From [Leptolyngbya] sp. PCC 7376 (GTDB lineage: Bacteria > Cyanobacteriota > Cyanobacteriia > Cyanobacteriales > MRBY01), in the NCBI RefSeq assembly GCF_000316605.1, contig NC_019683.1, positions 2,154,036 to 2,218,035 of the forward strand: a DNA stretch of 64,000 nt, read 5' to 3'. Under the pieces are notes generated by a model that did no database searches, was not told where the DNA came from, and saw nothing but the letters and a program-made list of their open reading frames with translations. This document shows, piece after piece, positions 1 through 64,000 of this stretch; within the stretch, counting starts at the first letter, position 1; every line of letters starts with the position of its first letter. Position numbers and translations under genes: made by a program.

Positions 1-81
1 GATGAAATAGATATCAAATCTAAGCGATTATTGCTTTTTTGTCCAGAGACAAGCCCATGGATGGAAATTCAAGATAACTGA
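1..81 (+). CDS. possible 3' end of an unrecognised gene (partial)
   Basis: Frame 1 is open from the window edge to a TGA at 79-81 and encodes 26 residues, ending in SPWMEIQDN. The residue mix looks protein-like, but the stretch is too short to assign and could be open by chance. No terminator hairpin follows. Confidence 0.2.
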   Translation, partial: DEIDIKSKRLLLFCPETSPWMEIQDN

Positions 82-173
82 GAAAATGTAATACATTTCC
101 CTGTTGAGTTAGGGATAAGAACGACGGATTGGGACATTATGAAAAATGTCTTCAATACTATTAGCTGTAGCGT

Positions 174-401
174 TTAAAACGAATCTTTAGAAAAGTGGAA
201 TGGCCCATTAATTCCGCCTAGCAGAATGAGCAGAAATCCCAGAATAATGTAGGCATAGGCATCCACCACTGGCCTCACACCAAACGCGCGGGCGATCGCC
301 TGTTCTCTGACCAAGCCAAAGACTTTACTGATGAGGGTGGCAAGGGCAACAATACCTGCAATGCCAGCCAGAGAACGGGATTTTTTCGGGGAATCAGCCA
401 C
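174..401 (-). pseudogene. murJ: truncated N-terminal remnant of MurJ (MviN) lipid II flippase
   Basis: The 75-residue ORF starts at a GTG and carries the typical cyanobacterial MurJ N-terminus: a Lys/Ser-rich start, then IAGIVALATLISKVFGLVRE, a conserved AFGV segment, and GFLLILLGGINGPFH. MurJ is normally about 500-550 residues with 14 membrane helices and flips lipid II for peptidoglycan synthesis. Here homology stops abruptly after GPFH; six unrelated residues and a stop follow, and I found no continuation in the other minus frames down to position 1. The DAYAYIILG stretch also seems to lack two residues and a proline seen in intact copies. This is very probably a broken duplicate, with a full-length murJ expected elsewhere. 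Confidence 0.65.
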
Positions 402-609
402 AGCTATACCGGAAGAACAAAACTTCTCTATTCTTGCTCAGAACGGTTGCTTTGAGAATTTTGCCCTCAGAATAACAATTGGCGATCGCCTCCAATTTTC
501 TACAGCAGCCCTAGAATTTTGAAAATCTGCTTATTGTTTTTAGGAGAGGAAAGATCGCGATCGCCATAAAGTTTTACGCCAGCAGTAGTTATTCCAGAGA
601 AGCTTGAGA

Positions 610-1197
610 TTACCTGCAGTAAAGCGCCATATTACCCATATCTAGAAGCATTGGGAAGTTGACCGCTTGAGTAGGAGTCACATCCTCAACCATAGTCGGT
701 GCAAAACTGGTCAATACGGCCTCTTCCTCACCAAACACCCGCAATTTATTAAAAGAAATAGCAGTCGGTGCCAAGGGATTTGATACTGACCGGAAAACAT
801 TAAATTCAGATGTTATGCCAGAAAAACCAGCTTGCCCAACAAGCTCTTTAGTTAGGTCAACTGGACCTAGAAAACGTAAGACAGCACGACCAAAGTCATC
901 TGCTGTGAAGCGCCCATTTGCATTTGAGTTAGTCGCACCTGTCACTTCGATGTCAATGCTCTTGAATGCAGCCCCAGCTCCGATAGCGCTGCCGATGATT
1001 CCTGGACTACTGATTAAGTTAAGGTCAAGCATGATTTTTGCGGTTACCGTGACTCCATTACCCAAATCAGCGCCAGACCATCGAGCTGTGTAGGTTTTTA
1101 GATTCACTGTGTGAGCTGGTTTGACATTGACTGGAGTACAGTCAGCGGCAGCATCCATAGTATTAAAAGTGGAGATTAGAGCTAGTAAATTTTTCAT
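610..1197 (-). CDS. hypothetical protein, possibly exported
   Basis: I do not recognise this 195-residue protein. It begins MKNLLALISTFNTMDAAADC, which could be a short or degraded signal peptide with a Cys just after it, and continues with a Ser/Thr/Asn/Gly-rich, beta-looking sequence (for example SIDIEVTGATNSNANGRF). It ends ALYCR, so two Cys residues at opposite ends could pair if it is exported. The start is an ATG at 1197 without a clear Shine-Dalgarno sequence. Its 5' end lies close to a small plus-strand ORF. Codon use and the absence of internal stops support a real gene, but no function can be proposed. Confidence 0.5.
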   Translation of the reverse strand: MKNLLALISTFNTMDAAADCTPVNVKPAHTVNLKTYTARWSGADLGNGVTVTAKIMLDLNLISSPGIIGSAIGAGAAFKSIDIEVTGATNSNANGRFTADDFGRAVLRFLGPVDLTKELVGQAGFSGITSEFNVFRSVSNPLAPTAISFNKLRVFGEEEAVLTSFAPTMVEDVTPTQAVNFPMLLDMGNMALYCR

Positions 1198-1240
1198 GAG
1201 ACTTAGTTATTCCCTCAATCAGCGTAAGGATTCAGTTGAT

Positions 1241-1429
1241 ATGTCCTTGACTGATTTGACTATCACCGAAAATCTCGGTAGAAACAATCCAGAAAAAGTC
1301 ACTTTTAGTCATGTCTTTGCAAAAAAAGTTTTGTGTGAAGACCCTTATCTTTCAGATCCATACAAAGTGTTAGCTCGAATAGAAACAATAATTAGTGCAA
1401 GAAGACTTACTGTCTGGAGAGTTCTTTGA
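1241..1429 (+). CDS. small hypothetical protein
   Basis: A 62-residue ORF starts at an ATG preceded by AAGGA about 10 nt upstream. It encodes a mixed charged protein (MSLTDLTITENLGRNNPEK..., ending in SARRLTVWRVL). The frame stays open further upstream, but the SD-like site favours this start. Its stop codon lies inside the stem of a strong plus-strand intrinsic terminator, the best argument that this strand is transcribed. I recognise no family. It could instead be non-coding sequence next to the terminator. Confidence 0.3.
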   Translation: MSLTDLTITENLGRNNPEKVTFSHVFAKKVLCEDPYLSDPYKVLARIETIISARRLTVWRVL

Positions 1430-1460
1430 GGCGATCGCCTCAAACTCTCTCAGTTTTTTT
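1417..1460 (+). terminator. intrinsic terminator, plus strand, built around a HIP1 palindrome
   Basis: A perfect 10-bp self-complementary half (1425-1434 with 1435-1444) is centred on GCGATCGC. After a 3-nt bulge (1422-1424) the stem continues with GAGAG (1417-1421) pairing CTCTC (1445-1449). Seven T residues follow at 1454-1460. The fully palindromic core leaves almost no loop, so the real RNA must open the centre, but the stem plus T-tract layout is that of a Rho-independent terminator. Confidence 0.65.
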
Positions 1461-1470
1461 GAGACCTAAC

Positions 1471-1500
1471 AAAAAATGCAGAGAAATTTGATTCTCTGCA
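1471..1500 (-). terminator. intrinsic terminator, minus strand
   Basis: A perfect 9-bp stem (1477-1485 with 1492-1500) has a 6-nt loop. Read on the minus strand it is followed by six T residues (A1471-A1476 on the plus strand). It lies 43 nt past the stop of the methyltransferase-like gene at 1543-2313 and faces the plus-strand terminator at 1417-1460, giving a convergent terminator pair. Confidence 0.8.
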
Positions 1501-1542
1501 CTAATGGTCAAGCATTTAAATTGACAGCTCGAAATTTGAGGA

Positions 1543-2313
1543 TTACTCCTGTGACGATGGCATATTTTTCTGATTGCTAAGGAATTTTGGGATTAGCATC
1601 GGGACACGACTTTTATATTGTTGGTAACTCTCGCCATGAGCATCAACTAAATCCTTCTCTTCCCAAGGAATTGCAATGAGCATATAAAGCGTTAGAAGTG
1701 CAGCAAAGACAAAGTGAGAAATGGTCATATTTGGCGTAAACCAAATCCCAAATAAAAATCCTAAATAGAGTGGATGACGAATAACACTATAAAAAGCTGG
1801 TGTCTGAAAATCTAAATGCTCATATGGTTGTTCTCTGAGATAGAGGTAAACTTGTCGCAAGCCAAATAAATCAAAGTGATTGATCATAAATGTCGAGGCG
1901 AAGACTAATACCCAACCTACGCCACTCAGGCTATACAAAGCATAGAAAAGAAAAGAATTATCGATATGCCAAACTTGAATCCCGATTGGCTGCCAAAACA
2001 CTAATAGGGTTATTAGGCATAGGCTAGAAAACAAAACATAGGTGCTCCGCTCGATTGGTTCAGGCACAATTTTTGTCCATTTTTCTTTAAAGCTTTTTCG
2101 TGCCATGCCACTATGTTGAATGCCAAATAAAAGAATTAATGCTGCGTTAATTAGTAAGGCATAAGATAGTCCTATCACTCTTGGAGAATCTAGGGCTTTT
2201 GGGACGAATAAATTATCGACAAAGCCCATTAAATACAAGAATGTTCCGAAAAAGATGCCATAGCAAATCACGCCATAACTAAACGCACTAATCCTACCCA
2301 ATGTGTTTTTCAT
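1543..2313 (-). CDS. mddA: methanethiol S-methyltransferase-like membrane protein (NnrU/ICMT-related)
   Basis: The 256-residue protein has about six hydrophobic helices. Family marks are the N-terminal FLYLMGFVDN segment, IQHSGMARKSFK, the conserved VPEPIERSTYVLFSS block near residues 84-98, and the C-terminal RHPLYLGFLFGIWFTPNMT plus EEKDL-HG--Y--Y that binds S-adenosylmethionine in the isoprenylcysteine methyltransferase (ICMT)-like fold. MddA converts methanethiol to dimethyl sulfide with SAM. The same fold includes NnrU proteins, and substrate cannot be proven from sequence. It is a single gene with its own terminator at 1471-1500. Start is the ATG at 2313. Confidence 0.8.
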   Translation of the reverse strand: MKNTLGRISAFSYGVICYGIFFGTFLYLMGFVDNLFVPKALDSPRVIGLSYALLINAALILLFGIQHSGMARKSFKEKWTKIVPEPIERSTYVLFSSLCLITLLVFWQPIGIQVWHIDNSFLFYALYSLSGVGWVLVFASTFMINHFDLFGLRQVYLYLREQPYEHLDFQTPAFYSVIRHPLYLGFLFGIWFTPNMTISHFVFAALLTLYMLIAIPWEEKDLVDAHGESYQQYKSRVPMLIPKFLSNQKNMPSSQE

Positions 2314-2654
2314 TAGCTTGCAACAATATCTAGTTGTGCCTCAATTCGGTGGAGAAATCTCACTAAAAATAAGTGTTTGAGATATGCTCATCCTATTGAA
2401 AAATATTGATTTGTCTGGTGAGCTAAATGAAAAAATCACTTTTCGTCAATATTTCTTAGGAACTGACGAATGCATTTTTCCTTGACTATTGCTCTCTAAA
2501 TAAATCATGAGGCGTGATATTTAGTCTTTGAGTTGTTTTTGATGCCAGGTGTCGAGGAAGGCGATCACCCAATTTATGACAAGATGATCGAGGAGTGACT
2601 ATATTGCTGCTTTATGCAAATCGATATTGGGACTAGAATTATGCTTGCTAAAAG
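2314..2654. other. intergenic region without a recognised gene
   Basis: This 341-nt AT-rich stretch lies between the start of the methyltransferase-like gene and the end of the anti-sigma/rhodanese gene, both on the minus strand. I see no convincing ORF, tRNA or strong hairpin. It presumably holds the promoter of the methyltransferase-like gene. Confidence 0.5.
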
Positions 2655-3920
2655 TTATTTGTATTCACTAGGTAAATAGGAACACCAATCACTCCAGCCA
2701 CCAGCGTAAAGTTTGAGATTGGTGTGGCCTGTAATTTCTAGCGATAACCAATTCACACAGGCTGTTACTCCAGAGCCGCAATACAAAACTAGCTCTTGCT
2801 CTTTTGGGTATTCTTGCCAAAGTTCTTGCTGTTTCTCGAAGGGTAATGCAAAGCCATTTTCATCGGAGACAGCTTTCCAAGGGGAATTCATTGCTTCTGG
2901 AATGCACCCAGCAATGGGATCAATCGGTTCTACTTCTCCACGGTACCGCGCCGCATCCCGACAATCCAAAACAACCCATTGATCATCCTCCGCAGCCAAA
3001 AGAGCATCCCGATTAATGAGCAATTCCAACTGCATTTGAGGTTTAAAAGGTTGCTTTTTTATTGTGCAAGGAGGCTCAGGAGTGCATTGATAATTAGCTT
3101 TCTCCCATGCGTCATAACCTCCATTGAGGATACTGACATTGTGGTGTCCGTAAAATTTTAGGAGCCACCAAAGCCGTGCGGCAAAAGCAAATCGCAAATC
3201 ATCGTAAATAACGATTTCTGTTTTGCCCCGTTCAATCCCTAATTTTGTGAGAGTGGCAGTGAATTTCTCTGGATCAGGTAGGGGATGGCGGCCGCCATGT
3301 TTTTGTAGAGGTGATGACAGGTCTTCATCAAGGTGTAGGTAATGTGCGCCGGGAATGTGTGATTTTTTGTATTGAGTTCTGCCCCACTCTGTATCGTTGA
3401 GTCGAAAACGACAGTCGATAATGACAAGATTAGGATCGTTGAGGCGATCGCCTAATTTTTCGACAGAGACAAAATAAGGCGCTAAACGATTAGTCAACGT
3501 TTTTGAGATGAGCAAATAATTCTGTTGACGTTCTTCATCGTGGCAATAGTCAAGGTTTGATGCAATTTTTTTGAGGATAATAATGCCGCGTCCCCCCGAT
3601 GCAAATTCATTCACTTGCATATCGAGGTTATTGAGATAATGGTCTAAATTAAAATTATTTGGGCCATGATCCCAAATACGTATATCGAGCTGATTTTCCG
3701 CTAAGGTCAGATCAATGCCAACTGGCTGATCTTTGAGATCGTCGCCGTGGGCGTGGCGTACAGCATTTGTAAAACCTTCGGCGATCGCCATCTGACATTG
3801 CATCCAATCGTGGGGAGGGATACGGTCATGACGATTAATCCGGTTGCACTCAGCTAATACTTGATCCAACTGAGCCAAATCACTCGCAACGTGAAATTGA
3901 TATTGGTCTAAGATAGCCAA
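2655..3920 (-). CDS. fusion of an anti-sigma-type Ser/Thr kinase domain with a tandem rhodanese (sulfurtransferase)
   Basis: The 421-residue protein has three parts. Residues 1-140 are a GHKL ATPase of the RsbW/SpoIIAB type: N-box AIAEGFTNAVRHAHG (E48, N52), DHGP (D84), and the Gly-rich SGGRGIIIL. Residues 148-275 are a first rhodanese domain with Asp where the catalytic Cys would be (IVIYDD), the usual inactive half. Residues 290-421 are a second rhodanese with the thiosulfate-sulfurtransferase loop CGSGVTAC; C381 should carry the persulfide. The start is a TTG; an in-frame stop lies four codons upstream and no ATG is nearby. The gene is divergent, 53 nt away, from a response regulator-PP2C phosphatase of the kind that opposes such kinases in partner switching. 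The ATPase may phosphorylate a STAS anti-anti-sigma factor, but none is encoded in the window. How sulfur transfer is coupled is unknown. Confidence 0.88.
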   Translation of the reverse strand: MAILDQYQFHVASDLAQLDQVLAECNRINRHDRIPPHDWMQCQMAIAEGFTNAVRHAHGDDLKDQPVGIDLTLAENQLDIRIWDHGPNNFNLDHYLNNLDMQVNEFASGGRGIIILKKIASNLDYCHDEERQQNYLLISKTLTNRLAPYFVSVEKLGDRLNDPNLVIIDCRFRLNDTEWGRTQYKKSHIPGAHYLHLDEDLSSPLQKHGGRHPLPDPEKFTATLTKLGIERGKTEIVIYDDLRFAFAARLWWLLKFYGHHNVSILNGGYDAWEKANYQCTPEPPCTIKKQPFKPQMQLELLINRDALLAAEDDQWVVLDCRDAARYRGEVEPIDPIAGCIPEAMNSPWKAVSDENGFALPFEKQQELWQEYPKEQELVLYCGSGVTACVNWLSLEITGHTNLKLYAGGWSDWCSYLPSEYK

Positions 3921-3973
3921 AGGTACGGTTTACTGAGTTGCAGAAGGGTCATTTCTGGTAGTTTAGCTTAATT

Positions 3974-5116
3974 ATGATTCAGATTCTCGTTATTGATGAC
4001 GACCCTGCTATCCGTACGCTACTAAAACGCACTTTAGTACGTCAGGGTTATGACATCCACGAGGCAGATAATGGGACTACTGGCCTCGAAATGGCGATCG
4101 CCCTCCAACCGAATCTAGTGATCTGTGATTGGATGATGCCAGGTTTGAGTGGCATTGATGTCTGCCGAAAAATTAAAACACATCCACAGCTAACGACCAG
4201 TACATTTTGTATTCTTCTCACAGCCCTTGATTCGACCGAAGACAAGGTGATGGGATTAGATGCTGGGGCGGATGATTTTTTGTGCAAACCGATTGAAATC
4301 GTGGAGCTACAGGCACGGGTAAGAGCCGTTCTCCGAATTCAACAGTTAGCGCAGGATCTGCATCATCAAAAACAAAAGTTAGAAGCAGAATTCACCGAAG
4401 CAGCGCAATATGTACAGTCTCTTCTACCACCGCCTCTGAACCGCGCCCGCATCAAAATCGAAACTTGTTTCATTCCTTCATCTCAGCTTGGGGGTGATGG
4501 CTTTGATTATTTTTGGCTCGATAACCAACGTTTAGCCTTTTATCTGCTGGATGTGTCAGGACATGGCCTTAAGGCAGCTCTCCCTTCCATTGCCGTGTTG
4601 AATTTGATGCGATCACGCAATGGTCATCAAGGCGTAGATTATGGCAAACCCAAAGATGTCCTTAAATACCTCAGCACCAATTGCAAATTTATTGAGCAGC
4701 AAGAGCAATATTTTACGATGTGGTACGGCGTCTTTGATATTGACGAGCGGGTGTTGACCTATGCCAGTGCAGGACATCCACCAGCCATTTTGCTCGGCGA
4801 TCGCCCCGAGGACTATCCCCAACTTTTGCGGACGAAAGGATTTCCGGTGGGGATGTTTGAGCCTGAGGATTCTATTTACCAAGAGCAGCAGCAATATATT
4901 CCGTTCAATTCGTGTCTTTATGTCATTAGCGATGGGGTTTATGAAAACTCCCGTTCACCCGATGCCCATAAAAGTTGGGAGGATTTCTTAGAATTGCTCA
5001 TCGAGTCTACATCCCACTCAACATCGAAGCTTGACCATCTCGCGGCAATGTTGGGTGATCGCCTCCACCATGATGACTTGGAAGATGACTTTTCGATGAT
5101 GAAGTTATTACTGTGA
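3974..5116 (+). CDS. response regulator with PP2C/SpoIIE (RsbU-like) phosphatase output
   Basis: Residues 1-120 form a receiver domain with acidic pocket D8-D10, phosphoacceptor D52 (ICDWMMPG), T83 and K105-P106. A coiled-coil linker (about 122-150) leads to a PPM-type phosphatase domain at about 165-380 with the metal-binding GGDGFDYF, LLDVSGHG, ASAGHPP, SDGVYE and C-terminal DDFSMM motifs all present. Such proteins dephosphorylate STAS anti-anti-sigma factors when the receiver is phosphorylated. The divergent neighbour encodes the matching kinase-type domain. The stop codon abuts directly on the stop of the convergent formylglutathione hydrolase gene, with no nucleotide between, so the 3' UTRs must overlap. 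Confidence 0.92.
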   Translation: MIQILVIDDDPAIRTLLKRTLVRQGYDIHEADNGTTGLEMAIALQPNLVICDWMMPGLSGIDVCRKIKTHPQLTTSTFCILLTALDSTEDKVMGLDAGADDFLCKPIEIVELQARVRAVLRIQQLAQDLHHQKQKLEAEFTEAAQYVQSLLPPPLNRARIKIETCFIPSSQLGGDGFDYFWLDNQRLAFYLLDVSGHGLKAALPSIAVLNLMRSRNGHQGVDYGKPKDVLKYLSTNCKFIEQQEQYFTMWYGVFDIDERVLTYASAGHPPAILLGDRPEDYPQLLRTKGFPVGMFEPEDSIYQEQQQYIPFNSCLYVISDGVYENSRSPDAHKSWEDFLELLIESTSHSTSKLDHLAAMLGDRLHHDDLEDDFSMMKLLL

Positions 5117-5956
5117 CTATTTCAAGCTTTGGGCGTGGTGCTCAATATGATCTTTCATAAAAGTTGCAATGAAGAAATAGCTATGGTCATAGCCCTCCTG
5201 ATAGCGCAGCCGCAACGGCTGTCCGGCTTTTTCACAGGCGATCACAAACTTATCTGTTAACAGTTGATTTTCGAGGAAAGTATCTGCCTTTCCTTGGTCG
5301 ATCAGAATTTTGCCGTTAAACTGTCGCTTCGTAATAATCTGCGTCGCATCATACTTGCGCCATGTTTTTCTGTCCTCACCGAGATAAGCCGTAAACGCTT
5401 TTTCACCCCAGGCACATTGCATCGGTGCCACCACTGGTGCAAATGCCGAAACCGAGTGGTAAAAATCTGGTTTTCGTAATGCGCAGATCAGCGCCCCATG
5501 ACCACCCATCGAATGCCCAAAAATTCCCCGTTTATCTGTCACCGAAAAATTATCTTCAATTAACTGAGGCAATTCTTTGGTGACATAGGTATACATCCGG
5601 TAATGCTTTGACCAAGGCTTTTCCGTAGCATTCACATAAAACCCTGCACCACTTCCCAAATCCCAATCCTTCTCCTCATCAGGAATACCTGTGTCGCGAG
5701 GACTCGTATCCGGAGCCACGAGCATAATGCCGTGCTGCGCTGCATATTGTTGAGCCCCAGCTTTCGTTGTGAAATTTTCCTCAGTACAGGTCAACCCCGA
5801 CAGGTAATAAAGCACTGGTACTGCTTCTTGTTGCGCTTGGGGAGGGAGAAACACCGTCAACTTCATCTCCCCACCACAGGCGATCGATTGATGGCTGTAA
5901 TATCTGACCTTGCCACCGAAACAGACAATTTCTTTTTGTAAAACGAGCTTTGCCAT
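5117..5956 (-). CDS. frmB: S-formylglutathione hydrolase
   Basis: The 279-residue alpha/beta hydrolase is full length for the esterase D family. It has YYLSGLTCTEENF (oxyanion region), the nucleophile elbow GHSMGGHGA, an acidic residue in DQGKAD, and the catalytic His in YDHSYFFI. It hydrolyses S-formylglutathione to formate and glutathione, the second step of formaldehyde detoxification. It follows the gene for the first step (frmA, 6142-7251) on the same strand after 185 nt, so the two probably form one unit. The start ATG at 5956 gives the expected N-terminus. Confidence 0.95.
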   Translation of the reverse strand: MAKLVLQKEIVCFGGKVRYYSHQSIACGGEMKLTVFLPPQAQQEAVPVLYYLSGLTCTEENFTTKAGAQQYAAQHGIMLVAPDTSPRDTGIPDEEKDWDLGSGAGFYVNATEKPWSKHYRMYTYVTKELPQLIEDNFSVTDKRGIFGHSMGGHGALICALRKPDFYHSVSAFAPVVAPMQCAWGEKAFTAYLGEDRKTWRKYDATQIITKRQFNGKILIDQGKADTFLENQLLTDKFVIACEKAGQPLRLRYQEGYDHSYFFIATFMKDHIEHHAQSLK

Positions 5957-6141
5957 GACACTTTCCCCAATGACGATGTGTTGTAAATGCCGAAAATGTC
6001 CAGCATTTTCTGATGGGTCTGAACAAGTTTGAAAGGGCTTATTTTACCAACTCTTCCTTGGGGAATGGGATGAAGCCGGAAATGGTTTTGATGTTGTTAC
6101 GTCCTTTCTCTCTGAGGCTTGTCAGCCCTATGGCATTAGAT

Positions 6142-7251
6142 TTAAAAGGTGACGACACCACGAATTGATTCGCCTCTATGCATTAGATCAAAAGCATCAT
6201 TAATCTTCTCGATAGGCATTGTGTGGGTAATCAAATCGTCGATATTGATCTTGCCGTCCATATACCAATCGACAATTTTCGGGACATCGGTGCGACCTCT
6301 AGCACCTCCAAAAGCTGTGCCTTTCCAAACGCGTCCAGTAACGAGCTGGAACGGACGGGTACTAATTTCTTCCCCTGCTCCTGCCACACCAATAATCGTT
6401 GAAACACCCCAGCCTTTATGGCAACTTTCGAGGGCCTGCCGCATTACTTTGACGTTACCGATACATTCGAAGGTATAGTCTGCACCACCTTTTGTCAGAT
6501 CAACAAGATAGGGTGCTAAGTCTCCTTCCACCTCCCGCGGATCAACAAAATGAGTCATGCCAAATTTTTTGGCGATCGCCTGTTTATCGGGATTAATATC
6601 TATGCCAACAATCATGTCTGCACCGACCATTCTTGCGCCTTGAATCACGTTAAGGCCGATGCCGCCAAGACCAAAAACAATTACTTTTGAACCCGCTTCT
6701 ACTTTGGCGGTATTAATCACAGCACCAATTCCTGTCGTTACGCCACAACCGATGTAGCACACCTTATCGAAAGGGGCATCTTCACGAATTTTCGCAAGGG
6801 CAATTGCTGGGACGACAGTATAGTTCGCGAAGGTGGAGGTGCCCATGTAATGGAAAATCGTTTCGCCATCTTTAGAAAATCGACCTGTGCCATCGGGCAT
6901 TAAGCCTTTTCCTTGGGTCGCCCGCACCGCCTGGCAGAGGTTAGTTTTAAGGCTGAGGCAATATTCACATTCGCGACATTCGGGGATGTATAGCGGGATG
7001 ACATGGTCGCCGGGTTTGAGGCTTTTAACGCCTTTGCCTACTTCAACGACAACACCTGCTCCTTCATGGCCTAAAATCGCGGGAAATAAACCCTCTGGAT
7101 CAGCGCCGGATAATGTATAGGCATCGGTATGACAGACACCTGTGGCCTTAATCTCGACTAATACTTCCCCAGCTTTTGGGGGCTCTAGCTGCACGGTTTC
7201 TACAGTGAGAGGGGCTTTAGCAGAGTAGGCGATCGCCGCTTTAACATCCAT
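6142..7251 (-). CDS. frmA: S-(hydroxymethyl)glutathione dehydrogenase (class III alcohol dehydrogenase)
   Basis: This zinc- and NAD-dependent dehydrogenase shows all class III marks: catalytic-zinc ligands in [14 protein letters not shown] and GHEGAG, the four-Cys structural zinc site ([15 protein letters not shown]), the Rossmann GLGGIGL, and the C-terminal [12 protein letters not shown]. It oxidises the formaldehyde-glutathione adduct to S-formylglutathione and can also act as S-nitrosoglutathione reductase. I chose the ATG at 7251 (369 residues, the usual family length), with AAGGATT 12 nt upstream. A TTG at 7260 would add three residues but sits too close to that site. Confidence 0.95.
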
Positions 7252-7472
7252 GGGCTTCAATAATCCTTCGCTGATCTTCGTCTTATTTTTTAAATGTAGC
7301 GAGGGATCTGCGTTTCTTTTACGCTCTGCATAGATAAGTTACGTTGATCTAGATCGTGCGATCGCCCCTGTTTCAAATCACTGTTTCCGTAAAAACACGG
7401 TGCTACAAAGAAAAAGGTATTACCCAGAAACATAGCCTTTAGTTTTGATTTGTTTGAGGAGTGATTGTGACA

Positions 7473-8099
7473 ATGTCTAAAAAAATAATCTTTGCTGTGG
7501 GTCTCAGCCTTCTGGCGATCGCCGGTTGTGATAGCGATACGACGACTGAGCCAAATGATGCCAATGCGGCAGAGCAACAGGAAAAGAAACCCCCAGCTAA
7601 AAATATAATTACTGTTGCGATTCCTGAGAGTGCAGTGAATGTCGATTTTCCGAAGGGCTGGTATGAAAACCCTGACGAATATCCCTATGATCTGCAATAT
7701 TTCTCAAAAAATCAGCGGATGAATACTGGTGTTTTTCTCTATGACACTGGTGATTTTGCGGCAGAGATTGATGCGGATGCCATCCTTGCATTGCAAATCG
7801 AGGATCTCGAGTCGAAGCGGGATAATTTTGAGGAAATACAAGCAGTTACAAAAACAGAGCTTGACGATAAAACTGTTACAACCGCAGTCTTTTCTGGGGA
7901 AAAAGATTCGTCGAGATTCTATTACAAATTTGCAGTGATTGAATTTATCGAGAATCCTGATCAACTAGCTGTAACCTTACAAGTGGCGATTCCTAGTGAA
8001 TGGGATAAAAGTAAGCCTGTCCTTGAAGCAATTACAGAGTCGATGGTGATCGCCGCTGTCCCAGAAACAGAAACTCCCACTGAGGATACAGGCGAATAA
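7473..8099 (+). CDS. predicted lipoprotein, unknown function
   Basis: The protein starts MSKKIIFAVGLSLLAIAGCD, a classical lipoprotein signal with lipobox LAIAGC, followed by an Asp/Glu/Gln-rich linker. The mature part (about 150 residues) contains FPKGWYENPDE and looks like a PsbP/DcrB-type alpha-beta domain found in other short cyanobacterial lipoproteins; that resemblance is only an impression. It ends in a Thr/Glu-rich tail. GTG codons at 7461 and 7467 are also in frame, but GAGGAG at 7456-7461 is best placed for the ATG at 7473. It is divergent from frmA. Confidence 0.75.
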   Translation: MSKKIIFAVGLSLLAIAGCDSDTTTEPNDANAAEQQEKKPPAKNIITVAIPESAVNVDFPKGWYENPDEYPYDLQYFSKNQRMNTGVFLYDTGDFAAEIDADAILALQIEDLESKRDNFEEIQAVTKTELDDKTVTTAVFSGEKDSSRFYYKFAVIEFIENPDQLAVTLQVAIPSEWDKSKPVLEAITESMVIAAVPETETPTEDTGE

Positions 8100-8143
8100 T
8101 ATTAACGAAAAAAATAGCCAGCTTACTTGCTGACCTGATGGTG

Positions 8144-8180
8144 TCCCCGATTCTATTGAGATGATGGGGATTTTATTTTT
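8144..8180 (+). terminator. possible weak terminator of the lipoprotein gene
   Basis: TCCCC (8144-8148) can pair with GGGGA (8166-8170) across a 17-nt loop, followed by a TTTTATTTTTT tract. The stem is short, so this is tentative. It lies 45 nt past the lipoprotein stop. Confidence 0.35.
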
Positions 8181-8226
8181 TCGAGATAACTTTCTAAGCT
8201 CAACCCTTTAGTCTCACTCATTGAGT

Positions 8227-8826
8227 TTAGAAATAACTTTGTTCCCAAGTCTCGCTAAATACAATTTCGGAGAGGGGTTTACGAACGCGAGGAGACATTT
8301 CCCGTTCCTTTAAACCTTCATCCTCAAGAGACGTCAAATCTGCAGGATAGCCGATTGCAACTGCTGCTGCAGGCTCAAATCCGATGGGAATACCATAAAC
8401 CTCACGCGCTTTCTCTTTGTCAAAGCCACCCATCTGATGCACCCTTAAACCTATCGCCTCTGCTTGGATCGTTAAAGTCCCCAAAGCTTGACCGACATCA
8501 TACATTCCATAGGGATTCGGGTTATCATTGCGAGTAAATCGTTGTTTTCCGACGGAAATCATCAGAATGTCGGCATTTTTTGCCCAAGTTTGGTTCGCTT
8601 CGACAATACAGCCTAGTAATTTTTGGTAGGCAGTGGGATTTTGTTTCGTTGCCATGATAAATCGCCAAGGTTGTTCATTAAAGCAAGAGGCAGACCAACG
8701 CGCCGCTTCAAGGAGACTCCCCACTTTGTCAGCTTCTACGGGGCGATAGCCATCAAAGGCAATGGTACTGTAGCGTTGGCGAAGCAAATCATGAATTGGA
8801 TAGTCTGTTTGGGCTGGTTTTTCCAT
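8227..8826 (-). CDS. nitroreductase family protein
   Basis: From the ATG at 8826 this encodes 199 residues with a complete FMN-dependent nitroreductase fold: RQRYSTIAFDGYRPV near the N-terminus, AARWSASCFNEQPWRFI (flavin contact), DVGQALGTLTIQAEAIGLRVHQMGGFD in the middle, and a GYPAD-type C-terminal segment. Such enzymes use NAD(P)H to reduce nitro groups, quinones or enones; substrate is not predictable. The frame is open for 35 more codons upstream, but that extension is Cys-rich, unlike the family, and probably not translated. No good SD was seen at either start. It ends facing the lipoprotein gene. Confidence 0.88.
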   Translation of the reverse strand: MEKPAQTDYPIHDLLRQRYSTIAFDGYRPVEADKVGSLLEAARWSASCFNEQPWRFIMATKQNPTAYQKLLGCIVEANQTWAKNADILMISVGKQRFTRNDNPNPYGMYDVGQALGTLTIQAEAIGLRVHQMGGFDKEKAREVYGIPIGFEPAAAVAIGYPADLTSLEDEGLKEREMSPRVRKPLSEIVFSETWEQSYF

Positions 8827-8941
8827 AAGAGATAAATGTGCGCAACAATGGAAGAGACAGGAACTTAGCCCTGCTCCAATACAGGATACAAACTTTTCTA
8901 TTCGGATGACCGCGACATTCAAACTCAACACAGACTAATTT

Positions 8942-9604
8942 ATGACTGGTTTTACCGGTAGAGCGGGACAGAATGTTCGTCAGATGGCGAATCGGAGGCG
9001 CTGGCAGGCTTGGCGATCGTTTCTTTGGGCTGCGCTGCTACCGCTGTTTGTGGTCTTTTCATTCCCCATCTTGGCGCTGGAATTGGGCTTTATTCTTGCC
9101 ATCTCTCTTGTGGCGATCGCCGTCTTTGGGGCTATTAGCTTTGTGTTTCGAGGCTTAGATCTTTGGGAAGCGGCTAATCGTGCTGACTTTGGTGCCCAGG
9201 CAGAAGAACGGGTCGCCGAAGTTCTCGAAGCTTTAGAACCGAAGGGCTGGCAATTTCAATATGGCATGAAACTTGATCAAGGCTTGGGGGACGCGGATGT
9301 CGTTTGTGTCTCACCCCGAAAAAAAGCCTATGTCATTGACGTAAAATCCCATAAAGGCACTGTCATTTTTCAGGAGCATCGCCTCCACCGTCGTATGGGT
9401 CGGACAATTTACCCGTTTAGAAAAGATTTTTTGCAAATTGTGATGAAACAAGCCCTACAAGTTAGGGAAAAAAAACAATGGAGTTTTGTTACTCCAATGT
9501 TAGTTTTTACAAGGGCACAATTAGCTGTTTCTCAGAAAAAAATTCGAGGTGTTTATGTTATTGCCCAAGATGATCTTGTAAAGAGATTACAAGAGCTGGG
9601 CTAG
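8942..9604 (+). CDS. membrane-anchored NERD (nuclease-related) domain protein
   Basis: The 220-residue protein has a basic N-terminus, two adjacent membrane helices (about residues 24-70), and a cytoplasmic NERD domain (about 82-200). The endonuclease-like core is visible: an Glu-rich helix (FGAQAEERVAEVL), GDADVVCV, and YVIDVKSHKG, which gives the D-x-K metal-site signature of restriction-endonuclease-like folds. NERD domains are predicted nucleases, with little biochemical proof. The start ATG lies just after the divergent nitroreductase upstream region. Confidence 0.85.
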   Translation: MTGFTGRAGQNVRQMANRRRWQAWRSFLWAALLPLFVVFSFPILALELGFILAISLVAIAVFGAISFVFRGLDLWEAANRADFGAQAEERVAEVLEALEPKGWQFQYGMKLDQGLGDADVVCVSPRKKAYVIDVKSHKGTVIFQEHRLHRRMGRTIYPFRKDFLQIVMKQALQVREKKQWSFVTPMLVFTRAQLAVSQKKIRGVYVIAQDDLVKRLQELG

Positions 9605-9645
9605 CCCTTGAATCCTATTTGTCTACTTAATAACTAAAAGAAAAA

Positions 9646-9843
9646 TTAGAGATTACTAAGGTAAAGAAAGCTATCTGAAACGATGAATTCTTTAGAGTCT
9701 TCAATACCATCTTCTGTTTTGAGACGCTTGAGATAGCTGTATTGGGCTGTATATTTCGCAGATTGCTCAGTCGAGATTTTTGGGTCGGTGACCTCGTACT
9801 CAAAAGGGAAAAGAAAGTTTCGGATAGATTCTATAATTTGCAT
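9646..9843 (-). CDS. small hypothetical protein
   Basis: A 65-residue ORF starts at ATG 9843 with AGGA about 12 nt upstream. It is charged and soluble-looking (MQIIESIRNFLFPFEYEVTD at the start; a Lys/Asp/Glu-rich middle). I recognise no family. An overlapping plus-strand ORF looks less protein-like. It could be a real small gene or a chance ORF. Confidence 0.35.
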   Translation of the reverse strand: MQIIESIRNFLFPFEYEVTDPKISTEQSAKYTAQYSYLKRLKTEDGIEDSKEFIVSDSFLYLSNL

Positions 9844-10399
9844 CGGTTGAAGTTTCCTAAGAAAGAAAGAGTTGTAATGTCGAGAGTACTTTTAGTATCA
9901 CGTTTGAACAATTCACTTTCTGTGACTGTGCAATAGGTAGGTGATGTTCCCAATCAATAAAAAAGTTCTGTGAGATTACAATCTTGTTCTATAGAAATCA
10001 GCCTTTTGGGTGACGTTTATCACGGCAGATATTTAGTTTGAACGAAAAGGTAATCGAGCTGATTGAGCAAATATTTCGACGTGTGCCTTAGTGTTATTCT
10101 GCCGCTGAGAAGTGAATCCGGAAGTTTCAGCTGTTTTGAATTTAAGGATTTGATAAAGGGGAATTGAGATGCAAAGGCGATCGCCCTAGTTCCGGATTGA
10201 TGTTCAATAATCCGGAGCATTTGTGTAAGGGTTTTGTGGGGGTTTTGGGACTTTTAGCGAAATAGATTAAAGCTTCTGTAAAGCTGATGGGAGCTGGATT
10301 AAGTCTCACGACAGGAGTGGAAACATTTTTCCGACAAGTGTTATCAATAAGGGTGAGGTATTCGAATATTTAAATTTGTAATCCAACCTGTAAGCCAGC
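9844..10399. other. long intergenic region upstream of the CHAT gene
   Basis: The 556 nt contain one HIP1 site and a 66-codon minus-strand ORF (10020-10220) that lacks a clear SD and resembles nothing I know. I see no strong hairpin or RNA gene. The part next to 10400 presumably carries the promoter of the CHAT-CHASE2 pair. Confidence 0.4.
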
Positions 10400-12709
10400 A
10401 TGTTCCAAGACTTTCAATTATCGATTACACATCTGGGTGATAACCGTTATTTTCTCCGCACAGAAAAGGTGGCGGCTGGTGTACCCCTCGCAGAAGAACA
10501 GGTGGAATGGGATGTCGATTATTGGTTAGCCACAGCGCAAAATTTGATGAGTGATCCTCTCTCGCGGTTATTGCAGGGGACGGGTCGCCTGAGTGCGCAA
10601 AATCGTCTAGTGACGCCGGATACGGATCTTGCTGCGCTGAGTATGACGGAAGTGCCTACAGTGGCCACAACATTAATGGAGTTTGGGCAACAGCTCCATC
10701 AAGCTTTATTCGTGGGGAGTTTGCGGGATAGCTGGAGTAAAGCACAGGCGATCGCCCACAATCAAAACCAGATTTTACGATTGCGACTGGGATTCAAAGA
10801 AGCTCGGTTACTTAGTTTGCCTTGGGAAGTGATTAACCGTATTGATGTCGAGGATGGTGAAGTTGAAAGTTTGACCACAGGTATCGAAACTAGTTTTTCC
10901 CGTTATCACAGCAAAACCCAAGCCTCATCCGATGCCCCTTCCATGGATGATGTGGCAGAACAGACCCTCAAAATTTTAATGGTTTTGGCCAGCCCCGCTG
11001 ATCAAGATCGTCTCGAATTGCGACAGGAAGCCTCCCATCTCCAGAGTGAACTCGATAAAGAAACTCTTTCTGGGATGCCTCCACTCGAACTCACTATTCT
11101 GGATAATCCTGGACGACAAGAGCTCACAGAAATGTTGGAGCAGGGTCAATATCAAGTGTTCCACTATGCGGGTCATAGCAACCTTGGTAATTCTGGTGGC
11201 GATATTTATTTAGTCAACCGTGAGACTGGCTTAACTGAGGAATTTGCCGGAGATGATCTGGCAGGATTACTGGTAAATAATGGCGTACAGTTTGCGTTAT
11301 TTAATTCCTGTCATGGAGCTGATGGGATTGCCAATTACCAAGCAGAAGGCACCAGTGAACAAAATTTAGCGCAGGCTTTAGTGCGACGAGGCATCCCAGC
11401 GGTATTGGCGATGTCTGCACAAATTCCGGACCAAGTGGCCCTCACCTTTACGCGATTGCTTTACCGGAATCTCCATCTTGGCTATCCCATCGATTTTAGT
11501 TTGGGGCGAGTCAGACAGGGATTAATTTCGGCCTATGGATCTCACCAACTGTACTGGGCTTTGCCAGTGCTCTACATGAATCCTCATTTCCATGGGCTAT
11601 TACAACATCGTCCCCTTAATCGTGAAGGCCTTGCGGAGCTGTTGCATATTTCCGAAGCTGAATTAGCCGCACTATCGCCAGAGGATGAAGCAAGGTTGGC
11701 GATCGCCGATCTGACGACTACGGGAGATGATTTTCTGGCAGATGAATCTGATGAATCATTATTTTCTCCCCCAAGTAATCTCTCCTCTGAAGCTGGCGAA
11801 GAAACAGCATTTATTAAAAATATTTTGGCGGAGATTAGCTCTGATATCCAAGATATTAAAGAAGACAAACAAACAAATAAAACAGACAGTGAACCAAAAG
11901 GTTTGGTGTTAACGTCTCGTGCCCAAGCGAATCAGTTTGTTAGGCGATACCCTTGGCAGATTGCTCTTGGTCTAGTAGCGGTGATCGCCATAGGGGGCGG
12001 CTTATTATGGCAAGCTAATCGTCAGCGCTCGATTAGAATTCCCGTTGTTGAAACTTCTATTCCCCAATCCGAAAATGTTGAATTAAACAGTTTCAGTAAT
12101 GAAACATTGCTTGAGCTAGCACGGGAAAGAAAAGGAGATTGGTCATTGCTCTACCGCATCACAACTCATCTTCTCGACCAAGAAGCGTTGCCTTTAGCCC
12201 GTGCTATTTTGTATGACATCGCAAATCCTGATAGCGCAGATAGTGCTCAACTCAATTTTCTGAAAGGCCGTTATGCTTGGCACTTGATTCTGAAAGATCC
12301 AGTTAATAATATCGATGAATCAAGTTTGGATGATGTGCGACGGTTTTGGTCAACAGCTTATGACGCAGATCCCCAGCAACCTTACTATCTCTACGCCGCA
12401 GGTTTCGCCGATTATGCTTCAGGTCGATATGATGCCGCAGTGCAAACTTGGACAGAAGTCATTAATCTGGCGATGGATGATCCACCACTTTTGGCACAGG
12501 CTTATGCTGGTTTAGCCTTGGCTTTTTATCAGCAGGCTGAAACACAATCCGGTGAGCCACAGCAAGATTCTCAGAGTAAAGCGATGAAATTGCGGACGAG
12601 TGCCTATCGCACTGATCCAGACGGTATTACCGTTGAGGCGTTGAGTCAAAATTGGTTGTGGTCTGAGACGGCGATCGCCACATGGCGTGAATTGAGTGAC
12701 CTTAAGTGA
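10400..12709 (+). CDS. CHAT (caspase-like) protein with a membrane helix and helical repeat region
   Basis: The 769-residue protein begins with the N-terminal segment typical of cyanobacterial CHAT proteins (GVPLAEEQVEW). The CHAT peptidase domain spans about 190-400 with catalytic dyad H259 (HYAGHSNLG) and C304 (FNSCHGA), so it should be active. An acidic linker follows, then one membrane helix (about 518-537, WQIALGLVAVIAIGGGLLW), then about 210 residues of TPR-like helical repeats. The topology suggests cytoplasmic protease and periplasmic repeats, or the reverse; sequence alone does not decide. CHAT proteases act in programmed cell death and in Craspase-type systems. A CHASE2 cyclase gene follows after 203 nt in the same direction, which suggests a joint signalling role. 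Confidence 0.9.
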   Translation: MFQDFQLSITHLGDNRYFLRTEKVAAGVPLAEEQVEWDVDYWLATAQNLMSDPLSRLLQGTGRLSAQNRLVTPDTDLAALSMTEVPTVATTLMEFGQQLHQALFVGSLRDSWSKAQAIAHNQNQILRLRLGFKEARLLSLPWEVINRIDVEDGEVESLTTGIETSFSRYHSKTQASSDAPSMDDVAEQTLKILMVLASPADQDRLELRQEASHLQSELDKETLSGMPPLELTILDNPGRQELTEMLEQGQYQVFHYAGHSNLGNSGGDIYLVNRETGLTEEFAGDDLAGLLVNNGVQFALFNSCHGADGIANYQAEGTSEQNLAQALVRRGIPAVLAMSAQIPDQVALTFTRLLYRNLHLGYPIDFSLGRVRQGLISAYGSHQLYWALPVLYMNPHFHGLLQHRPLNREGLAELLHISEAELAALSPEDEARLAIADLTTTGDDFLADESDESLFSPPSNLSSEAGEETAFIKNILAEISSDIQDIKEDKQTNKTDSEPKGLVLTSRAQANQFVRRYPWQIALGLVAVIAIGGGLLWQANRQRSIRIPVVETSIPQSENVELNSFSNETLLELARERKGDWSLLYRITTHLLDQEALPLARAILYDIANPDSADSAQLNFLKGRYAWHLILKDPVNNIDESSLDDVRRFWSTAYDADPQQPYYLYAAGFADYASGRYDAAVQTWTEVINLAMDDPPLLAQAYAGLALAFYQQAETQSGEPQQDSQSKAMKLRTSAYRTDPDGITVEALSQNWLWSETAIATWRELSDLK

Positions 12710-12912
12710 TCACTGCTGATCTGCGCTAGTCTGGCAGAACAACGCTGTAAAATGGCGTATAACTCCGCTTGAACTCGATACAATTGGGCAACACAAAGAT
12801 CAATCGTTATTGATTTAAGATCAGCCATTGTTGAATAACAATCCTGATTGAGCCTGGCGATTCAGGGAACACAATTACGGGCATCTATTTCTTTCGCATT
12901 GAGTAATTTCCT

Positions 12913-15159
12913 GTGTGGCATCGCATTAAAGAATTTGGTTGGAATTGGCGCGGTGTCCTCGTAACGACCCCGGCGATCGCCACATTGGTGTGGGTATTAA
13001 GACTGAGTGGAGCTCTACAGTTTGTGGAGTTGGCTGCCTATGATCAATTTGTACGTTGGCAACCATCCGAACCCTTAGATGATCGCATTTTAATCGTTGG
13101 TATTGAAGCTGGTTATACGTCTCAGCCTGATGCCGTTTATGCTGAGTTGCTGTCCAAGCTACAGGATTTGGAACCTCGCCTGATTGGACTGGATATTTAC
13201 CGCGATATTCCGATTGATCCAGGCCATGATGATCTCGTTGCTGTTTTCAAGAAATACGACAATATTTTTGGTATTGAGAAAATCGTTGGAGAAAACGATA
13301 CCCAGACTGTTCCCCCTCCGGAAACCCTAGCTGAAAAAGACCAAGTTGGGTTTAATGATCTGGTGACTGATGATGATGCACGTATTCGTCGGTCATTGCT
13401 CACGGTGGAAGATGAAACAGGCAAAGATCATTATGCGCTGAATCTATTGATGGCAGGACTCTATTTGCAAGAAGAGGGCATTTCCATCGGAGCGGATGAA
13501 GAGACTGGCTGGTATAAACTTGGTGATGTTGTCCTAGAGCCTTTAGATAGCAATAGTGGTAGTTACACTGGTGTTGATAATGGTGGCTATCAGATCTTTA
13601 TTAATTATCGCGGTGCAGCAGGTTCATTTGCACAAGTGACAATGTCAGAAATTCTCTCTGGACAAGTGCCACCAGAACTTGTGCGTGATCGTATTGTTTT
13701 AATTGGGGATGTGACGGAAGTCAGCAAGGATTTATTTCCTGTTCCCTATACTTTGACCGCAAAGCAGCGAATGCCTGGTGTAGAAATCCATGCTCATATG
13801 GCAAGTCAATTGATCAGTGCGGTTTTAGATGATCGTCCATTAATGCGGAGTTGGGTGGAGTGGCAGGAGGCGTTGTGGATTATTTTCTGGACAGGGATTG
13901 GTGCATCTTTGGCATGGGGTTTACGAAATACGGGTCAGGGAAAGGCTTGGTCCTGGGAGCGTTTGATTGGTATTGGTTTCGTTGCCATGGTGCTGGTTGG
14001 TAGTACCTATGGGGCCTTGCTCTCGGGATTATGGCTACCCATTGTATCGCCAGGGCTAGGACTGTTTTTATCGGCAGTGGCAATTACTGGATTTATTGCG
14101 CGCTCTGCTGGGCAAATTCGGAATACGTTTGGGCGATACCTCAGCGACGAAATTGTGGCGACACTCCTCGAAAGTCCAGAAGGTTTAAAGCTTGGGGGAG
14201 AGCGGCGAACAATTACGATTTTGACATCAGATTTGCGAGGCTTTACGGGAATTTCAGAACGTCTTGATCCTGAGGAAGTGGTGAAGTTACTCAATCTTTA
14301 TTTGAGTGACATGGCCGATGTGATCACGGATTATATGGGGACGATCGATGAGTTTATGGGTGATGGCATTCTGGTTTTATTTGGAGCGCCGTTACCTCGT
14401 GCTGATGACCCTGAACGGGCGATCGCCTGTGCGGTTGCAATGCAATTGGCTTTAAGTGCCGTGAATGAAAAAATTCAGGCATTTGGTTTAGCACCGTTTG
14501 AAATGGGGATTGGGGTACATACCGGTGATGTGGTCGTTGGTAATATTGGGTCTGAAAAGCGCGCGAAATACGGCGTTGTCGGTAGCCAAGTGAATTTAAC
14601 CTACCGGATCGAGTCCTATACAACGGGTGGACAGATCCTCATTTCGGAACGCACCTATAATCTTTTGGAAGACATTCTCGAAATTCGTGGGACGCAACAG
14701 GTTTCTCCAAAAGGTGTAAAAGAGCCGATTACGATCTATCAAGTGGGAGGTATCAAGGGCAAATATAATTTGCGACTCCCAGAGATTGTGGAAGAGTTTT
14801 GTCCAGTGCCCGAGGCGATCGCCGTTAAATTTTCTGTCCTACAGGGCAAAGATATTGTGTCAGAGTTGAATTACGCTGAGATTTGGCAACTCTCAGAACG
14901 GGAAGCCTATTTGCGATTGCACACAACCAATGGTGCGATGCCCCCAAAAGCTTTAGCAAATCTCAAACTGAATTTTGCAGCGCCTGCCCATAACGATTTA
15001 AGCGATGATTTTTACGCAAAAGTGATCGCCAATCCTAACCTTGCAGCACCTGATTTTCAAATTAAATTTACGATGCGTCCGCCACAAATTCACACTGAAT
15101 TTTCGCAACTTTATTCGCAAGCGCAGGAAGCTGAGAATCTCGCTTCTTCTTCTCAATAA
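12913..15159 (+). CDS. CHASE2-domain class III nucleotidyl cyclase, probably guanylate cyclase
   Basis: The protein starts at a GTG and has 748 residues. An N-terminal helix anchors an extracytoplasmic CHASE2 sensor (about 35-310; includes AAYDQFVRWQP and DRIVLIGDV). Three membrane helices follow (about 325-395), then a class III cyclase domain (about 430-615) and a C-terminal tail of about 130 residues of unknown fold. Catalytic residues are complete: metal-binding D440 and D484, and the N561/R565 pair. The purine-specifying position holds Glu (E480, GTIDEFMGDG) rather than the Lys of adenylate cyclases, and the second position is Gly554 rather than Thr/Asp. Glu at the first site is characteristic of guanylate cyclases, including Synechocystis Cya2. 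Annotation pipelines would call it adenylate cyclase. Confidence 0.9.
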   Translation: MWHRIKEFGWNWRGVLVTTPAIATLVWVLRLSGALQFVELAAYDQFVRWQPSEPLDDRILIVGIEAGYTSQPDAVYAELLSKLQDLEPRLIGLDIYRDIPIDPGHDDLVAVFKKYDNIFGIEKIVGENDTQTVPPPETLAEKDQVGFNDLVTDDDARIRRSLLTVEDETGKDHYALNLLMAGLYLQEEGISIGADEETGWYKLGDVVLEPLDSNSGSYTGVDNGGYQIFINYRGAAGSFAQVTMSEILSGQVPPELVRDRIVLIGDVTEVSKDLFPVPYTLTAKQRMPGVEIHAHMASQLISAVLDDRPLMRSWVEWQEALWIIFWTGIGASLAWGLRNTGQGKAWSWERLIGIGFVAMVLVGSTYGALLSGLWLPIVSPGLGLFLSAVAITGFIARSAGQIRNTFGRYLSDEIVATLLESPEGLKLGGERRTITILTSDLRGFTGISERLDPEEVVKLLNLYLSDMADVITDYMGTIDEFMGDGILVLFGAPLPRADDPERAIACAVAMQLALSAVNEKIQAFGLAPFEMGIGVHTGDVVVGNIGSEKRAKYGVVGSQVNLTYRIESYTTGGQILISERTYNLLEDILEIRGTQQVSPKGVKEPITIYQVGGIKGKYNLRLPEIVEEFCPVPEAIAVKFSVLQGKDIVSELNYAEIWQLSEREAYLRLHTTNGAMPPKALANLKLNFAAPAHNDLSDDFYAKVIANPNLAAPDFQIKFTMRPPQIHTEFSQLYSQAQEAENLASSSQ

Positions 15160-15178
15160 TTATTGCGCCATCATATGT

Positions 15179-15727
15179 TTAGTTGGCGATCGCCACTAAA
15201 GAATTTTTAATGGCACGGCGTTGTTCTTCGTCATATTGCCACCGCTGTAGGAAAGTTTCATAATCGCCCGTTTGAGTTTGGAGGGCATCGAGTAGTGCTT
15301 GGCGTTCCTGCTGAAATGTTTGGCCGTAGGGCGTTGCTTCTAAAGTTTGCAAAAGATTTTGGGAACGTCGTTTAACTTGTTCAGAACCAGCCTGTTGCTC
15401 TTTATCCTGATTACGGCTGTGAGCGATCGCCATTGCCGTGGACATGGCTACATTTTTAACTAGAATTTCTTTGATTTCTGATGCCACAGCTTGAAACGCT
15501 TCGATAAAAATTGCTGGTGGATGATCAGCGAGGGGGCAACTGCCGGTGAGGTAAGCCACAAAAAAGCCCCGCACACCATTGCGATGACTTAAAAGCTCGA
15601 TGAGATTAGATAAAATCTCTGCATCAGATAAAGAGCTTGTCATCACTTGGTCGAGCCAGTTTCCAGTGAAGGCGATCGCCTCCTGAAAAGAGAGTTTGTT
15701 GAGATCTGTAGTGGTGTTGTTAGTCAT
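15179..15727 (-). CDS. conserved hypothetical protein
   Basis: I do not recognise this 182-residue soluble, mostly helical protein (FQEAIAFTGNWLDQVM, then RNGVRGFFVAYLTG, later a Gln/Arg-rich region). It has no signal peptide or membrane helix. It is the last gene of the minus-strand uptake locus, 38 nt after the VOC gene, and may simply be co-transcribed. It converges on the cyclase gene with only 19 nt between stops. Confidence 0.65.
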   Translation of the reverse strand: MTNNTTTDLNKLSFQEAIAFTGNWLDQVMTSSLSDAEILSNLIELLSHRNGVRGFFVAYLTGSCPLADHPPAIFIEAFQAVASEIKEILVKNVAMSTAMAIAHSRNQDKEQQAGSEQVKRRSQNLLQTLEATPYGQTFQQERQALLDALQTQTGDYETFLQRWQYDEEQRRAIKNSLVAIAN

Positions 15728-15765
15728 AGCAAATCAAATAAATAAACAGATAACCAAAGTGGAAC

Positions 15766-16101
15766 TTAATCTGACTGGGACTGTCCGAGACGTAAATGAT
15801 TACCGTCTGGATCACTTAAATGAATCTCTCGCCCCCAAGGTTGTTGTTTGATTGAAACTTCAAACTCCGTTGCAATCTCATCAATATTTTCGACATAAAG
15901 ATACACAAGCGAATTAGGCGTTGCATCACCTTGATGTTCAGAGAGATGAATGGCATTTTTTCCACGACGCAGAAACATATAAATCGGAAAATTTGGTTCG
16001 AATTGATGTTCCCCTTCGACGATGAAATCTAGACGTGAATACCATTTTGCTGCTTCCTTGGCATTCTCGACCCAGAGAATGGGGATTATTTCTTCAGTCA
16101 T
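15766..16101 (-). CDS. VOC-superfamily (glyoxalase/bleomycin-resistance fold) protein
   Basis: The 111-residue protein begins TEEIIPILWVENAKEAAKWY and ends EIHLSDPDGNHLRLGQ, the two conserved ends of a single VOC module (beta-alpha-beta-beta-beta pairs). VOC proteins bind metals and act as glyoxalases, dioxygenases or sequestering proteins. It sits 44 nt after the substrate-binding lipoprotein gene of the uptake locus, so a role in handling the imported ligand is possible but unproven. Confidence 0.8.
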   Translation of the reverse strand: MTEEIIPILWVENAKEAAKWYSRLDFIVEGEHQFEPNFPIYMFLRRGKNAIHLSEHQGDATPNSLVYLYVENIDEIATEFEVSIKQQPWGREIHLSDPDGNHLRLGQSQSD

Positions 16102-16145
16102 GATTTTCTTCTGATGGTGTTGATGGGAGTAATCTCCAAACTTAG

Positions 16146-17060
16146 TTAATTGACTGCTGCTGTGATGTTTTGCAATTGCTCAGCGGCAACTTGAATCGCA
16201 TCAATACCTCCCGGATTGACGAGTCCGTAATAATCAAAAGTGTAAACCCGCTCATTTTTAACTGCGTTGAGATCGCCCCAAAAAGGAGCAGCCTGCAATT
16301 GCTCAATCGAATCATCCCCCACATCGACCAAAATTAAGATTTCGGGGTTGGCTTCGAGAATTTTTTCCGGAGAAAGGGTGATGTAACCCTGTTGAGGACT
16401 ATTGCCTTGAAGTTCAGCGACGAGGTTATTGATCGCAAATTGTTCGAGTAGATCTCCGGCCCAACTGTCGCGGTTTGGCGCCATGATTGGTTGATTGCTG
16501 ACGAGTACTAAAGTCGCCTCTGTTTCGGTGGGATTTTCAGGGAGAAAAGCTGCATATTCAGCTAAAAGTGCTGTAGGGTCAGCATCAATCTTTTCGGCAA
16601 TGTTAGTGGTGAGATCTTCGAGCGCTTGCCAGTTAGGAACCTCCGCAGCAATCGTTTCAATGCCTAATGCGGTGAGCTTTTCGAGGATCTGATCATGGAA
16701 TCCCACCGCACCAATAACAAGATCTGGTTTAAGGGCAACAATTTTTTCGATACTCGGAGGAGTACGCCCTTCGCTAACTTTTGGCAGTTCACTAAAGGCA
16801 GGATTTTGGGCGAGGAGACGACTACCGGGAATGCCGACTAACTTACTCTCATCAAGGCGGTGAATGATATCGGCAGAGAGAGAGGTTAGGGCTACAATTT
16901 TGTTCGCAGTGGCAGTCTCAGAAGGGTTTGTCTCAGTGACTTCGGCCGTATTGGAAGATGTATTGGCAGTGGATACTTCGACATCCGGTGTTTGACTACA
17001 GCCAACCACAAGGGACAACGTGAGTAAGCTAATCGTGAGTTTTGTTTTTAGGTTCTGCAT
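16146..17060 (-). CDS. periplasmic substrate-binding lipoprotein of a heme/siderophore/B12-type ABC importer
   Basis: The 304-residue protein has a lipoprotein signal (lipobox LVVGC) and a Ser/Thr-rich linker, then a class III binding-protein fold: KIVALTSLSADIIHRL, the EKIVALKPDLVIG motif, a long connecting helix, and the second lobe with SPEKILEANPEILIL and FWGDLNAVKNERVY. These marks are those of FecB/HmuT/BtuF relatives that deliver iron chelates, heme or cobalamin to FecCD-type permeases. The permease, ATPase and outer-membrane receptor genes lie upstream on the same strand. The ligand cannot be fixed from this protein alone. Confidence 0.9.
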   Translation of the reverse strand: MQNLKTKLTISLLTLSLVVGCSQTPDVEVSTANTSSNTAEVTETNPSETATANKIVALTSLSADIIHRLDESKLVGIPGSRLLAQNPAFSELPKVSEGRTPPSIEKIVALKPDLVIGAVGFHDQILEKLTALGIETIAAEVPNWQALEDLTTNIAEKIDADPTALLAEYAAFLPENPTETEATLVLVSNQPIMAPNRDSWAGDLLEQFAINNLVAELQGNSPQQGYITLSPEKILEANPEILILVDVGDDSIEQLQAAPFWGDLNAVKNERVYTFDYYGLVNPGGIDAIQVAAEQLQNITAAVN

Positions 17061-17132
17061 GAGTTTGGGGATGAGAGGACGCAGGGTAGTAGTAGATGCA
17101 TGGATTGGGAGAGGGAGAAAAAGTGGGAATTG

Positions 17133-17495
17133 CTAAACAGTGGTAGGCTGCGCGACAGGCTGTAGCAAGCTGACTAAGTGACCTTGGGGGCTGCGAACAG
17201 CGGCAACTTTCCCGAAAGATGGTTCGCGGACTCGGCCTTCTAATTTGCCGCCAAGGGTCTCTAGGTTGGCGATCGCCTGATGTACATCATCGACAGTGAA
17301 GCTGAGGATAGGAGAGCTACCCGTTTGAGGCGCTTCCGCAGCACCATGAAAGGCGATGGTGGCGCCATTGGCTTCGATTTCAGCCCAGCCAGGACTTTGC
17401 ACTTTGATCGGTAAACCGAGACCTTCGTGATAAAACTGCACCGCCGCCGCGACATCTTTGACCATGAGCATAATGTGACGAAATTGAGCAGACAT
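17133..17495 (-). CDS. VOC-superfamily (glyoxalase-like) protein
   Basis: The 120-residue protein begins MSAQFRHIMLMVKDVAAAVQ and contains FYHEGLGLPIKVQSPGWAEI and AAVRSPQGHLVSLLQPV, a standard VOC module of the lactoylglutathione-lyase type. It lies between the TonB-dependent receptor and the substrate-binding lipoprotein genes (73 and 72 nt spacing). It is the second VOC gene of this locus but is clearly different in sequence from the one at 15766-16101. A general detoxification role is also possible. Confidence 0.85.
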   Translation of the reverse strand: MSAQFRHIMLMVKDVAAAVQFYHEGLGLPIKVQSPGWAEIEANGATIAFHGAAEAPQTGSSPILSFTVDDVHQAIANLETLGGKLEGRVREPSFGKVAAVRSPQGHLVSLLQPVAQPTTV

Positions 17496-17568
17496 AGCGT
17501 GATTTTCCTAAGGGGTTAAACAACAAATAATGACCGAAAACTATGCTGAAATCATGGGAGGCGATCTC

Positions 17569-20220
17569 CTAAAATTGCCAGCTCAAACCAGCCCGTAAAC
17601 TAATTCCCGGCTGCGCAAAACGGCTAATATCCTCTGGCTCTGATCCGTTCACCAACGTTTGCACATCAGAGTATTGGAAGTATTCCGTATCAAAGAGATT
17701 AAAGACCCCGAAATTTAACTTCACATCCTCATTGATGTTGTAGTAGCCCAGTAGATCGACGACGGTATAAGCATCAGGAGTAAACGCATCATCAGGGCGA
17801 TTATCAGCTAAACGAGGTTCCCCAACAAACGTTGTCACGAGTTCTGTACCCCAACGGTCATCCTTGCCGCTGTAACGCAGACCTAGAACAGCCTTAATCG
17901 GGTCAACACTCTCAAGAGGCTGGTCAGAATCAAGGTCATCACCCACTGTCCAACCTAAACTACCAATAACACTGAAACCATGGTCAGCATCACTAAAGCG
18001 ATATTCACCTGCTACTTCTAAACCATAGGTACGTGCATCACCGATATTCTGAGATTGGAATAGTAGAATCGGTGCGACTGTTGGGCTACCAGGAAATGGA
18101 AAGATAGGAGCACCAGTCTGTGCGTCAATTTCAACACCAGCGCTAGCAAAAGTTTCAATAAAGTTGTTGTACTTCGTATAGAAGCCAGTCAAACTCAAAC
18201 TCCCACGATCCATTTCGCTACGAATACCCAGCTCAAACGTGTCGCTAGTTTCTGGTCTCAAATTAGGATTGGATAGGGTCTTATAACGGAAGAAAGGGCT
18301 AGACAAATTCGTGAAACCAGCATTGATTTCGCTGTAGAGCGGACCCCGGAAACCACGAGCATAACGACCGACAACAGCAAGCTTTGGAGAGGTTTGCCAG
18401 ACAAAACCAAGGTTAGGCGAGAAAGACGAATCACTAAAGTCCGCTGACTGTGCCTCAGGGCTATTGTTTTCAAACAGCTCATCCGATTGGGTTGTTAGCT
18501 CATAGCTATCAAATCGGAAACCTGGTAGCAACGTGAATTTATCTGATAATTCCAACTCATTCTGAACAAAAACACCAATACGGGAAGTATTCGAGTCAGG
18601 GAAGTCTTTCACTGGAAAACTATCCGAGCCAACCTGATTAGAACTTAGAGTGAGATTCCCCGCAGCATCAAAACGCGTTTCAAGACCATCTCGAATTCTC
18701 TCGTTGCTTGTGTTGGAGAAATCAACACCATAGGTCAAAGTATTACGAGCTTTACCGATATTGAAAATACTTTGGAGTTGGAGATCGATACCAATAATAT
18801 CGTCATCAAAAGTATTGTTTAAATTCCGGATGCGACGTTCCGTGCCAGTGGGATTGAGGAAATTCTGTAAACGGAATTCATCAGTACCTGCATCTTGGTA
18901 GTAGAACTGGAAACGTGCTGCATCAAGGAATCCATCCTCTGTCTCGCTGTTGTAGCGATAGGCTAAGCTGTAGCGATTACGGAAGAAATCAGTATCAGTT
19001 CTTTCGTCTTGACCAATAAAGCCCCGTGGTCCAAGGAGGTTTTCAGCAATAATTGGAGCGACTTGATAACTGAAGTTACTCTCAAAGATTTCTGTTGTTA
19101 AAGAAAGACTAGATTCTTCGTTGAGGTTTACATTGACTTTCCCTAAGAAGTTATCGCGGCTGGTGTAGAGATCATCCACGAATTCATTGTCGTTGGGCAC
19201 ACGAGCTTCGTATCCATCACGACGGGTGTAGCCGAGTAAGAATTCTAAATTGTCATAGGCAAAAGCTGTAACACCAGAAGTCTGCCAACTCTTATCAACT
19301 GTTTCATAAGTGCTGGAAATTCGGCTAACCCAATCCTGGCCAGGTTTTTTGTCTAATAAATCTGAAGGCTCAAGGGTACGGAAATTAACGATCCCAGCAA
19401 GGGCATCACTACCAAAGAGTGATGATGCAGGGCCACGGCCAATTTCAATTTGCTGCAAACTTTCGATGTCGACGTAATCTCGACCAAGGCTTGGTGTACC
19501 AAAACTAAATAAGCTTGGCAGACGAATACCATCATTCAAAAGTAAAACTCGGTTACCGCCTAGACCTCGAATCCGGACATCTTGGAGACCAAAGCGACGG
19601 TTATTACCGACAGAGACGTTAGGTTCGTAGCGGAAAGCATCTCTTAAGTCTTGACTCAAAGTCCGATCTAAATCATCACTATCAATCACGGTGACAAAGT
19701 TCGGTGTAAGCGCAACCGGTCTTGGGTTTCTCGTACCTAAAATTGTGATTTCCTGGTCGGCGATCGCCACATCGCCTGGATTCAGAACATAGGCGAGATA
19801 ACTGGAACGTAAAGAAACCTCGGTTGTTGGCGGTGTATCGATCCCCATTACTCTGACTTCAAGGCTAGTGTCTGTCAGTTGGATGACACTCACTTCAGAG
19901 ATATCTTCGGTGGGATTGGCACTAGCAAAACTGTCGGCTTCGTCTAAAGCAAGTGTTGCGTTCTCAATGATGGTCACAAAATCATTGCCATCACGACGAA
20001 ATAAACCTGCATCAATATTTAGTGGTTCACCATCGCTGGTTTCAAAAATGACTTCATAACCGCCTTCCCATGGCTCGAAACTGATGGCAGTGACCGTCTG
20101 AATGTCTTCTGCCTGGGCAATTAAAGGGGTTGGGGAGGCGATTACCCCCATTGCACCACAAGTGAGGATAGGCAAACAGCTAATGAGGCTCAGGGTGAGC
20201 TGAGTAGAAAAGGGTTTCAT
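17569..20220 (-). CDS. TonB-dependent outer-membrane receptor, heme/hemoglobin type, with AMIN domain
   Basis: The 883-residue receptor has a signal peptide (cleavage near residues 29-36), an AMIN domain (about 40-150) often found ahead of cyanobacterial receptors, a TonB box region near DQEITILGTR, a plug domain (about 165-285; VRIRGLGGNRVLLLNDGIR, IEIGRGPASSLFGSDALAG), and a 22-stranded barrel ending in aromatic F (LSWQF). The sequence GFRGP...NPNLRPETS resembles the FRAP/NPNL boxes of heme and hemoglobin receptors, so heme is my first guess; siderophore or cobalamin remain possible. It is 61 nt downstream of the ATPase gene on the same strand, across a hairpin and a 15-nt motif repeated elsewhere in the operon. 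Confidence 0.93.
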   Translation of the reverse strand: MKPFSTQLTLSLISCLPILTCGAMGVIASPTPLIAQAEDIQTVTAISFEPWEGGYEVIFETSDGEPLNIDAGLFRRDGNDFVTIIENATLALDEADSFASANPTEDISEVSVIQLTDTSLEVRVMGIDTPPTTEVSLRSSYLAYVLNPGDVAIADQEITILGTRNPRPVALTPNFVTVIDSDDLDRTLSQDLRDAFRYEPNVSVGNNRRFGLQDVRIRGLGGNRVLLLNDGIRLPSLFSFGTPSLGRDYVDIESLQQIEIGRGPASSLFGSDALAGIVNFRTLEPSDLLDKKPGQDWVSRISSTYETVDKSWQTSGVTAFAYDNLEFLLGYTRRDGYEARVPNDNEFVDDLYTSRDNFLGKVNVNLNEESSLSLTTEIFESNFSYQVAPIIAENLLGPRGFIGQDERTDTDFFRNRYSLAYRYNSETEDGFLDAARFQFYYQDAGTDEFRLQNFLNPTGTERRIRNLNNTFDDDIIGIDLQLQSIFNIGKARNTLTYGVDFSNTSNERIRDGLETRFDAAGNLTLSSNQVGSDSFPVKDFPDSNTSRIGVFVQNELELSDKFTLLPGFRFDSYELTTQSDELFENNSPEAQSADFSDSSFSPNLGFVWQTSPKLAVVGRYARGFRGPLYSEINAGFTNLSSPFFRYKTLSNPNLRPETSDTFELGIRSEMDRGSLSLTGFYTKYNNFIETFASAGVEIDAQTGAPIFPFPGSPTVAPILLFQSQNIGDARTYGLEVAGEYRFSDADHGFSVIGSLGWTVGDDLDSDQPLESVDPIKAVLGLRYSGKDDRWGTELVTTFVGEPRLADNRPDDAFTPDAYTVVDLLGYYNINEDVKLNFGVFNLFDTEYFQYSDVQTLVNGSEPEDISRFAQPGISLRAGLSWQF

Positions 20221-20227
20221 GAATTTT

Positions 20228-20282
20228 GATGTGAATGTCGATGTTTTTTGTTAAAAGGGTTCGGATTAGTTGGCGCTAATCC
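20228..20282 (-). repeat. intra-operon element B: 15-nt motif plus hairpin with TTGGCG loop
   Basis: Plus-strand positions 20228-20242 read GATGTGAATGTCGAT. Next to it, GGATTAG (20263-20269) pairs with CTAATCC (20276-20282) around the loop TTGGCG. The same 15-mer and a hairpin with the same 6-nt loop but a different stem occur at 22211-22251. On the minus strand, which carries the genes, the order is ATPase stop, hairpin, motif, receptor start. The hairpin's last base pair touches the ATPase stop codon. It may be an mRNA processing, attenuation or regulator-binding element. Confidence 0.55.
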
Positions 20283-21118
20283 TAGGCTGGCGAGAGGATA
20301 CAGACCTGCATACCCACAGGGGTATCAATGGTGACTGCTTCTACGCCGAAACCAATTCTGAGGTTTTCGGGGGTAACCACTTGTTTGGGTGCCCCAAGGG
20401 CAAAGAGTTTACCCTGTTTGATCATGGCAACGCGATCACTATAGCGGGTGGCGAGGTTGATCTCGTGTAGCACGGTGATAATGGTGAGATTTTGTTCATG
20501 GTTAAGGGTTTTTAGGAGTTCTAAAAGTTCGAGTTGGTAGTGCACATCAAGGAAGGTGGTCGGTTCATCCAAAACTAAAACTTTGGGATCTTGCGCCAAC
20601 GCGAGGGCGAGAAAAGCGCGTTGTCTTTCTCCACCGGAAAGCTGTTCTACTGGGCGATCGCCATAGTTGGAGAGATTGGTTTTTTCTAGAGCCCAAGAAA
20701 TTTGCTCTTGATCCGCTGCATTGAGTTCCCACTGCCACCAATCCTGATGGGGTGATCGTCCGAGGCCAACCAATTGCCGCACCGTTAAACCGCTAGGCGC
20801 GAGGGATTGTTGCGGTAATATCGCTAATTTGCGGGCGATCGCCTGAGGAGATTGCTGTTGAATCGCTTTGCCATCCAAACGCACAACCCCTTTCAGAGGT
20901 GACAAAATTCGACAGAGCAATCGCAATAACGTTGACTTCCCAGAGCCATTTGCCCCCACTAAAGTCAGCCATTCCCCTTGACGCAAACTGAGATTGATAT
21001 CTTGAACAATTGCCTTTTTGCCATAGCCACCACTTAAATGCTGCGCGTTCAGCAGAGGGCGTTGTTCTTCCACAACGGAATCGGGAGTTTGGGGCGTTGT
21101 TTCACTAGAAAAACTCAT
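20282..21118 (-). CDS. ABC transporter ATP-binding protein (FecE/HmuV/BtuD type)
   Basis: The 278-residue ATPase has Walker A GANGSGKST, Q-loop LPQQSLAPSG, signature LSGGERQRAF, Walker B VLVLDEPTTFLD and the switch His in TVLHEINLA. The layout matches iron-chelate/heme/B12 importer ATPases. Its ATG overlaps the permease stop by four bases (ATGA), indicating translational coupling. Residues 1-22 are a non-conserved Pro/Glu-rich lead, so a downstream start is conceivable, but the overlap favours this one. Confidence 0.93.
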   Translation of the reverse strand: MSFSSETTPQTPDSVVEEQRPLLNAQHLSGGYGKKAIVQDINLSLRQGEWLTLVGANGSGKSTLLRLLCRILSPLKGVVRLDGKAIQQQSPQAIARKLAILPQQSLAPSGLTVRQLVGLGRSPHQDWWQWELNAADQEQISWALEKTNLSNYGDRPVEQLSGGERQRAFLALALAQDPKVLVLDEPTTFLDVHYQLELLELLKTLNHEQNLTIITVLHEINLATRYSDRVAMIKQGKLFALGAPKQVVTPENLRIGFGVEAVTIDTPVGMQVCILSPA

Positions 21119-21513
21119 GCCTTGACCCCTTGTCCACGACGATAGAGGAGGAAAATAAATAATGGCGAACCAAGTAATGCCGTTACGGCACCAACTGGTA
21201 ATTCCACTGCGCCTAAACGAGAAATTAGATCAGCGAAAGTTAGCACCCAAGCCCCAGCTAAAGCCGATAACGGTAAAATCCAGCGATAATCAGAGCCCAC
21301 TAAGAGTCTTACGCCGTGGGGAACGACTAGACCAACAAAGCCAATTAAGCCTGCAATACTCACCGCACTTGCCGCTAGTAAACTTGCTACTGCTCCAATA
21401 ACCAGCCGTGACTGTAAAAGTGATATGCCCAATCCCACAGCCATGTCGTCACCGAGATTAAGCAAATTCAATGGACGACCGAGCAAGCAACCGATGATTA
21501 ACGCCACCATCAA
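21115..21513 (-). CDS. C-terminal part of FecCD-type permease (split by frameshift)
   Basis: These 132 residues are the C-terminal third of a FecCD/BtuC-family permease: CLLGRPLNLLNLGDDMAVGLG, then GLIGFVGLVVPHGVRLLVG and a final GAVTALLGSPLFIFLL. The N-terminal part is encoded just upstream in another frame (21510-22148). Adding one T to the TTTT run at the junction (plus-strand AAAA near 21516-21519) restores one 344-residue frame, the usual length. As it stands, an ATG overlapping the upstream TGA (TGATG) could allow coupled re-initiation. See the matching N-terminal entry. Confidence 0.85.
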   Translation of the reverse strand: MMVALIIGCLLGRPLNLLNLGDDMAVGLGISLLQSRLVIGAVASLLAASAVSIAGLIGFVGLVVPHGVRLLVGSDYRWILPLSALAGAWVLTFADLISRLGAVELPVGAVTALLGSPLFIFLLYRRGQGVKA

Positions 21514-22148
21514 ATAAAATAGGGCGCAACCAAACTGACATCATCCCAGTCGCGACCATTGAGACTGCCTACTAGCCAATTGAGTGCTGCTTGAATTCGG
21601 CCGTCATCAGACATCAGTAACAGCGTCGTTTGAATGGCACCGAACATTGAACTCACTGCGACACCGGCTAAGACCAGACTATCCACCGCCAAGCCGCTAC
21701 CCACATAACCCAAGGCATAAACCACTGCTGCTGTCACTAATGCTCCTAACCATGCCCCCAAAGGGATCCATGCCGCAAAGACATAGAGCGTAATGAAGGC
21801 GATCGCCACGAGACCTGCCCCAGACGAAATCCCGAGGATGAATGGATCAGCTAAACCATTGCGGAGTAAACCCTGCAAGAGTGCCCCTGATAGACCTAAT
21901 GCTGAGCCAACGACTAGAGCCACCACAATGCGCGGTAGTCTCAAGTCCCAAATAATTGTTTGAAATAGTGGATCTCCTTGACGTTGTAACGCTTGCCAAA
22001 GTTGACCCGAGTTTAAAGACACAGCTCCCTGACATAAAGCCAAGATGCAGGTGAGTATAATTAATCCGCAAATCAAAAAAAGTACCGCAACACTACGATT
22101 TTGCTGCCAATGTCGAGACAATTTTTGTAAGGTCGTCATCATAATCAA
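21510..22148 (-). CDS. N-terminal part of FecCD-type permease (split by frameshift)
   Basis: These 212 residues cover the first two thirds of a FecCD/BtuC-family inner-membrane permease: an N-terminal helix, WDLRLPRIVVALVVGSALG, LLRNGLADPFILGISSGAG and LNWLVGSLNGRDWDDV. The frame stops at TGA right after VAPYFI, where homologues continue into the segment found in the next ORF. The break could be a recent one-base deletion, a sequencing error in a homopolymer, or a tolerated split with re-initiation. The surrounding genes look intact, which argues against long-standing loss of the system. Several ATGs are clustered at the start (22148, 22142, 22139). Confidence 0.85.
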   Translation of the reverse strand: MIMMTTLQKLSRHWQQNRSVAVLFLICGLIILTCILALCQGAVSLNSGQLWQALQRQGDPLFQTIIWDLRLPRIVVALVVGSALGLSGALLQGLLRNGLADPFILGISSGAGLVAIAFITLYVFAAWIPLGAWLGALVTAAVVYALGYVGSGLAVDSLVLAGVAVSSMFGAIQTTLLLMSDDGRIQAALNWLVGSLNGRDWDDVSLVAPYFI

Positions 22149-22207
22149 CCCTCACCATAAAAAACATAGTTGAACCAAAATTGGCGATCGCTGCGTAACA
22201 TAAAAGT

Positions 22208-22258
22208 ATCGATGTGAATGTCGATTTCTGGGGGCAAGTTGGCGCTTGCCCTTTTTTT
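22208..22258 (+). repeat. intra-operon element A: 15-nt motif, TTGGCG-loop hairpin and plus-strand T-tract
   Basis: GATGTGAATGTCGAT occupies 22211-22225; here it is flanked to form the palindrome ATCGA...TCGAT (22208-22225). GGGCAAG (22232-22238) pairs with CTTGCCC (22245-22251) around loop TTGGCG, followed by seven T residues (22252-22258). On the plus strand this is a good intrinsic terminator, yet the genes on both sides are on the minus strand, so it would stop an antisense transcript. On the minus strand the order is tonB stop, hairpin, motif, permease start, as in element B at 20228-20282. Confidence 0.55.
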
Positions 22259-22336
22259 GTTCAGAAATCATTGTGAAAAATAGACCGTTTCTGAAAAGGT
22301 TGATTTAAGGTTTTAACCCAACTTAGAAAAGAACAT

Positions 22337-23809
22337 TTAAGGACTTGGTGGTGGTGTAGGGGCTGGAGCTGGAGCAGGTCTTGGGGCTGGAGCTGGAGCA
22401 GGTCTTGGGGCTGGAGCCGGAGCAGGTGCTGGAGCCGGAGCAGGTGCTGGAGCCGGAGTAGATGCAGGTGCCGGAGTAGATGCAGGTGCCGGAGTAGGTG
22501 TTGGTGTTGGAGATGGTGTTGGTGTTGGAGCTGGAGGAGTAGGTGTTGGAGATGGTGTAGGTGTTGGAGCTGGAGGAGTAGGTGTTGGAGCCGGAACGGG
22601 CGCAGGTGTAGGTGCTGAAGGAGTCGGAGTTGTTGAAGCCGGAGTAGGTGTGGATTCGTCTTCTGAAGTTGTTGGTTGACTTGAGGGTGAGGGTTGGGCT
22701 GTTGGGCTTGGACTTGGTTTCGCTTGCTCAGCTTGTCTCTGTTGTTCAGCTAGTCGTTGTTGTTCGGCTTGGCGTTGCTGTTCTGCACGACGCTGCTCAG
22801 CCTGGCGTTGCTGCTCAGCTAATCGCTGTTGTTCTTGTTGACGTTTGCGTTCTTCTTCCTGTCGTCTTGTCTCATTTTGTCGCTGGAAATTTGAGCCTTC
22901 CTCTTCATAGGTCACCTGGACATTACGGCGTACTCCTTGATCGGGTACTGTACCAGGGTCAAATCGCCATTGGCTAAGGGTTTCTAATGTTTTTCTGTCG
23001 ACTTCTGGATCGCCACTAGATTCGCGGAGGCGGACTTGGACTGAGCCATCGGGACGAATGCGCATATCAACCCCGGCTATAGTCTCTGAACCCTGATAGT
23101 CGGGTTTAGGACAACTCACGCATGTCGGGAGAACTCTTGATTTTGGTTTCTCTGGTTTTTTTTCTGGCGCAGGAGAAGGCTGGGGTTTCTCCTCACCATC
23201 GCCGCTGCCATTACCTTCTGTATCACCATTTTCATCATCGCCATTCACGTCACCTTGAGGATCGCCATTAGCGGTTTGGCCTGTGGATTCTTCGTTGTCT
23301 CCAAAACCTTCACCCGTACCGTCGGGGTCTGTTATTGCACCTGTATCGTAATTGTCTTCATCTCCTTCTTCTCCGGTCTCAATATCCCCTTCTTCTGAAC
23401 TCGTGGTTGTTTCTGGAGATGGTGCATCTTCACCAACAGGTTCTGGTTCGGAGCTGTCAGGAGCAAGGGGCTTAGGTCGTGGAGCTTCGTCTGGGATGGC
23501 TGCGATTGTCTGGACTGGTTCAGGAGCGATCGCCGATTCTGGCTCCGGCTCGGGCTCAAGTTCGGGTTCGAGCTCCTCTTCTTCTGGAATTTCTTCTTCG
23601 GGAACATCCGTCACGACAAACTCGATTTCTTCGAGCTCTTCGGACTCAGTTTCTGTCTCAATGGTTAAAAGATCTCGAAAAAATGAAACGGGAGAACTCA
23701 TCACCAAGCCATGCAACACACCTGAGGCAATTAAGCTGCTTGCAAGAAAAATTTTGAGGATTTTTATTTCCCGCTGCCGTTGCTGTTCAATAATCTCGTT
23801 ATAGTTCAT
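22337..23809 (-). CDS. tonB: TonB energy-transducing protein with unusual C-terminal extension
   Basis: The 490-residue protein has a cytoplasmic start, one membrane helix (about 17-37), an acidic Glu/Pro-rich periplasmic region (50-110), an Asp/Gly/Glu-rich region (to about 200), and a TonB C-terminal domain at about 220-302 ([42 protein letters not shown]). Two Cys (CVSC) sit at the domain entrance. In most TonB proteins this domain is the C-terminus; here about 188 residues follow: a Gln/Arg/Glu heptad-like helix (303-365) and a Pro-rich tail of TP, SP and AP dipeptides (366-490). It is 46 nt after exbD. It should couple the proton-motive force via ExbBD to the receptor encoded downstream. 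Confidence 0.9.
22340..22660 (-). repeat. tandem low-complexity repeats encoding the Pro/Ala/Thr tail of TonB
   Basis: The plus strand consists of near-identical tandem units such as GGTGCTGGAGCCGGAGCA and GTAGGTGTTGGAGATGGT, which encode AP/TP/SP dipeptides of the TonB tail. The units are long and similar enough to slip, so length variation between strains is likely. Confidence 0.8.
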
Positions 23810-23855
23810 CGATCTGAAACTGAGTGGGATGGTGACTTAGTGTGGTTATTAAGGC

Positions 23856-24269
23856 TTAATCTGCTTTAGATTTGGTGGCGATCGCCAATTTTGCCCCTTC
23901 GATCTGCCGGACTTGGTCAATGACGGTGACAACTTTGTCATGGGTCACTGCCCCATCGGCATTGAGGACGACGACAAGGTTCGTCTCGGATTCAACGAGG
24001 TCAGTGATTTCGTCTTTGAGATCATCCAGTGATACTTCGCTTTTGTTGAGATAAACAATCCCTGCTTCATCAAGGGTGACTGTTGCCTTAACCGAATCCT
24101 GAGACTGAGATGTCTTTGCTTTAGGGAGGTTGACTGTTAATGCTTCGAAGCGACCCAAAAAGAGAGTCGAAATGATGAAAAATGTCAGGATCGCAAAGAT
24201 CACATCAATCATCGGCACAATATTGATTTGAGGCGGCAAATCTGGTTCATCAATGGCGTGGCGACGCAT
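23856..24269 (-). CDS. exbD: ExbD/TolR-family biopolymer transport protein
   Basis: The 137-residue protein has a short cytoplasmic start ending PPQINIVPMIDVIFAILTFF, a single membrane helix with the essential Asp (MIDVIF), and a periplasmic domain with VNLPKA and the typical VVLNADGAVTHDKVV. It forms the proton-driven motor with ExbB that energises TonB. Its start overlaps the exbB stop by one base, and tonB follows after 46 nt. Confidence 0.95.
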   Translation of the reverse strand: MRRHAIDEPDLPPQINIVPMIDVIFAILTFFIISTLFLGRFEALTVNLPKAKTSQSQDSVKATVTLDEAGIVYLNKSEVSLDDLKDEITDLVESETNLVVVLNADGAVTHDKVVTVIDQVRQIEGAKLAIATKSKAD

Positions 24270-24934
24270 TAGGAAACCTCCACTGGTTCAGGCGTAGCTT
24301 CTGGCTTTCCATAGCGATGATGGCGGCGATGCAGCAATTCTAGTTCGGCTGTGTATTCCTGAAATAAAGCCAATTGCCTGAGATAAAAACCCCGAAAAGT
24401 ATTCGCAAAAAATAGTGTAAAAACTGCGACAACTAGTCCAAAGGCAGTGGAGGTGAGTGCTTCACTAATACCGGAGGTAACACCTGCACTTTCTGAGCCA
24501 CCAATAGAGCTAAAGTCGATAGAACTGAAAGATTGAATCAGTCCCAAAACTGTTCCGAGGAGACCGAGCAGAGGCGATAACGCAATAATCGTGTCGAAAA
24601 TATTGTTAAATCGTTTGATGACCGGAATTTCTGCTTGGATTGCGCCGCTAATGGCTAGCTCCAATTCATCTGGTTCCGCGTCTTCAAGGGACAGTGCCTC
24701 AAGGAAAATACGAGCCATTGGTAGGTTGACATGACGCTGAAGCCGCTGTCTTGCGGCATCTGGGTCATGAGCATAGGTCTTTAAAACTGCCTTTGCGACC
24801 TTTGTTTGTTGGCTATTAATGCGATACCAAAATGCAATCCGCTCAAGCACAAGGGCGATCGCCACGATTGAAAAAATCAGTAGTGGGACTGCCACGATTC
24901 CTGCTGTTGCGATAAGTTCACCGAGCCTCTGCAT
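24269..24934 (-). CDS. exbB: ExbB/TolQ-family proton channel protein
   Basis: The 221-residue protein has three membrane helices: AGIVAVPLLIFSIVAIALVL near the N-terminus, and a C-terminal pair including LLGLLGTVLGLIQSF and SEALTSTAFGLVVAVFTLFF, the signature region of the MotA/TolQ/ExbB family. The start ATG at 24934 is preceded by a strong GGAGG with 5-6 nt spacing. It is the first gene of the exbB-exbD-tonB group and so the likely entry point of the uptake operon. Confidence 0.95.
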   Translation of the reverse strand: MQRLGELIATAGIVAVPLLIFSIVAIALVLERIAFWYRINSQQTKVAKAVLKTYAHDPDAARQRLQRHVNLPMARIFLEALSLEDAEPDELELAISGAIQAEIPVIKRFNNIFDTIIALSPLLGLLGTVLGLIQSFSSIDFSSIGGSESAGVTSGISEALTSTAFGLVVAVFTLFFANTFRGFYLRQLALFQEYTAELELLHRRHHRYGKPEATPEPVEVS

Positions 24935-25032
24935 ATTACCTCCAGAGCATGGACGGATACCAAGGTAAGCACCGCGTTATTAATTGAGAATCTTTATTAT
25001 TACAAAGGTAGATAGATTCTAGATTTATTGCG

Positions 25033-25070
25033 ATAAAAAGTCAATAAATACACGGAAGTATTTATTGACT
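25033..25070 (-). terminator. intrinsic terminator or attenuator in the exbB leader
   Basis: A perfect 13-bp AT-rich stem (25039-25051 with 25058-25070) has a 6-nt loop, followed on the minus strand by TTTTT. It lies about 100 nt upstream of the exbB start and downstream of the Fur-like box at 25282-25298. A transcript from that box would therefore meet a terminator before exbB, forming either a short RNA of about 200-250 nt or an attenuated leader. Confidence 0.6.
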
Positions 25071-25281
25071 TATAGAGGAGGTGATATATCGGGGCGTGTG
25101 GAAATGGCGTTTTATAACATATTCTCAATCAAGTAAACTTAGGGGAAAGCTTGTTCTGTAAGGGAATTGTTGCAGAGAGAGCGGTCTGATATTTAGATTT
25201 CTGCTGTAATGTTATTTGCTTATGCTGGAACTAGGTATTGTCTGACATAAAGGCTGAAAGTTGAAGATATACTTATAAATA

Positions 25282-25298
25282 ATGATACTTATTATCAT
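25282..25298. promoter_or_regulatory. Fur-box-like palindrome
   Basis: The sequence ATGATA-CTTAT-TATCAT is a perfect 6-5-6 inverted repeat inside a run that matches the AT-rich GATAAT-type Fur consensus closely. It lies 348 nt upstream of exbB and on the far side of the grx terminator, so it best fits control of the exbB-tonB locus or of a small RNA in its leader. A weaker Fur-like run (GAGAATCTTTATTATTAC) occurs at about 24986-25003, nearer exbB. Confidence 0.65.
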
Positions 25299-25341
25299 AA
25301 AATATCTGCTCTGCTTTCGTTGGTAACCTGCACTCATTACT

Positions 25342-25385
25342 AAAAAAGATGGGTTGAGTATTGCGGTGTAAATACTCAACCCATC
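25342..25385 (-). terminator. intrinsic terminator of grx
   Basis: A perfect 15-bp stem (25348-25362 with 25371-25385) with an 8-nt loop is followed on the minus strand by six T residues. It lies 35 nt past the grx stop and separates the pyrF-bolA-grx group from the TonB uptake locus. Confidence 0.9.
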
Positions 25386-25419
25386 TCATATCATTTTTGT
25401 GATCAGGCGATCGCCAGAC

Positions 25420-25749
25420 TTAAGATGCTAGCGCAACCTCAAGCATCTCGTGAAGTTCGCGATTGTTATACAGCTCGATCATGATGTCAGATCCGCCGAT
25501 GAATTCTCCATTTACATACACCTGAGGAATAGTTGGCCAGTTGGAAAACTCTTTGATTCCTTGGCGCACATCATAATCTTCAAGCACATCAAACGTTTTG
25601 AACTCAACGCCAACACTATTGAGAATCTGAACCACATTATTGGAGAAACCACATTGAGGCATTAATTTTGTACCTTTCATAAATACAAAAATCTTGCTGC
25701 TATTAACGAGTTCTTCAAGTTTTGCCTTGGTTTCAGGTGTTAAAGACAT
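25420..25749 (-). CDS. grxD: monothiol (CGFS-type) glutaredoxin
   Basis: The 109-residue protein is a single-domain Grx4-type glutaredoxin with KGT (K25), the active-site CGFS (C33), the WPTIPQVYVNGEFIGG glutathione-binding segment and a C-terminal helix. Such proteins bind a [2Fe-2S] cluster with glutathione, hand it to target proteins, and pair with BolA partners in iron signalling. A bolA gene lies 64 nt upstream on the same strand, and the Fur-like box and TonB locus follow directly. Confidence 0.95.
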   Translation of the reverse strand: MSLTPETKAKLEELVNSSKIFVFMKGTKLMPQCGFSNNVVQILNSVGVEFKTFDVLEDYDVRQGIKEFSNWPTIPQVYVNGEFIGGSDIMIELYNNRELHEMLEVALAS

Positions 25750-25813
25750 AGCGATAATTCCTTGTAGATAAACAGTAAATAATTATGTGATGGGATAGTT
25801 GTGATAAAAGCAA

Positions 25814-26074
25814 CTAGGATGGTTCCCCAGCTTCTTGCCATTTGTCTGGTGTAAAGGTGCGCAGAGCAAGGGCATGAATCGCCTCAGTTGCCATTTCGTC
25901 TTTCAGAGCCGCGTAGACCATTTGGTGCTGACGAACGCGGGTTTTTCCAGCAAAATCGGGTGAAACAACAATGGCTTCAAGGTGATCTCCACCGCCCGTT
26001 AAATCCTTCACAAAGACTGTGGCATCACCGAGATGTCCCTCAATGGAATTTTTTACGGCTGATAGGCTAACCAT
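25814..26074 (-). CDS. bolA: BolA-family protein
   Basis: From the ATG at 26074 the protein has 86 residues, the usual BolA length: an N-terminal helix ([20 protein letters not shown]), [15 protein letters not shown], the conserved [16 protein letters not shown] helix with invariant His, and [14 protein letters not shown]. The reading frame continues upstream to 26173 into the end of pyrF, but that extension has no BolA homology. BolA proteins bind [2Fe-2S] together with CGFS glutaredoxins, encoded here by the next gene. Confidence 0.92.
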
Positions 26075-26153
26075 ATAGTTTATGAAGCAATAAGAGTTTG
26101 CAGATGTAATGTAATCTTTATCGATTGTATCTTCACAACGCCCAAAGATGTTT

Positions 26154-26852
26154 TTAGGCGATCGCAATCTCATCTTGAATTTTTTGCCAAGCTATTTGCG
26201 GATCCGATGCTTTGGTAATCGGGCGACCAATTACTAAATGATTAGCTCCCTGTCTAATCGCATCACTCGGAGTCATAATGCGTTGCTGATCACCTGTTTG
26301 TGTCCATGTTGGACGGACTCCCGGGCAAACGAGCGTAAACTCTTTACCATTTATCTCTCGTAAGATTTTTGCTTCATGGGGAGAACAGACTGCACCATCT
26401 AACCCAGACTGCTTTGCCAAACTCGCCATCTGTTGCGCAAAGGCTTGTAGATCAATCGAAACTTTGAGATCATCCCGCAAATTTTGAGGGCTTAAACTAG
26501 TGAGTACCGTAATGGCAATTAATTTTGTGGGCGAATCTCCCAGTGCTTCTTTGGCGCGTTGCATTGCCTCAGTACCAGCCGTCGCGTGCATTGTGAGTAA
26601 ATCGACTTCATACTCTTTCGCTGAACGGCAAGCTCCTGCCACTGTATTGGGAATGTCGTGAAATTTCAGATCAAGGAAAATCTGCTTCTTCTGTTTTTTT
26701 AGATATTTTAGAATTTCTGCACCTGTCGCCACAAATAGTTCTAAACCGACTTTCCAGAAATTCACTTCTGGCAATGCGTCTACTAAGGCGATCGCTGCCG
26801 AAAGATTTGGTACATCGAGCGGCACAATTACGACATTATTTTGTTTGATCAT
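26154..26852 (-). CDS. pyrF: orotidine 5'-phosphate decarboxylase
   Basis: The 232-residue TIM-barrel enzyme makes UMP from OMP. It has VPLDVPN with the substrate-contacting Asp, the catalytic [14 protein letters not shown] (Lys-Asp motif), [16 protein letters not shown] and the phosphate-binding LVIGRPIT. The frame is open for 31 more codons upstream to 26945, but family alignment starts at [13 protein letters not shown], so I take the ATG at 26852. It is the first gene of the pyrF-bolA-grx group. Confidence 0.93.
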
Positions 26853-27183
26853 TCTGTTCTTTTCACAAAGCAAGCCACTGTTCACCATAGCTTTTTCATT
26901 GTCTACGTCAATGGCGATCGCCTCAACCAAATTTTGTTTTGTCAATTTCTTAAATGATTATCTCATTTAGGATATACGGAGATTCCCTCGTATATTTTTG
27001 TAGAATATTGGCAGAATCCCCGTAAGTACTAATATAATTAACTAATGATTTTCCTGACTTTCTTTGAAGGTTAAGGGTATGAAGGCTAAAGTTAAATCTA
27101 AAATCTTTTGGTCTCTAGCCATATTTCGCGATTATTTAAGAACGCGCCGCGATCAATGCGAATTTAGCTCTCGTGAATTTGTC

Positions 27184-27837
27184 ATGAAAACCCCCTCTAC
27201 CATTAAGCTGATCACTTGCTTGAATGCAATAGTAGCATTAGTATCTACAGCTCTTCCTAGCCAGGCTTTATCTCTGACAGAATTCTTCGGGTATGCATTT
27301 GGTAGTGAAGCTCAAAGCAAAACAGAACCTGGCGAGTTTGAAGCTGAAATAGAATTTTTAGATTCCACTGAGCAGTTGATGATGAGTTCCCTGGGAGCAG
27401 GTGTTTTGTTTTCAGTGTATCCGACTGTCTTAGCTGATAGTTCTGGTGGAAATATCGAATTTGATATTGACCACCTAATGAATCAAGAGCAAGACAAACC
27501 AGATGCTGTAACAGCGACCTTTTTATTCAAAAATGTCTTCACCGCAGGCTTGCAGATTTGCGATAATTTGAAGCAACTAGATGCGATATCCTATTGTCTT
27601 TCGGATTTGCCTACACGTGCAATCTCGAATGTTCGCTTAGAGCCTCCTTTTCGCCAGTGGCAACATAACCCTCAATCTCTTGACTCGTTCTCATTACATG
27701 AGCAGCAAAAACGAGAAGAAGACATCCGGAAGAAGGCTGGAAAAAAAGGTTATTACTATTTTCAGGATCGAAAGCTATTCTGGATGGATGAGGATGCTGA
27801 TGCTCCTACTGGTGCAATTCCTTTAGACACTAATTAA
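27184..27837 (+). CDS. hypothetical secreted protein
   Basis: I do not recognise this protein. The ATG at 27184 gives 217 residues that begin MKTPSTIKLITCLNAIVALV and a probable signal-peptidase site after PSQA. The mature part is acidic early on, then has DRKLFWMDEDADAPTGAIP at the end and two Cys in the middle (LQICDNL, ISYCLSD) that could form a disulfide. Earlier in-frame starts (TTG 27064, ATG 27079 with AAGG nearby) would add a charged 35-40 residue lead before the signal sequence, unusual for an exported protein. It is divergent from pyrF. Confidence 0.65.
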   Translation: MKTPSTIKLITCLNAIVALVSTALPSQALSLTEFFGYAFGSEAQSKTEPGEFEAEIEFLDSTEQLMMSSLGAGVLFSVYPTVLADSSGGNIEFDIDHLMNQEQDKPDAVTATFLFKNVFTAGLQICDNLKQLDAISYCLSDLPTRAISNVRLEPPFRQWQHNPQSLDSFSLHEQQKREEDIRKKAGKKGYYYFQDRKLFWMDEDADAPTGAIPLDTN

Positions 27838-27966
27838 CAATAGTTTCTCTATTAGTCAGCGATGGGAGTTGCAACTATTGTATTGGTTGAAAATGCAGCA
27901 TAATAAACCCTTTGAGTACAAACAATTCTGCTTTAAGGTTTTGAGAGCATGAGCTAACTTAGAGCA

Positions 27967-28551
27967 ATGATGAGATTAGATTTATATACCGTTGGTTCCT
28001 ATTCTCCGGGAGCTTCTCTCTTAAAAAGATTACTTTGGTATTTTTTTGGAGCTGTGCTGGTGCGGAGCTATTTGATACCATTCTCTGGGCTCAAGGTTGT
28101 CCTCTTAAGGTTGTTTGGAGCAACTATTGGACAGGGAGTGCGTATTAAGCCAGGTGTAAGAGTTAAGTTCCCTTGGCGATTAGTTATTGGAGATTTTGTT
28201 TGGATTGGTGAGGATGCGTGGCTTGATAATCTGGCCCCGATTACGATTGGCGACCATGTGTGTATTTCTCAAGGAGTGTATCTTTGCACAGGAAATCATG
28301 ATTGGTCTGCGCCAGAATTTTCGCTGAAAACCCAGGCGATAGCCATTGAATCAGATAGTTGGTTGGCGGCAGGAGCACGAGTTGCGCCGGGAGTAACTAT
28401 CGGCAAAGGGGCAATTTTAGCTTTGGGAGCTATTGCACTGAAACCCCTTGAACCTATGATGATTTATCAGGGTAATCCGGCGATCGCCGTTAGGCAAAGA
28501 CAGATTAGAGAATTAAGCCCATCCGAAATTTCAATTTCCACAACTGAGTGA
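27967..28551 (+). CDS. WcaF-like hexapeptide-repeat acetyltransferase
   Basis: The 194-residue protein has an N-terminal region with YSPGASLLKRLLWYFFG, then left-handed beta-helix hexapeptide repeats (GATIGQGVRIKPGVRVK, ITIGDHVCISQGVYLC) and the catalytic His loop TGNHDWSAPEF, ending in IYQGNPAIAV. It matches putative colanic-acid/exopolysaccharide O-acetyltransferases (WcaF/WcaB group), which move acetyl from acetyl-CoA to a sugar. No other polysaccharide genes flank it; IS remnants follow directly, so it may have lost its neighbours or be acquired. Confidence 0.9.
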   Translation: MMRLDLYTVGSYSPGASLLKRLLWYFFGAVLVRSYLIPFSGLKVVLLRLFGATIGQGVRIKPGVRVKFPWRLVIGDFVWIGEDAWLDNLAPITIGDHVCISQGVYLCTGNHDWSAPEFSLKTQAIAIESDSWLAAGARVAPGVTIGKGAILALGAIALKPLEPMMIYQGNPAIAVRQRQIRELSPSEISISTTE

Positions 28552-28584
28552 AATACTTTCTTGCTTCAGGATAGCTCCTAGATA

Positions 28585-29043
28585 ACATGAGTTCAGGATA
28601 AGAAAGAAAAAGGAGAAAGTGCGTATTGTGGAAATTGATAACCAGTCCATAATTGCTGACCTCTAAACAAAGACAGCGGCGTTGCCCCAGAAGCCTGAGT
28701 CTCAGCGAGATGATGACGATACTGATTTCCTTTCACCCATCTCACTATCGTAGCTTCAAGTATTTTTATCTCATCAATGTGCATCATTATTGGCAACAGG
28801 CTTTCCCCCGAGCCTTGAGTTATCAACAATTCGTGGCATGAATGCCTTCCGCATTGGTTCCTCTATGTAGCCATCTGAGTCACTGTTATGGCGAATGCAC
28901 TGGCATTAGTTTTATTGATGCCACCAGTAAGTATCAAGGTTTGTCATAATTGCAATCTCCCAACATCGTGTTTTTGATGCCCATGCCGCTCGAGGTAAAA
29001 CCTCTGTCGGGACGAAATATCACCATGGGCTTCGGCTGAAAAT
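28585..29043 (+). mobile_element. degenerate IS982-family insertion sequence remnant
   Basis: After a terminal-repeat-like sequence (ACATGAGTTCAGGATAAG, 28585-28602), the plus strand encodes IS982 transposase fragments interrupted by stops and frameshifts: LLTSKQRQRR, SLSLSEMMTILISFHPSHYR and ALSYQQFVA up to the stop at 28839-28841, then CSHLSHCYGECTGISFIDAT, then in another frame HRVFDAHAARGKTSVGTKYH. The order matches IS982 transposases, but the catalytic C-terminal part is missing. The end sequence resembles the inverted repeats of the MITE at 50426-50680. Confidence 0.7.
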
Positions 29044-29565
29044 TGATGACTTAAAGGCTTTCTGCATCTTTGCTCAGAAATATAGTCATCTCGCCCGAAA
29101 GGAAATGGCTCAACTATGGCCTACGTCAGTAAGCACTACGACCATTGGTATCGCTCTGCGGAGTCAAAATGTTACCCGCAAAAAAACTATCGATACCAAG
29201 AGCGAGATGAATCATTGAGGCAAGCCTTTCGACAACAGCTTCATGGTTTGGCACCAGAACGTTTGGTGTATGTGGATGACAGTGTATTTCAATATACCCT
29301 CGAGTATCACTATGGTTACTGCCATCGCTCAGAATATTTTTATGCTGACAAACCGGCCCATCGTACGGAACGATTGAGTGTGATAGGAGCATGGCATCAA
29401 AAGGAGGTTATTGCTCCGATGGTGACTAAAGGCTACATCAATAGTGCAGTGTTTTGTCAGTGGTTTAAAGCTTACCTAGTGCCAGAGTTATTACCTGGTC
29501 AAATGGTCATTCTGGACAACATAAAGACAAACGGGTGGATGCACTGCTGGAATGCATCTGAGAAA
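29044..29565 (+). mobile_element. IS630-family transposase remnant (frameshifted, truncated)
   Basis: The segment encodes HLARKEMAQLW and SVSTTTIGIALRSQNVTRKK in one frame, then shifts to KKNYRYQERDESLRQAF, LVYVDDS (first catalytic Asp region), YGYCHRSEYFYADKPAHRTE, LSVIGAW and LPGQMVILDN (second Asp). This is the normal order of an IS630 DDE transposase. The third acidic residue and the 3' end are missing, because the reading frame runs into unrelated transposase sequence at about 29566. Confidence 0.75.
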
Positions 29566-29589
29566 AAGCAAGGGAAAGAGATTAACATT

Positions 29590-29706
29590 CGAGGCTTTCC
29601 AGTTCATAAAAAAGTGAAACTGTTCCGGGTTATGGTATCACCACGCCGGACGGAATTCGTCGTTACTAATGACTATACTTATCGTGTGAGCTTGGTTTTA
29701 TTTTAG
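29590..29706 (+). mobile_element. short fragment resembling an IS701-like transposase
   Basis: In the same frame as the IS630 fragment, the sequence KKVKLFRVMVSPRRTEFVVT followed by ND resembles the KVFRVVVS-RTEYVVTND stretch of IS701/IS4-related transposases, and then the frame ends. It shows that a third element was broken here. The assignment rests on about 25 residues. Confidence 0.45.
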
Positions 29707-29721
29707 AAAAGGGTTTTTGTT

Positions 29722-31206
29722 TTAGAAGAGATCATTATCTTTGAACTTGCTTACATCTACCATTTTTGAGGATTCGCCACAGGTGCGAGGGGTTGGAAAT
29801 AATTTGCCGGGGTTGGCTAAACCTTTGGGGTTAAACGCATTGCGGACATAGCCCATCGTTTCGAGGTCGGCGTCGCTAAACATATCGGCCATATACATTT
29901 TTTTGTCGGAGCCGATGCCATGCTCACCGGAAATACTGCCGCCCATTTCGACGCAAAGTTTGAGAATTTCGCCGCCAATCTCCTCCACATTTTCGAGGTC
30001 TCCCGGAATGGCACTGTTATAGAGGATTAGAGGATGTAAATTACCATCGCCAGCATGGAAAACATTCGCAATTTTGTAACCGTGGCGATCGCCAATCGCG
30101 TTAATTTCTGTGAGTACTTCTGCCAGTTTTGTGCGAGGAATGACACCGTCTTGCACAAAATAATCAGGACTAATATTACCCGCTGCGGCAAAGGCAGACT
30201 TACGACCCTTCCAAAGTTTCATACGAGTCTCAAGGTCAGACGCTGTGGTGATTTCCCGCGCCCCCTGTGCCAAACAAATCTCTTTAACCCGTTGTTTGAC
30301 AGCGTGAACTTCCGCTTCCATACCATCAATTTCCACTAGCAAAATCGATTCTGCATCTCGAGGGTAACAATTTAGTTTCACCACATCCTCGACAGCATTA
30401 ATGCTGAAGTTGTCCATAATTTCCATGCCCGCCGGAATGATACCTGCGCTGACGATCGCCGCTACGGTATTTCCTGCTGCTTCGATGGAAGTGAAGTCTG
30501 CAAGGAGCGTGCAAATCGCTTCTGGTTTTTTAAGGATTTTTAGAGTGATTTCTGTGGCAATGCCGAGAGTGCCTTCCGACCCCACAAAAACCCCCATCAA
30601 GTCATAGCCCGGCATTTCAGGGACTCTACCACCGAGGGTCACAATATCGCCTGTGGGCGTAACCACTTTGAGCTGCAACACATGATTGGTGGTGACACCA
30701 TATTTAAAGCAGTGGACACCACCAGAATTTTCAGCGATATTGCCGCCGATAGAGCATACGCTTTGGCTTGAGGGATCGGGGGCATAATAAAACCCTGCAC
30801 CGCTCACTGCCTGAGTTACCCAGTTATTAATCACGCCGGGCTGAACAGTGATTTGGTGATTGTCGTAGTCAATATTTAAAATCTCGCGCATCCTTGCAGT
30901 GACAATCAGCACGCCATTTTCTAGTGGTAATGCGCCACCCGATAAGCCTGTGCCTGCTCCCCGTGCTACCCAAGGAATCTCTTGCTCGTGGCAAAACTTT
31001 GTGATCGCCGCAATTTCCTCTGTTGTTCTCGGCAAAACCGCAAGGGCTGGACGTTGACGATAGGCACTCAAACCATCGCATTCATAGGTCAAGATTTCTT
31101 CTTTGCGGCGTACCACCCCATTACGACCGACAATTTCCGTGAGTCGCTTTTGCACCCATCGCCAATCAGTTGCTGAATTTTCTGGGAAGGCGATCGCCTG
31201 TGACAT
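29722..31206 (-). CDS. glcD: glycolate dehydrogenase/oxidase FAD subunit GlcD
   Basis: The 494-residue flavoprotein has the FAD-binding-4 (PCMH) domain with VLPRTTEEIAAITKFC, GAGTGLSGGALP, PDPSSQSVCSIGGNIAENSG and GSEGTLGIATEITLK, and the FAD-linked oxidase C-terminal domain with FHAGDGNLHPLILY and SGEHGIGSDKK. It fits GlcD, the catalytic subunit that oxidises photorespiratory glycolate to glyoxylate in cyanobacteria; D-lactate dehydrogenase relatives look similar. No glcE/glcF genes are adjacent. It ends 16 nt from the IS remnant, so the insertions lie directly behind its stop. Confidence 0.92.
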   Translation of the reverse strand: MSQAIAFPENSATDWRWVQKRLTEIVGRNGVVRRKEEILTYECDGLSAYRQRPALAVLPRTTEEIAAITKFCHEQEIPWVARGAGTGLSGGALPLENGVLIVTARMREILNIDYDNHQITVQPGVINNWVTQAVSGAGFYYAPDPSSQSVCSIGGNIAENSGGVHCFKYGVTTNHVLQLKVVTPTGDIVTLGGRVPEMPGYDLMGVFVGSEGTLGIATEITLKILKKPEAICTLLADFTSIEAAGNTVAAIVSAGIIPAGMEIMDNFSINAVEDVVKLNCYPRDAESILLVEIDGMEAEVHAVKQRVKEICLAQGAREITTASDLETRMKLWKGRKSAFAAAGNISPDYFVQDGVIPRTKLAEVLTEINAIGDRHGYKIANVFHAGDGNLHPLILYNSAIPGDLENVEEIGGEILKLCVEMGGSISGEHGIGSDKKMYMADMFSDADLETMGYVRNAFNPKGLANPGKLFPTPRTCGESSKMVDVSKFKDNDLF

Positions 31207-31352
31207 AGTTTTCTCAGAGCTTGGAAAAATCGACAGGCCTAAATTTTAACTTTCTCTCTCGTCAAACTGAAACATTTGCTACAAAGTTTTATCGCGATCA
31301 CCAACCAATAAACTGCGATTAGACTCTCATCACCTAATAAATTATCTTGAAA

Positions 31353-34133
31353 TTAAAAATCTTGAGGCTGTTTTTCCTGCGGTATCCAGATTCTTAAGAT
31401 GTCTTTCAAGGCACTGATTCTAAAAGGTTTCCCTAAATAATCATCCATCCCAGCCTTAATACATCGCTCGCGATCGCCTGTCATTGCATTTGCCGTCATC
31501 CCAATGACTGGTGTATGCAAGTCGCGAGCCTCTTCATAGTCCCTAAGCTGGTCAATAATGTCGTAGCCACTCACACCAGGGAGCTGACAATCCAGCAAAA
31601 TCACATCGTAATCTGGAAACTCAGATAACTTGGCGATCGCCGAATTTCCGTCTGCAATAATATCGCAGTCCAAACCAAACTTTTGAAGCATTTTTTGAGT
31701 CAGCTTTTGGTTTAAAGGATTATCCTCAACCATCAATATTTTCGGAAGATTACTTGAAATATCTAGCGGAGCATCCACTGTCTTTATTCCCTCTACTCGC
31801 AGATCTTCGGTGATTTTAAAAGGGAGAGAAACCGAGAAGCGAGACCCAACCCCAAGTTCACTTTCTACACTTATTTTACCGCCCATCAAGCGAGTTAGCT
31901 TGCGACAAATTGCGAGACCAAGACCTGTACCCTCGTAGTAGCGGTTCATGGCACTATCAACTTGACTAAATGAGTCAAAAATATAATCTAAATCTTTCTC
32001 AGAAATACCAATGCCAGTATCAGAAACACAAAGATTGATGATCGTTTCTGAGGAACCACCCTGACTATGATCTCGCGTTAAAGAAACCTTGATCGAACCT
32101 TTCTCCGTAAATTTAATAGCATTACGAATTAGATTTATTAAAATCTGCTCTACCCTTATACGTGCGCCATAGACAATGGGTAAATTAGGCTCCAGCTCTA
32201 AGATGAACTTTAATCCTTTCTTAGTGGCAGAGGGTGAGAACAATTGATGATTTCTTTGGAAAGATTCAGTTAATGAAAATTCTTCTTCCTCAAGTTTTAG
32301 CTCTCCAGCTTCAAGTTTAGAAAGATCTAAAATATCGTTGATTATTTCTAATAATTGTTCGCCGCCATAATTAATTGATTCTAAATAACTTTGTTGTTCG
32401 GTATCTAAATCCGTTGTTTCTAAAAGCTGGGTAAAACCTAAAATTGCATTCATCGGTGTGCGAATTTCATGGCTCATATTTGCCAAAAATTCATTTTTTG
32501 CGATGTTCGCGACTTCAGCTTTTTCTAGGGAATGTTGTAAGACAGCTTGAGACTGTTTGAGTACAGCAAAGATGAGACTATGGCGGAGATTCGTAATTGC
32601 TTTAATTTCCACTGGTGCCCAAGGAAAACTATGGCCTGTGACCGATTCTTGCCACAACAAGAAAGATGTGCGTGGGGTCAGTGCGGTGAGGTCATCTGCA
32701 TCTTTGGGAATTATGGTGTCCTGGGGATGACCACCCCAATTCACTGTGTAAGTTTGGGGTAAGCGAAACCATGCTAATTGGCAAAAGATATCGTCGATGC
32801 CAATAGTAATCACGATTGCTCCCCCAAAAGACTGTTGAAAGTTGTGGGCATCGGGATCATCACGTTCTAAGGCATCTGTGATGTAAAGATCATTACTATG
32901 TTTTTCTCTAATCCGATCTAAAAATGCAAGTGTCTCAGCTTTACTGGGTGCCGTACCACTAGAGTTGATGGTTTGGTCGAAGCGCACGACGCAGCCATCG
33001 GCAGAAACGAGTGTGAGGAGTTGATCGAGACTATTGCAAAGCTGTTCAAGAAAATGTTGAGGAGAAGCAATTAAGCTTTGGCGAATACGGGTTTCGATGG
33101 CTTCAATGTGTTGTTCGTATTGGGCAAAAGCTTGTTTTTGTTTAACTGAAATTTCTAGGGATGCCACATTTCTGAGCAACCCACAAACTTTGCGAATATG
33201 GGGGCTAAGCCACCGGGGACTGTAATGGTGTCCTGCGATTAAGCCCCATAATCGGTTTTCATCAGTCAAGGCGATCGCGATGGAACCTCGAATTCCTTCC
33301 ATGTTTGCGAGATACTGACAATGACAGAGACTGGGAGAACGAAGTGTCATTTTGCTAATTGCAAATTTTTCATCTCCTTGTACCAAAATTGGGGTGGCTA
33401 GAGTATCCGCAATGAGGCTGATGCCCCGTTCTCTAAACAAAGCCCTCGCTTGGGCTGGCACATCGAAGGCTGGATAGGTTAAGCCGAGAAAAGATTCCTG
33501 GCCTTCTGGAATAATTTCAGCCCGAACAACGCCCGTGTCATCTTCCTGAAATTCGTATAACATTACTCGGTCATAGCCGATGATTTCAGCAAATACCTCG
33601 CAAAGGGCATCGTAGAGTTCTTCTAGGTTAACTGTCTGGCGAATGCGGAGGATACCTGTCGCTAATTGACTATAAAGATCCTCCAGCATTTTTCCTGAGA
33701 GAGGAGTGAAAGCTTCTAATCCGATAAAGAGTTTATCTTTGTCGATCTGAAATTCTCCAAGTAATTTTTTGTTGGGAGCCGTATTTGCTAACGATTTCTT
33801 GAGGGTGAGGACATAAGGATTGAGGGATTGAATTGGATTTTCTGCATCGGCGATCGCCTTCTGAATCTCGTTGATATGTTTTTTTGTAAATAATGATCTG
33901 AAGTGTTTACCTTGGAGTTGCTCCGCCTCTAACCCTAAATACTCAGGTGTATTTTCGCTAGCTTGTATAATCGTGAACTCAGGCAGCTGTAAAATTAACA
34001 AACATCCCGTTGCTTGAATCTGATCAAGATAAACTAGCGATTCGGTGTAATTAAGTTCCTGCTCTATTGTTGCTAGTTTCTCGCGCCACGATAAATTCTC
34101 TTGAATGTCAGTGTTTAAATTTTGGATTTTCAT
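31353..34133 (-). CDS. phytochrome hybrid histidine kinase (PAS-GAF-PHY-HisKA-HATPase-REC)
   Basis: The 926-residue protein has the full photosensory core: PAS (about 35-130), GAF (about 165-325) with [11 protein letters not shown] and the bilin-attachment motif [11 protein letters not shown] (C270 next to H271), and PHY (about 345-525) with tongue motif PRTSF and WQESVTGH. Cys in the GAF domain implies a phycocyanobilin-type chromophore, as in Cph1. The kinase follows: H555 in [17 protein letters not shown]-box [17 protein letters not shown] and [10 protein letters not shown]-terminal receiver carries phosphoacceptor D848 (LLDCQLPG). A second Cys (C272) lies two residues after the attachment site. 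No output-regulator gene is adjacent, so the partner is unknown. Confidence 0.93.
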
Positions 34134-34490
34134 GTTTGGTTATATCGTTTCCAACTTCTTCTCGTAGCAACTGCTTTCTGATTGACCAAATCAAATTAGC
34201 TTGATGAAATGATGAGGAAAAATATTTTTTCTCCTAAAGATTATTAACACTAACACTGGTGCTCAAGATATTTCATTCTTTTGATGTTTTGTGATACTGC
34301 ATCGAAATTTAGCAAGTAAAGTGAGGTCTTTCGCTACTTTTAGTTGTTAGATTTTTCTTGATGCTTTATTAATTTTGTTGAAAATAAAAAGTCATTAAAT
34401 TCATTGTGAACAAAAAAGAGTCGAGCTATAAAAACTCAACTCCTATATATAAATTAAAGCTACGGTGGCTAGAAAAAAGTGAGTAACAAA
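34134..34490. other. intergenic region between argJ and the phytochrome gene
   Basis: This AT-rich 357-nt stretch holds the argJ terminator (about 34412-34442) and presumably the phytochrome promoter. No ORF or RNA gene is convincing. Confidence 0.5.
34412..34442 (-). terminator. intrinsic terminator of argJ
   Basis: GAGTCGAG (34418-34425) pairs with CTCAACTC (34435-34442) with one mismatch and a 9-nt loop. On the minus strand six T residues follow (A34412-34417 on the plus strand). It lies 49 nt after the argJ stop. Confidence 0.6.
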
Positions 34491-35735
34491 CTAGGTTGTG
34501 TACTCGGCATTGATACGCACATAATCATAGCTTAGGTCGCAGCCCCAAGCCGTCCCAGAACCATTACCCTCACCAACTGACACTGCAATTAAAACTGTGT
34601 CATCGACTAAATATTCGCCATCAGCTCGATCCTTGAGATATTGACTCGCTGCGTCGCGATCAAATTCGAGAGGTTGTCCTTCACTCATCAACTGAAAATC
34701 ACCTAGGTTGATTTTTAGATCGTCTTGGTTAAAGGACATGCCCGCTCTTCCTGCTGCTGCTGCAATTCTGCCCCAGTTTGGATCGCGACCAAAGATCGCT
34801 GATTTGGTAAGGGAGGAGCCCGCAATTGTTCTCGCAATTTTCCGGGCAGAGGCATCATCGATAGCGCCAGAAACTTGAATTTCCATCAGGCAAGTTGCCC
34901 CTTCGCCATCGCGAGCAATACTTTTGGCAAGGTGCTGACAGACTTCAGTGAGCATAGCTTCGAGCTTTTTCGCATTAGCTGAGCCTGCTTCGGTAATCGC
35001 GGTGGTGCGGGACTGGCCATTGGCCATCGCAATGACACAATCGTTGGTGCTAGTATCGCCATCCACCGTGATTTGGTTAAAGCTTTTATCGATGGCGCGG
35101 GATAACATTTCCTGCCAGAGTTGGGTTGAAACAGCAGCGTCACAAGTGACAAAACCGAGCATTGTCGCCATATTGGGGTGAATCATGCCGGAACCTTTAC
35201 AGATGCCGCCAATTCGTACGGAGCGGTCATCGATCATTGTCTCAAGGGCGATCGCCTTGGGGACGAGATCTGTGGTCACAATGGCTTTGGATGCATCATC
35301 TCCCCCTTCTGCCGAGAGCGCTGCAACCACTTGCGGAATACCAGATCGCATCGCATCCATTTTGATCCGTTGTCCGATGACGCCTGTTGACGCAACTTGA
35401 ACCGCTTGGGGCGTAATATTTAATTCTTTGGCGACGAGTTCTGCGCATTCGACAGCATCTTGCCAACCTTGTTCACCGGTCGCAGCATTCGCTTGACCTG
35501 CATTGCAGAGAATGGCACGGCTACTGGCCTTTTTTTGGAGTTGTTTACGGCAATATTTGACACAGGCAGCGCGTACTTCTACTTGGGTAAAGACCCCTGC
35601 GGTGATCGCTTCGCTATCGGATACAATCAGCGCGAGATCTGGTGCACCAGAGGGTTTGAGCCCTGCTGTGATGCCAGCAGCTCGAAAGCCTTTGGGGGCG
35701 GTCACACTACCTGAAATTTTTTGCCAATCTGCCAT
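34491..35735 (-). CDS. argJ: bifunctional glutamate N-acetyltransferase / ornithine acetyltransferase
   Basis: ArgJ transfers acetyl from N-acetylornithine to glutamate in the arginine pathway. From the ATG at 35735 it has 414 residues, the family length; an 18-residue upstream extension is not conserved. Visible marks are GFRAAGITAGLKPSGAPDLA, CNAGQANAATG, STGVIGQRIKMD, the self-cleavage site HPNMATMLGF, where the Thr becomes the new N-terminal nucleophile of the beta chain, and TVDGDTSTNDCV. It stands alone with its own terminator. Confidence 0.95.
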   Translation of the reverse strand: MADWQKISGSVTAPKGFRAAGITAGLKPSGAPDLALIVSDSEAITAGVFTQVEVRAACVKYCRKQLQKKASSRAILCNAGQANAATGEQGWQDAVECAELVAKELNITPQAVQVASTGVIGQRIKMDAMRSGIPQVVAALSAEGGDDASKAIVTTDLVPKAIALETMIDDRSVRIGGICKGSGMIHPNMATMLGFVTCDAAVSTQLWQEMLSRAIDKSFNQITVDGDTSTNDCVIAMANGQSRTTAITEAGSANAKKLEAMLTEVCQHLAKSIARDGEGATCLMEIQVSGAIDDASARKIARTIAGSSLTKSAIFGRDPNWGRIAAAAGRAGMSFNQDDLKINLGDFQLMSEGQPLEFDRDAASQYLKDRADGEYLVDDTVLIAVSVGEGNGSGTAWGCDLSYDYVRINAEYTT

Positions 35736-36127
35736 AATCTTTGTCATCAGCTTGAAAAGAATTGACCAAATTATACTAGGCGACGCCAAAGCTATTCTGG
35801 TTGAAGTCAGCAGGCGATCGCCATGGTCTGAGTTTCCTCAAAGTAGATTCATTAATCATGCCGAGCCAATGTAGAAATTTGATATCTTTGGCGATCGCCT
35901 CATATCTCTCAATACCCCATATTCTGAGTACTATTGAAAAGTATAGAATTGCAATTCTTTATTTGTTCTGTAGTATTGATCAAAAAAGACTTATCCGGAA
36001 TTATTAAATACCAACGGAATTTTAGTTATAGATAATACCCTGCATTTTTTCGGTATTAAAACCAGTTTTGAGGAAGGGATTTGAATCGAAATATTTTGGC
36101 TGATTCACTTAATATGAAATATCTAAA
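35736..36127. other. intergenic region, divergent promoters
   Basis: About 390 nt lie between the argJ start and the membrane-protein gene. They contain two HIP1 sites (near 35814 and 35892) and AT-rich sequence. GAGGAAGGG at about 36070 is too far from the next start to be its SD. No gene is supported. Confidence 0.45.
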
Positions 36128-36859
36128 ATGTCTTTTTTGTCTGTATTTAAATCATTTATTAAATCTCGCACAGCCGTTCATGCGTTAATATCCATTTCTA
36201 TTGTCTGTACTACAGGATTACTTGACTATTCTTTGACACAAATTGCGCTGTCTAGAAATCAATATTGGCGTAGCCACATTTCCCCTGCTAAAGTTCATGA
36301 AATAGAAGATGTCACAGTTTTAGATAGCTCTATTCAAGATCCTACTCAGAAAAGACAATTAAATAGAATCAAAGAAATTTATAATAAAATAATGTTCAGA
36401 CGCTATGTCCATAGTGATGTTATGGCATTGTTTTATGCGAGGTATTTTGCAACCTTATACATCATCTCAATTGGTGCTGTTGCTAGTTCCCTATCCTTAC
36501 TCACAATTAGTAAAAGTGGTTGGGAAAATGCCAGCAAATATCTTTCTAATGTTTTTATTGTTTCCACTGGGATTGTTGTTCTATATGGAAACTTAATGGT
36601 CTCATTGGACTATAAAAGGAATATCACTAATAATGAAAGGCTCTCAATTAGTTATTCTTTAATCATCGAAGAAATTCTCAGTTATTTGGCGACAGGGCAG
36701 AATAAAGTCGGTGAAGAGATGGAAATGTCTCAGTTTATCCATTACATCGATAATGAGATTAGTAATGTTTATGAGATCACGTTAGATTTTGATGATGCTA
36801 AATCTTTGGAAAATTATGAGAAGATTCAAACAACGATAGATTCGTCATCTTCAAACTAA
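36128..36859 (+). CDS. hypothetical membrane protein
   Basis: I do not recognise this 243-residue protein. It has one hydrophobic helix near residues 17-35, a polar segment of about 75 residues, two more helices (about 107-128 and 138-158), and a C-terminal cytoplasmic-looking region rich in Glu/Asp. The two-helix-plus-tail layout is loosely like SLATT-type membrane proteins that accompany effector enzymes, but no motif proves it. It is more AT-rich than its neighbours, and lies 132 nt upstream of the first FHA-CHAT gene in the same direction, so the two may be linked. Confidence 0.65.
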   Translation: MSFLSVFKSFIKSRTAVHALISISIVCTTGLLDYSLTQIALSRNQYWRSHISPAKVHEIEDVTVLDSSIQDPTQKRQLNRIKEIYNKIMFRRYVHSDVMALFYARYFATLYIISIGAVASSLSLLTISKSGWENASKYLSNVFIVSTGIVVLYGNLMVSLDYKRNITNNERLSISYSLIIEEILSYLATGQNKVGEEMEMSQFIHYIDNEISNVYEITLDFDDAKSLENYEKIQTTIDSSSSN

Positions 36860-36991
36860 ATTATTATTTTTGATCGCTGTGGAGCTGGTTTTCTTGAAGG
36901 TTTTGGGAATACTTCTAAGTCTAAGGCGATCGCCCAAATATTTATTTTTTAGCTCAACCTAACAATCTTGTCTTCTCCGACTTTAACTAAG

Positions 36992-39900
36992 ATGAATACT
37001 TTTCTGAAATTTTTAATTTGTCTTAGTGTCGGTATTAGTCCTTTTTTTGCAGTTAGAGGAGCAGCTCAACCGACTCCAGAAAGCAGTAATTCCACCCAAA
37101 CAAATATTAGTGAATTAGCGCCTGAGCAATTTCTAATTAATGGTGGTGTTTTATCCAATGATGGACGTAATTTATTCCATGGCTTTGAGCAATTTAATCT
37201 CACTACAGAGCAAACTGCACTCTTTTTAAATCAGCCCAATGCTCTGAACTTATTCTCGAAAATTTCTGGTGGTAATCCGTCTTACATTGATGGTTTGATT
37301 GGTGTTCTAAATGGTAATCCCAATCTATATTTCATTAATCCAGCAGGCATTATTTTCGGTGAAAATATTCAGCTAAATGTCCCCAATGATTTTGTTGCAA
37401 CGACAGCAACAGGACTAGGTTTTGGGAATAGTTGGCTAAATGCTGTGGGCAATAGTGATTTCGCAAATTTGGTAGGTGAACCGACACAATTTTCGTTTAA
37501 TACTAATGGTGTGGTCGGTGATATTTTGGTGCAGGGTGATCTCGACACACCAATAGGCGATCTTGCTTTAATCGGTGGCAGAGTGCAAGGCGATCGCCGC
37601 ATCAGTTCCTCAGAAAATTTATTGATCACAACTGTTCCAGATCAAGGTTTAGTGCGGTTACAGCAACCCGGAAATCTGTTGAGCTTAGAGCTAGACACCG
37701 CAAGTCTGGATCATGGTAATGGCGTCAATTTTTCGATTCAGCAGTTTCCACAACTGCTTACTGGTTCCGGTGAAATACAGCTCCATGACATCTCTGCAAA
37801 ATATGGTGTGATTGCAGCTGACGGCCAACTCACTCTCAACAACAGTTCTCTCCAAACTGATGGCCATTTAGCGCTGCTCGGACAAGGCATTACAACGAAC
37901 AGTACGACTAGTAATAGTGGTTTGAATCAGCTCTTGATCAGTGGTGAACTTGCTGAGAGCTATCAAGCCCAAAAGCCATTTCTAGAGGCGATCGCCAACC
38001 GTATTAATTTCACAATTGAATCTGATCCTATTGATGGCACTCCGATTATTGTTACAGATAACTTAATCGATAATGTTGGTGCTGAAACCTTAAATACTGC
38101 CGATATTTATTTAGAAAAGAGTCAATTTACTGGGCAATATATTTACCTGCTTGGTGACAATATCGATCTAATTGGCTCTGACATTGCGACAACCGAAAAC
38201 CTCAGTCTTTTTGCTTTAGATACCGCTACGCTTAGTGATACCTCAACACATGCACTGGATTTGTCTAGTCGTGGAATATTATCTCTGCGAGGGAATGATA
38301 CTCTCACCGTTGATTTTGCAAATCACCCCAATTCCAAAATTACAAGCTCAGACAATATATTACTCTCGGCTGGTGATTTAAACCTCCAAGAAGCTGTTGT
38401 TGAAACACAAAATAATTTACTAATCAATGCAAATGATGTGTTGATTCAGAATAGTCAATTAACCAGTGGTCAAAATCTTAAAGTATCAGCCGCTAATAGT
38501 TTGCTGTTAGAAGATATTCCTGATCGTCTTCGGGATGCCACGTTCAATTCTGATTTGCCTTTACGACTAATCGCTGGAAATGAATTGCGTTTAGAGAGTG
38601 GTGATATTCTGCGGGCGATCGCCCCGAAGGAAAACTCTATATTTCAGGCGGGAACTACCATTACGGCTATTACCCCAGGTGAACAAATAGAATTACTGGG
38701 CAATTTCAAAAGTAGTGGTGATATCCAGATTGGGGATCTGACGACTGGGGAAATTTTGATTGAAGGCGGTGTCTGGCAAGCCGATCAGACCATCTCGCTC
38801 TTGGCTGAAAAGAATGTAATTTTGCAAGATTTCCATGAAACGCGACTTGGTAATTATGGCTCTTTTGACTCTCCTTTAAATATTTCAGCTAATGAAATTA
38901 CTCTGGTCGGTAATGATTTGATCGAACTTTATCTTGGTGACAACTCAGGATTAAGTAGTACTGATGATTTGGCTATTTTCTCCGAAAAAATCAATCTTGT
39001 TGGTTCTCTTACTTCTGCCGAAAATATTATCGTTGTCGCCGATGATATTAATCTTGGTATTAACACTGACCGTCTAGATGATACGAATATTGCAGACATT
39101 TTGATTCTTGGGGAGCTACCAGCCAAGTCTTTCTTGAAGTATGAAGACTTCTGGGAAGCTTCCTATTTTGGAGGTGATTTAACTGCAGAAAAAGATATTG
39201 TTTTATTCGCAAATAATATTTTGACTTTGGCTGATCTTGAAAGAAAACCCTTAAATCTGGCTGGTGACAATGTTGTGCTTCAAGGTCTGAATCGAGTCTC
39301 TCTTGATGCAGCTAATGATCCAACATCTCAGATTGTCGCGACGGGCGATGTTTCTGTGCTTAGTGATAATTACATTGGCCGTGTCGGATTGCTCACGATT
39401 GGGGAGAGTAAAAATATATTGTTCAGTGCGCCTGAAATAGTTTTACAAGGAAGTCTACTTAATGCCTCTCAAAGTATTTCTTTTGATGCGGCCAAATCTT
39501 TATCTCTCAGTAAATTTCAAGTTTTTCGGTTAAAGTCTCTTCCTTTTCAGGCGATCGCCCCAGAGATTAATTTTAGTCCGAGTAATAATATTCGAATTGA
39601 TCTGTCTGGTGTGGAAGGATCAAAAATTCGTACTGAGGCAGACTTGATACTCGATAGTGCTGGGGATATATATCTTTCTGGTGATATTGCTACCTCAGGC
39701 GAATTTATTGTCACTGCCGCGGGCAATATTGATGTTATCCAACCAAAGTTCACGGTGGGTGGTAATCTCCGAATTGCAGCGGGCGATCGCCTCTTTATGG
39801 AAGATATCAAAGGGCGCGGGGGGACAAATGAACTGGACTATAGTCCGCTCCAATTTCTGGCAGATGGCAATATCACTCTCCAGGGAAATAATGCGATTGA

Positions 39901-42900
39901 GATACCCTCCTATGATTCGCGCTCATTTATTCAAAGCGGTGGCGATACAACCCTCGTTAGTGATGGCTTGATTTTAAGCAACCTTGAATATCGGGTTGGC
40001 AATGATTTTTCTGTAGAAGATCTGGCTGGACAGCCTACGGATTGGCAGAGTGTTGTCGATGTCAATAATACTTTGAATCAATTTTTGAGTGTCTATTTTC
40101 AGGAAGGAGAAGGCCTCGTGCCCATTGGCCAGGTTAATTTGGCGGAGGTCTATGCGGAAGGTGATATTCGTTTTGGTGATTTTAATGGGCGATCGCTCAT
40201 CCTCGAAGCAGGAGAAACTATTACCGCCAATGAGATAAATATCTATGTGCCTGTTGCCTTTGGGTATGCAAATGACGAGCCAACTATTCGCACTCGAAAT
40301 TTTCCTGATCAAGTGTTATCCATTACGGGTGGCAAAAACTTTACCGAGCCAGCTCAAGCATTATTTATTGGAACCTCTTTAATACCACTGCCAGCTGAGC
40401 CTATTCCATCGTTAGAGCCTGGCTTGCCAGCACCACCAATCATATTCGAACCTTCGATTTCTGTGGGTGGCTTTTTCCCCCTTGAAGAAGGAACATTTGA
40501 TCTTGATTTTAGTGAAGTGGATCAGCTATTTGAGGCTGTCAGTCTCAATGATCCACTTATTCCTCTCTCGTTTAGCCGGGCGATCGCCGTTGGTTTTGGT
40601 GATGGCACCTTTATCTCAAACCCTGAACCCAACGAAGTAGATTCACCTGAATTTTTTATTTTGAATCCTCCCAATGCACGGTTACTCTCCTCGGTATCAG
40701 GAAATCGTGAGGTTAATAGTCTTGGGGTTAACCTCAAGCTTCTGGACAATCCTCTAGAGAATGCAACGAACTCGAATCCAAATTCTGTGGCAGCAACAGG
40801 ATTAAGAGGGAGTGGATTAACGCAAGATCTCACAGGGCAGAATACCAAGAATTCTGATGGGATTACTGTGATAGATGGCCAAACTGACGAGATAAAAATA
40901 AAAACAGCTGAGACTTGTGTGAATGATGACCCTAGGCAAAAAAGTTTGACCTGTCAGCAAGAAGAACTCCGTTTAGCTCGCTTAACTGGGAATACAACAA
41001 AAGAACTATTTGCTCTTGATCAACTTGGCTTTTTTTATTATCGAAATAATCATTACCAAGATGCTTTAAAAGCCTATCAAGAGCGACTCACTTTGGCTGA
41101 GAATCTTGAAAATACCATCGCTGAAGTACAAAGTCTTCAAGGCTTGACCCAAACTTATAGCGCTCTCGGAGACTATCAGACAGCCCGTGTGATGAATCGC
41201 CGCGCGTTGGCTTTAGTGAGCAAAATTGTGGCGGAAGATCCAGAAGTTTTGATTCCTCTCAAACAGTCCATTGCCAGTAATTTTGGTTTTATCGCCTATG
41301 CCCAAGAGGGTTATCCGATTGCGGTAAAGCGCTATCAACAGAGTTTGGAGCTGGCTCGACAAAGTGGCGATCGCAATGCCGAGATTGAAGTGTTGAGTCA
41401 ATTGGGGTTGAGCTATTTTCAGCAAACGGATTATCAAGCTGCAAAATCAATCCAAGAACAGGCATTGGCTTTAGCGCAAACAGCAGACTCAAAGCTCAAT
41501 CAGTTACGAGCTTATGAAGGGCTGGCGATCGCCGAATATGCGTTAGAAAATTATGATGTGGCGATTCAGAACTTTGAGCAGGCTCTCGCTTTGGCAGAGC
41601 AGTTAGGCGATCGCCATGCCCAGGCAAGAAATTGGAGTGCGATTGGGGATACTCAACATCAGATTCAGCAAAATGCCATAGCGATTACATCTCTCGAAAA
41701 TGCCATTCAGCTTTGGGAAGAGTTGCGGCAAGATTTAGGGGCGCAGGATTTATTCCGTGTCTCTCTGTTTGAAACTCAAGAAAGTACCTATAGCACTCTC
41801 CAAAAAGTTTTAATTGAGTCGGGTCAATTCACTAAAGCTCTCGAAATTACAGAGCGGGGGCGATCGCGGGCCTTTGTGGAGTTATTAGAGGATAGTAATT
41901 CTCCCCAAGCTGATGAGCAGGATATTGAAGCGCCGGATATCGATCAGATGCGACAGATTGCGGCAGACCAACAGGCAACTCTAGTCAGCTATGCCATCGC
42001 TCGCGAGGTGGTGGAACAACGTGGCCAGCGCGATTTAGTGAATTCAGAGATTTGGATTTGGGTGGTGCAGCCAAGCGGCACTGTTGATTTCCGTCGTCAG
42101 GATTTGCAATCCCTCACTGCTCAAGGGCTAGAGCTCGATGATTTGGTGTCTGCTAGTCGCTGTTTTGGCGATCGCGTCTGTCTCCTACGCAGCCAAACGC
42201 AACAGGTTAGTCAAGGACTGGTTCATGCCGATAATGCTGCCGTAAATTTCGACCCAAATCTCAACCAATTACATGATCTATTGATTGCTCCGATTCAAGA
42301 TCTATTACCGACAGCGCCAGAACAGGAAGTTGTTTTTGTGCCCCATCGCTCCCTATTTTTGGTGCCTTTTGCCGCGCTACAGGATGACACTGGTCGTTAT
42401 TTAATCGAAGACCATACCATTCGGACTGCACCTTCGATCCAGGTTCTAGATCTCACCCGCCAGCAACGCCAAACTGTTTCAGGACAAGGTATTACGATAG
42501 TGGGGAATCCAACAATGCCCAAAGAATTAGAACAGCTCCCTGGCACCGAAAAAGAAGCTTTGGCGATCGCCGCGATGTTCGATACAGATATTATTACTGG
42601 CGATGAAGCTACCCCGACTTTAGTCACCCAGAGCATTGCCAACAGCCGCTTTATCCATCTAGCGACCCATGGGTTGCTGGATGGCTATGGCGATAATGAT
42701 GTCCAGAAACGACCAGGGGCGATCGCCCTTGCACCGACGGAAGTTGACGATGGTTTTTTGACAGCGAGTGAAATTTTAGAGCTAGATCTGAATAGCGAAA
42801 TGGTGGTACTTAGTGCCTGCGATACTGGACGCGGAACGATTACCGAGGATGGCGTGATTGGATTGTCGCGATCGTTTATGGGTGCTGGTGTACCGAGTGT

Positions 42901-43081
42901 CGTCGTTTCCCTGTGGCAAGTCCCAGACGAATCAACCTCTGATCTTATGATTGAGTTTTATGAGCAGCTTCGCCAAAATCCCAACAAAGCTCAAGCGCTC
43001 CGACAGGCAATGCTCGTCAATCTAAAAAAATATGGTCAACCTATCGATTGGGCTGGATTTACGCTGATGGGAGAAACTTAG
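36992..43081 (+). CDS. giant FHA-TPR-CHAT protein (secreted caspase-like protease), copy 1
   Basis: From the ATG at 36992 it has 2,029 residues; a TTG at 36968 would add eight. A signal peptide (cleaved after about residue 26) leads to a filamentous-haemagglutinin/TPS export domain (LINGGVLSNDGRNLFHGFEQ, NLYFINPAGIIFGENIQLN). About 1,100 residues of beta-helix-like repeats follow, then a Pro-rich spacer, TPR repeats (about 1305-1595), and a C-terminal CHAT domain with H1893 (HLATHGLLDG) and C1943 (VVLSACDTGRGT). Export by two-partner secretion is implied, but no TpsB pore gene is in the window. Cys pairs ahead of the TPRs and in SRCFGDRVCLL are kept in the paralogue at 44300-50368 and could be disulfides. 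Function is unknown. Confidence 0.9.
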   Translation: MNTFLKFLICLSVGISPFFAVRGAAQPTPESSNSTQTNISELAPEQFLINGGVLSNDGRNLFHGFEQFNLTTEQTALFLNQPNALNLFSKISGGNPSYIDGLIGVLNGNPNLYFINPAGIIFGENIQLNVPNDFVATTATGLGFGNSWLNAVGNSDFANLVGEPTQFSFNTNGVVGDILVQGDLDTPIGDLALIGGRVQGDRRISSSENLLITTVPDQGLVRLQQPGNLLSLELDTASLDHGNGVNFSIQQFPQLLTGSGEIQLHDISAKYGVIAADGQLTLNNSSLQTDGHLALLGQGITTNSTTSNSGLNQLLISGELAESYQAQKPFLEAIANRINFTIESDPIDGTPIIVTDNLIDNVGAETLNTADIYLEKSQFTGQYIYLLGDNIDLIGSDIATTENLSLFALDTATLSDTSTHALDLSSRGILSLRGNDTLTVDFANHPNSKITSSDNILLSAGDLNLQEAVVETQNNLLINANDVLIQNSQLTSGQNLKVSAANSLLLEDIPDRLRDATFNSDLPLRLIAGNELRLESGDILRAIAPKENSIFQAGTTITAITPGEQIELLGNFKSSGDIQIGDLTTGEILIEGGVWQADQTISLLAEKNVILQDFHETRLGNYGSFDSPLNISANEITLVGNDLIELYLGDNSGLSSTDDLAIFSEKINLVGSLTSAENIIVVADDINLGINTDRLDDTNIADILILGELPAKSFLKYEDFWEASYFGGDLTAEKDIVLFANNILTLADLERKPLNLAGDNVVLQGLNRVSLDAANDPTSQIVATGDVSVLSDNYIGRVGLLTIGESKNILFSAPEIVLQGSLLNASQSISFDAAKSLSLSKFQVFRLKSLPFQAIAPEINFSPSNNIRIDLSGVEGSKIRTEADLILDSAGDIYLSGDIATSGEFIVTAAGNIDVIQPKFTVGGNLRIAAGDRLFMEDIKGRGGTNELDYSPLQFLADGNITLQGNNAIEIPSYDSRSFIQSGGDTTLVSDGLILSNLEYRVGNDFSVEDLAGQPTDWQSVVDVNNTLNQFLSVYFQEGEGLVPIGQVNLAEVYAEGDIRFGDFNGRSLILEAGETITANEINIYVPVAFGYANDEPTIRTRNFPDQVLSITGGKNFTEPAQALFIGTSLIPLPAEPIPSLEPGLPAPPIIFEPSISVGGFFPLEEGTFDLDFSEVDQLFEAVSLNDPLIPLSFSRAIAVGFGDGTFISNPEPNEVDSPEFFILNPPNARLLSSVSGNREVNSLGVNLKLLDNPLENATNSNPNSVAATGLRGSGLTQDLTGQNTKNSDGITVIDGQTDEIKIKTAETCVNDDPRQKSLTCQQEELRLARLTGNTTKELFALDQLGFFYYRNNHYQDALKAYQERLTLAENLENTIAEVQSLQGLTQTYSALGDYQTARVMNRRALALVSKIVAEDPEVLIPLKQSIASNFGFIAYAQEGYPIAVKRYQQSLELARQSGDRNAEIEVLSQLGLSYFQQTDYQAAKSIQEQALALAQTADSKLNQLRAYEGLAIAEYALENYDVAIQNFEQALALAEQLGDRHAQARNWSAIGDTQHQIQQNAIAITSLENAIQLWEELRQDLGAQDLFRVSLFETQESTYSTLQKVLIESGQFTKALEITERGRSRAFVELLEDSNSPQADEQDIEAPDIDQMRQIAADQQATLVSYAIAREVVEQRGQRDLVNSEIWIWVVQPSGTVDFRRQDLQSLTAQGLELDDLVSASRCFGDRVCLLRSQTQQVSQGLVHADNAAVNFDPNLNQLHDLLIAPIQDLLPTAPEQEVVFVPHRSLFLVPFAALQDDTGRYLIEDHTIRTAPSIQVLDLTRQQRQTVSGQGITIVGNPTMPKELEQLPGTEKEALAIAAMFDTDIITGDEATPTLVTQSIANSRFIHLATHGLLDGYGDNDVQKRPGAIALAPTEVDDGFLTASEILELDLNSEMVVLSACDTGRGTITEDGVIGLSRSFMGAGVPSVVVSLWQVPDESTSDLMIEFYEQLRQNPNKAQALRQAMLVNLKKYGQPIDWAGFTLMGET

Positions 43082-43212
43082 ATTTTTGAGTCGACTTTAT
43101 CGAAATTTTCTTTATGGAGCAGTGTCAAAGATAAGTTGACTACGCTGTTCTCTGATGATGCTGTTCTGCGTTTACTAATACTCTAAGAGCCATTTTTTAT
43201 TTATTTCTGGGT

Positions 43213-43812
43213 TTAGTTAATAGTCAGTGGAGTCAAATTCTCAAACCACTCATTCATCTCTTGTTCCTTGTCCTCTCTCCACTCCCTGAAATTTTTACTC
43301 CCTTCCTCGAAATTGCTTGCACTTCCCCAAGCCCACCACACTTCACCGGCATTCTCTCCACGTTTTCCATCTATCCATATCAGATACCCTCCTGCCCCCG
43401 AAGTATACATACAAAAAATCTTTAAACGTTCATTCTCAGAGCTTCCAAACTCCACATGCTCAGCCGTTTGATCTGATAAGCTCGCGCTGAATTCGGACAA
43501 CTCACAGTTGAGTAGGTCGGACAAGTTTTGGCTGAAGGCGGGCACCTTGCCAACTAGATCCTCTAAGGGGGCACCCTTAGAATTCCCTCCCCAATTCAAT
43601 TCAAATTCCGTTAGCTCTCCCAGTTCGATCATTCCATCAAGCTCGAAGCCATTTTTTCCATCTTCTCCAGAAAAACTGCCTGTGATTTCGCCGTCCCCAT
43701 CAAATCCACTTAAGGAAAATGAGAATTCCCTAGCATTGGCTAATGGTGCAAATACTAACGCTAATCCGATTACCGCAGAACCCACGCCCATCTTCGCAAT
43801 TAAGCTTTTCAT
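43213..43812 (-). CDS. hypothetical secreted protein
   Basis: From the ATG at 43812, preceded by TAGGGAAA, the protein has 199 residues with a clear signal peptide (MKSLIAKMGVGSAVIGLALV, cleavage after PLANA). The mature part has beta-rich sequence (REFSFSLSGFDGDGEITGSF), two Cys (LNCELS, IFCMYT) and a Trp/Gly-rich segment (GEVWWAWGSASNF), ending in an acidic tail. I know no family with this pattern, though exported proteins with an FSLSGFDGDGEITG-type start occur in cyanobacteria. It lies between the two FHA-CHAT genes on the opposite strand. A role as inhibitor or substrate of these proteases is speculation. Confidence 0.7.
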   Translation of the reverse strand: MKSLIAKMGVGSAVIGLALVFAPLANAREFSFSLSGFDGDGEITGSFSGEDGKNGFELDGMIELGELTEFELNWGGNSKGAPLEDLVGKVPAFSQNLSDLLNCELSEFSASLSDQTAEHVEFGSSENERLKIFCMYTSGAGGYLIWIDGKRGENAGEVWWAWGSASNFEEGSKNFREWREDKEQEMNEWFENLTPLTIN

Positions 43813-44299
43813 TACGTATTTCCCTACAGCTTTATTTGATATTTGAAATTCTACTGAACCTTTATATTTACAATTATGCGTTGAGAATTGGATGGCTATA
43901 TTTGGGGAACATGGCACTGTGGCAAATTAATGATGCGTCGTTTCTTTTCTCTCAGCACATAGCAAGCAAAACAAGAGCGTTCTGCATTGTGGCGATCGCC
44001 GACTGTAATAATGATGCGGTAAATACCATCATTATCAATAATCTGGCCATTGCCTATATTCGTTCCTTGATTATTCGTATTAGCGCCGTCGTTGACCAAT
44101 ATTGCCGACGGATTTGGGAAAGCAAAACGTTATTGCTTTTGTAATAATCGTGATGTGAGGTAATGAATCGTTAAAAAGTATTGGACAATGTTGATAGATT
44201 TATGGATAGAGGAATAGCTTGTCTTTTACTTATCAGAAATCGGCGATCGCCTAATGTATTGCCATTTTTATCTTCTATTCTTTCTCGTGTGTTATCGAC
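43813..44299. other. intergenic region between secreted-protein gene and FHA-CHAT copy 2
   Basis: The 487 nt contain two overlapping open frames on opposite strands (plus 43743-44144, minus 43896-44099). Neither has an SD or recognisable homology; the minus-strand one (MVNDGANTNNQGTNIGNGQI) looks slightly protein-like and could be a gene remnant. Two HIP1 sites are present. Confidence 0.4.
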
Positions 44300-47200
44300 A
44301 TGAATGATTGGCGCCAAATCTTACTTTCCCTATTCCTCGGAATTTTTCCGTTCGTCGTACTGGAAGTTGCGGCACAGCCCATTCAAGAAACTAATAATCT
44401 CACCCAAACCAACGTTACGGAGTTGGGGAGTGACCAATTTGTCATTAATGGCGGCATTGTATCCCGTGATGGACAAAATCTTTTTCATGGTTTTGATGCA
44501 TTTAATCTTGATGCTAACCAAGCCGCAATTTTCCTCAACTCACCTAATGCCAGTAATCTCTTCTCAAAAATCTCTGGCGGGACACCCTCTTTTATTGATG
44601 GGCTGATCGGCGTTGCACAGGGAAATCCCGACCTCTATTTTATTAATCCCGCAGGCCTTATTTTCGGTAAGAATGCTCAGCTCAATGTGCCGAGTGCTTT
44701 TGTGGGGACGACAGCGACAGCCCTCGGTTTTGATAATGGCTGGTTGAATGTCGTGGGTTCCAGTGATTTTGCAAATTTAGTTGGTGAACCCTCTCTATTT
44801 TCGTTTAATACCAATGGTGTAGTCGGCGATATTTTGGTGCAAGGTAATCTTGAAACTCCAGTCGGCGATATTGGTTTAATTGGGGGAAGAATTCAGGGCG
44901 ATCGCCGCATTAGTACTCCCGCAGATTTACTCGTTACAACTGTCACTGACCAAAGTATTGTCCGTCTCCAACAACCTGGTAATCTCCTAAGCATCGAACT
45001 GGATACGACGAGCCTAGATAACGGGAATACAGTTGATTTTTCTGTTAATCAACTCCCCCAACTACTCACAGGGATTGGTGAAATTCAGCTGAATGAAGTC
45101 GCCGCACAATATGGCCTTATCGCAGCAGATGGACAACTCACCCTCAACAACAGCGACATTCAAACTGCTGGTCATCTCACGCTCCTCGGCCAAGGCATTA
45201 CAACCAATAGCACCTCTAGCGACAGTGGCCTCAATCAACTTCTGATTAGCGGTGAACTGTCTGAGATTTATCAAGCACAGAAACCCTTTCTGACGGCGAT
45301 CGCCAACAAAATTAATTTTGCGATTGAAGCCGATCCTATTGATGGCACACCAATAATCGTCACAGATGATCTAATCGATAACGTTACAGCCGAGACCTTA
45401 AATGCCGCAGATATTCGTCTAGAAAATAGCCTTTTCACTGGTCAAAATATTTATATTCTCGGTGAAAATATTGATCTGATTGGCTCGCAACTCACTACGA
45501 CGAGAAACTTAAATATCTTCGGTCTAGATACGGTTGAACTAAGTGATTCAGCGACAGAGAAACTAGCTCTCCAAAGTCTTGGTGATCTTTCAATTCGCGG
45601 TAACAACAAACTAATTAGCAATTCTTTTACGAACCCTGATTCAGAGATAGCTAGCGACGGGAATTTATTTATTTCCACTGGGGAGTTACAACTGCGCGAA
45701 GGGACTTTTGAAAGTCAGAGTAATTTCGTTATTAATGGCGATAATATTTTGATTCAAAATAGTCAACTCACCAGTGCTCAAAATCTTTCTGTAAATGCGC
45801 AAAATGAATTGCTTTTAGAGGATGTTGCTGATCAGGAACGAGGCGAGAATTTTACTTCGGATAAACCTCTGCGACTAATTGCTGGCAATAATTTAACGCT
45901 CCGCAGTGAAGAGGTTTTCCGGGCGATCGCCCCCAAAGCTGATTCTTTATTCCGAGCTGGTAATCAAATTCTGGTTACGAATGACGACTCAAGACTTGAT
46001 GTGCTGGGCAATTTCACTAGTGACGGCAGCATACAAATCGGTGATCGCACTAACTCTACCGTTCAGATTGAAGGAGGAACTTGGCAAGCGGCAGGCGATA
46101 TTTCCTTATTAGCTCAAGACAATTTAATTCTTCAAGATTTTCATGAGACAGAGGACAATTACGGTCGGATTGGTGCACCTTTGAATATAAATGCTGACCA
46201 GTTGAATTTTGCTGGTGATAACTTAATTGAGATTTATCTTGGTCAAAATTCCAGCATTAAAAGTACTCAGGATCTCACCTTGGCCAACTCTAACAACATT
46301 AGAGTCACCGGTTCTGTTGCATCTGAGGGCAATCTAAATATTGCTGCACGTAATATCGATATCGGTGTCAATCTTGATCGTGTGGGTGGGATTGATGGAA
46401 GGAAAACTCTAAATATTGGGCAGCTAAGAATAAACGTGACGCCAATTGTTCCGGCAGAATTGGCAGGGGCAAGACTCGATGCATTCGAGGATGGTCGATT
46501 CGTCGAAAATATGGGACGTCGATTCGTAGATGAAGCTTATTGGGGCGGCAATTTCTCTGCTGGTGGGGATCTGACTTTTACAGCAGAAGAAGCATTGACC
46601 TTGTCTGATTATGAGAGACAACCCCTCACTCTCACAGGACAAAATATTTATTTATCTGGTGATACGGGACAAAATTTTAGTCCGTTTTTCGATCAGGGTT
46701 TATTGTTTGACCTCACGAACGACTCTCGCTCAAACATTACGGCGACTAAGGATATTTCATTTGAGAGTAATCAATTTATCGGTCGTGTGGGTGGAGGCAT
46801 CATTAGTGCTGGTGAAGATATTCAGTTTTTTGCACCCATAATTGCATTGCAGGGAAGTCAGATTACAGCAGGCGAAAGCATTAGTTTTACTGCCCCTGAG
46901 CTTTTACAGCTTGAGAGTTTGAATGATGCAAATCTCTTTTCGGCGATCGCCCCACAGATTAATTTCAGCCCGAGCAATGAGATTAATATTGATCTCGTGC
47001 TTGATAACTTAACGGGCGGCAAAATCGAAAGTGGCTCGAATCTAGCGATCAGTAGTTTGGGAAATTTATCTTTATCAGGGGAAATTTCCGCTGCTGAAAA
47101 CCTATCCATTGATGCAGATAACAATGCAACTCTGGTCTTCTCTCAATTGACGGCAGGAGAAGACCTATCGATTACGGCGGGTGGTCAACTGTCCTTAACG

Positions 47201-50200
47201 GATATCAGAAAAGCCGATGTACGAGGCAATATTTTTCTTCATTCCCCAAATAAACTCATCACAACCAATGGCGATATCACTCTTCAAGGGGGAACCGGAC
47301 TAAGTATTGAATCCTACGATGTACGCTCCTTTATTCAGAGTGGTAGCGATACAACTCTCATCAGTGACGGCACTATTTTGAGTAATATCCGTTATCAAGT
47401 GGGTAATGATTTTGCTGTACGGGATCTCTCAGGTTCCCTCGCAGACTGGGAGAGTACAGTCAATGTCAACAGTAATAATTCTAATGAGAGTTTGCAGCGC
47501 CAAATCGGCGGTACTTTTTTGCCCATTGGCCAAGTGAATCTAGCGCAAATCAACACGGGCGGCGATATTGCATTTAATGATTTCACTGGGCGATCGCTCA
47601 TCCTCAATGCAGAGGGCACCATTACTGCTGGATCAATTCACCTAGACATTCCCGTTGCCTATGGTTTTCCGGATGATGGGTCAATGGTCAGAACTAAAAA
47701 TCATCCTGATATTTTGCTGTCTGTGACAGGGAATGATCCCGGATTAGTGCCGCTGGATATTTCGATTGCTGCTAATGCCGCAGATATGACCGAAGAGAAC
47801 GCCATATTAGATGGTATTCAGTTGAATTTTCCCTATGTGCTACGACGCTTTCCTTTGAATTTAGACCCAATTCCAAATGATGGTGATACTTTCGTTGCGA
47901 GCAGAAGGCAGCAAGGCATTGAGCAACCTGGTTCTTTTATTATTGCTCCGCTTAGTAGCGCCCTTGATTTCAATCCCTTGCTGAGTGATGGCTTAAATAG
48001 TGCGGGGGTTAGCCTCAATGAAATCGATAATCCTGTCGCCCAAGCCAGTAACCAATCATTTGCGCCGATAACTGGGACAAGGGGCACTGGTCTTAGTCAA
48101 GATTTAATTGAGCAGCAGGAAAATAATAAGGCGATCGCCGCAATATCAGAAGAAAAACCCGAGGAAACAAGCATCGCTGTTTGTACTGGTGTTGACTTTA
48201 CTAGTTCTGAAAATGACGAAAAATTTATTAGTTGTCAGCAAAATAATTTACGGGTTGCAAAAGCAGCTCAGGACATTCCCACTCAACTGGCGACACTCGG
48301 ACAGTTAGGCTCACGCTATTACCAGAAAAATATGTATTCGCAGGCATTGGCTGCCTATCAAGAACGCCAAGCTCTTGCCCAATCCACCCAAAATCTCTTG
48401 GCTGAAGCCGAGAGTCTACAGGGATTAACCCAAACCTATAGTGCCCTGGGTGATTATGCTGCGGCGCGCGATGCTAATTTTCAAACCTCGACGCTATTGG
48501 CACAACTAGAAGGAGATGAACGAAGTAATCCTAATCAATTAATTAGGCTCAAACAGGCGATCGCCAACAATGCAGGACTCATTGCTTATGCTCAAAAATC
48601 CTATGATCTTGCGGTAGAACAATACAAAGAGGGTTTGCAACTTGCCCAAGACAGCGGCGATCGCCCCACAGAAATCGAGATTTTAAGTCAGTTGGGATTG
48701 AGCTATTTTCAGCAAACTGATTATGTTGCGGCGAAGGAAACCCAAAGCAAAGCCTTAAGCCTCGCGAAAAATGAGCAATCCATCCCCAATCAACTCCGAG
48801 CTTATGAAGGGTTGGCGATCGCCGAATACGCCCTCGAAAATTATGATGTAGCTATTAATCATTTTGAAAGGGCATTAACTTTGTCGGAACAGGTGGGCGA
48901 TCGCCATGCCCAGGCGAGAAATTGGAGTGCCCTCGGTGATGCGCAATACAAAACCCAACAAAATTCAGCAGCGATTGGCTCCCTGGAAAATGCGATTCAG
49001 CTTTGGGAAGACCTGCGAGCGAATTTAGGCGATCAAGATTTATTCCGAGTGTCTCTGTTTGAAACCCAAGAAACGACCTATAGCACCCTCCAGGAAGTGT
49101 TAATCGAGTCAGGGCAATTTATAGATGCTTTAGAAGTGTCGGAACGGGGGCGATCGCGCGCCTTTGTGGAGTTATTAGATCGTGGTCTTGCTCCTCAAGC
49201 GAAAACCCAAGATATTGACGCGCCAGATATTGCTCAGATGCGGCGAATTGCGGCTGAACAGCAGGCTACTCTCGTGAGCTATTCTATTGGCCGACAAATC
49301 ATTGATAGCAATGGTCAGCGGGAACAGATTGATTCAGAAATTTGGATTTGGGTGGTGCAGCCTGATGGGAGCATGGATTTTCGTCGCCAAGATTTACAAG
49401 CTATTACGGCTCAGGGATTAAGTGTGGAAGATCTCGTATCTGATAGTCGTTGTTTTGGCGATCGCCTCTGTATGTTGCGGAGTCAATCGCGGCGGGGCGG
49501 TAGAGGTTTATCTTCCAATGGACAGGCTGACATCTCTGATCCACATCTTGCCCAACTCCATCAATTGCTGATTGCACCTATCGAAGATTTATTGCCCACT
49601 GATACAAATAAAGAGGTTGTTTTCATTCCCCACCGTGCGCTTTTTCTGGTGCCTTTTGCCGCCTTGCAAGATTCGACAGGACGATATCTCATCGAAGATC
49701 ACACAATTCGCACAGCACCCTCAATTCAAGTGCTGGATCTCACCCATCAACAACGCCAAAAGGTTTCTGGAGAAGGCATTACGATTGTGGGAAATCCGAC
49801 AATGCCGCAAGGGTTGGAACAACTGCCTGGTGCTGAAACGGAGGCTCAGGCGATCGCCGCGATATTCGATACCGAATTTATTACGGGGGATGACGCCACT
49901 CCCACTTTAGTCAGTCAGACTATTGCCAATAGTCGAATTATTCATCTGGCGACCCACGGTTTACTCGATGGTCTGGGGGATAATGATGCCCAGAAAATAC
50001 CAGGGGCGATCGCCCTTGCACCGACGGAAGCAGATGATGGTTTTCTCACTGCTAGTGAAATTTTAGAGCTGAAGCTAAATAGCGAAATGGTCGTACTCAG
50101 TGCCTGTGATACTGGGCGCGGAACGATTACCGAAGATGGCGTAATTGGTTTGTCGCGGTCATTTATGGGGGCAGGTGTACCGAGCGTGCTGGTTTCTCTC

Positions 50201-50368
50201 TGGCAAGTGCCCGATGAATCAACTTCTGATCTGATGATCGAGTTTTATGGACAGCTCCAAAGCAATCCCAATAAAGCCCGAGCCCTCCGCCAAGCGATGC
50301 TCGCTAATTTGCAAAAGTATGGCCAACCGCGTGATTGGGCTGCCTTTACACTCATGGGCGAAACTTGA
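44300..50368 (+). CDS. giant FHA-TPR-CHAT protein (secreted caspase-like protease), copy 2
   Basis: The 2,022-residue paralogue has the same order as the protein at 36992-43081: signal peptide, TPS export domain (VINGGIVSRDGQNLFHGFDA), beta-helix-like region, TPR repeats (about 1290-1590) and CHAT with H1886 (HLATHGLLDG) and C1936 (VVLSACDTGRGT). The first 350 residues and the last 400 are very alike in the two copies. Differences concentrate around residues 690-750, where this copy has an extra segment (LAGARLDAFEDGRF), and in the spacer after about residue 1130, where the Pro-rich stretch of copy 1 is absent. The ends suggest a rather recent duplication or gene conversion; the middle suggests divergent ligand or partner binding. 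Confidence 0.9.
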   Translation: MNDWRQILLSLFLGIFPFVVLEVAAQPIQETNNLTQTNVTELGSDQFVINGGIVSRDGQNLFHGFDAFNLDANQAAIFLNSPNASNLFSKISGGTPSFIDGLIGVAQGNPDLYFINPAGLIFGKNAQLNVPSAFVGTTATALGFDNGWLNVVGSSDFANLVGEPSLFSFNTNGVVGDILVQGNLETPVGDIGLIGGRIQGDRRISTPADLLVTTVTDQSIVRLQQPGNLLSIELDTTSLDNGNTVDFSVNQLPQLLTGIGEIQLNEVAAQYGLIAADGQLTLNNSDIQTAGHLTLLGQGITTNSTSSDSGLNQLLISGELSEIYQAQKPFLTAIANKINFAIEADPIDGTPIIVTDDLIDNVTAETLNAADIRLENSLFTGQNIYILGENIDLIGSQLTTTRNLNIFGLDTVELSDSATEKLALQSLGDLSIRGNNKLISNSFTNPDSEIASDGNLFISTGELQLREGTFESQSNFVINGDNILIQNSQLTSAQNLSVNAQNELLLEDVADQERGENFTSDKPLRLIAGNNLTLRSEEVFRAIAPKADSLFRAGNQILVTNDDSRLDVLGNFTSDGSIQIGDRTNSTVQIEGGTWQAAGDISLLAQDNLILQDFHETEDNYGRIGAPLNINADQLNFAGDNLIEIYLGQNSSIKSTQDLTLANSNNIRVTGSVASEGNLNIAARNIDIGVNLDRVGGIDGRKTLNIGQLRINVTPIVPAELAGARLDAFEDGRFVENMGRRFVDEAYWGGNFSAGGDLTFTAEEALTLSDYERQPLTLTGQNIYLSGDTGQNFSPFFDQGLLFDLTNDSRSNITATKDISFESNQFIGRVGGGIISAGEDIQFFAPIIALQGSQITAGESISFTAPELLQLESLNDANLFSAIAPQINFSPSNEINIDLVLDNLTGGKIESGSNLAISSLGNLSLSGEISAAENLSIDADNNATLVFSQLTAGEDLSITAGGQLSLTDIRKADVRGNIFLHSPNKLITTNGDITLQGGTGLSIESYDVRSFIQSGSDTTLISDGTILSNIRYQVGNDFAVRDLSGSLADWESTVNVNSNNSNESLQRQIGGTFLPIGQVNLAQINTGGDIAFNDFTGRSLILNAEGTITAGSIHLDIPVAYGFPDDGSMVRTKNHPDILLSVTGNDPGLVPLDISIAANAADMTEENAILDGIQLNFPYVLRRFPLNLDPIPNDGDTFVASRRQQGIEQPGSFIIAPLSSALDFNPLLSDGLNSAGVSLNEIDNPVAQASNQSFAPITGTRGTGLSQDLIEQQENNKAIAAISEEKPEETSIAVCTGVDFTSSENDEKFISCQQNNLRVAKAAQDIPTQLATLGQLGSRYYQKNMYSQALAAYQERQALAQSTQNLLAEAESLQGLTQTYSALGDYAAARDANFQTSTLLAQLEGDERSNPNQLIRLKQAIANNAGLIAYAQKSYDLAVEQYKEGLQLAQDSGDRPTEIEILSQLGLSYFQQTDYVAAKETQSKALSLAKNEQSIPNQLRAYEGLAIAEYALENYDVAINHFERALTLSEQVGDRHAQARNWSALGDAQYKTQQNSAAIGSLENAIQLWEDLRANLGDQDLFRVSLFETQETTYSTLQEVLIESGQFIDALEVSERGRSRAFVELLDRGLAPQAKTQDIDAPDIAQMRRIAAEQQATLVSYSIGRQIIDSNGQREQIDSEIWIWVVQPDGSMDFRRQDLQAITAQGLSVEDLVSDSRCFGDRLCMLRSQSRRGGRGLSSNGQADISDPHLAQLHQLLIAPIEDLLPTDTNKEVVFIPHRALFLVPFAALQDSTGRYLIEDHTIRTAPSIQVLDLTHQQRQKVSGEGITIVGNPTMPQGLEQLPGAETEAQAIAAIFDTEFITGDDATPTLVSQTIANSRIIHLATHGLLDGLGDNDAQKIPGAIALAPTEADDGFLTASEILELKLNSEMVVLSACDTGRGTITEDGVIGLSRSFMGAGVPSVLVSLWQVPDESTSDLMIEFYGQLQSNPNKARALRQAMLANLQKYGQPRDWAAFTLMGET

Positions 50369-50425
50369 TTCTCGCAAAAAAACAATCTTCTAGATTTAGA
50401 TAATCGTAATAATAAAACGCTAAAA

Positions 50426-50680
50426 AACGTGAGTTCGGGATAAGAACAACAGGAAACAAGTCTTTCCTAATCTGGGTTTGAGACTTCTTGATTCTTTATT
50501 GAGCAGCGATTATTTTAGGCAACATTCTACTGATTGAGCTCAATCAATACGATATTTTCAATTAGAATGCTTTGTTGCGAATCAGTACATAGATAAAATT
50601 CCAAACAAACTCTTGATTTATAGGAGTTTCAGGCTAACTTGTCGGGATTTCATCCTAATTCCTTATCCCGAACTCACGTT
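50426..50680. mobile_element. MITE-like element with 19-bp perfect terminal inverted repeats
   Basis: A 255-bp AT-rich non-coding segment is bounded by AACGTGAGTTCGGGATAAG (50426-50444) and its exact inverted copy (50662-50680). Near its centre is a perfect 16-bp palindrome (50531-50546). The terminal repeat resembles the end of the IS982 remnant at 28585-28602, so the element may be mobilised by an IS982-type transposase. It fills the space between the convergent FHA-CHAT copy 2 and DMT-transporter genes and could serve as a bidirectional terminator. I see no clear target-site duplication. Confidence 0.7.
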
Positions 50681-50701
50681 GACTTATCAAAAACTTATAA
50701 A

Positions 50702-51634
50702 TCAGCTGTCATTAACTCTCTCTCTCGGAAATTTCAGGACGGCGATCGCCACACCACTTAAAATCACTAATCCTCCGAACACAACAGAAAAACTTGGGAT
50801 TTCTTGCAAAATAAAAAAGCTGAGAATACTGGCAATTACAGGTTCACACAAAATACATAAGGTGACAGTGACTGAGGGTAACCAGCGTAGCGACCAATTC
50901 AAGCTCGTGTGACCAATCAATTGAGCAATAATCGTCATTGCAAGGATATAAGCATAAACCTCTAGTCCATAGCCACCATAGTTTTCGCCCCACAATATCG
51001 GCATCGGTAATAGGGCGATCGCCGCCACAGTATAGGCAATGGTTGCGTAGTTTTGGATTTGTAATCCCTGTTTCTGGGCTTCTTGACCAAACACCACATA
51101 AAAACTTGCGGCAATCGAGCCCAATAATGCCAGAGCTGCTCCTAATACTGGTGACGAATTAAAACTCGCCTCAACGGGTTTACCCCATGTGACAATAAAA
51201 CTTCCGGCGATCGCCAACGCAATGCCAACCATCGTTTGTTTGGATAACGTTTTTTTCTGCCAGAGCCAGCCGATTAACGCGACCCAGATCGGATTTGTCG
51301 TCACCAAACTGGTTGATACTGCCACCGACACAAAGGATAAAGAGCTAATCCATAAGCCAAAATGAAACGCTAAGGCAATTCCGGCGGCGATCGCATAACC
51401 AACAGCTTTTTTTGTAGATTTAGTTTTAACAACAATCGGCCATGTAGGAATTAAAGCGATAGACGCAAAAATTAAACGAGATGCGGCAATCAATAAACTA
51501 AAACCAATACCCTGTTGATCCGCAGCGTCCATTGCCAAACGGATAAAAATAGCTGAGGTAGAAACCGCTATCACCCCAATAGAGAGAATTCCCCAAATCA
51601 TTAAATTGGTCGGCGATCGCCCCTGATCTGTCAT
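50702..51634 (-). CDS. EamA-family (DMT superfamily) transporter
   Basis: The 310-residue membrane protein has ten predicted helices in two EamA repeats: the first includes STSAIFIRLAMDAADQQGIG and VATSLVTTNPIWVALIGW-like sequence, the second GHTSLNWSLRWLPSVTVTLC and LCEPVIASILSFFILQEIPS. Members export amino acids, metabolites or drugs; the substrate here is unknown. The start ATG at 51634 is divergent from yraN, with 50 nt between. Its stop lies 22 nt from the MITE-like element. Confidence 0.92.
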   Translation of the reverse strand: MTDQGRSPTNLMIWGILSIGVIAVSTSAIFIRLAMDAADQQGIGFSLLIAASRLIFASIALIPTWPIVVKTKSTKKAVGYAIAAGIALAFHFGLWISSLSFVSVAVSTSLVTTNPIWVALIGWLWQKKTLSKQTMVGIALAIAGSFIVTWGKPVEASFNSSPVLGAALALLGSIAASFYVVFGQEAQKQGLQIQNYATIAYTVAAIALLPMPILWGENYGGYGLEVYAYILAMTIIAQLIGHTSLNWSLRWLPSVTVTLCILCEPVIASILSFFILQEIPSFSVVFGGLVILSGVAIAVLKFPRERVNDS

Positions 51635-51684
51635 GCTTAACCCCAGCGATTAAATTCCCAAAAACTCTTCAAATCATACGCGAG

Positions 51685-52107
51685 ATGCCAAAACCGAAGC
51701 CGCAAACAAAAAATAAGATCATTGGCGATCGCGGCGAAAAATTCATTTGTGAATATCTCGAACAAAACCAATGGGAAATTGTAGCGACCCAATGGCATTG
51801 TCGGTATGGAGAACTGGATATTGTGGCCTTCCAAACCACCCAGAAAATATTAGCTTTTGTAGAAGTGAAAACCCGGCGATCGCAAGGCGTAGATGAGCAA
51901 GGTTTATTAGCCATTACGCCCACCAAACAACAAAAAATCATTAAAGCGGCTCTGCAATTTCTCGCAGAATTTCCCCAATACGAAAATTATGGTTGTCGAT
52001 TTGATGTGGCGTTAGTTTCCTACTTGGGCAACACACCTAAAACTTACGAATTCCAACTAGAGCAATATCTCGACTCTGCCTTTGAGGTCGAAGATTGTTA
52101 CGACTAA
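51685..52107 (+). CDS. YraN/UPF0102-family predicted nuclease
   Basis: The 140-residue protein has the family core: GDRGEKFICEYLEQNQWEIV, then RYGELDIVAFQ and FVEVKTRR, which give the E-x(n)-D-x(n)-E-x-K signature of restriction-endonuclease-like folds, and RFDVALVSYLG later. Function in the cell is not settled. The start ATG gives the expected N-terminus. The gene is followed by the PucC-like transporter in the same direction. Confidence 0.9.
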   Translation: MPKPKPQTKNKIIGDRGEKFICEYLEQNQWEIVATQWHCRYGELDIVAFQTTQKILAFVEVKTRRSQGVDEQGLLAITPTKQQKIIKAALQFLAEFPQYENYGCRFDVALVSYLGNTPKTYEFQLEQYLDSAFEVEDCYD

Positions 52108-52208
52108 AAAGCGATCGCCCCATTGCTCACCGTTTGCGACAAACAAACTTTAAAATACAGACTGATCAATCACACCAAACCAGCTACCAAAACTGCGGCG
52201 ATCGCCCT

Positions 52209-53699
52209 ATGACCATTTCTGACCTTTCCCAATCACCGCCCGACCGATTGCCATCAGTGGGACCTTTGACGATGATGCGTCTGGGTCTTTTCAATATGGG
52301 TTTAGGTCTGATGGCAGTGCTCACCCTGGCGGTATTAAACCGCGTCATGATTAGTGAGCTGGATATTCCTGCCACCGTCACAGCTGGAGCATTAGCTGTC
52401 CCACAATTTATGGCCCCAGCACGGGTATTTTTTGGGCAGCTTTCCGATAGCAAAAAGATTTTTGGGTTGCATCGCAGTGGCTATGTCTGGATCGGCACCA
52501 TTTTATTTGGTTCAGCCGTTTTTCTCGCCGTGCAAATTGTTTGGAAATTAGCAGCCATTGTTCAGGCAAATGGTGGCTGGATATGGACTGGCGAAACAAC
52601 CCTTTGGACGATCGCCCTCGGTTCTGTGCTCGGTTTTTATGGTTTAGCCCTGAGTTCGAGTTCCACTCCCTTTACCGCGTTACTGGTAGATATTTCTGAA
52701 GAAAAAACTCGCTCCAAAATTGTGGCAGTGGTCTGGTCAATGCTGCTTGTTGGGGTGGTCATTGGCGGTATTAGCGGCAGTATTTTTCTCAGCAAGGTGC
52801 AGCAGTCCGGCGTGATCCTCGGTGCCAATGTGGGGTCAATGATCAGCCAAGGCGAAAAACTCCTCAATACTCCCCTCGACAGTCTGCGTGCCCCCATTAA
52901 CTCATTATTTATAATCGCGCCGGCGATCGCCTTCAGTTTAGGATTACTCGGCACCATCGGCGTAGAGCGTAAATATTCCCGATTTAGACAGAAGCAATCA
53001 GTCAAACAGCGAGACGATCAAATCACCTTTGCAGAATCTTTAAAAATCGTCACTACTAGCCGTCAAACCGCCATTTTCTTTACGTTTCTTGTAATTTTTA
53101 CCATTAGCCTATTTATGCAAGAAGCAGTGCTTGAACCCTATGGTGGAGAGGTGTTTGGGATGTCCATTGGCGAAAGTACCCTGCTGAATTCCTATTGGGG
53201 TATGGGTGTGCTGGCAGGCTATAGCGCGACAGGATTCTTTGTTGTGCCAAAACTCGGCAAAAAAAATACCGCGAGGCTAGGCTGTGTCTTAACCGCAGCG
53301 TGTTTTGGGCTAATGATTCTCGCAGGCGTTACCCAACAGCCCAATATTCTCAAATATGCCCTTGTTCTCTTCGGTGCAGCAACAGGCATTGGCACTATTG
53401 GCGCGATTAGTTTAATGCTCGATCTTACTGCCGCAGAAACCGCTGGAACCTTTATCGGTACATGGGCTCTAGCTCAAGCAATGTCTCGGGCGATCGCCAC
53501 TCTTTTAGGTGGTGTTGTCCTTGATATTGGACGAGCAATTTTCGAAGTACCATTACTTGCTTACAGTTCAGTTTTTGCATTACAAGCCATTGGGATGACT
53601 TGTGCGGTGCTCGTCCTTAACCGCGTTAATGTGCGCGAATTTAAAGAAAATACAAAGCAGGTGATCGCCACAGTGCTCGAAGGCGAACTTGATGGCTAG
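52209..53699 (+). CDS. PucC/BCD-family transporter (chlorophyll-delivery type)
   Basis: From the ATG at 52209 the protein has 496 residues; the frame is open 38 codons further upstream, but that lead is Gln/Asn/Lys-rich and unlike the family. It shows twelve membrane helices with RLGLFNMGLGLMAVLTLAVL, NRVMISELDIPA, the cytoplasmic GQLSDSKKIFGLHRSGYVW loop and TALLVDISEEKTRSKIVAVVW. PucC-like proteins of this MFS branch are thought to deliver (bacterio)chlorophyll to light-harvesting proteins. A HIP1 site lies immediately before the start and no SD is visible. Confidence 0.9.
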   Translation: MTISDLSQSPPDRLPSVGPLTMMRLGLFNMGLGLMAVLTLAVLNRVMISELDIPATVTAGALAVPQFMAPARVFFGQLSDSKKIFGLHRSGYVWIGTILFGSAVFLAVQIVWKLAAIVQANGGWIWTGETTLWTIALGSVLGFYGLALSSSSTPFTALLVDISEEKTRSKIVAVVWSMLLVGVVIGGISGSIFLSKVQQSGVILGANVGSMISQGEKLLNTPLDSLRAPINSLFIIAPAIAFSLGLLGTIGVERKYSRFRQKQSVKQRDDQITFAESLKIVTTSRQTAIFFTFLVIFTISLFMQEAVLEPYGGEVFGMSIGESTLLNSYWGMGVLAGYSATGFFVVPKLGKKNTARLGCVLTAACFGLMILAGVTQQPNILKYALVLFGAATGIGTIGAISLMLDLTAAETAGTFIGTWALAQAMSRAIATLLGGVVLDIGRAIFEVPLLAYSSVFALQAIGMTCAVLVLNRVNVREFKENTKQVIATVLEGELDG

Positions 53700-53766
53700 A
53701 CATAAACCGGATCCCTCGCTACTTTTAGTGAAGATCCCTTTAACGTTTTAACCCAATACAACTGGT

Positions 53767-54699
53767 ATGAGAATTCTTGTTACGGGCGGAGCTGGTTTCC
53801 TTGGCTCACACCTCATTGATCGCTTAATGGAAGCCGGTCACGAAGTTATCTGTCTCGATAACTTTTACACAGGGCGAAAACAAAATGTGTTGAAGTGGAT
53901 GAGAAATCCCTACTTTGAGCTGGTTCGCCATGATATCACCGAACCGATTCGCCTCGAAGTTGATCAGATTTATCATCTCGCCTGTCCGGCTTCCCCAGTT
54001 CATTACCAGTACAACGCGATTAAAACCGTTAAAACAAACGTGATAGGGACTCTAAATATGTTGGGTTTAGCCAAGCGCGTCAAAGCACGCTTTTTCTTGG
54101 CATCGACCTCAGAAGTCTATGGCGATCCGGAAGTCCATCCCCAGCCCGAAACCTACTGGGGGAATGTCAACTCAATCGGGATCCGCTCCTGCTACGACGA
54201 AGGCAAACGCATGGCCGAAACCCTAACTTTTGATTACCATCGTTCTAATGATGTCGATATTCGAGTCGTTAGAATCTTTAATACCTATGGTCCTCGAATG
54301 TTACCTAACGATGGTCGAGTCGTCAGTAACTTTATCGTCCAGGCCCTACAGGGAAAACCTTTAACGGTTTATGGCGACGGCTCCCAAACCCGTAGTTTTT
54401 GCTATGTCAGTGATTTGGTAGAAGGATTTATCCGATTAATGGAGGGAGACTATATCGGGCCAGTCAACCTAGGAAATCCTGGTGAATACACGATTCTACA
54501 ACTCGCCGAAACTATCCAAAAAATGATCAATCCTGATGCTGAGCTTATTTTTGAGCCTTTGCCTCAGGATGACCCAAAGAAAAGACAGCCGGATATCACT
54601 CGCGCCAGAAAGTACTTAAATAACTGGCAACCAATCATTCCACTCCAAGAGGGTCTGGAAAAAACAATCGCCTATTTCCGCGATCAACTCAAGGAATAA
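53767..54699 (+). CDS. uxs: UDP-glucuronate decarboxylase (UDP-xylose synthase)
   Basis: The 310-residue short-chain dehydrogenase has the NAD-binding [28 protein letters not shown], the catalytic-region STSEVYGDP and [10 protein letters not shown] (Y-x-x-x-K), and the UXS-type [19 protein letters not shown] and [16 protein letters not shown]. It converts UDP-glucuronate to UDP-xylose, while the next gene makes UDP-glucuronate, so they act in series. Both genes have TACAACTGNT right before the ATG and no clear SD. Confidence 0.93.
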
Positions 54700-54794
54700 T
54701 TCACGGTTGAAGATGAAGCACAAACGGATCTGTCTCTGATTGATTAGCTTCGCTATTTTTCGTTAATTTCAAACATTTTTTAATTACAACTGCT

Positions 54795-56147
54795 ATGAAA
54801 GTTTGCGTTATTGGAACTGGTTATGTTGGTCTTGTTACAGGGGTATGCCTTTCTCACATAGGCCATGAGGTTGTCTGCATCGATAATAATGAGCAAAAGG
54901 TAAAGCTCATGCAGTCAGGGCGATCGCCGATCTATGAGCCAGGCCTATCTGAGTTGATGCAGTCTTCGATGGATTCAGGGCGCTTAACCTTCACGACTGA
55001 CTTAGCAATGGGGGTAAACCACGGTGAAATTCTATTCATTGCAGTGGGGACACCTGCACTCCCCACTGGTGAAAGTGATACGCGCTATGTTGAGGCAGTA
55101 GCCCGCGGCATTGGAGAACACCTCCCAACAGATGCCTACAAAGTAATCGTCAACAAATCCACGGTACCCATTGGTTCTGGTGACTGGGTACGGATGATTA
55201 TCCTCGATGGCGTGAAAGAGAAAGGTGGCGACCCCACTGTTGTACAGTTCGATGTGGTGAGTAACCCTGAATTTTTGCGCGAAGGTTCCGCAATTCAGGA
55301 CACATTTAACACCGATCGTATTGTCCTCGGCAGTAGCAACGATAAGGCGATCGCCCTAATGAAAGAACTATATGCGCCCCTCGTAGGTGGCAAATTTAGC
55401 GATGAAGGCACACCGACACCTATCCCAGTTGTCGAAACGGATCTCAACTCGGCCGAGATGATCAAATATGCGGCCAACGCATTCCTCGCTACCAAAATTA
55501 GTTTCATCAATGAAGTGGCGAATGTATGCGATCGCGTTGGCGCTGATGTTCTGCAAGTCGCCAAAGGTATTGGTTTAGATAGCCGCATCGGCAAAAAGTT
55601 TTTGCAAGCAGGCTTAGGCTGGGGTGGCTCCTGTTTCCCGAAAGACGTGGCAGCACTCATTCACACCGCTGAAGATTATGGTTACCATTCACAAATTTTA
55701 GAGGCGGCAGTTGAGGTAAATAAACGTCAAAAACTGATTGTCCTCGAAAAATTACAACAGGAACTCAAAATCCTTAAAGGTAAAACCATTGGCTTGTTGG
55801 GTCTAACATTCAAACCTGACACCGATGATATGCGTGATGCCCCTTCCATCAAACTCATTGCCGAACTCAATCGTCTTGGTGCTCGGGTGAAAGCCTATGA
55901 CCCAATTGTGTCTCCCAATGGCATTAGTCACGGTTTGACGGGTGTGATTATTGAGTCGAGTCCTGAGATGCTCGCTGACGATTGTGACGCTCTCGTTCTC
56001 GTCACCGATTGGGCAGAATTCCAAGATCTTGATTTCGGTGCATTAGCCAATCGTCTCCACAATCGTCTCATCATTGATGGCCGTAACTTCCTCGACAAAG
56101 ATAAACTCACGGAATTAGGTTTCCGTTATGTTGGTGTCGGTCACTAA
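54795..56147 (+). CDS. ugd: UDP-glucose 6-dehydrogenase
   Basis: The 450-residue enzyme oxidises UDP-glucose to UDP-glucuronate with two NAD+. It has the N-terminal VIGTGYVGLVTGVCLS, VVSNPEFLREGSAI, the central helix with EMIKYAANAFLATKISFINE, the catalytic Cys in GWGGSCFPKD (C280) and the C-terminal LGLTFKPDTDDMRDAPS. It is 95 nt downstream of the UDP-xylose synthase gene in the same direction and is closed by a strong terminator. Confidence 0.95.
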   Translation: MKVCVIGTGYVGLVTGVCLSHIGHEVVCIDNNEQKVKLMQSGRSPIYEPGLSELMQSSMDSGRLTFTTDLAMGVNHGEILFIAVGTPALPTGESDTRYVEAVARGIGEHLPTDAYKVIVNKSTVPIGSGDWVRMIILDGVKEKGGDPTVVQFDVVSNPEFLREGSAIQDTFNTDRIVLGSSNDKAIALMKELYAPLVGGKFSDEGTPTPIPVVETDLNSAEMIKYAANAFLATKISFINEVANVCDRVGADVLQVAKGIGLDSRIGKKFLQAGLGWGGSCFPKDVAALIHTAEDYGYHSQILEAAVEVNKRQKLIVLEKLQQELKILKGKTIGLLGLTFKPDTDDMRDAPSIKLIAELNRLGARVKAYDPIVSPNGISHGLTGVIIESSPEMLADDCDALVLVTDWAEFQDLDFGALANRLHNRLIIDGRNFLDKDKLTELGFRYVGVGH

Positions 56148-56170
56148 ACTCATCACCAAAGCCCAATAAC

Positions 56171-56217
56171 AAAAAGTCCGAGGCTGAACTAGTAATTCAT
56201 AAGCCTCGGACTTTTTT
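56171..56217. terminator. bidirectional intrinsic terminator between ugd and ftsH
   Basis: A perfect stem AAAAAGTCCGAGGCT / AGCCTCGGACTTTTT (56171-56185 with 56202-56216) has a 16-nt loop. The T-tract runs to 56217 on the plus strand and the A-tract at 56171-56175 serves the minus strand. It lies 23 nt after ugd and 27 nt after ftsH, and so closes both convergent genes. Confidence 0.92.
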
Positions 56218-56243
56218 GTTTCGGAATTTTTATGGCGTGAAAA

Positions 56244-58109
56244 TTAGGCGATCGCCTCAGGAGTTTTCACTTCCGCTAATAGCTCTTGAAGTAAATCCCC
56301 CTCGATAACCTCTGTATCCAAAATCTTTTTGGATATGGTTTCGAGCAGACCATGATTTTCCTTCAAGATCGCCAGAGCCTGTTGATGAGCCGACTCCACA
56401 ATTTCTTTGACTTCCGCATCAATGGCTTTTGCCGTCTCATCACTGACCATGCGGCGGGGATTCATCCCTCCCTCACCAAGGAAATTATTTTGCTGACCTT
56501 TCTCATAAGCCAAAGGCCCAAGCACCTTGCTCATGCCATAGGTGGTCACCATACGTTCAGCAAGATCCGTTGCCCGTTGCAGATCATTAGCTGCACCAGT
56601 GGTAATCGATCCAAAGATAATTTCTTCAGCCGATCGCCCACCGAGTAATGTCGCAATCTGGTCACGCATTTCCCGTTCATCCATTAAGAAGCGATCTTCT
56701 GTCGGCATTTGCAGCGTATAACCAAGGGCAGCCATACCGCGAGGAACAATCGAGATTTTTGCGACCTTACCACCGCCAGGCAACAACGCTCCAACAAGCG
56801 CATGACCGACTTCGTGATAAGCCACAATTTTCTTTTCCTTATCAGAAAGAACCCGGCTCTTTTTCTCAAGACCAGCGACAACTCGCTCAATTGCTTCCGC
56901 AAAATCTGCTTGGGCAACTGTTTCGCGATGATTACGAGCCGCAAGCAATGCCGCTTCATTAACGAGGTTCGCTAAATCAGCCCCAGCAAAACCGGGCGTT
57001 CTTGTCGCAATCTCTTTGAGATTCACCTCATCATTTAGTTTGACTTTGTTGGCATAGATTTCAAGAATTTTGAGACGACCACCAAGGTCAGGACGATCTA
57101 CCAAAACCTGTCGATCAAAGCGACCAGGGCGCAAGAGCGCAGGATCAAGGGTTTCAGGGCGGTTGGTCGCAGCAAGAACAATTACTGTTGCATCACCTGC
57201 CGCAAAACCATCCATTTCCGTTAACAACTGATTTAGGGTTTGTTCGCGCTCATCATTACCGCCAGCAAAACCGCCAGACGCACGAGATTTACCAATTGCA
57301 TCAAGCTCATCGATAAAGATGATACAAGGCGCTTTTTTCTTGGCTTGCTCGAACAAATCGCGAACTCGCGCTGCACCAGCACCAACAAATAATTCAACAA
57401 ATTCGGAACCAGAGATGGAGAAGAAAGGAACACCTGCTTCACCAGCTACCGCCTTTGCCATAAGGGTTTTACCTGTTCCGGGAGGGCCTACTAAGAGCAC
57501 GCCTTTGGGAATTTTTGCACCGATCGCCGTGTAACGTTGGGGCGTTTTGAGAAAATCAACAATCTCTGTTAATTCTGTTTTTGCTTCTTCGACACCAGCA
57601 ACATCATCAAAGGTGATTTTGGTGGAGTCTTCCTCGACATAAACTTTTGCTTTACTGCGGGTAAAAGACAATGCGCCACCAGCGCCGCCACCTCCAGCAT
57701 TACGTCCGATAAAGAATTGCCAAATTAGGACAAAGATAATCGGAGGGATTACCCAGCCAAGAATATTACCGAAGAAGTTATTGCGTGGTGGTGGTGCAGC
57801 AAATTCCACATCATTAGCTTCAAGACGCTTCGGGAGATCAAGGTCAAAAATTGGCGTCGTGCGTAATACAGCACCAGCTTGATCTGCTGTGTCGGTCATC
57901 TGATAGCGAATTTCCTTGTCGCCAACAGAAGCTTTTGCCACTTGGCCATCTTCGACTTGGCTGATGAAAAGGCTGTAGGGCACTTGGGGTGTAGGGTTTC
58001 CAAAAAATGTCGGAAAAAAGGCATTGAATAAGAAAAACAGTCCGGTTACCCACAGGAGTATCGAACCGATTTGCCTTGCCCGAGAAGGAGGCTTGTCTTT
58101 AATGCTCAT
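56244..58109 (-). CDS. ftsH: ATP-dependent zinc metalloprotease FtsH
   Basis: The 621-residue membrane AAA+ protease has two N-terminal helices (about 14-36 and 113-134) around a lumenal/periplasmic domain, Walker [10 protein letters not shown], Walker [12 protein letters not shown], the second region of homology with LRPGRFDRQ, and the zinc site HEVGH (H432, E433, H436). Cyanobacterial FtsH proteins degrade damaged photosystem II D1 and other membrane proteins, usually as hetero-hexamers. I cannot assign which of the usual four paralogues this is. It converges on ugd at the shared terminator. Confidence 0.96.
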
Positions 58110-58293
58110 GGCATAGACCCCGCGAAAAGCGTTTACAGTTTCAATTGTAAGAAAAGTTACATTTTGTAAACAACGTGGTTAACCGAACCATTTGTTCGGC
58201 TAATACAACGGTTCAGCTCTGCTAATAAAGGTGTCTAAATTTGCACTCACAAAACAAGATTGGGATTTAAATTTGAGGTGTCACTTGTTCGAG

Positions 58294-59658
58294 CTAAGTG
58301 CCAAGAAATTGCATTTTGATGCCGTTTTTGGGAGATAAAACTAAGCCTTTCCGCTGGGCAATCACAGGCTCCGTTTCGAGAAGTTCAAATTTTCCGAGGG
58401 TTGCAAAGCTGGCAATGCCTAAACGTAATTCAAATTGGGCTAATGCCTCGCCCACACACCGGCGATCGCCTCCACCGAACGGCATAAATTCATAGGGAGT
58501 AAAGGTTTTGTCGAGAAAGCGTTCTGGCCGAAATTCGCGGGGGTTTGGGTAAATGTCGGGACGTTGGTGGAGGGTATAGACACAGCCCATCAAAATACTA
58601 TCGGCAGGTATTTCATAGTCGAGAAGTTGAGTCGTCTGGGTCGCTAATCGGGCGAAGGTAAACATCGCCACAGGGTTAATGCGTAAGCTTTCATTACCCA
58701 CGGCGGCAACGTAAGGCAAGCGGTAAACCGTCATCGGGTCTGGGCGATCGCCTAACGCTTCCAATTCATCTCGCACTTTTTGCAAAATATCAGGCTGGAC
58801 ATGCATCCAATACAAAGACCAAGCCATGGAGATCGCCGTTGTTTCGTGCCCGGCAAAGAGCAACACCATCAGTTCATCCCGCAGCTCTAGGGGAGTCATC
58901 GCTTCACCGTCTTCGTCCCTTGCCTGAATGAGTAACGACAAAATATCTGTGCGCGTCGGGTCAGGATTGGCTTGGCGATCGCTGATTTCTGCATAAATTA
59001 GTTCATCCAAGGCATCCCTTGCTCGCACAAAATTTCCCCACGGACTCCACGCCCCCAAATCTTTTTGCAAGCTACTAAAAAATAAAAAACTGGTTGCCGC
59101 AGGAGATTGAAAGCGATTCAGGATGCCTCTTGTCAGCTCAATAATTGGTTCATAGCGATCGCCACTACGAATCCCAAACACCACTTCAATAATCGTCCGT
59201 AGCGTAATTCGTTGGGTTAGTTCCACCGCTAAAAATGGCTGATTGATAGGCAACCGCTCCACTTCTTCACGAATAATTTGCTGAATGAGAGTGCCATAGT
59301 TATACATCCGCTCCCCATGAAAGGAGGGCATAATCAACTTTCTGGCACGGCGGTGGCGATCGCCGCTGAGGCTCAAAAGAGAATGGGCACCCGTTAATGG
59401 CTCAATAATGCTATTCAGTTCCCCGGGTGCCGTAAATACCTTGCGATTATCCACTAACATTTCTTTTAGTGCTTGGGGATGATGAACGAGGATCAAAGGC
59501 TGCTCATAGCCCGCCGATGGCATATAGCCCAAGTCTGGCGCATAATCCAAAACTTCTTGGAGATAACCCGTTGGATTCAGAATGACCCGAAACTTTTGCA
59601 ACAACTTTGGCTGTGGCAACATCGGAATTGTTTTGCTCAGATCCGTCGCAATCGCCAT
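58294..59658 (-). CDS. cytochrome P450, CYP110-like
   Basis: The 454-residue P450 has the I-helix AGHETT oxygen-activation motif, the K-helix ESLR (E-x-x-R), REFRPERF, and the heme-Cys loop FMPFGGGDRRCVGEALAQFE. The N-terminal part with LSGDRHRRARKLIMPSFHGERM is typical of the CYP110 group abundant in cyanobacteria, which act on fatty acids, hydrocarbons or terpenes. It is soluble-looking. A GTG at 59661 directly precedes the chosen ATG. It is divergent from a LysR-type regulator, which may control it. Confidence 0.92.
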   Translation of the reverse strand: MAIATDLSKTIPMLPQPKLLQKFRVILNPTGYLQEVLDYAPDLGYMPSAGYEQPLILVHHPQALKEMLVDNRKVFTAPGELNSIIEPLTGAHSLLSLSGDRHRRARKLIMPSFHGERMYNYGTLIQQIIREEVERLPINQPFLAVELTQRITLRTIIEVVFGIRSGDRYEPIIELTRGILNRFQSPAATSFLFFSSLQKDLGAWSPWGNFVRARDALDELIYAEISDRQANPDPTRTDILSLLIQARDEDGEAMTPLELRDELMVLLFAGHETTAISMAWSLYWMHVQPDILQKVRDELEALGDRPDPMTVYRLPYVAAVGNESLRINPVAMFTFARLATQTTQLLDYEIPADSILMGCVYTLHQRPDIYPNPREFRPERFLDKTFTPYEFMPFGGGDRRCVGEALAQFELRLGIASFATLGKFELLETEPVIAQRKGLVLSPKNGIKMQFLGT

Positions 59659-59881
59659 CACACATTACCCCAAACAAGATAAACACATACCCTTATTATT
59701 CCGAACATTTTTACGATTGCCCTAGATGCGATAGGAAATTATAAGCCCCACAGGCGATCACAACCATGTAACAACAGCAGCACACTTCATAGGCTATTTA
59801 CTATGGTTTCAAGATAATCATTGACCAAAGCCTATGCCACCGCTACACTGAACGTTGTAGCCCGATGGATAGGTATATTTC

Positions 59882-60817
59882 TTGATTCCTGCGACATTAC
59901 ATCAACTTAAGGTTTTTGAAACAGCAGCACGACATGGCAGTTTCACAAAAGCAGCAGCAGAACTGTCGATTACCCAACCCACCGTTTCAGGTCAGATCAA
60001 GCAATTAACCCAAACCATTGGTATGCCTTTGTTTGAGCATATTGGGCGTAAGCTTTATCTCACAGAAGCAGGTACCGAGCTACTGTCTACTTGCCAAAAT
60101 GTGTTTGAGCAATTAGACAATTTTGAAATGAAATTGGCAGCCCTACAAGGCGCAAAACGTGGTCAACTCCGCCTCGGCGTAATTACAACAACAAAATATT
60201 TTGTCCCGCGCATTTTAGGGGAATTTTGCCAAAGTTACCCCAATATTGATGTGTCGCTACAGGTCATCAACCACCAAAAGCTCCATGACCGCATGGCAGA
60301 CAATAAAGATGATCTCTATATCCTCAGTAATTTGCCAGGAGATCTCGAAGTCCATTCAGAAGCCTTTCTAGACAATCCTCTAGTTGTAGTCGCGCGCGCA
60401 GATCATCCCCTCGCTAACAAGAAAAATATTCCCATTGCGGCATTGGAAGGCGTTGATTTTATTTCACGGGAAATGGGTTCCGGTACGAGACGAGCAGTGG
60501 AAAAATTATTTGGTGAGAATGATGTTTCAGTGCAGGTGCGTTTAGAGCTAGGTTCTAACGAAGCGATTAAACAGGCGATCGCCGGAGGATTGGGCATTTC
60601 TGTTTTATCTCGCCATACCCTCATCACAGAGCCACCCAACGGAGAATTAACCGTGTTGGATGTGAAGCATTTCCCCATCAAGCGAGAATGGTATGTAGCC
60701 CACCTTGCTGGCAAACAATTGTCTGTTATTGCCGCCGCATTCCTCGAATTTATGTTGAAGTCGAGCCAAACAACCATCGAAAATTCCAGTCGGCGATCGC
60801 TCGCTTTACAGGCCTAA
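59882..60817 (+). CDS. LysR-type transcriptional regulator, CmpR/CbbR-like
   Basis: The 311-residue regulator has an N-terminal winged helix-turn-helix (TLHQLKVFETAARHGSFTKA, ITQPTVSGQIKQL) and an effector-binding domain from about residue 92 (LRLGVITTTKYFVPRILGEF). The sequence around PLFEHIGRKLYLTEAG resembles the CmpR/CbbR branch that senses carbon status. It starts at a TTG: an in-frame stop lies four codons upstream and no ATG is near. It is divergent from the P450 gene, with 223 nt between. Confidence 0.9.
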   Translation: MIPATLHQLKVFETAARHGSFTKAAAELSITQPTVSGQIKQLTQTIGMPLFEHIGRKLYLTEAGTELLSTCQNVFEQLDNFEMKLAALQGAKRGQLRLGVITTTKYFVPRILGEFCQSYPNIDVSLQVINHQKLHDRMADNKDDLYILSNLPGDLEVHSEAFLDNPLVVVARADHPLANKKNIPIAALEGVDFISREMGSGTRRAVEKLFGENDVSVQVRLELGSNEAIKQAIAGGLGISVLSRHTLITEPPNGELTVLDVKHFPIKREWYVAHLAGKQLSVIAAAFLEFMLKSSQTTIENSSRRSLALQA

Positions 60818-60835
60818 AGACTTAACAAAAACTAT

Positions 60836-61828
60836 CTAGAAACACTCCTGTCGATAAGCATCTAAATACTCTTGATATTGACGGTAAATCGTCCACGCCG
60901 GCACTGAAGAGAAGAAATCATCGACAGGTTGATATTGTTTTGTTGTATACTCACGCCGAATTTCTGACAGTGTCAGGAAAGAACTTTCCCAAGCAATCAG
61001 ATGCTTAATGAGCTCATTAAATTTTCGTACTGAACTCTGATGACGGTGCTTGAGAGCCACATACTGCAGCATACGAGCATAGGAATTTGGAGAATTTAAC
61101 CTAGATGGCAAACTCAGCACTTTCCCTAACTGCTCAAAATCTGCTTGATTTTGTCGCACGATAATAGCGATTTTCCGTAGATCACTAAGATCGCCCTTGC
61201 GAATCGTCTTAGTGATTTTAGAAATATTGGAGAGCATCGTATAGTAACGCGTGCGACTACGTTTAAATGCTCTTAACAACTCCAGACCCAAGTTATGTCG
61301 CACAACAATCTCAAGGGCAGCAACATAATCTTTCATTACGAGATGCCCTTCATTAGTTTTGATTTTTTTTGAAATTTTTTTGAAGGCAACACGAATCAAT
61401 TTCAAAGTTTTCTTTTTGTCGTAAGACTTTGCCAAAAGCTGACCAATAAACTTATAGAATTTTTGTTGACTAGAGCTACGAAACCGCATCTCCGTTTGTT
61501 CAATTAGCAGAAAACTATCTTTTACAGCTAGTCCAACTTCCAATAACTTTACTGCTTTATTAAGCCCTTTATATTTCCCATGGCCTAGGGTGAGATCTCG
61601 CTTGATCCTCAGAAACTTCACGAATTCACGATTATCAAATTTTTCCAGTTGAATACGTTGAATATGCCAAGCTTTCGTTGATAAATCCCGGTATGTTTTG
61701 TGATGAAACTGAATAATCGATTTAGGGACAGGTTGTCCAGTAATACGACCAACCATTCGATCAAAAAAGCCAGAGGAATTCCCTGTGTCCGTTATGCTGG
61801 AAGTCTTTTGATAATTTGATGCAACCAT
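60836..61828 (-). CDS. conserved hypothetical protein, very basic
   Basis: I do not recognise this 330-residue protein. It has no signal peptide or membrane helix, is rich in Lys/Arg (for example AFKKISKKIKTNEGH) and looks mostly helical, with Tyr-rich C-terminal sequence (WTIYRQYQEYLDAYRQECF). The high basic charge would suit nucleic-acid or membrane-surface binding, but no motif is seen. It converges on the LysR gene, with 18 nt between stops. Confidence 0.7.
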   Translation of the reverse strand: MVASNYQKTSSITDTGNSSGFFDRMVGRITGQPVPKSIIQFHHKTYRDLSTKAWHIQRIQLEKFDNREFVKFLRIKRDLTLGHGKYKGLNKAVKLLEVGLAVKDSFLLIEQTEMRFRSSSQQKFYKFIGQLLAKSYDKKKTLKLIRVAFKKISKKIKTNEGHLVMKDYVAALEIVVRHNLGLELLRAFKRSRTRYYTMLSNISKITKTIRKGDLSDLRKIAIIVRQNQADFEQLGKVLSLPSRLNSPNSYARMLQYVALKHRHQSSVRKFNELIKHLIAWESSFLTLSEIRREYTTKQYQPVDDFFSSVPAWTIYRQYQEYLDAYRQECF

Positions 61829-62306
61829 TGGTCTCGAATAATTACTAGAACAATATTTCTCTCGTTTTTTGTTTTGATCTAACAGAGTGATCTATATCGT
61901 GCGGCCTTAAACATAGGTACCAGATCAATATCTACGGGAGAATCTTGAGTTCTTCCGGAACGGTCAAACGTTTTAGTGATAGAGATGTGTTGGCTTAGCT
62001 ATATCTGCCTCGCGACACTTAAACGATATGGGCTACGCATTTCTTTCCGGATACTCTTGTGACAGTCTCCAGATCACCACATTTAAGTAATTTTTCAACT
62101 TCTATTGCATATACCCAAATCCTTTGTTCTTGAGGGCTTTGAGCAATTATTTTGTACATCAAAAGAGAACTTTGAGAAGGACAGTCTCAAATTCGTCCAA
62201 ATACAATGATGAGAGAATTCAGTTTTCTTATGGCAACTGCTCTCAAATTCATGTCGCAGTTAAATCAAAAATCGCTAGTCGGCGATCGCCAATCTTGCCG
62301 ACCTAG
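61829..62306. other. intergenic region
   Basis: AT-rich sequence upstream of the basic hypothetical gene and behind the MscS gene. A 60-codon plus-strand ORF (62124-62306) has no SD and no recognisable homology. No tRNA or strong hairpin was seen. Confidence 0.4.
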
Positions 62307-62483
62307 GTGGCCAAGGAATTCTCCACTGATAAAAAAGCCCAAACTGCCTTCCTTGATGCCCTGACCCCGGAAGACAGTTTATTCGGCAAAAAATTTTTAA
62401 CTCTCAAAAATAAAGATGCTTGTTCAATACCTTCTAATTACGCAACCTTATCTTTTACTTTCGAAGGTATAGACATAGCCTGA
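62307..62483 (+). pseudogene. possible gene remnant overlapping the end of the MscS gene
   Basis: The plus strand encodes a protein-like stretch (VAKEFSTDKKAQTAFLDALT, then PEDSLFGKKFLTLKNK) in a frame open to a TGA at 62481-62483. The first 37 residues have a natural composition; the end runs antisense into the MscS gene. No good start or SD exists. It may be the broken 5' or middle part of a lost gene, or a chance frame. Confidence 0.25.
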
Positions 62484-63331
62484 TCATATTTATCTTGATC
62501 ATAATAATGCAGCGTACGAATCGGATAAGGAATACGAATATTGGCTTCATCTAGTGCTTCTTTAATTGCAACAATGGCATCCGTTTGAATTCGACGAACA
62601 TTACGTTGTTGAGGTGCTGTCCAGTAGCGCAAAATAAAATCAATTGAACTATCGCCAAAATTCACCAGATCAATTTCTGGCGGTGGTTCAGAAAATACAC
62701 CATTTAAATCATTAATTGTTTCTTGCAAGATCTTTTTTGCAATTGGCAAAGGCGTATGGTAATCAACCCCGACTTCCAAATCTGTACGTCTTGCATCGTA
62801 GGCTGTCTTTACCTTGACAGCATCAGTAAAAACATCTGCATTAGGCAACAAAACTTTTTCTCCCTGATAGGTACGGATATGAGTTGTTCTAATATTAATA
62901 TTTTTAATAACGCCATCATAGCCATTAATAGAAATCTCATCGCCAATCCGAAAAGGCTCTTCTACTAAGATAATAATGCCGGCCAAAAAGTTTTTAACAA
63001 TATCCTGAAATGCAAAACCAATAGCAATCGAACCAATTCCAAGGGTCGCAATAATATCCCCTAAACGCAGACCCGGGAAACTTATCACACAGGCAAAGAG
63101 CACACCAACAATCCAAATACCGACATAACTCGCCTTATCAGCTAAGATTTGTAGGGAGCGATTTTTTATGGTTTTCTCAGCGATCTCATGGACAATTTTC
63201 TGAGAGAATTCAGTTACATATCTCGTAAAAAAAAGGATGATAAGTCCTCCGATAATACCAGGAATTCTCTGAATCCCAATACTTAAGATGGACTGAAGAC
63301 TATCAACAATCGTATCTGTAAATTGATCCAT
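62438..63331 (-). CDS. MscS-family mechanosensitive channel
   Basis: From the ATG at 63331 the protein has 297 residues. Three membrane helices (about 18-125) are followed by the MscS beta-domain: pore-lining GIGSIAIGFAFQDIVKNFLA, then LVEEPFRIGDEISINGYDG and LLPNADVFTDAVKV, and an alpha/beta C-terminal vestibule. Small channels of this family release solutes on hypo-osmotic shock. An earlier ATG at 63352 would add seven residues. Its 3' end overlaps an antisense gene-like remnant. Confidence 0.92.
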   Translation of the reverse strand: MDQFTDTIVDSLQSILSIGIQRIPGIIGGLIILFFTRYVTEFSQKIVHEIAEKTIKNRSLQILADKASYVGIWIVGVLFACVISFPGLRLGDIIATLGIGSIAIGFAFQDIVKNFLAGIIILVEEPFRIGDEISINGYDGVIKNINIRTTHIRTYQGEKVLLPNADVFTDAVKVKTAYDARRTDLEVGVDYHTPLPIAKKILQETINDLNGVFSEPPPEIDLVNFGDSSIDFILRYWTAPQQRNVRRIQTDAIVAIKEALDEANIRIPYPIRTLHYYDQDKYDQAMSIPSKVKDKVA

Positions 63332-63502
63332 AATATCAGAGCGAATTACCACCTAAGCTACTTGACTTTATGCTCTGAATCATAGTGATTCTTTTTGGCT
63401 ATTGATAATCCAGCAAAAGAAAGAAAGACACCTCAAAACCATAGTTCCCAGGTGGTCTTTTGTCTATATTTAGTTGATGTATTTCAGGGAATATTTTTAG
63501 TA

Positions 63503-64000
63503 TTATTCTGTCTCAGACTTAGCATCAGGAGTGTTAACGAGAGAAAGTTTAGCTTCATATTCCTCTGGAGTCAGAGCACCGGAAAATGTCTCCATTTTCC
63601 CAGTTTCTGTGGAGGCCAAAATAAAGAAAGGTGTCCCATTTAATTGCAACTGTTGAGCTAGCTCAAGGTCTTTTTGGATTGTGGGTTCGGCAGCAATAAT
63701 ATCAGCTTGAAATTTTTCGAGATTCAAGTCTAGCTCTTGTGCAATTTCTTCGTAGAGGCGATCGCCTAACTGATTTTGGCTTTCGAAAAGACGGTCGTGA
63801 TATTCCCAGAACTTATCCTGTTGGTGTGCCGCCCAAGATGCTTGTGCCGCCGGGATAGCTTGGGGGTGGATCTGTTGCAATGGCAAGTGCTTATAGGCAA
63901 GCGTCACCGTATCGCCATTTTTCTCCATAAAGGTTTTGATGGAGCTGTGGGCATTGGCACAGAACGGACATTCAAAATCAGAAAATTCGATTAAAACGAC
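63503..64000 (-). CDS. DsbA-family thiol-disulfide oxidoreductase (5' end outside window)
   Basis: The frame runs from the window edge: VVLIEFSDFECPFCANAHSS precedes the internal ATG at 63928. It contains the CPFC active site of DsbA/thioredoxin-fold proteins, then YKHLPLQQIHPQAIPAAQAS, the all-helical insert (FWEYHDRLFE...) and the cis-Pro loop NGTPFFI. About 165 residues are visible and the C-terminus is complete (Asp/Ser/Glu-rich). The layout resembles the DsbA-like/BdbD group, which is often membrane-attached; the N-terminal part that would show this is missing. Confidence 0.9.
   Translation of the reverse strand, partial: VVLIEFSDFECPFCANAHSSIKTFMEKNGDTVTLAYKHLPLQQIHPQAIPAAQASWAAHQQDKFWEYHDRLFESQNQLGDRLYEEIAQELDLNLEKFQADIIAAEPTIQKDLELAQQLQLNGTPFFILASTETGKMETFSGALTPEEYEAKLSLVNTPDAKSETE

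Follow-up and report, generated by a model that had tools for sequence, protein, structure and literature searches.

Cyanobacterial partner switches are still poorly understood. In Synechocystis, the STAS protein Ssr1600 is phosphorylated by the kinase Slr1861, which controls SigC; PmgA is a second kinase, and the phosphatase of Ssr1600 is described as still to be solved (PMC12329169). In Nostoc punctiforme, HmpU, HmpV and HmpW constitute a partner switch whose output is the STAS protein HmpV (PMC8256260, PMC6495340); hmpU and hmpW carry the neighbouring locus tags Npun_R5135 and R5134, and hmpV is Npun_F5169 (PMC8256260, PMC6495340, PMC10581220). With regard to sulfur transfer, the endogenous H2S production of Escherichia coli depends mainly on 3-mercaptopyruvate sulfurtransferase (3-MST; PMC6599011). 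Our literature search found no description of a kinase–rhodanese fusion of the kind reported here, and as most subscription journals were outside its scope, this is not proof of absence.

The locus considered here lies in a 64-kb stretch of cyanobacterial DNA, which is called the window in the following. It contains a natural fusion that ties the putative kinase of a receiver-PP2C/RsbW/STAS module to sulfur transfer, and the sequence is best read as encoding a bifunctional protein in which a partner-switch kinase is fused to an active-looking MST. The features of the locus, in window coordinates, are:

2655–3920, minus strand: fused ORF of 421 residues with a TTG start, consisting of an RsbW-type kinase domain and an MST-type two-domain rhodanese (Pfam; full-length in six of six family genomes)
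2655–3476, minus strand: sulfurtransferase half, residues 149–421, with two rhodanese domains (Pfam, NCBIfam, structure match, loop alignment)
3492–3920, minus strand: kinase half, residues 1–143, HATPase_c_2 (Pfam, column conservation, match to RsbW structure 6m36)
3921–3973, no strand: divergent intergenic region of 53 bp between the fusion and phosphatase genes (ORF coordinates)
3974–5116, plus strand: receiver-PP2C (SpoIIE-type) phosphatase of 380 residues, with receiver D52 and K105 and PP2C D175, D193, D320 and D371/D372 (Pfam; near-invariant across 18 homologues)

The fused reading frame and its two halves

The initial annotation had described a single ORF that joins an RsbW-type ATPase to a rhodanese of two domains whose CGSGVTAC loop is intact, and translation and Pfam analysis bear this out, with coordinates and domains given correctly. 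The frame has no internal stop, and Pfam recognizes HATPase_c_2 at residues 12–131 (1.3e-19; 70.9 bits in the kinase half, against a cut-off of 27.4) together with two Rhodanese stretches (2.7e-36). No stop or frameshift separates the domains, and the two halves are not always separate genes, as the frame is stop-free, full-length and fused in all six family genomes examined, i.e., G000 (the genome of the window), G211, G493, G083, G058 and G492; the MAG Limnothrix sp. RL_2_0 (L031), which gives equal identities, and G493 appear to be one and the same genome. The dN/dS ratios between G083 and G058 are 0.021/0.55 (about 0.04) for the kinase and 0.044/0.59 (about 0.07) for the MST, and the kinase ratio between G000 and G211 is 0.144/0.93 (about 0.15); in most other pairs, synonymous sites are close to or beyond saturation, and the low dN/dS thus holds for both halves where dS is unsaturated. 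The same continuous frame in six genomes and the low dN/dS rule out a sequencing error or frameshift as the source of the fusion. That the ORF is an artefact of assembly or gene calling and really represents two genes is hardly credible, given a stop-free continuous frame in six genomes, which include one separately deposited MAG.

The initial annotation had also proposed to look for the same two-domain architecture in other cyanobacteria. For a search of the phylum, 292 genomes were drawn, 115 of which matched at E <= 0.001; full-length matches to the fusion came, among the matches listed, from only four genomes, all of the window's own family. As far as seen, the fusion is therefore confined to one cyanobacterial family, where it is present in six of six genomes, and no other family has it among the matches listed. 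A 414-aa open frame in G116 was considered as a further candidate and is an ordinary 280-aa MST when read from its first start codon. The TTG start of the fused ORF (window 3918–3920) is common to all six family genomes, and TTG is found at the equivalent place in six of 12 unfused rsbW genes examined, three of these six having another start codon upstream; the TTG start of rsbW may hold expression low. Nothing was drawn from an AlphaFold model of the fusion that was computed from two sequences, as its mean pLDDT was 52.6, with most of the kinase half below 50.

The kinase half carries E48, N52, D84, G86 and a GGRG motif at 109–112. Column conservation shows that none of the fused sequences read has lost E48, N52, D84 or the GGRG lid, and the RsbW structure 6m36 matches this half at 2.2e-4. 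The NCBIfam equivalog cut-offs for RsbW and SpoIIAB are not reached by the kinase half, which is therefore not filed as an RsbW equivalog; by its domain and residues, it would fit the serine kinase with GHKL/HATPase domain of an Rsb-type partner switch.

The catalytic loop of the rhodanese half reads Y380-C381-G-S-G-V-T-A-C388, with the C381 codon at 2778–2780, and all 31 of the 31 MST homologues aligned share this whole loop unchanged. A CGSGVT loop is characteristic of 3-mercaptopyruvate sulfurtransferases, and a CRKGVT loop of thiosulfate sulfurtransferases; the aligned thiosulfate sulfurtransferase 8agf indeed shows C-R-K-G-V-T-A-C at this position. The protein thus has the two rhodanese domains of an MST, with the CGSGVT loop in the second, and its closest solved structure is the 3-MST 1urh (1.4e-35). 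The top NCBIfam model is likewise that of 3-MST (NF008557), at 147–148 bits and hence below the curated cut-off of 250, for which reason we call this half MST-type and do not file it as an equivalog. The identity as a thiosulfate sulfurtransferase (rhodanese proper), which the initial annotation had assigned, is rejected on account of the loop and of the model and structure matches. G000, G058 and G083 each have one MST match below 1e-50, and no close MST other than the C-terminal half was found in the genome of the window; judged from the invariant residues, this half probably still transfers sulfur through C381.

The opposing phosphatase, a candidate STAS partner and the probable origin of the fusion

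The divergent neighbour had been annotated as a receiver-PP2C phosphatase and as the natural opponent of the kinase, and both points hold. Pfam places Response_reg at residues 4–117 (1.7e-27) and SpoIIE/PP2C at 184–376 (3.9e-30; SpoIIE 105.7 bits against a cut-off of 25) in the ORF beyond the 53-bp gap, and the receiver Asp and Lys as well as the PP2C Asp residues are kept across 18 sequences. As the RssB equivalog model NF045505 gives 159 bits against a cut-off of 700, the protein shares the RssB architecture and is not filed as RssB. Kinase and phosphatase form a conserved opposing pair: among the matches listed, 95 genomes of the class have both rsbW and the receiver-PP2C gene, and in 61 of them the two are divergent and no more than 1.5 kb apart, with 48–746 bp between the matches; the other 34 comprise two pairs that are divergent at about 2.1 kb and 32 in which the genes lie apart. 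The divergent arrangement is found in all six family genomes and in all seven loci read that have an adjacent MST. In G255 (L048 5933–9121), the receiver-PP2C gene is split; its PP2C matches break off at 6617 and continue from 8675, which looks like an insertion of about 2 kb.

A search for a conserved STAS partner had been suggested as well, and a candidate for such a partner was found in relatives. In 11 of the 21 loci read (20 and L031), including seven of seven with adjacent MST, the receiver-PP2C gene is followed by a STAS gene in tail-to-tail orientation, and the linked STAS has a DSSG motif in 11 relatives. No linked STAS gene was found in any of the six family genomes in the stretches read, which cover the whole 64-kb window and are short for G493, nor in the six unfused loci L043, L044, L046, L047, L049 and L050. 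When a STAS protein of G000 was used as query, its best match was the linked STAS gene in each of the 11 non-family genomes searched, which had been chosen because their loci had already been read. This G000 gene and a tandem paralogue are located far from the window (C1:1535778–1536442; L089 6776–7443, with the two genes at 6776–7096 and 7117–7443); the two are likely switch partners, and no kinase or phosphatase was recognized by eye among the surrounding listed ORFs. Three family genomes have two STAS copies of this type, and the other three have one. The linked STAS proteins are nearest to the first rather than the second G000 tandem copy in nine versus two cases by phmmer and in ten versus one by tblastn (n = 11). 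In the STAS tree, which for G000, G211 and G493 has the first tandem copy twice in place of the second and which lacks two of the 31 loci chosen, L103 (the linked STAS of G131) and L062, the family copies, ten linked STAS proteins and two further STAS rows form one supported group (97/95).

The divergent kinase/phosphatase pair and the linked STAS gene support a receiver-PP2C/RsbW/STAS partner switch, and gene linkage points to kinase, phosphatase and a candidate STAS partner as the old core of the locus. A widespread module of this type is indicated; no match to a characterized system was made. The N-terminal half of the fusion would be the serine kinase, in the role of RsbW, of this old cyanobacterial switch. 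It would bind a small STAS protein and phosphorylate it, whereupon the receiver-PP2C of the divergent gene, itself under the control of receiver phosphorylation, would take the phosphate off again. We infer these roles and the STAS partner from domains, residues and gene linkage.

Among the matches listed, MST is a separate gene on the same strand directly downstream of rsbW in eight genomes, seven of family f5 and one of family f15. At the four loci read from genus g21 of f5, the rsbW frame even extends into the region of MST homology, which is in another frame. As gap, overlap and fusion are all seen, the fusion resembles the last step of a series, and since rsbW and MST are adjacent in two other families, the fusion probably arose by joining two neighbouring genes. 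On the phosphatase tree (18 rows), a single clade of adjacent and fused loci was rejected (p-AU 0.004), with at least four state changes, and the rsbW–MST adjacency was therefore lost, or gained, several times.

The surroundings of the pair vary within the family. In the window, an MddA-type methanethiol S-methyltransferase gene (1543–2313, minus strand; NF045656, 314 bits, cut-off 270) is located downstream of the fusion and on its strand; no mddA was found next to the pair in G211, G083, G058 and G492, and the G493 contig ends too soon. On the other side, 5117–7260 (minus strand) encodes an S-formylglutathione hydrolase (fghA, 447 bits, cut-off 281.7) and, by eye, a class III alcohol dehydrogenase-like protein, which by sequence represent the glutathione-dependent formaldehyde pathway and adjoin the pair in three of the six family genomes. 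None of the three genes flanks the pair throughout the family.

Possible roles of the tether

Most likely, the two halves do separate work while being tethered in one chain. We hold with moderate confidence that the fusion was fixed in one family between two ordinary genes, tethering a partner-switch kinase to an MST, and that the halves probably work separately. The initial annotation had gone further and had suggested that the switch reads sulfur, persulfide or cyanide status. Persulfidation of C381 or turnover of 3-mercaptopyruvate would then alter the kinase half, and STAS phosphorylation would report on these compounds. The physical tether is conserved in all six family genomes, rsbW and MST are adjacent in equal order in families f5 and f15, and an adjacency that does not form one clade is compatible with repeated gain or selective keeping. 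However, among the matches listed, MST adjoins rsbW in only five of 82 genomes of the class that have both, three of the five being fusions (MST matches entered this count only where the genome also had a listed kinase), and none of mddA, fghA and the alcohol dehydrogenase gene is a constant neighbour. MST is, moreover, fused to other proteins elsewhere: two f6 genomes have it in a 669-aa ORF with a class I/II aminotransferase (G051, L145 2293–4302; G233, L146 748–2757; Pfam domain on the G051 copy, histidinol-phosphate aminotransferase-like by eye), and in G433 (L148 1254–2519) it carries a C-terminal GNAT acetyltransferase domain, with 421 aa in total. Such fusions make the fusion alone weak evidence of regulation or shared function, and it cannot serve as proof of a functional link. 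We therefore consider sulfur gating of the switch a possible but rather improbable reading. Of the initial interpretation, the single ORF, the opposing pair and the STAS gene in relatives stand; the thiosulfate label falls, and the reading of sulfur status is unproven. We give somewhat less credence still to an MST half that acts as a sensor, in which the sulfur load of C381 would set kinase activity or binding toward the unlinked STAS, with the receiver-PP2C adding a second, two-component input; if true, the partner switch would integrate persulfide metabolism with a histidine-kinase signal.

An equally doubtful alternative is that the kinase half lost or changed its catalysis after the fusion and now works as a nucleotide-binding tether or a docking arm through which the MST reaches the receiver-PP2C or the STAS proteins. 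In the kinase alignment, which included one G000 paralog (L066) of four, the other three being without an accepted match, the G1-box Gly is kept in 17 of 17 unfused kinases, none of which has Ser, and G86 is Ser in four of the six fused genomes (L031/G493, G083, G058 and G492). The five fused sequences aligned have a one-residue insertion in the G1-box loop, the stem of the fused kinases in the tree is long (1.02 changes per column), and the fused loci have no linked STAS. The Ser substitution means that kinase activity is possibly altered, and catalysis may thus be changed in part of the family. On the other hand, E48, N52, D84 and GGRG are kept in the fused sequences, the protein of the window itself retains DHG in the G1 box, and dN/dS is low, all of which speaks against this alternative. 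A coupling, if shown, would lead sulfane sulfur directly into a partner switch; without coupling, the locus illustrates cleanly how neighbouring genes can fuse without shared function.

Comparison with known systems

The kinase half resembles the Bacillus-type kinases RsbW and SpoIIAB in its HATPase domain, its E-x-x-x-N box and its ATP lid, as seen in the alignment with 6m36, but stays below both equivalog cut-offs. For the C-terminal half, the best solved match (1.4e-35), the 3-MST 1urh, which we take to be E. coli SseA, has the same two rhodanese domains and CGSGVTA loop; it is a stand-alone enzyme, whereas the protein of the window has an additional kinase domain and reaches 147 of 250 bits on the 3-MST model. 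The phosphatase has the receiver-PP2C architecture of 3eq2, presumably the RssB-type protein of P. aeruginosa and the best solved match at 2.5e-38, and differs by its 159 bits against the RssB equivalog cut-off of 700.

Among cyanobacterial systems, Slr1861/Ssr1600/SigC with IcfG is, likened by description, similar to the present locus in combining an RsbW-type kinase, a STAS substrate and a phosphatase, and partner switching was shown there; Slr1861, a kinase of the icfG operon, however, stands alone, and the source, as far as consulted, mentions neither a receiver-PP2C nor a sulfurtransferase (PMC12329169). HmpU/HmpV/HmpW is, again by description, a comparable phosphatase–STAS–kinase trio, but one for which the sources, as far as consulted, mention no sulfurtransferase (PMC8256260, PMC6495340, PMC10581220). 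The fusion is real and conserved and represents a variant of known modules; mechanistically, it most likely tethers a partner-switch kinase to an MST that looks active.
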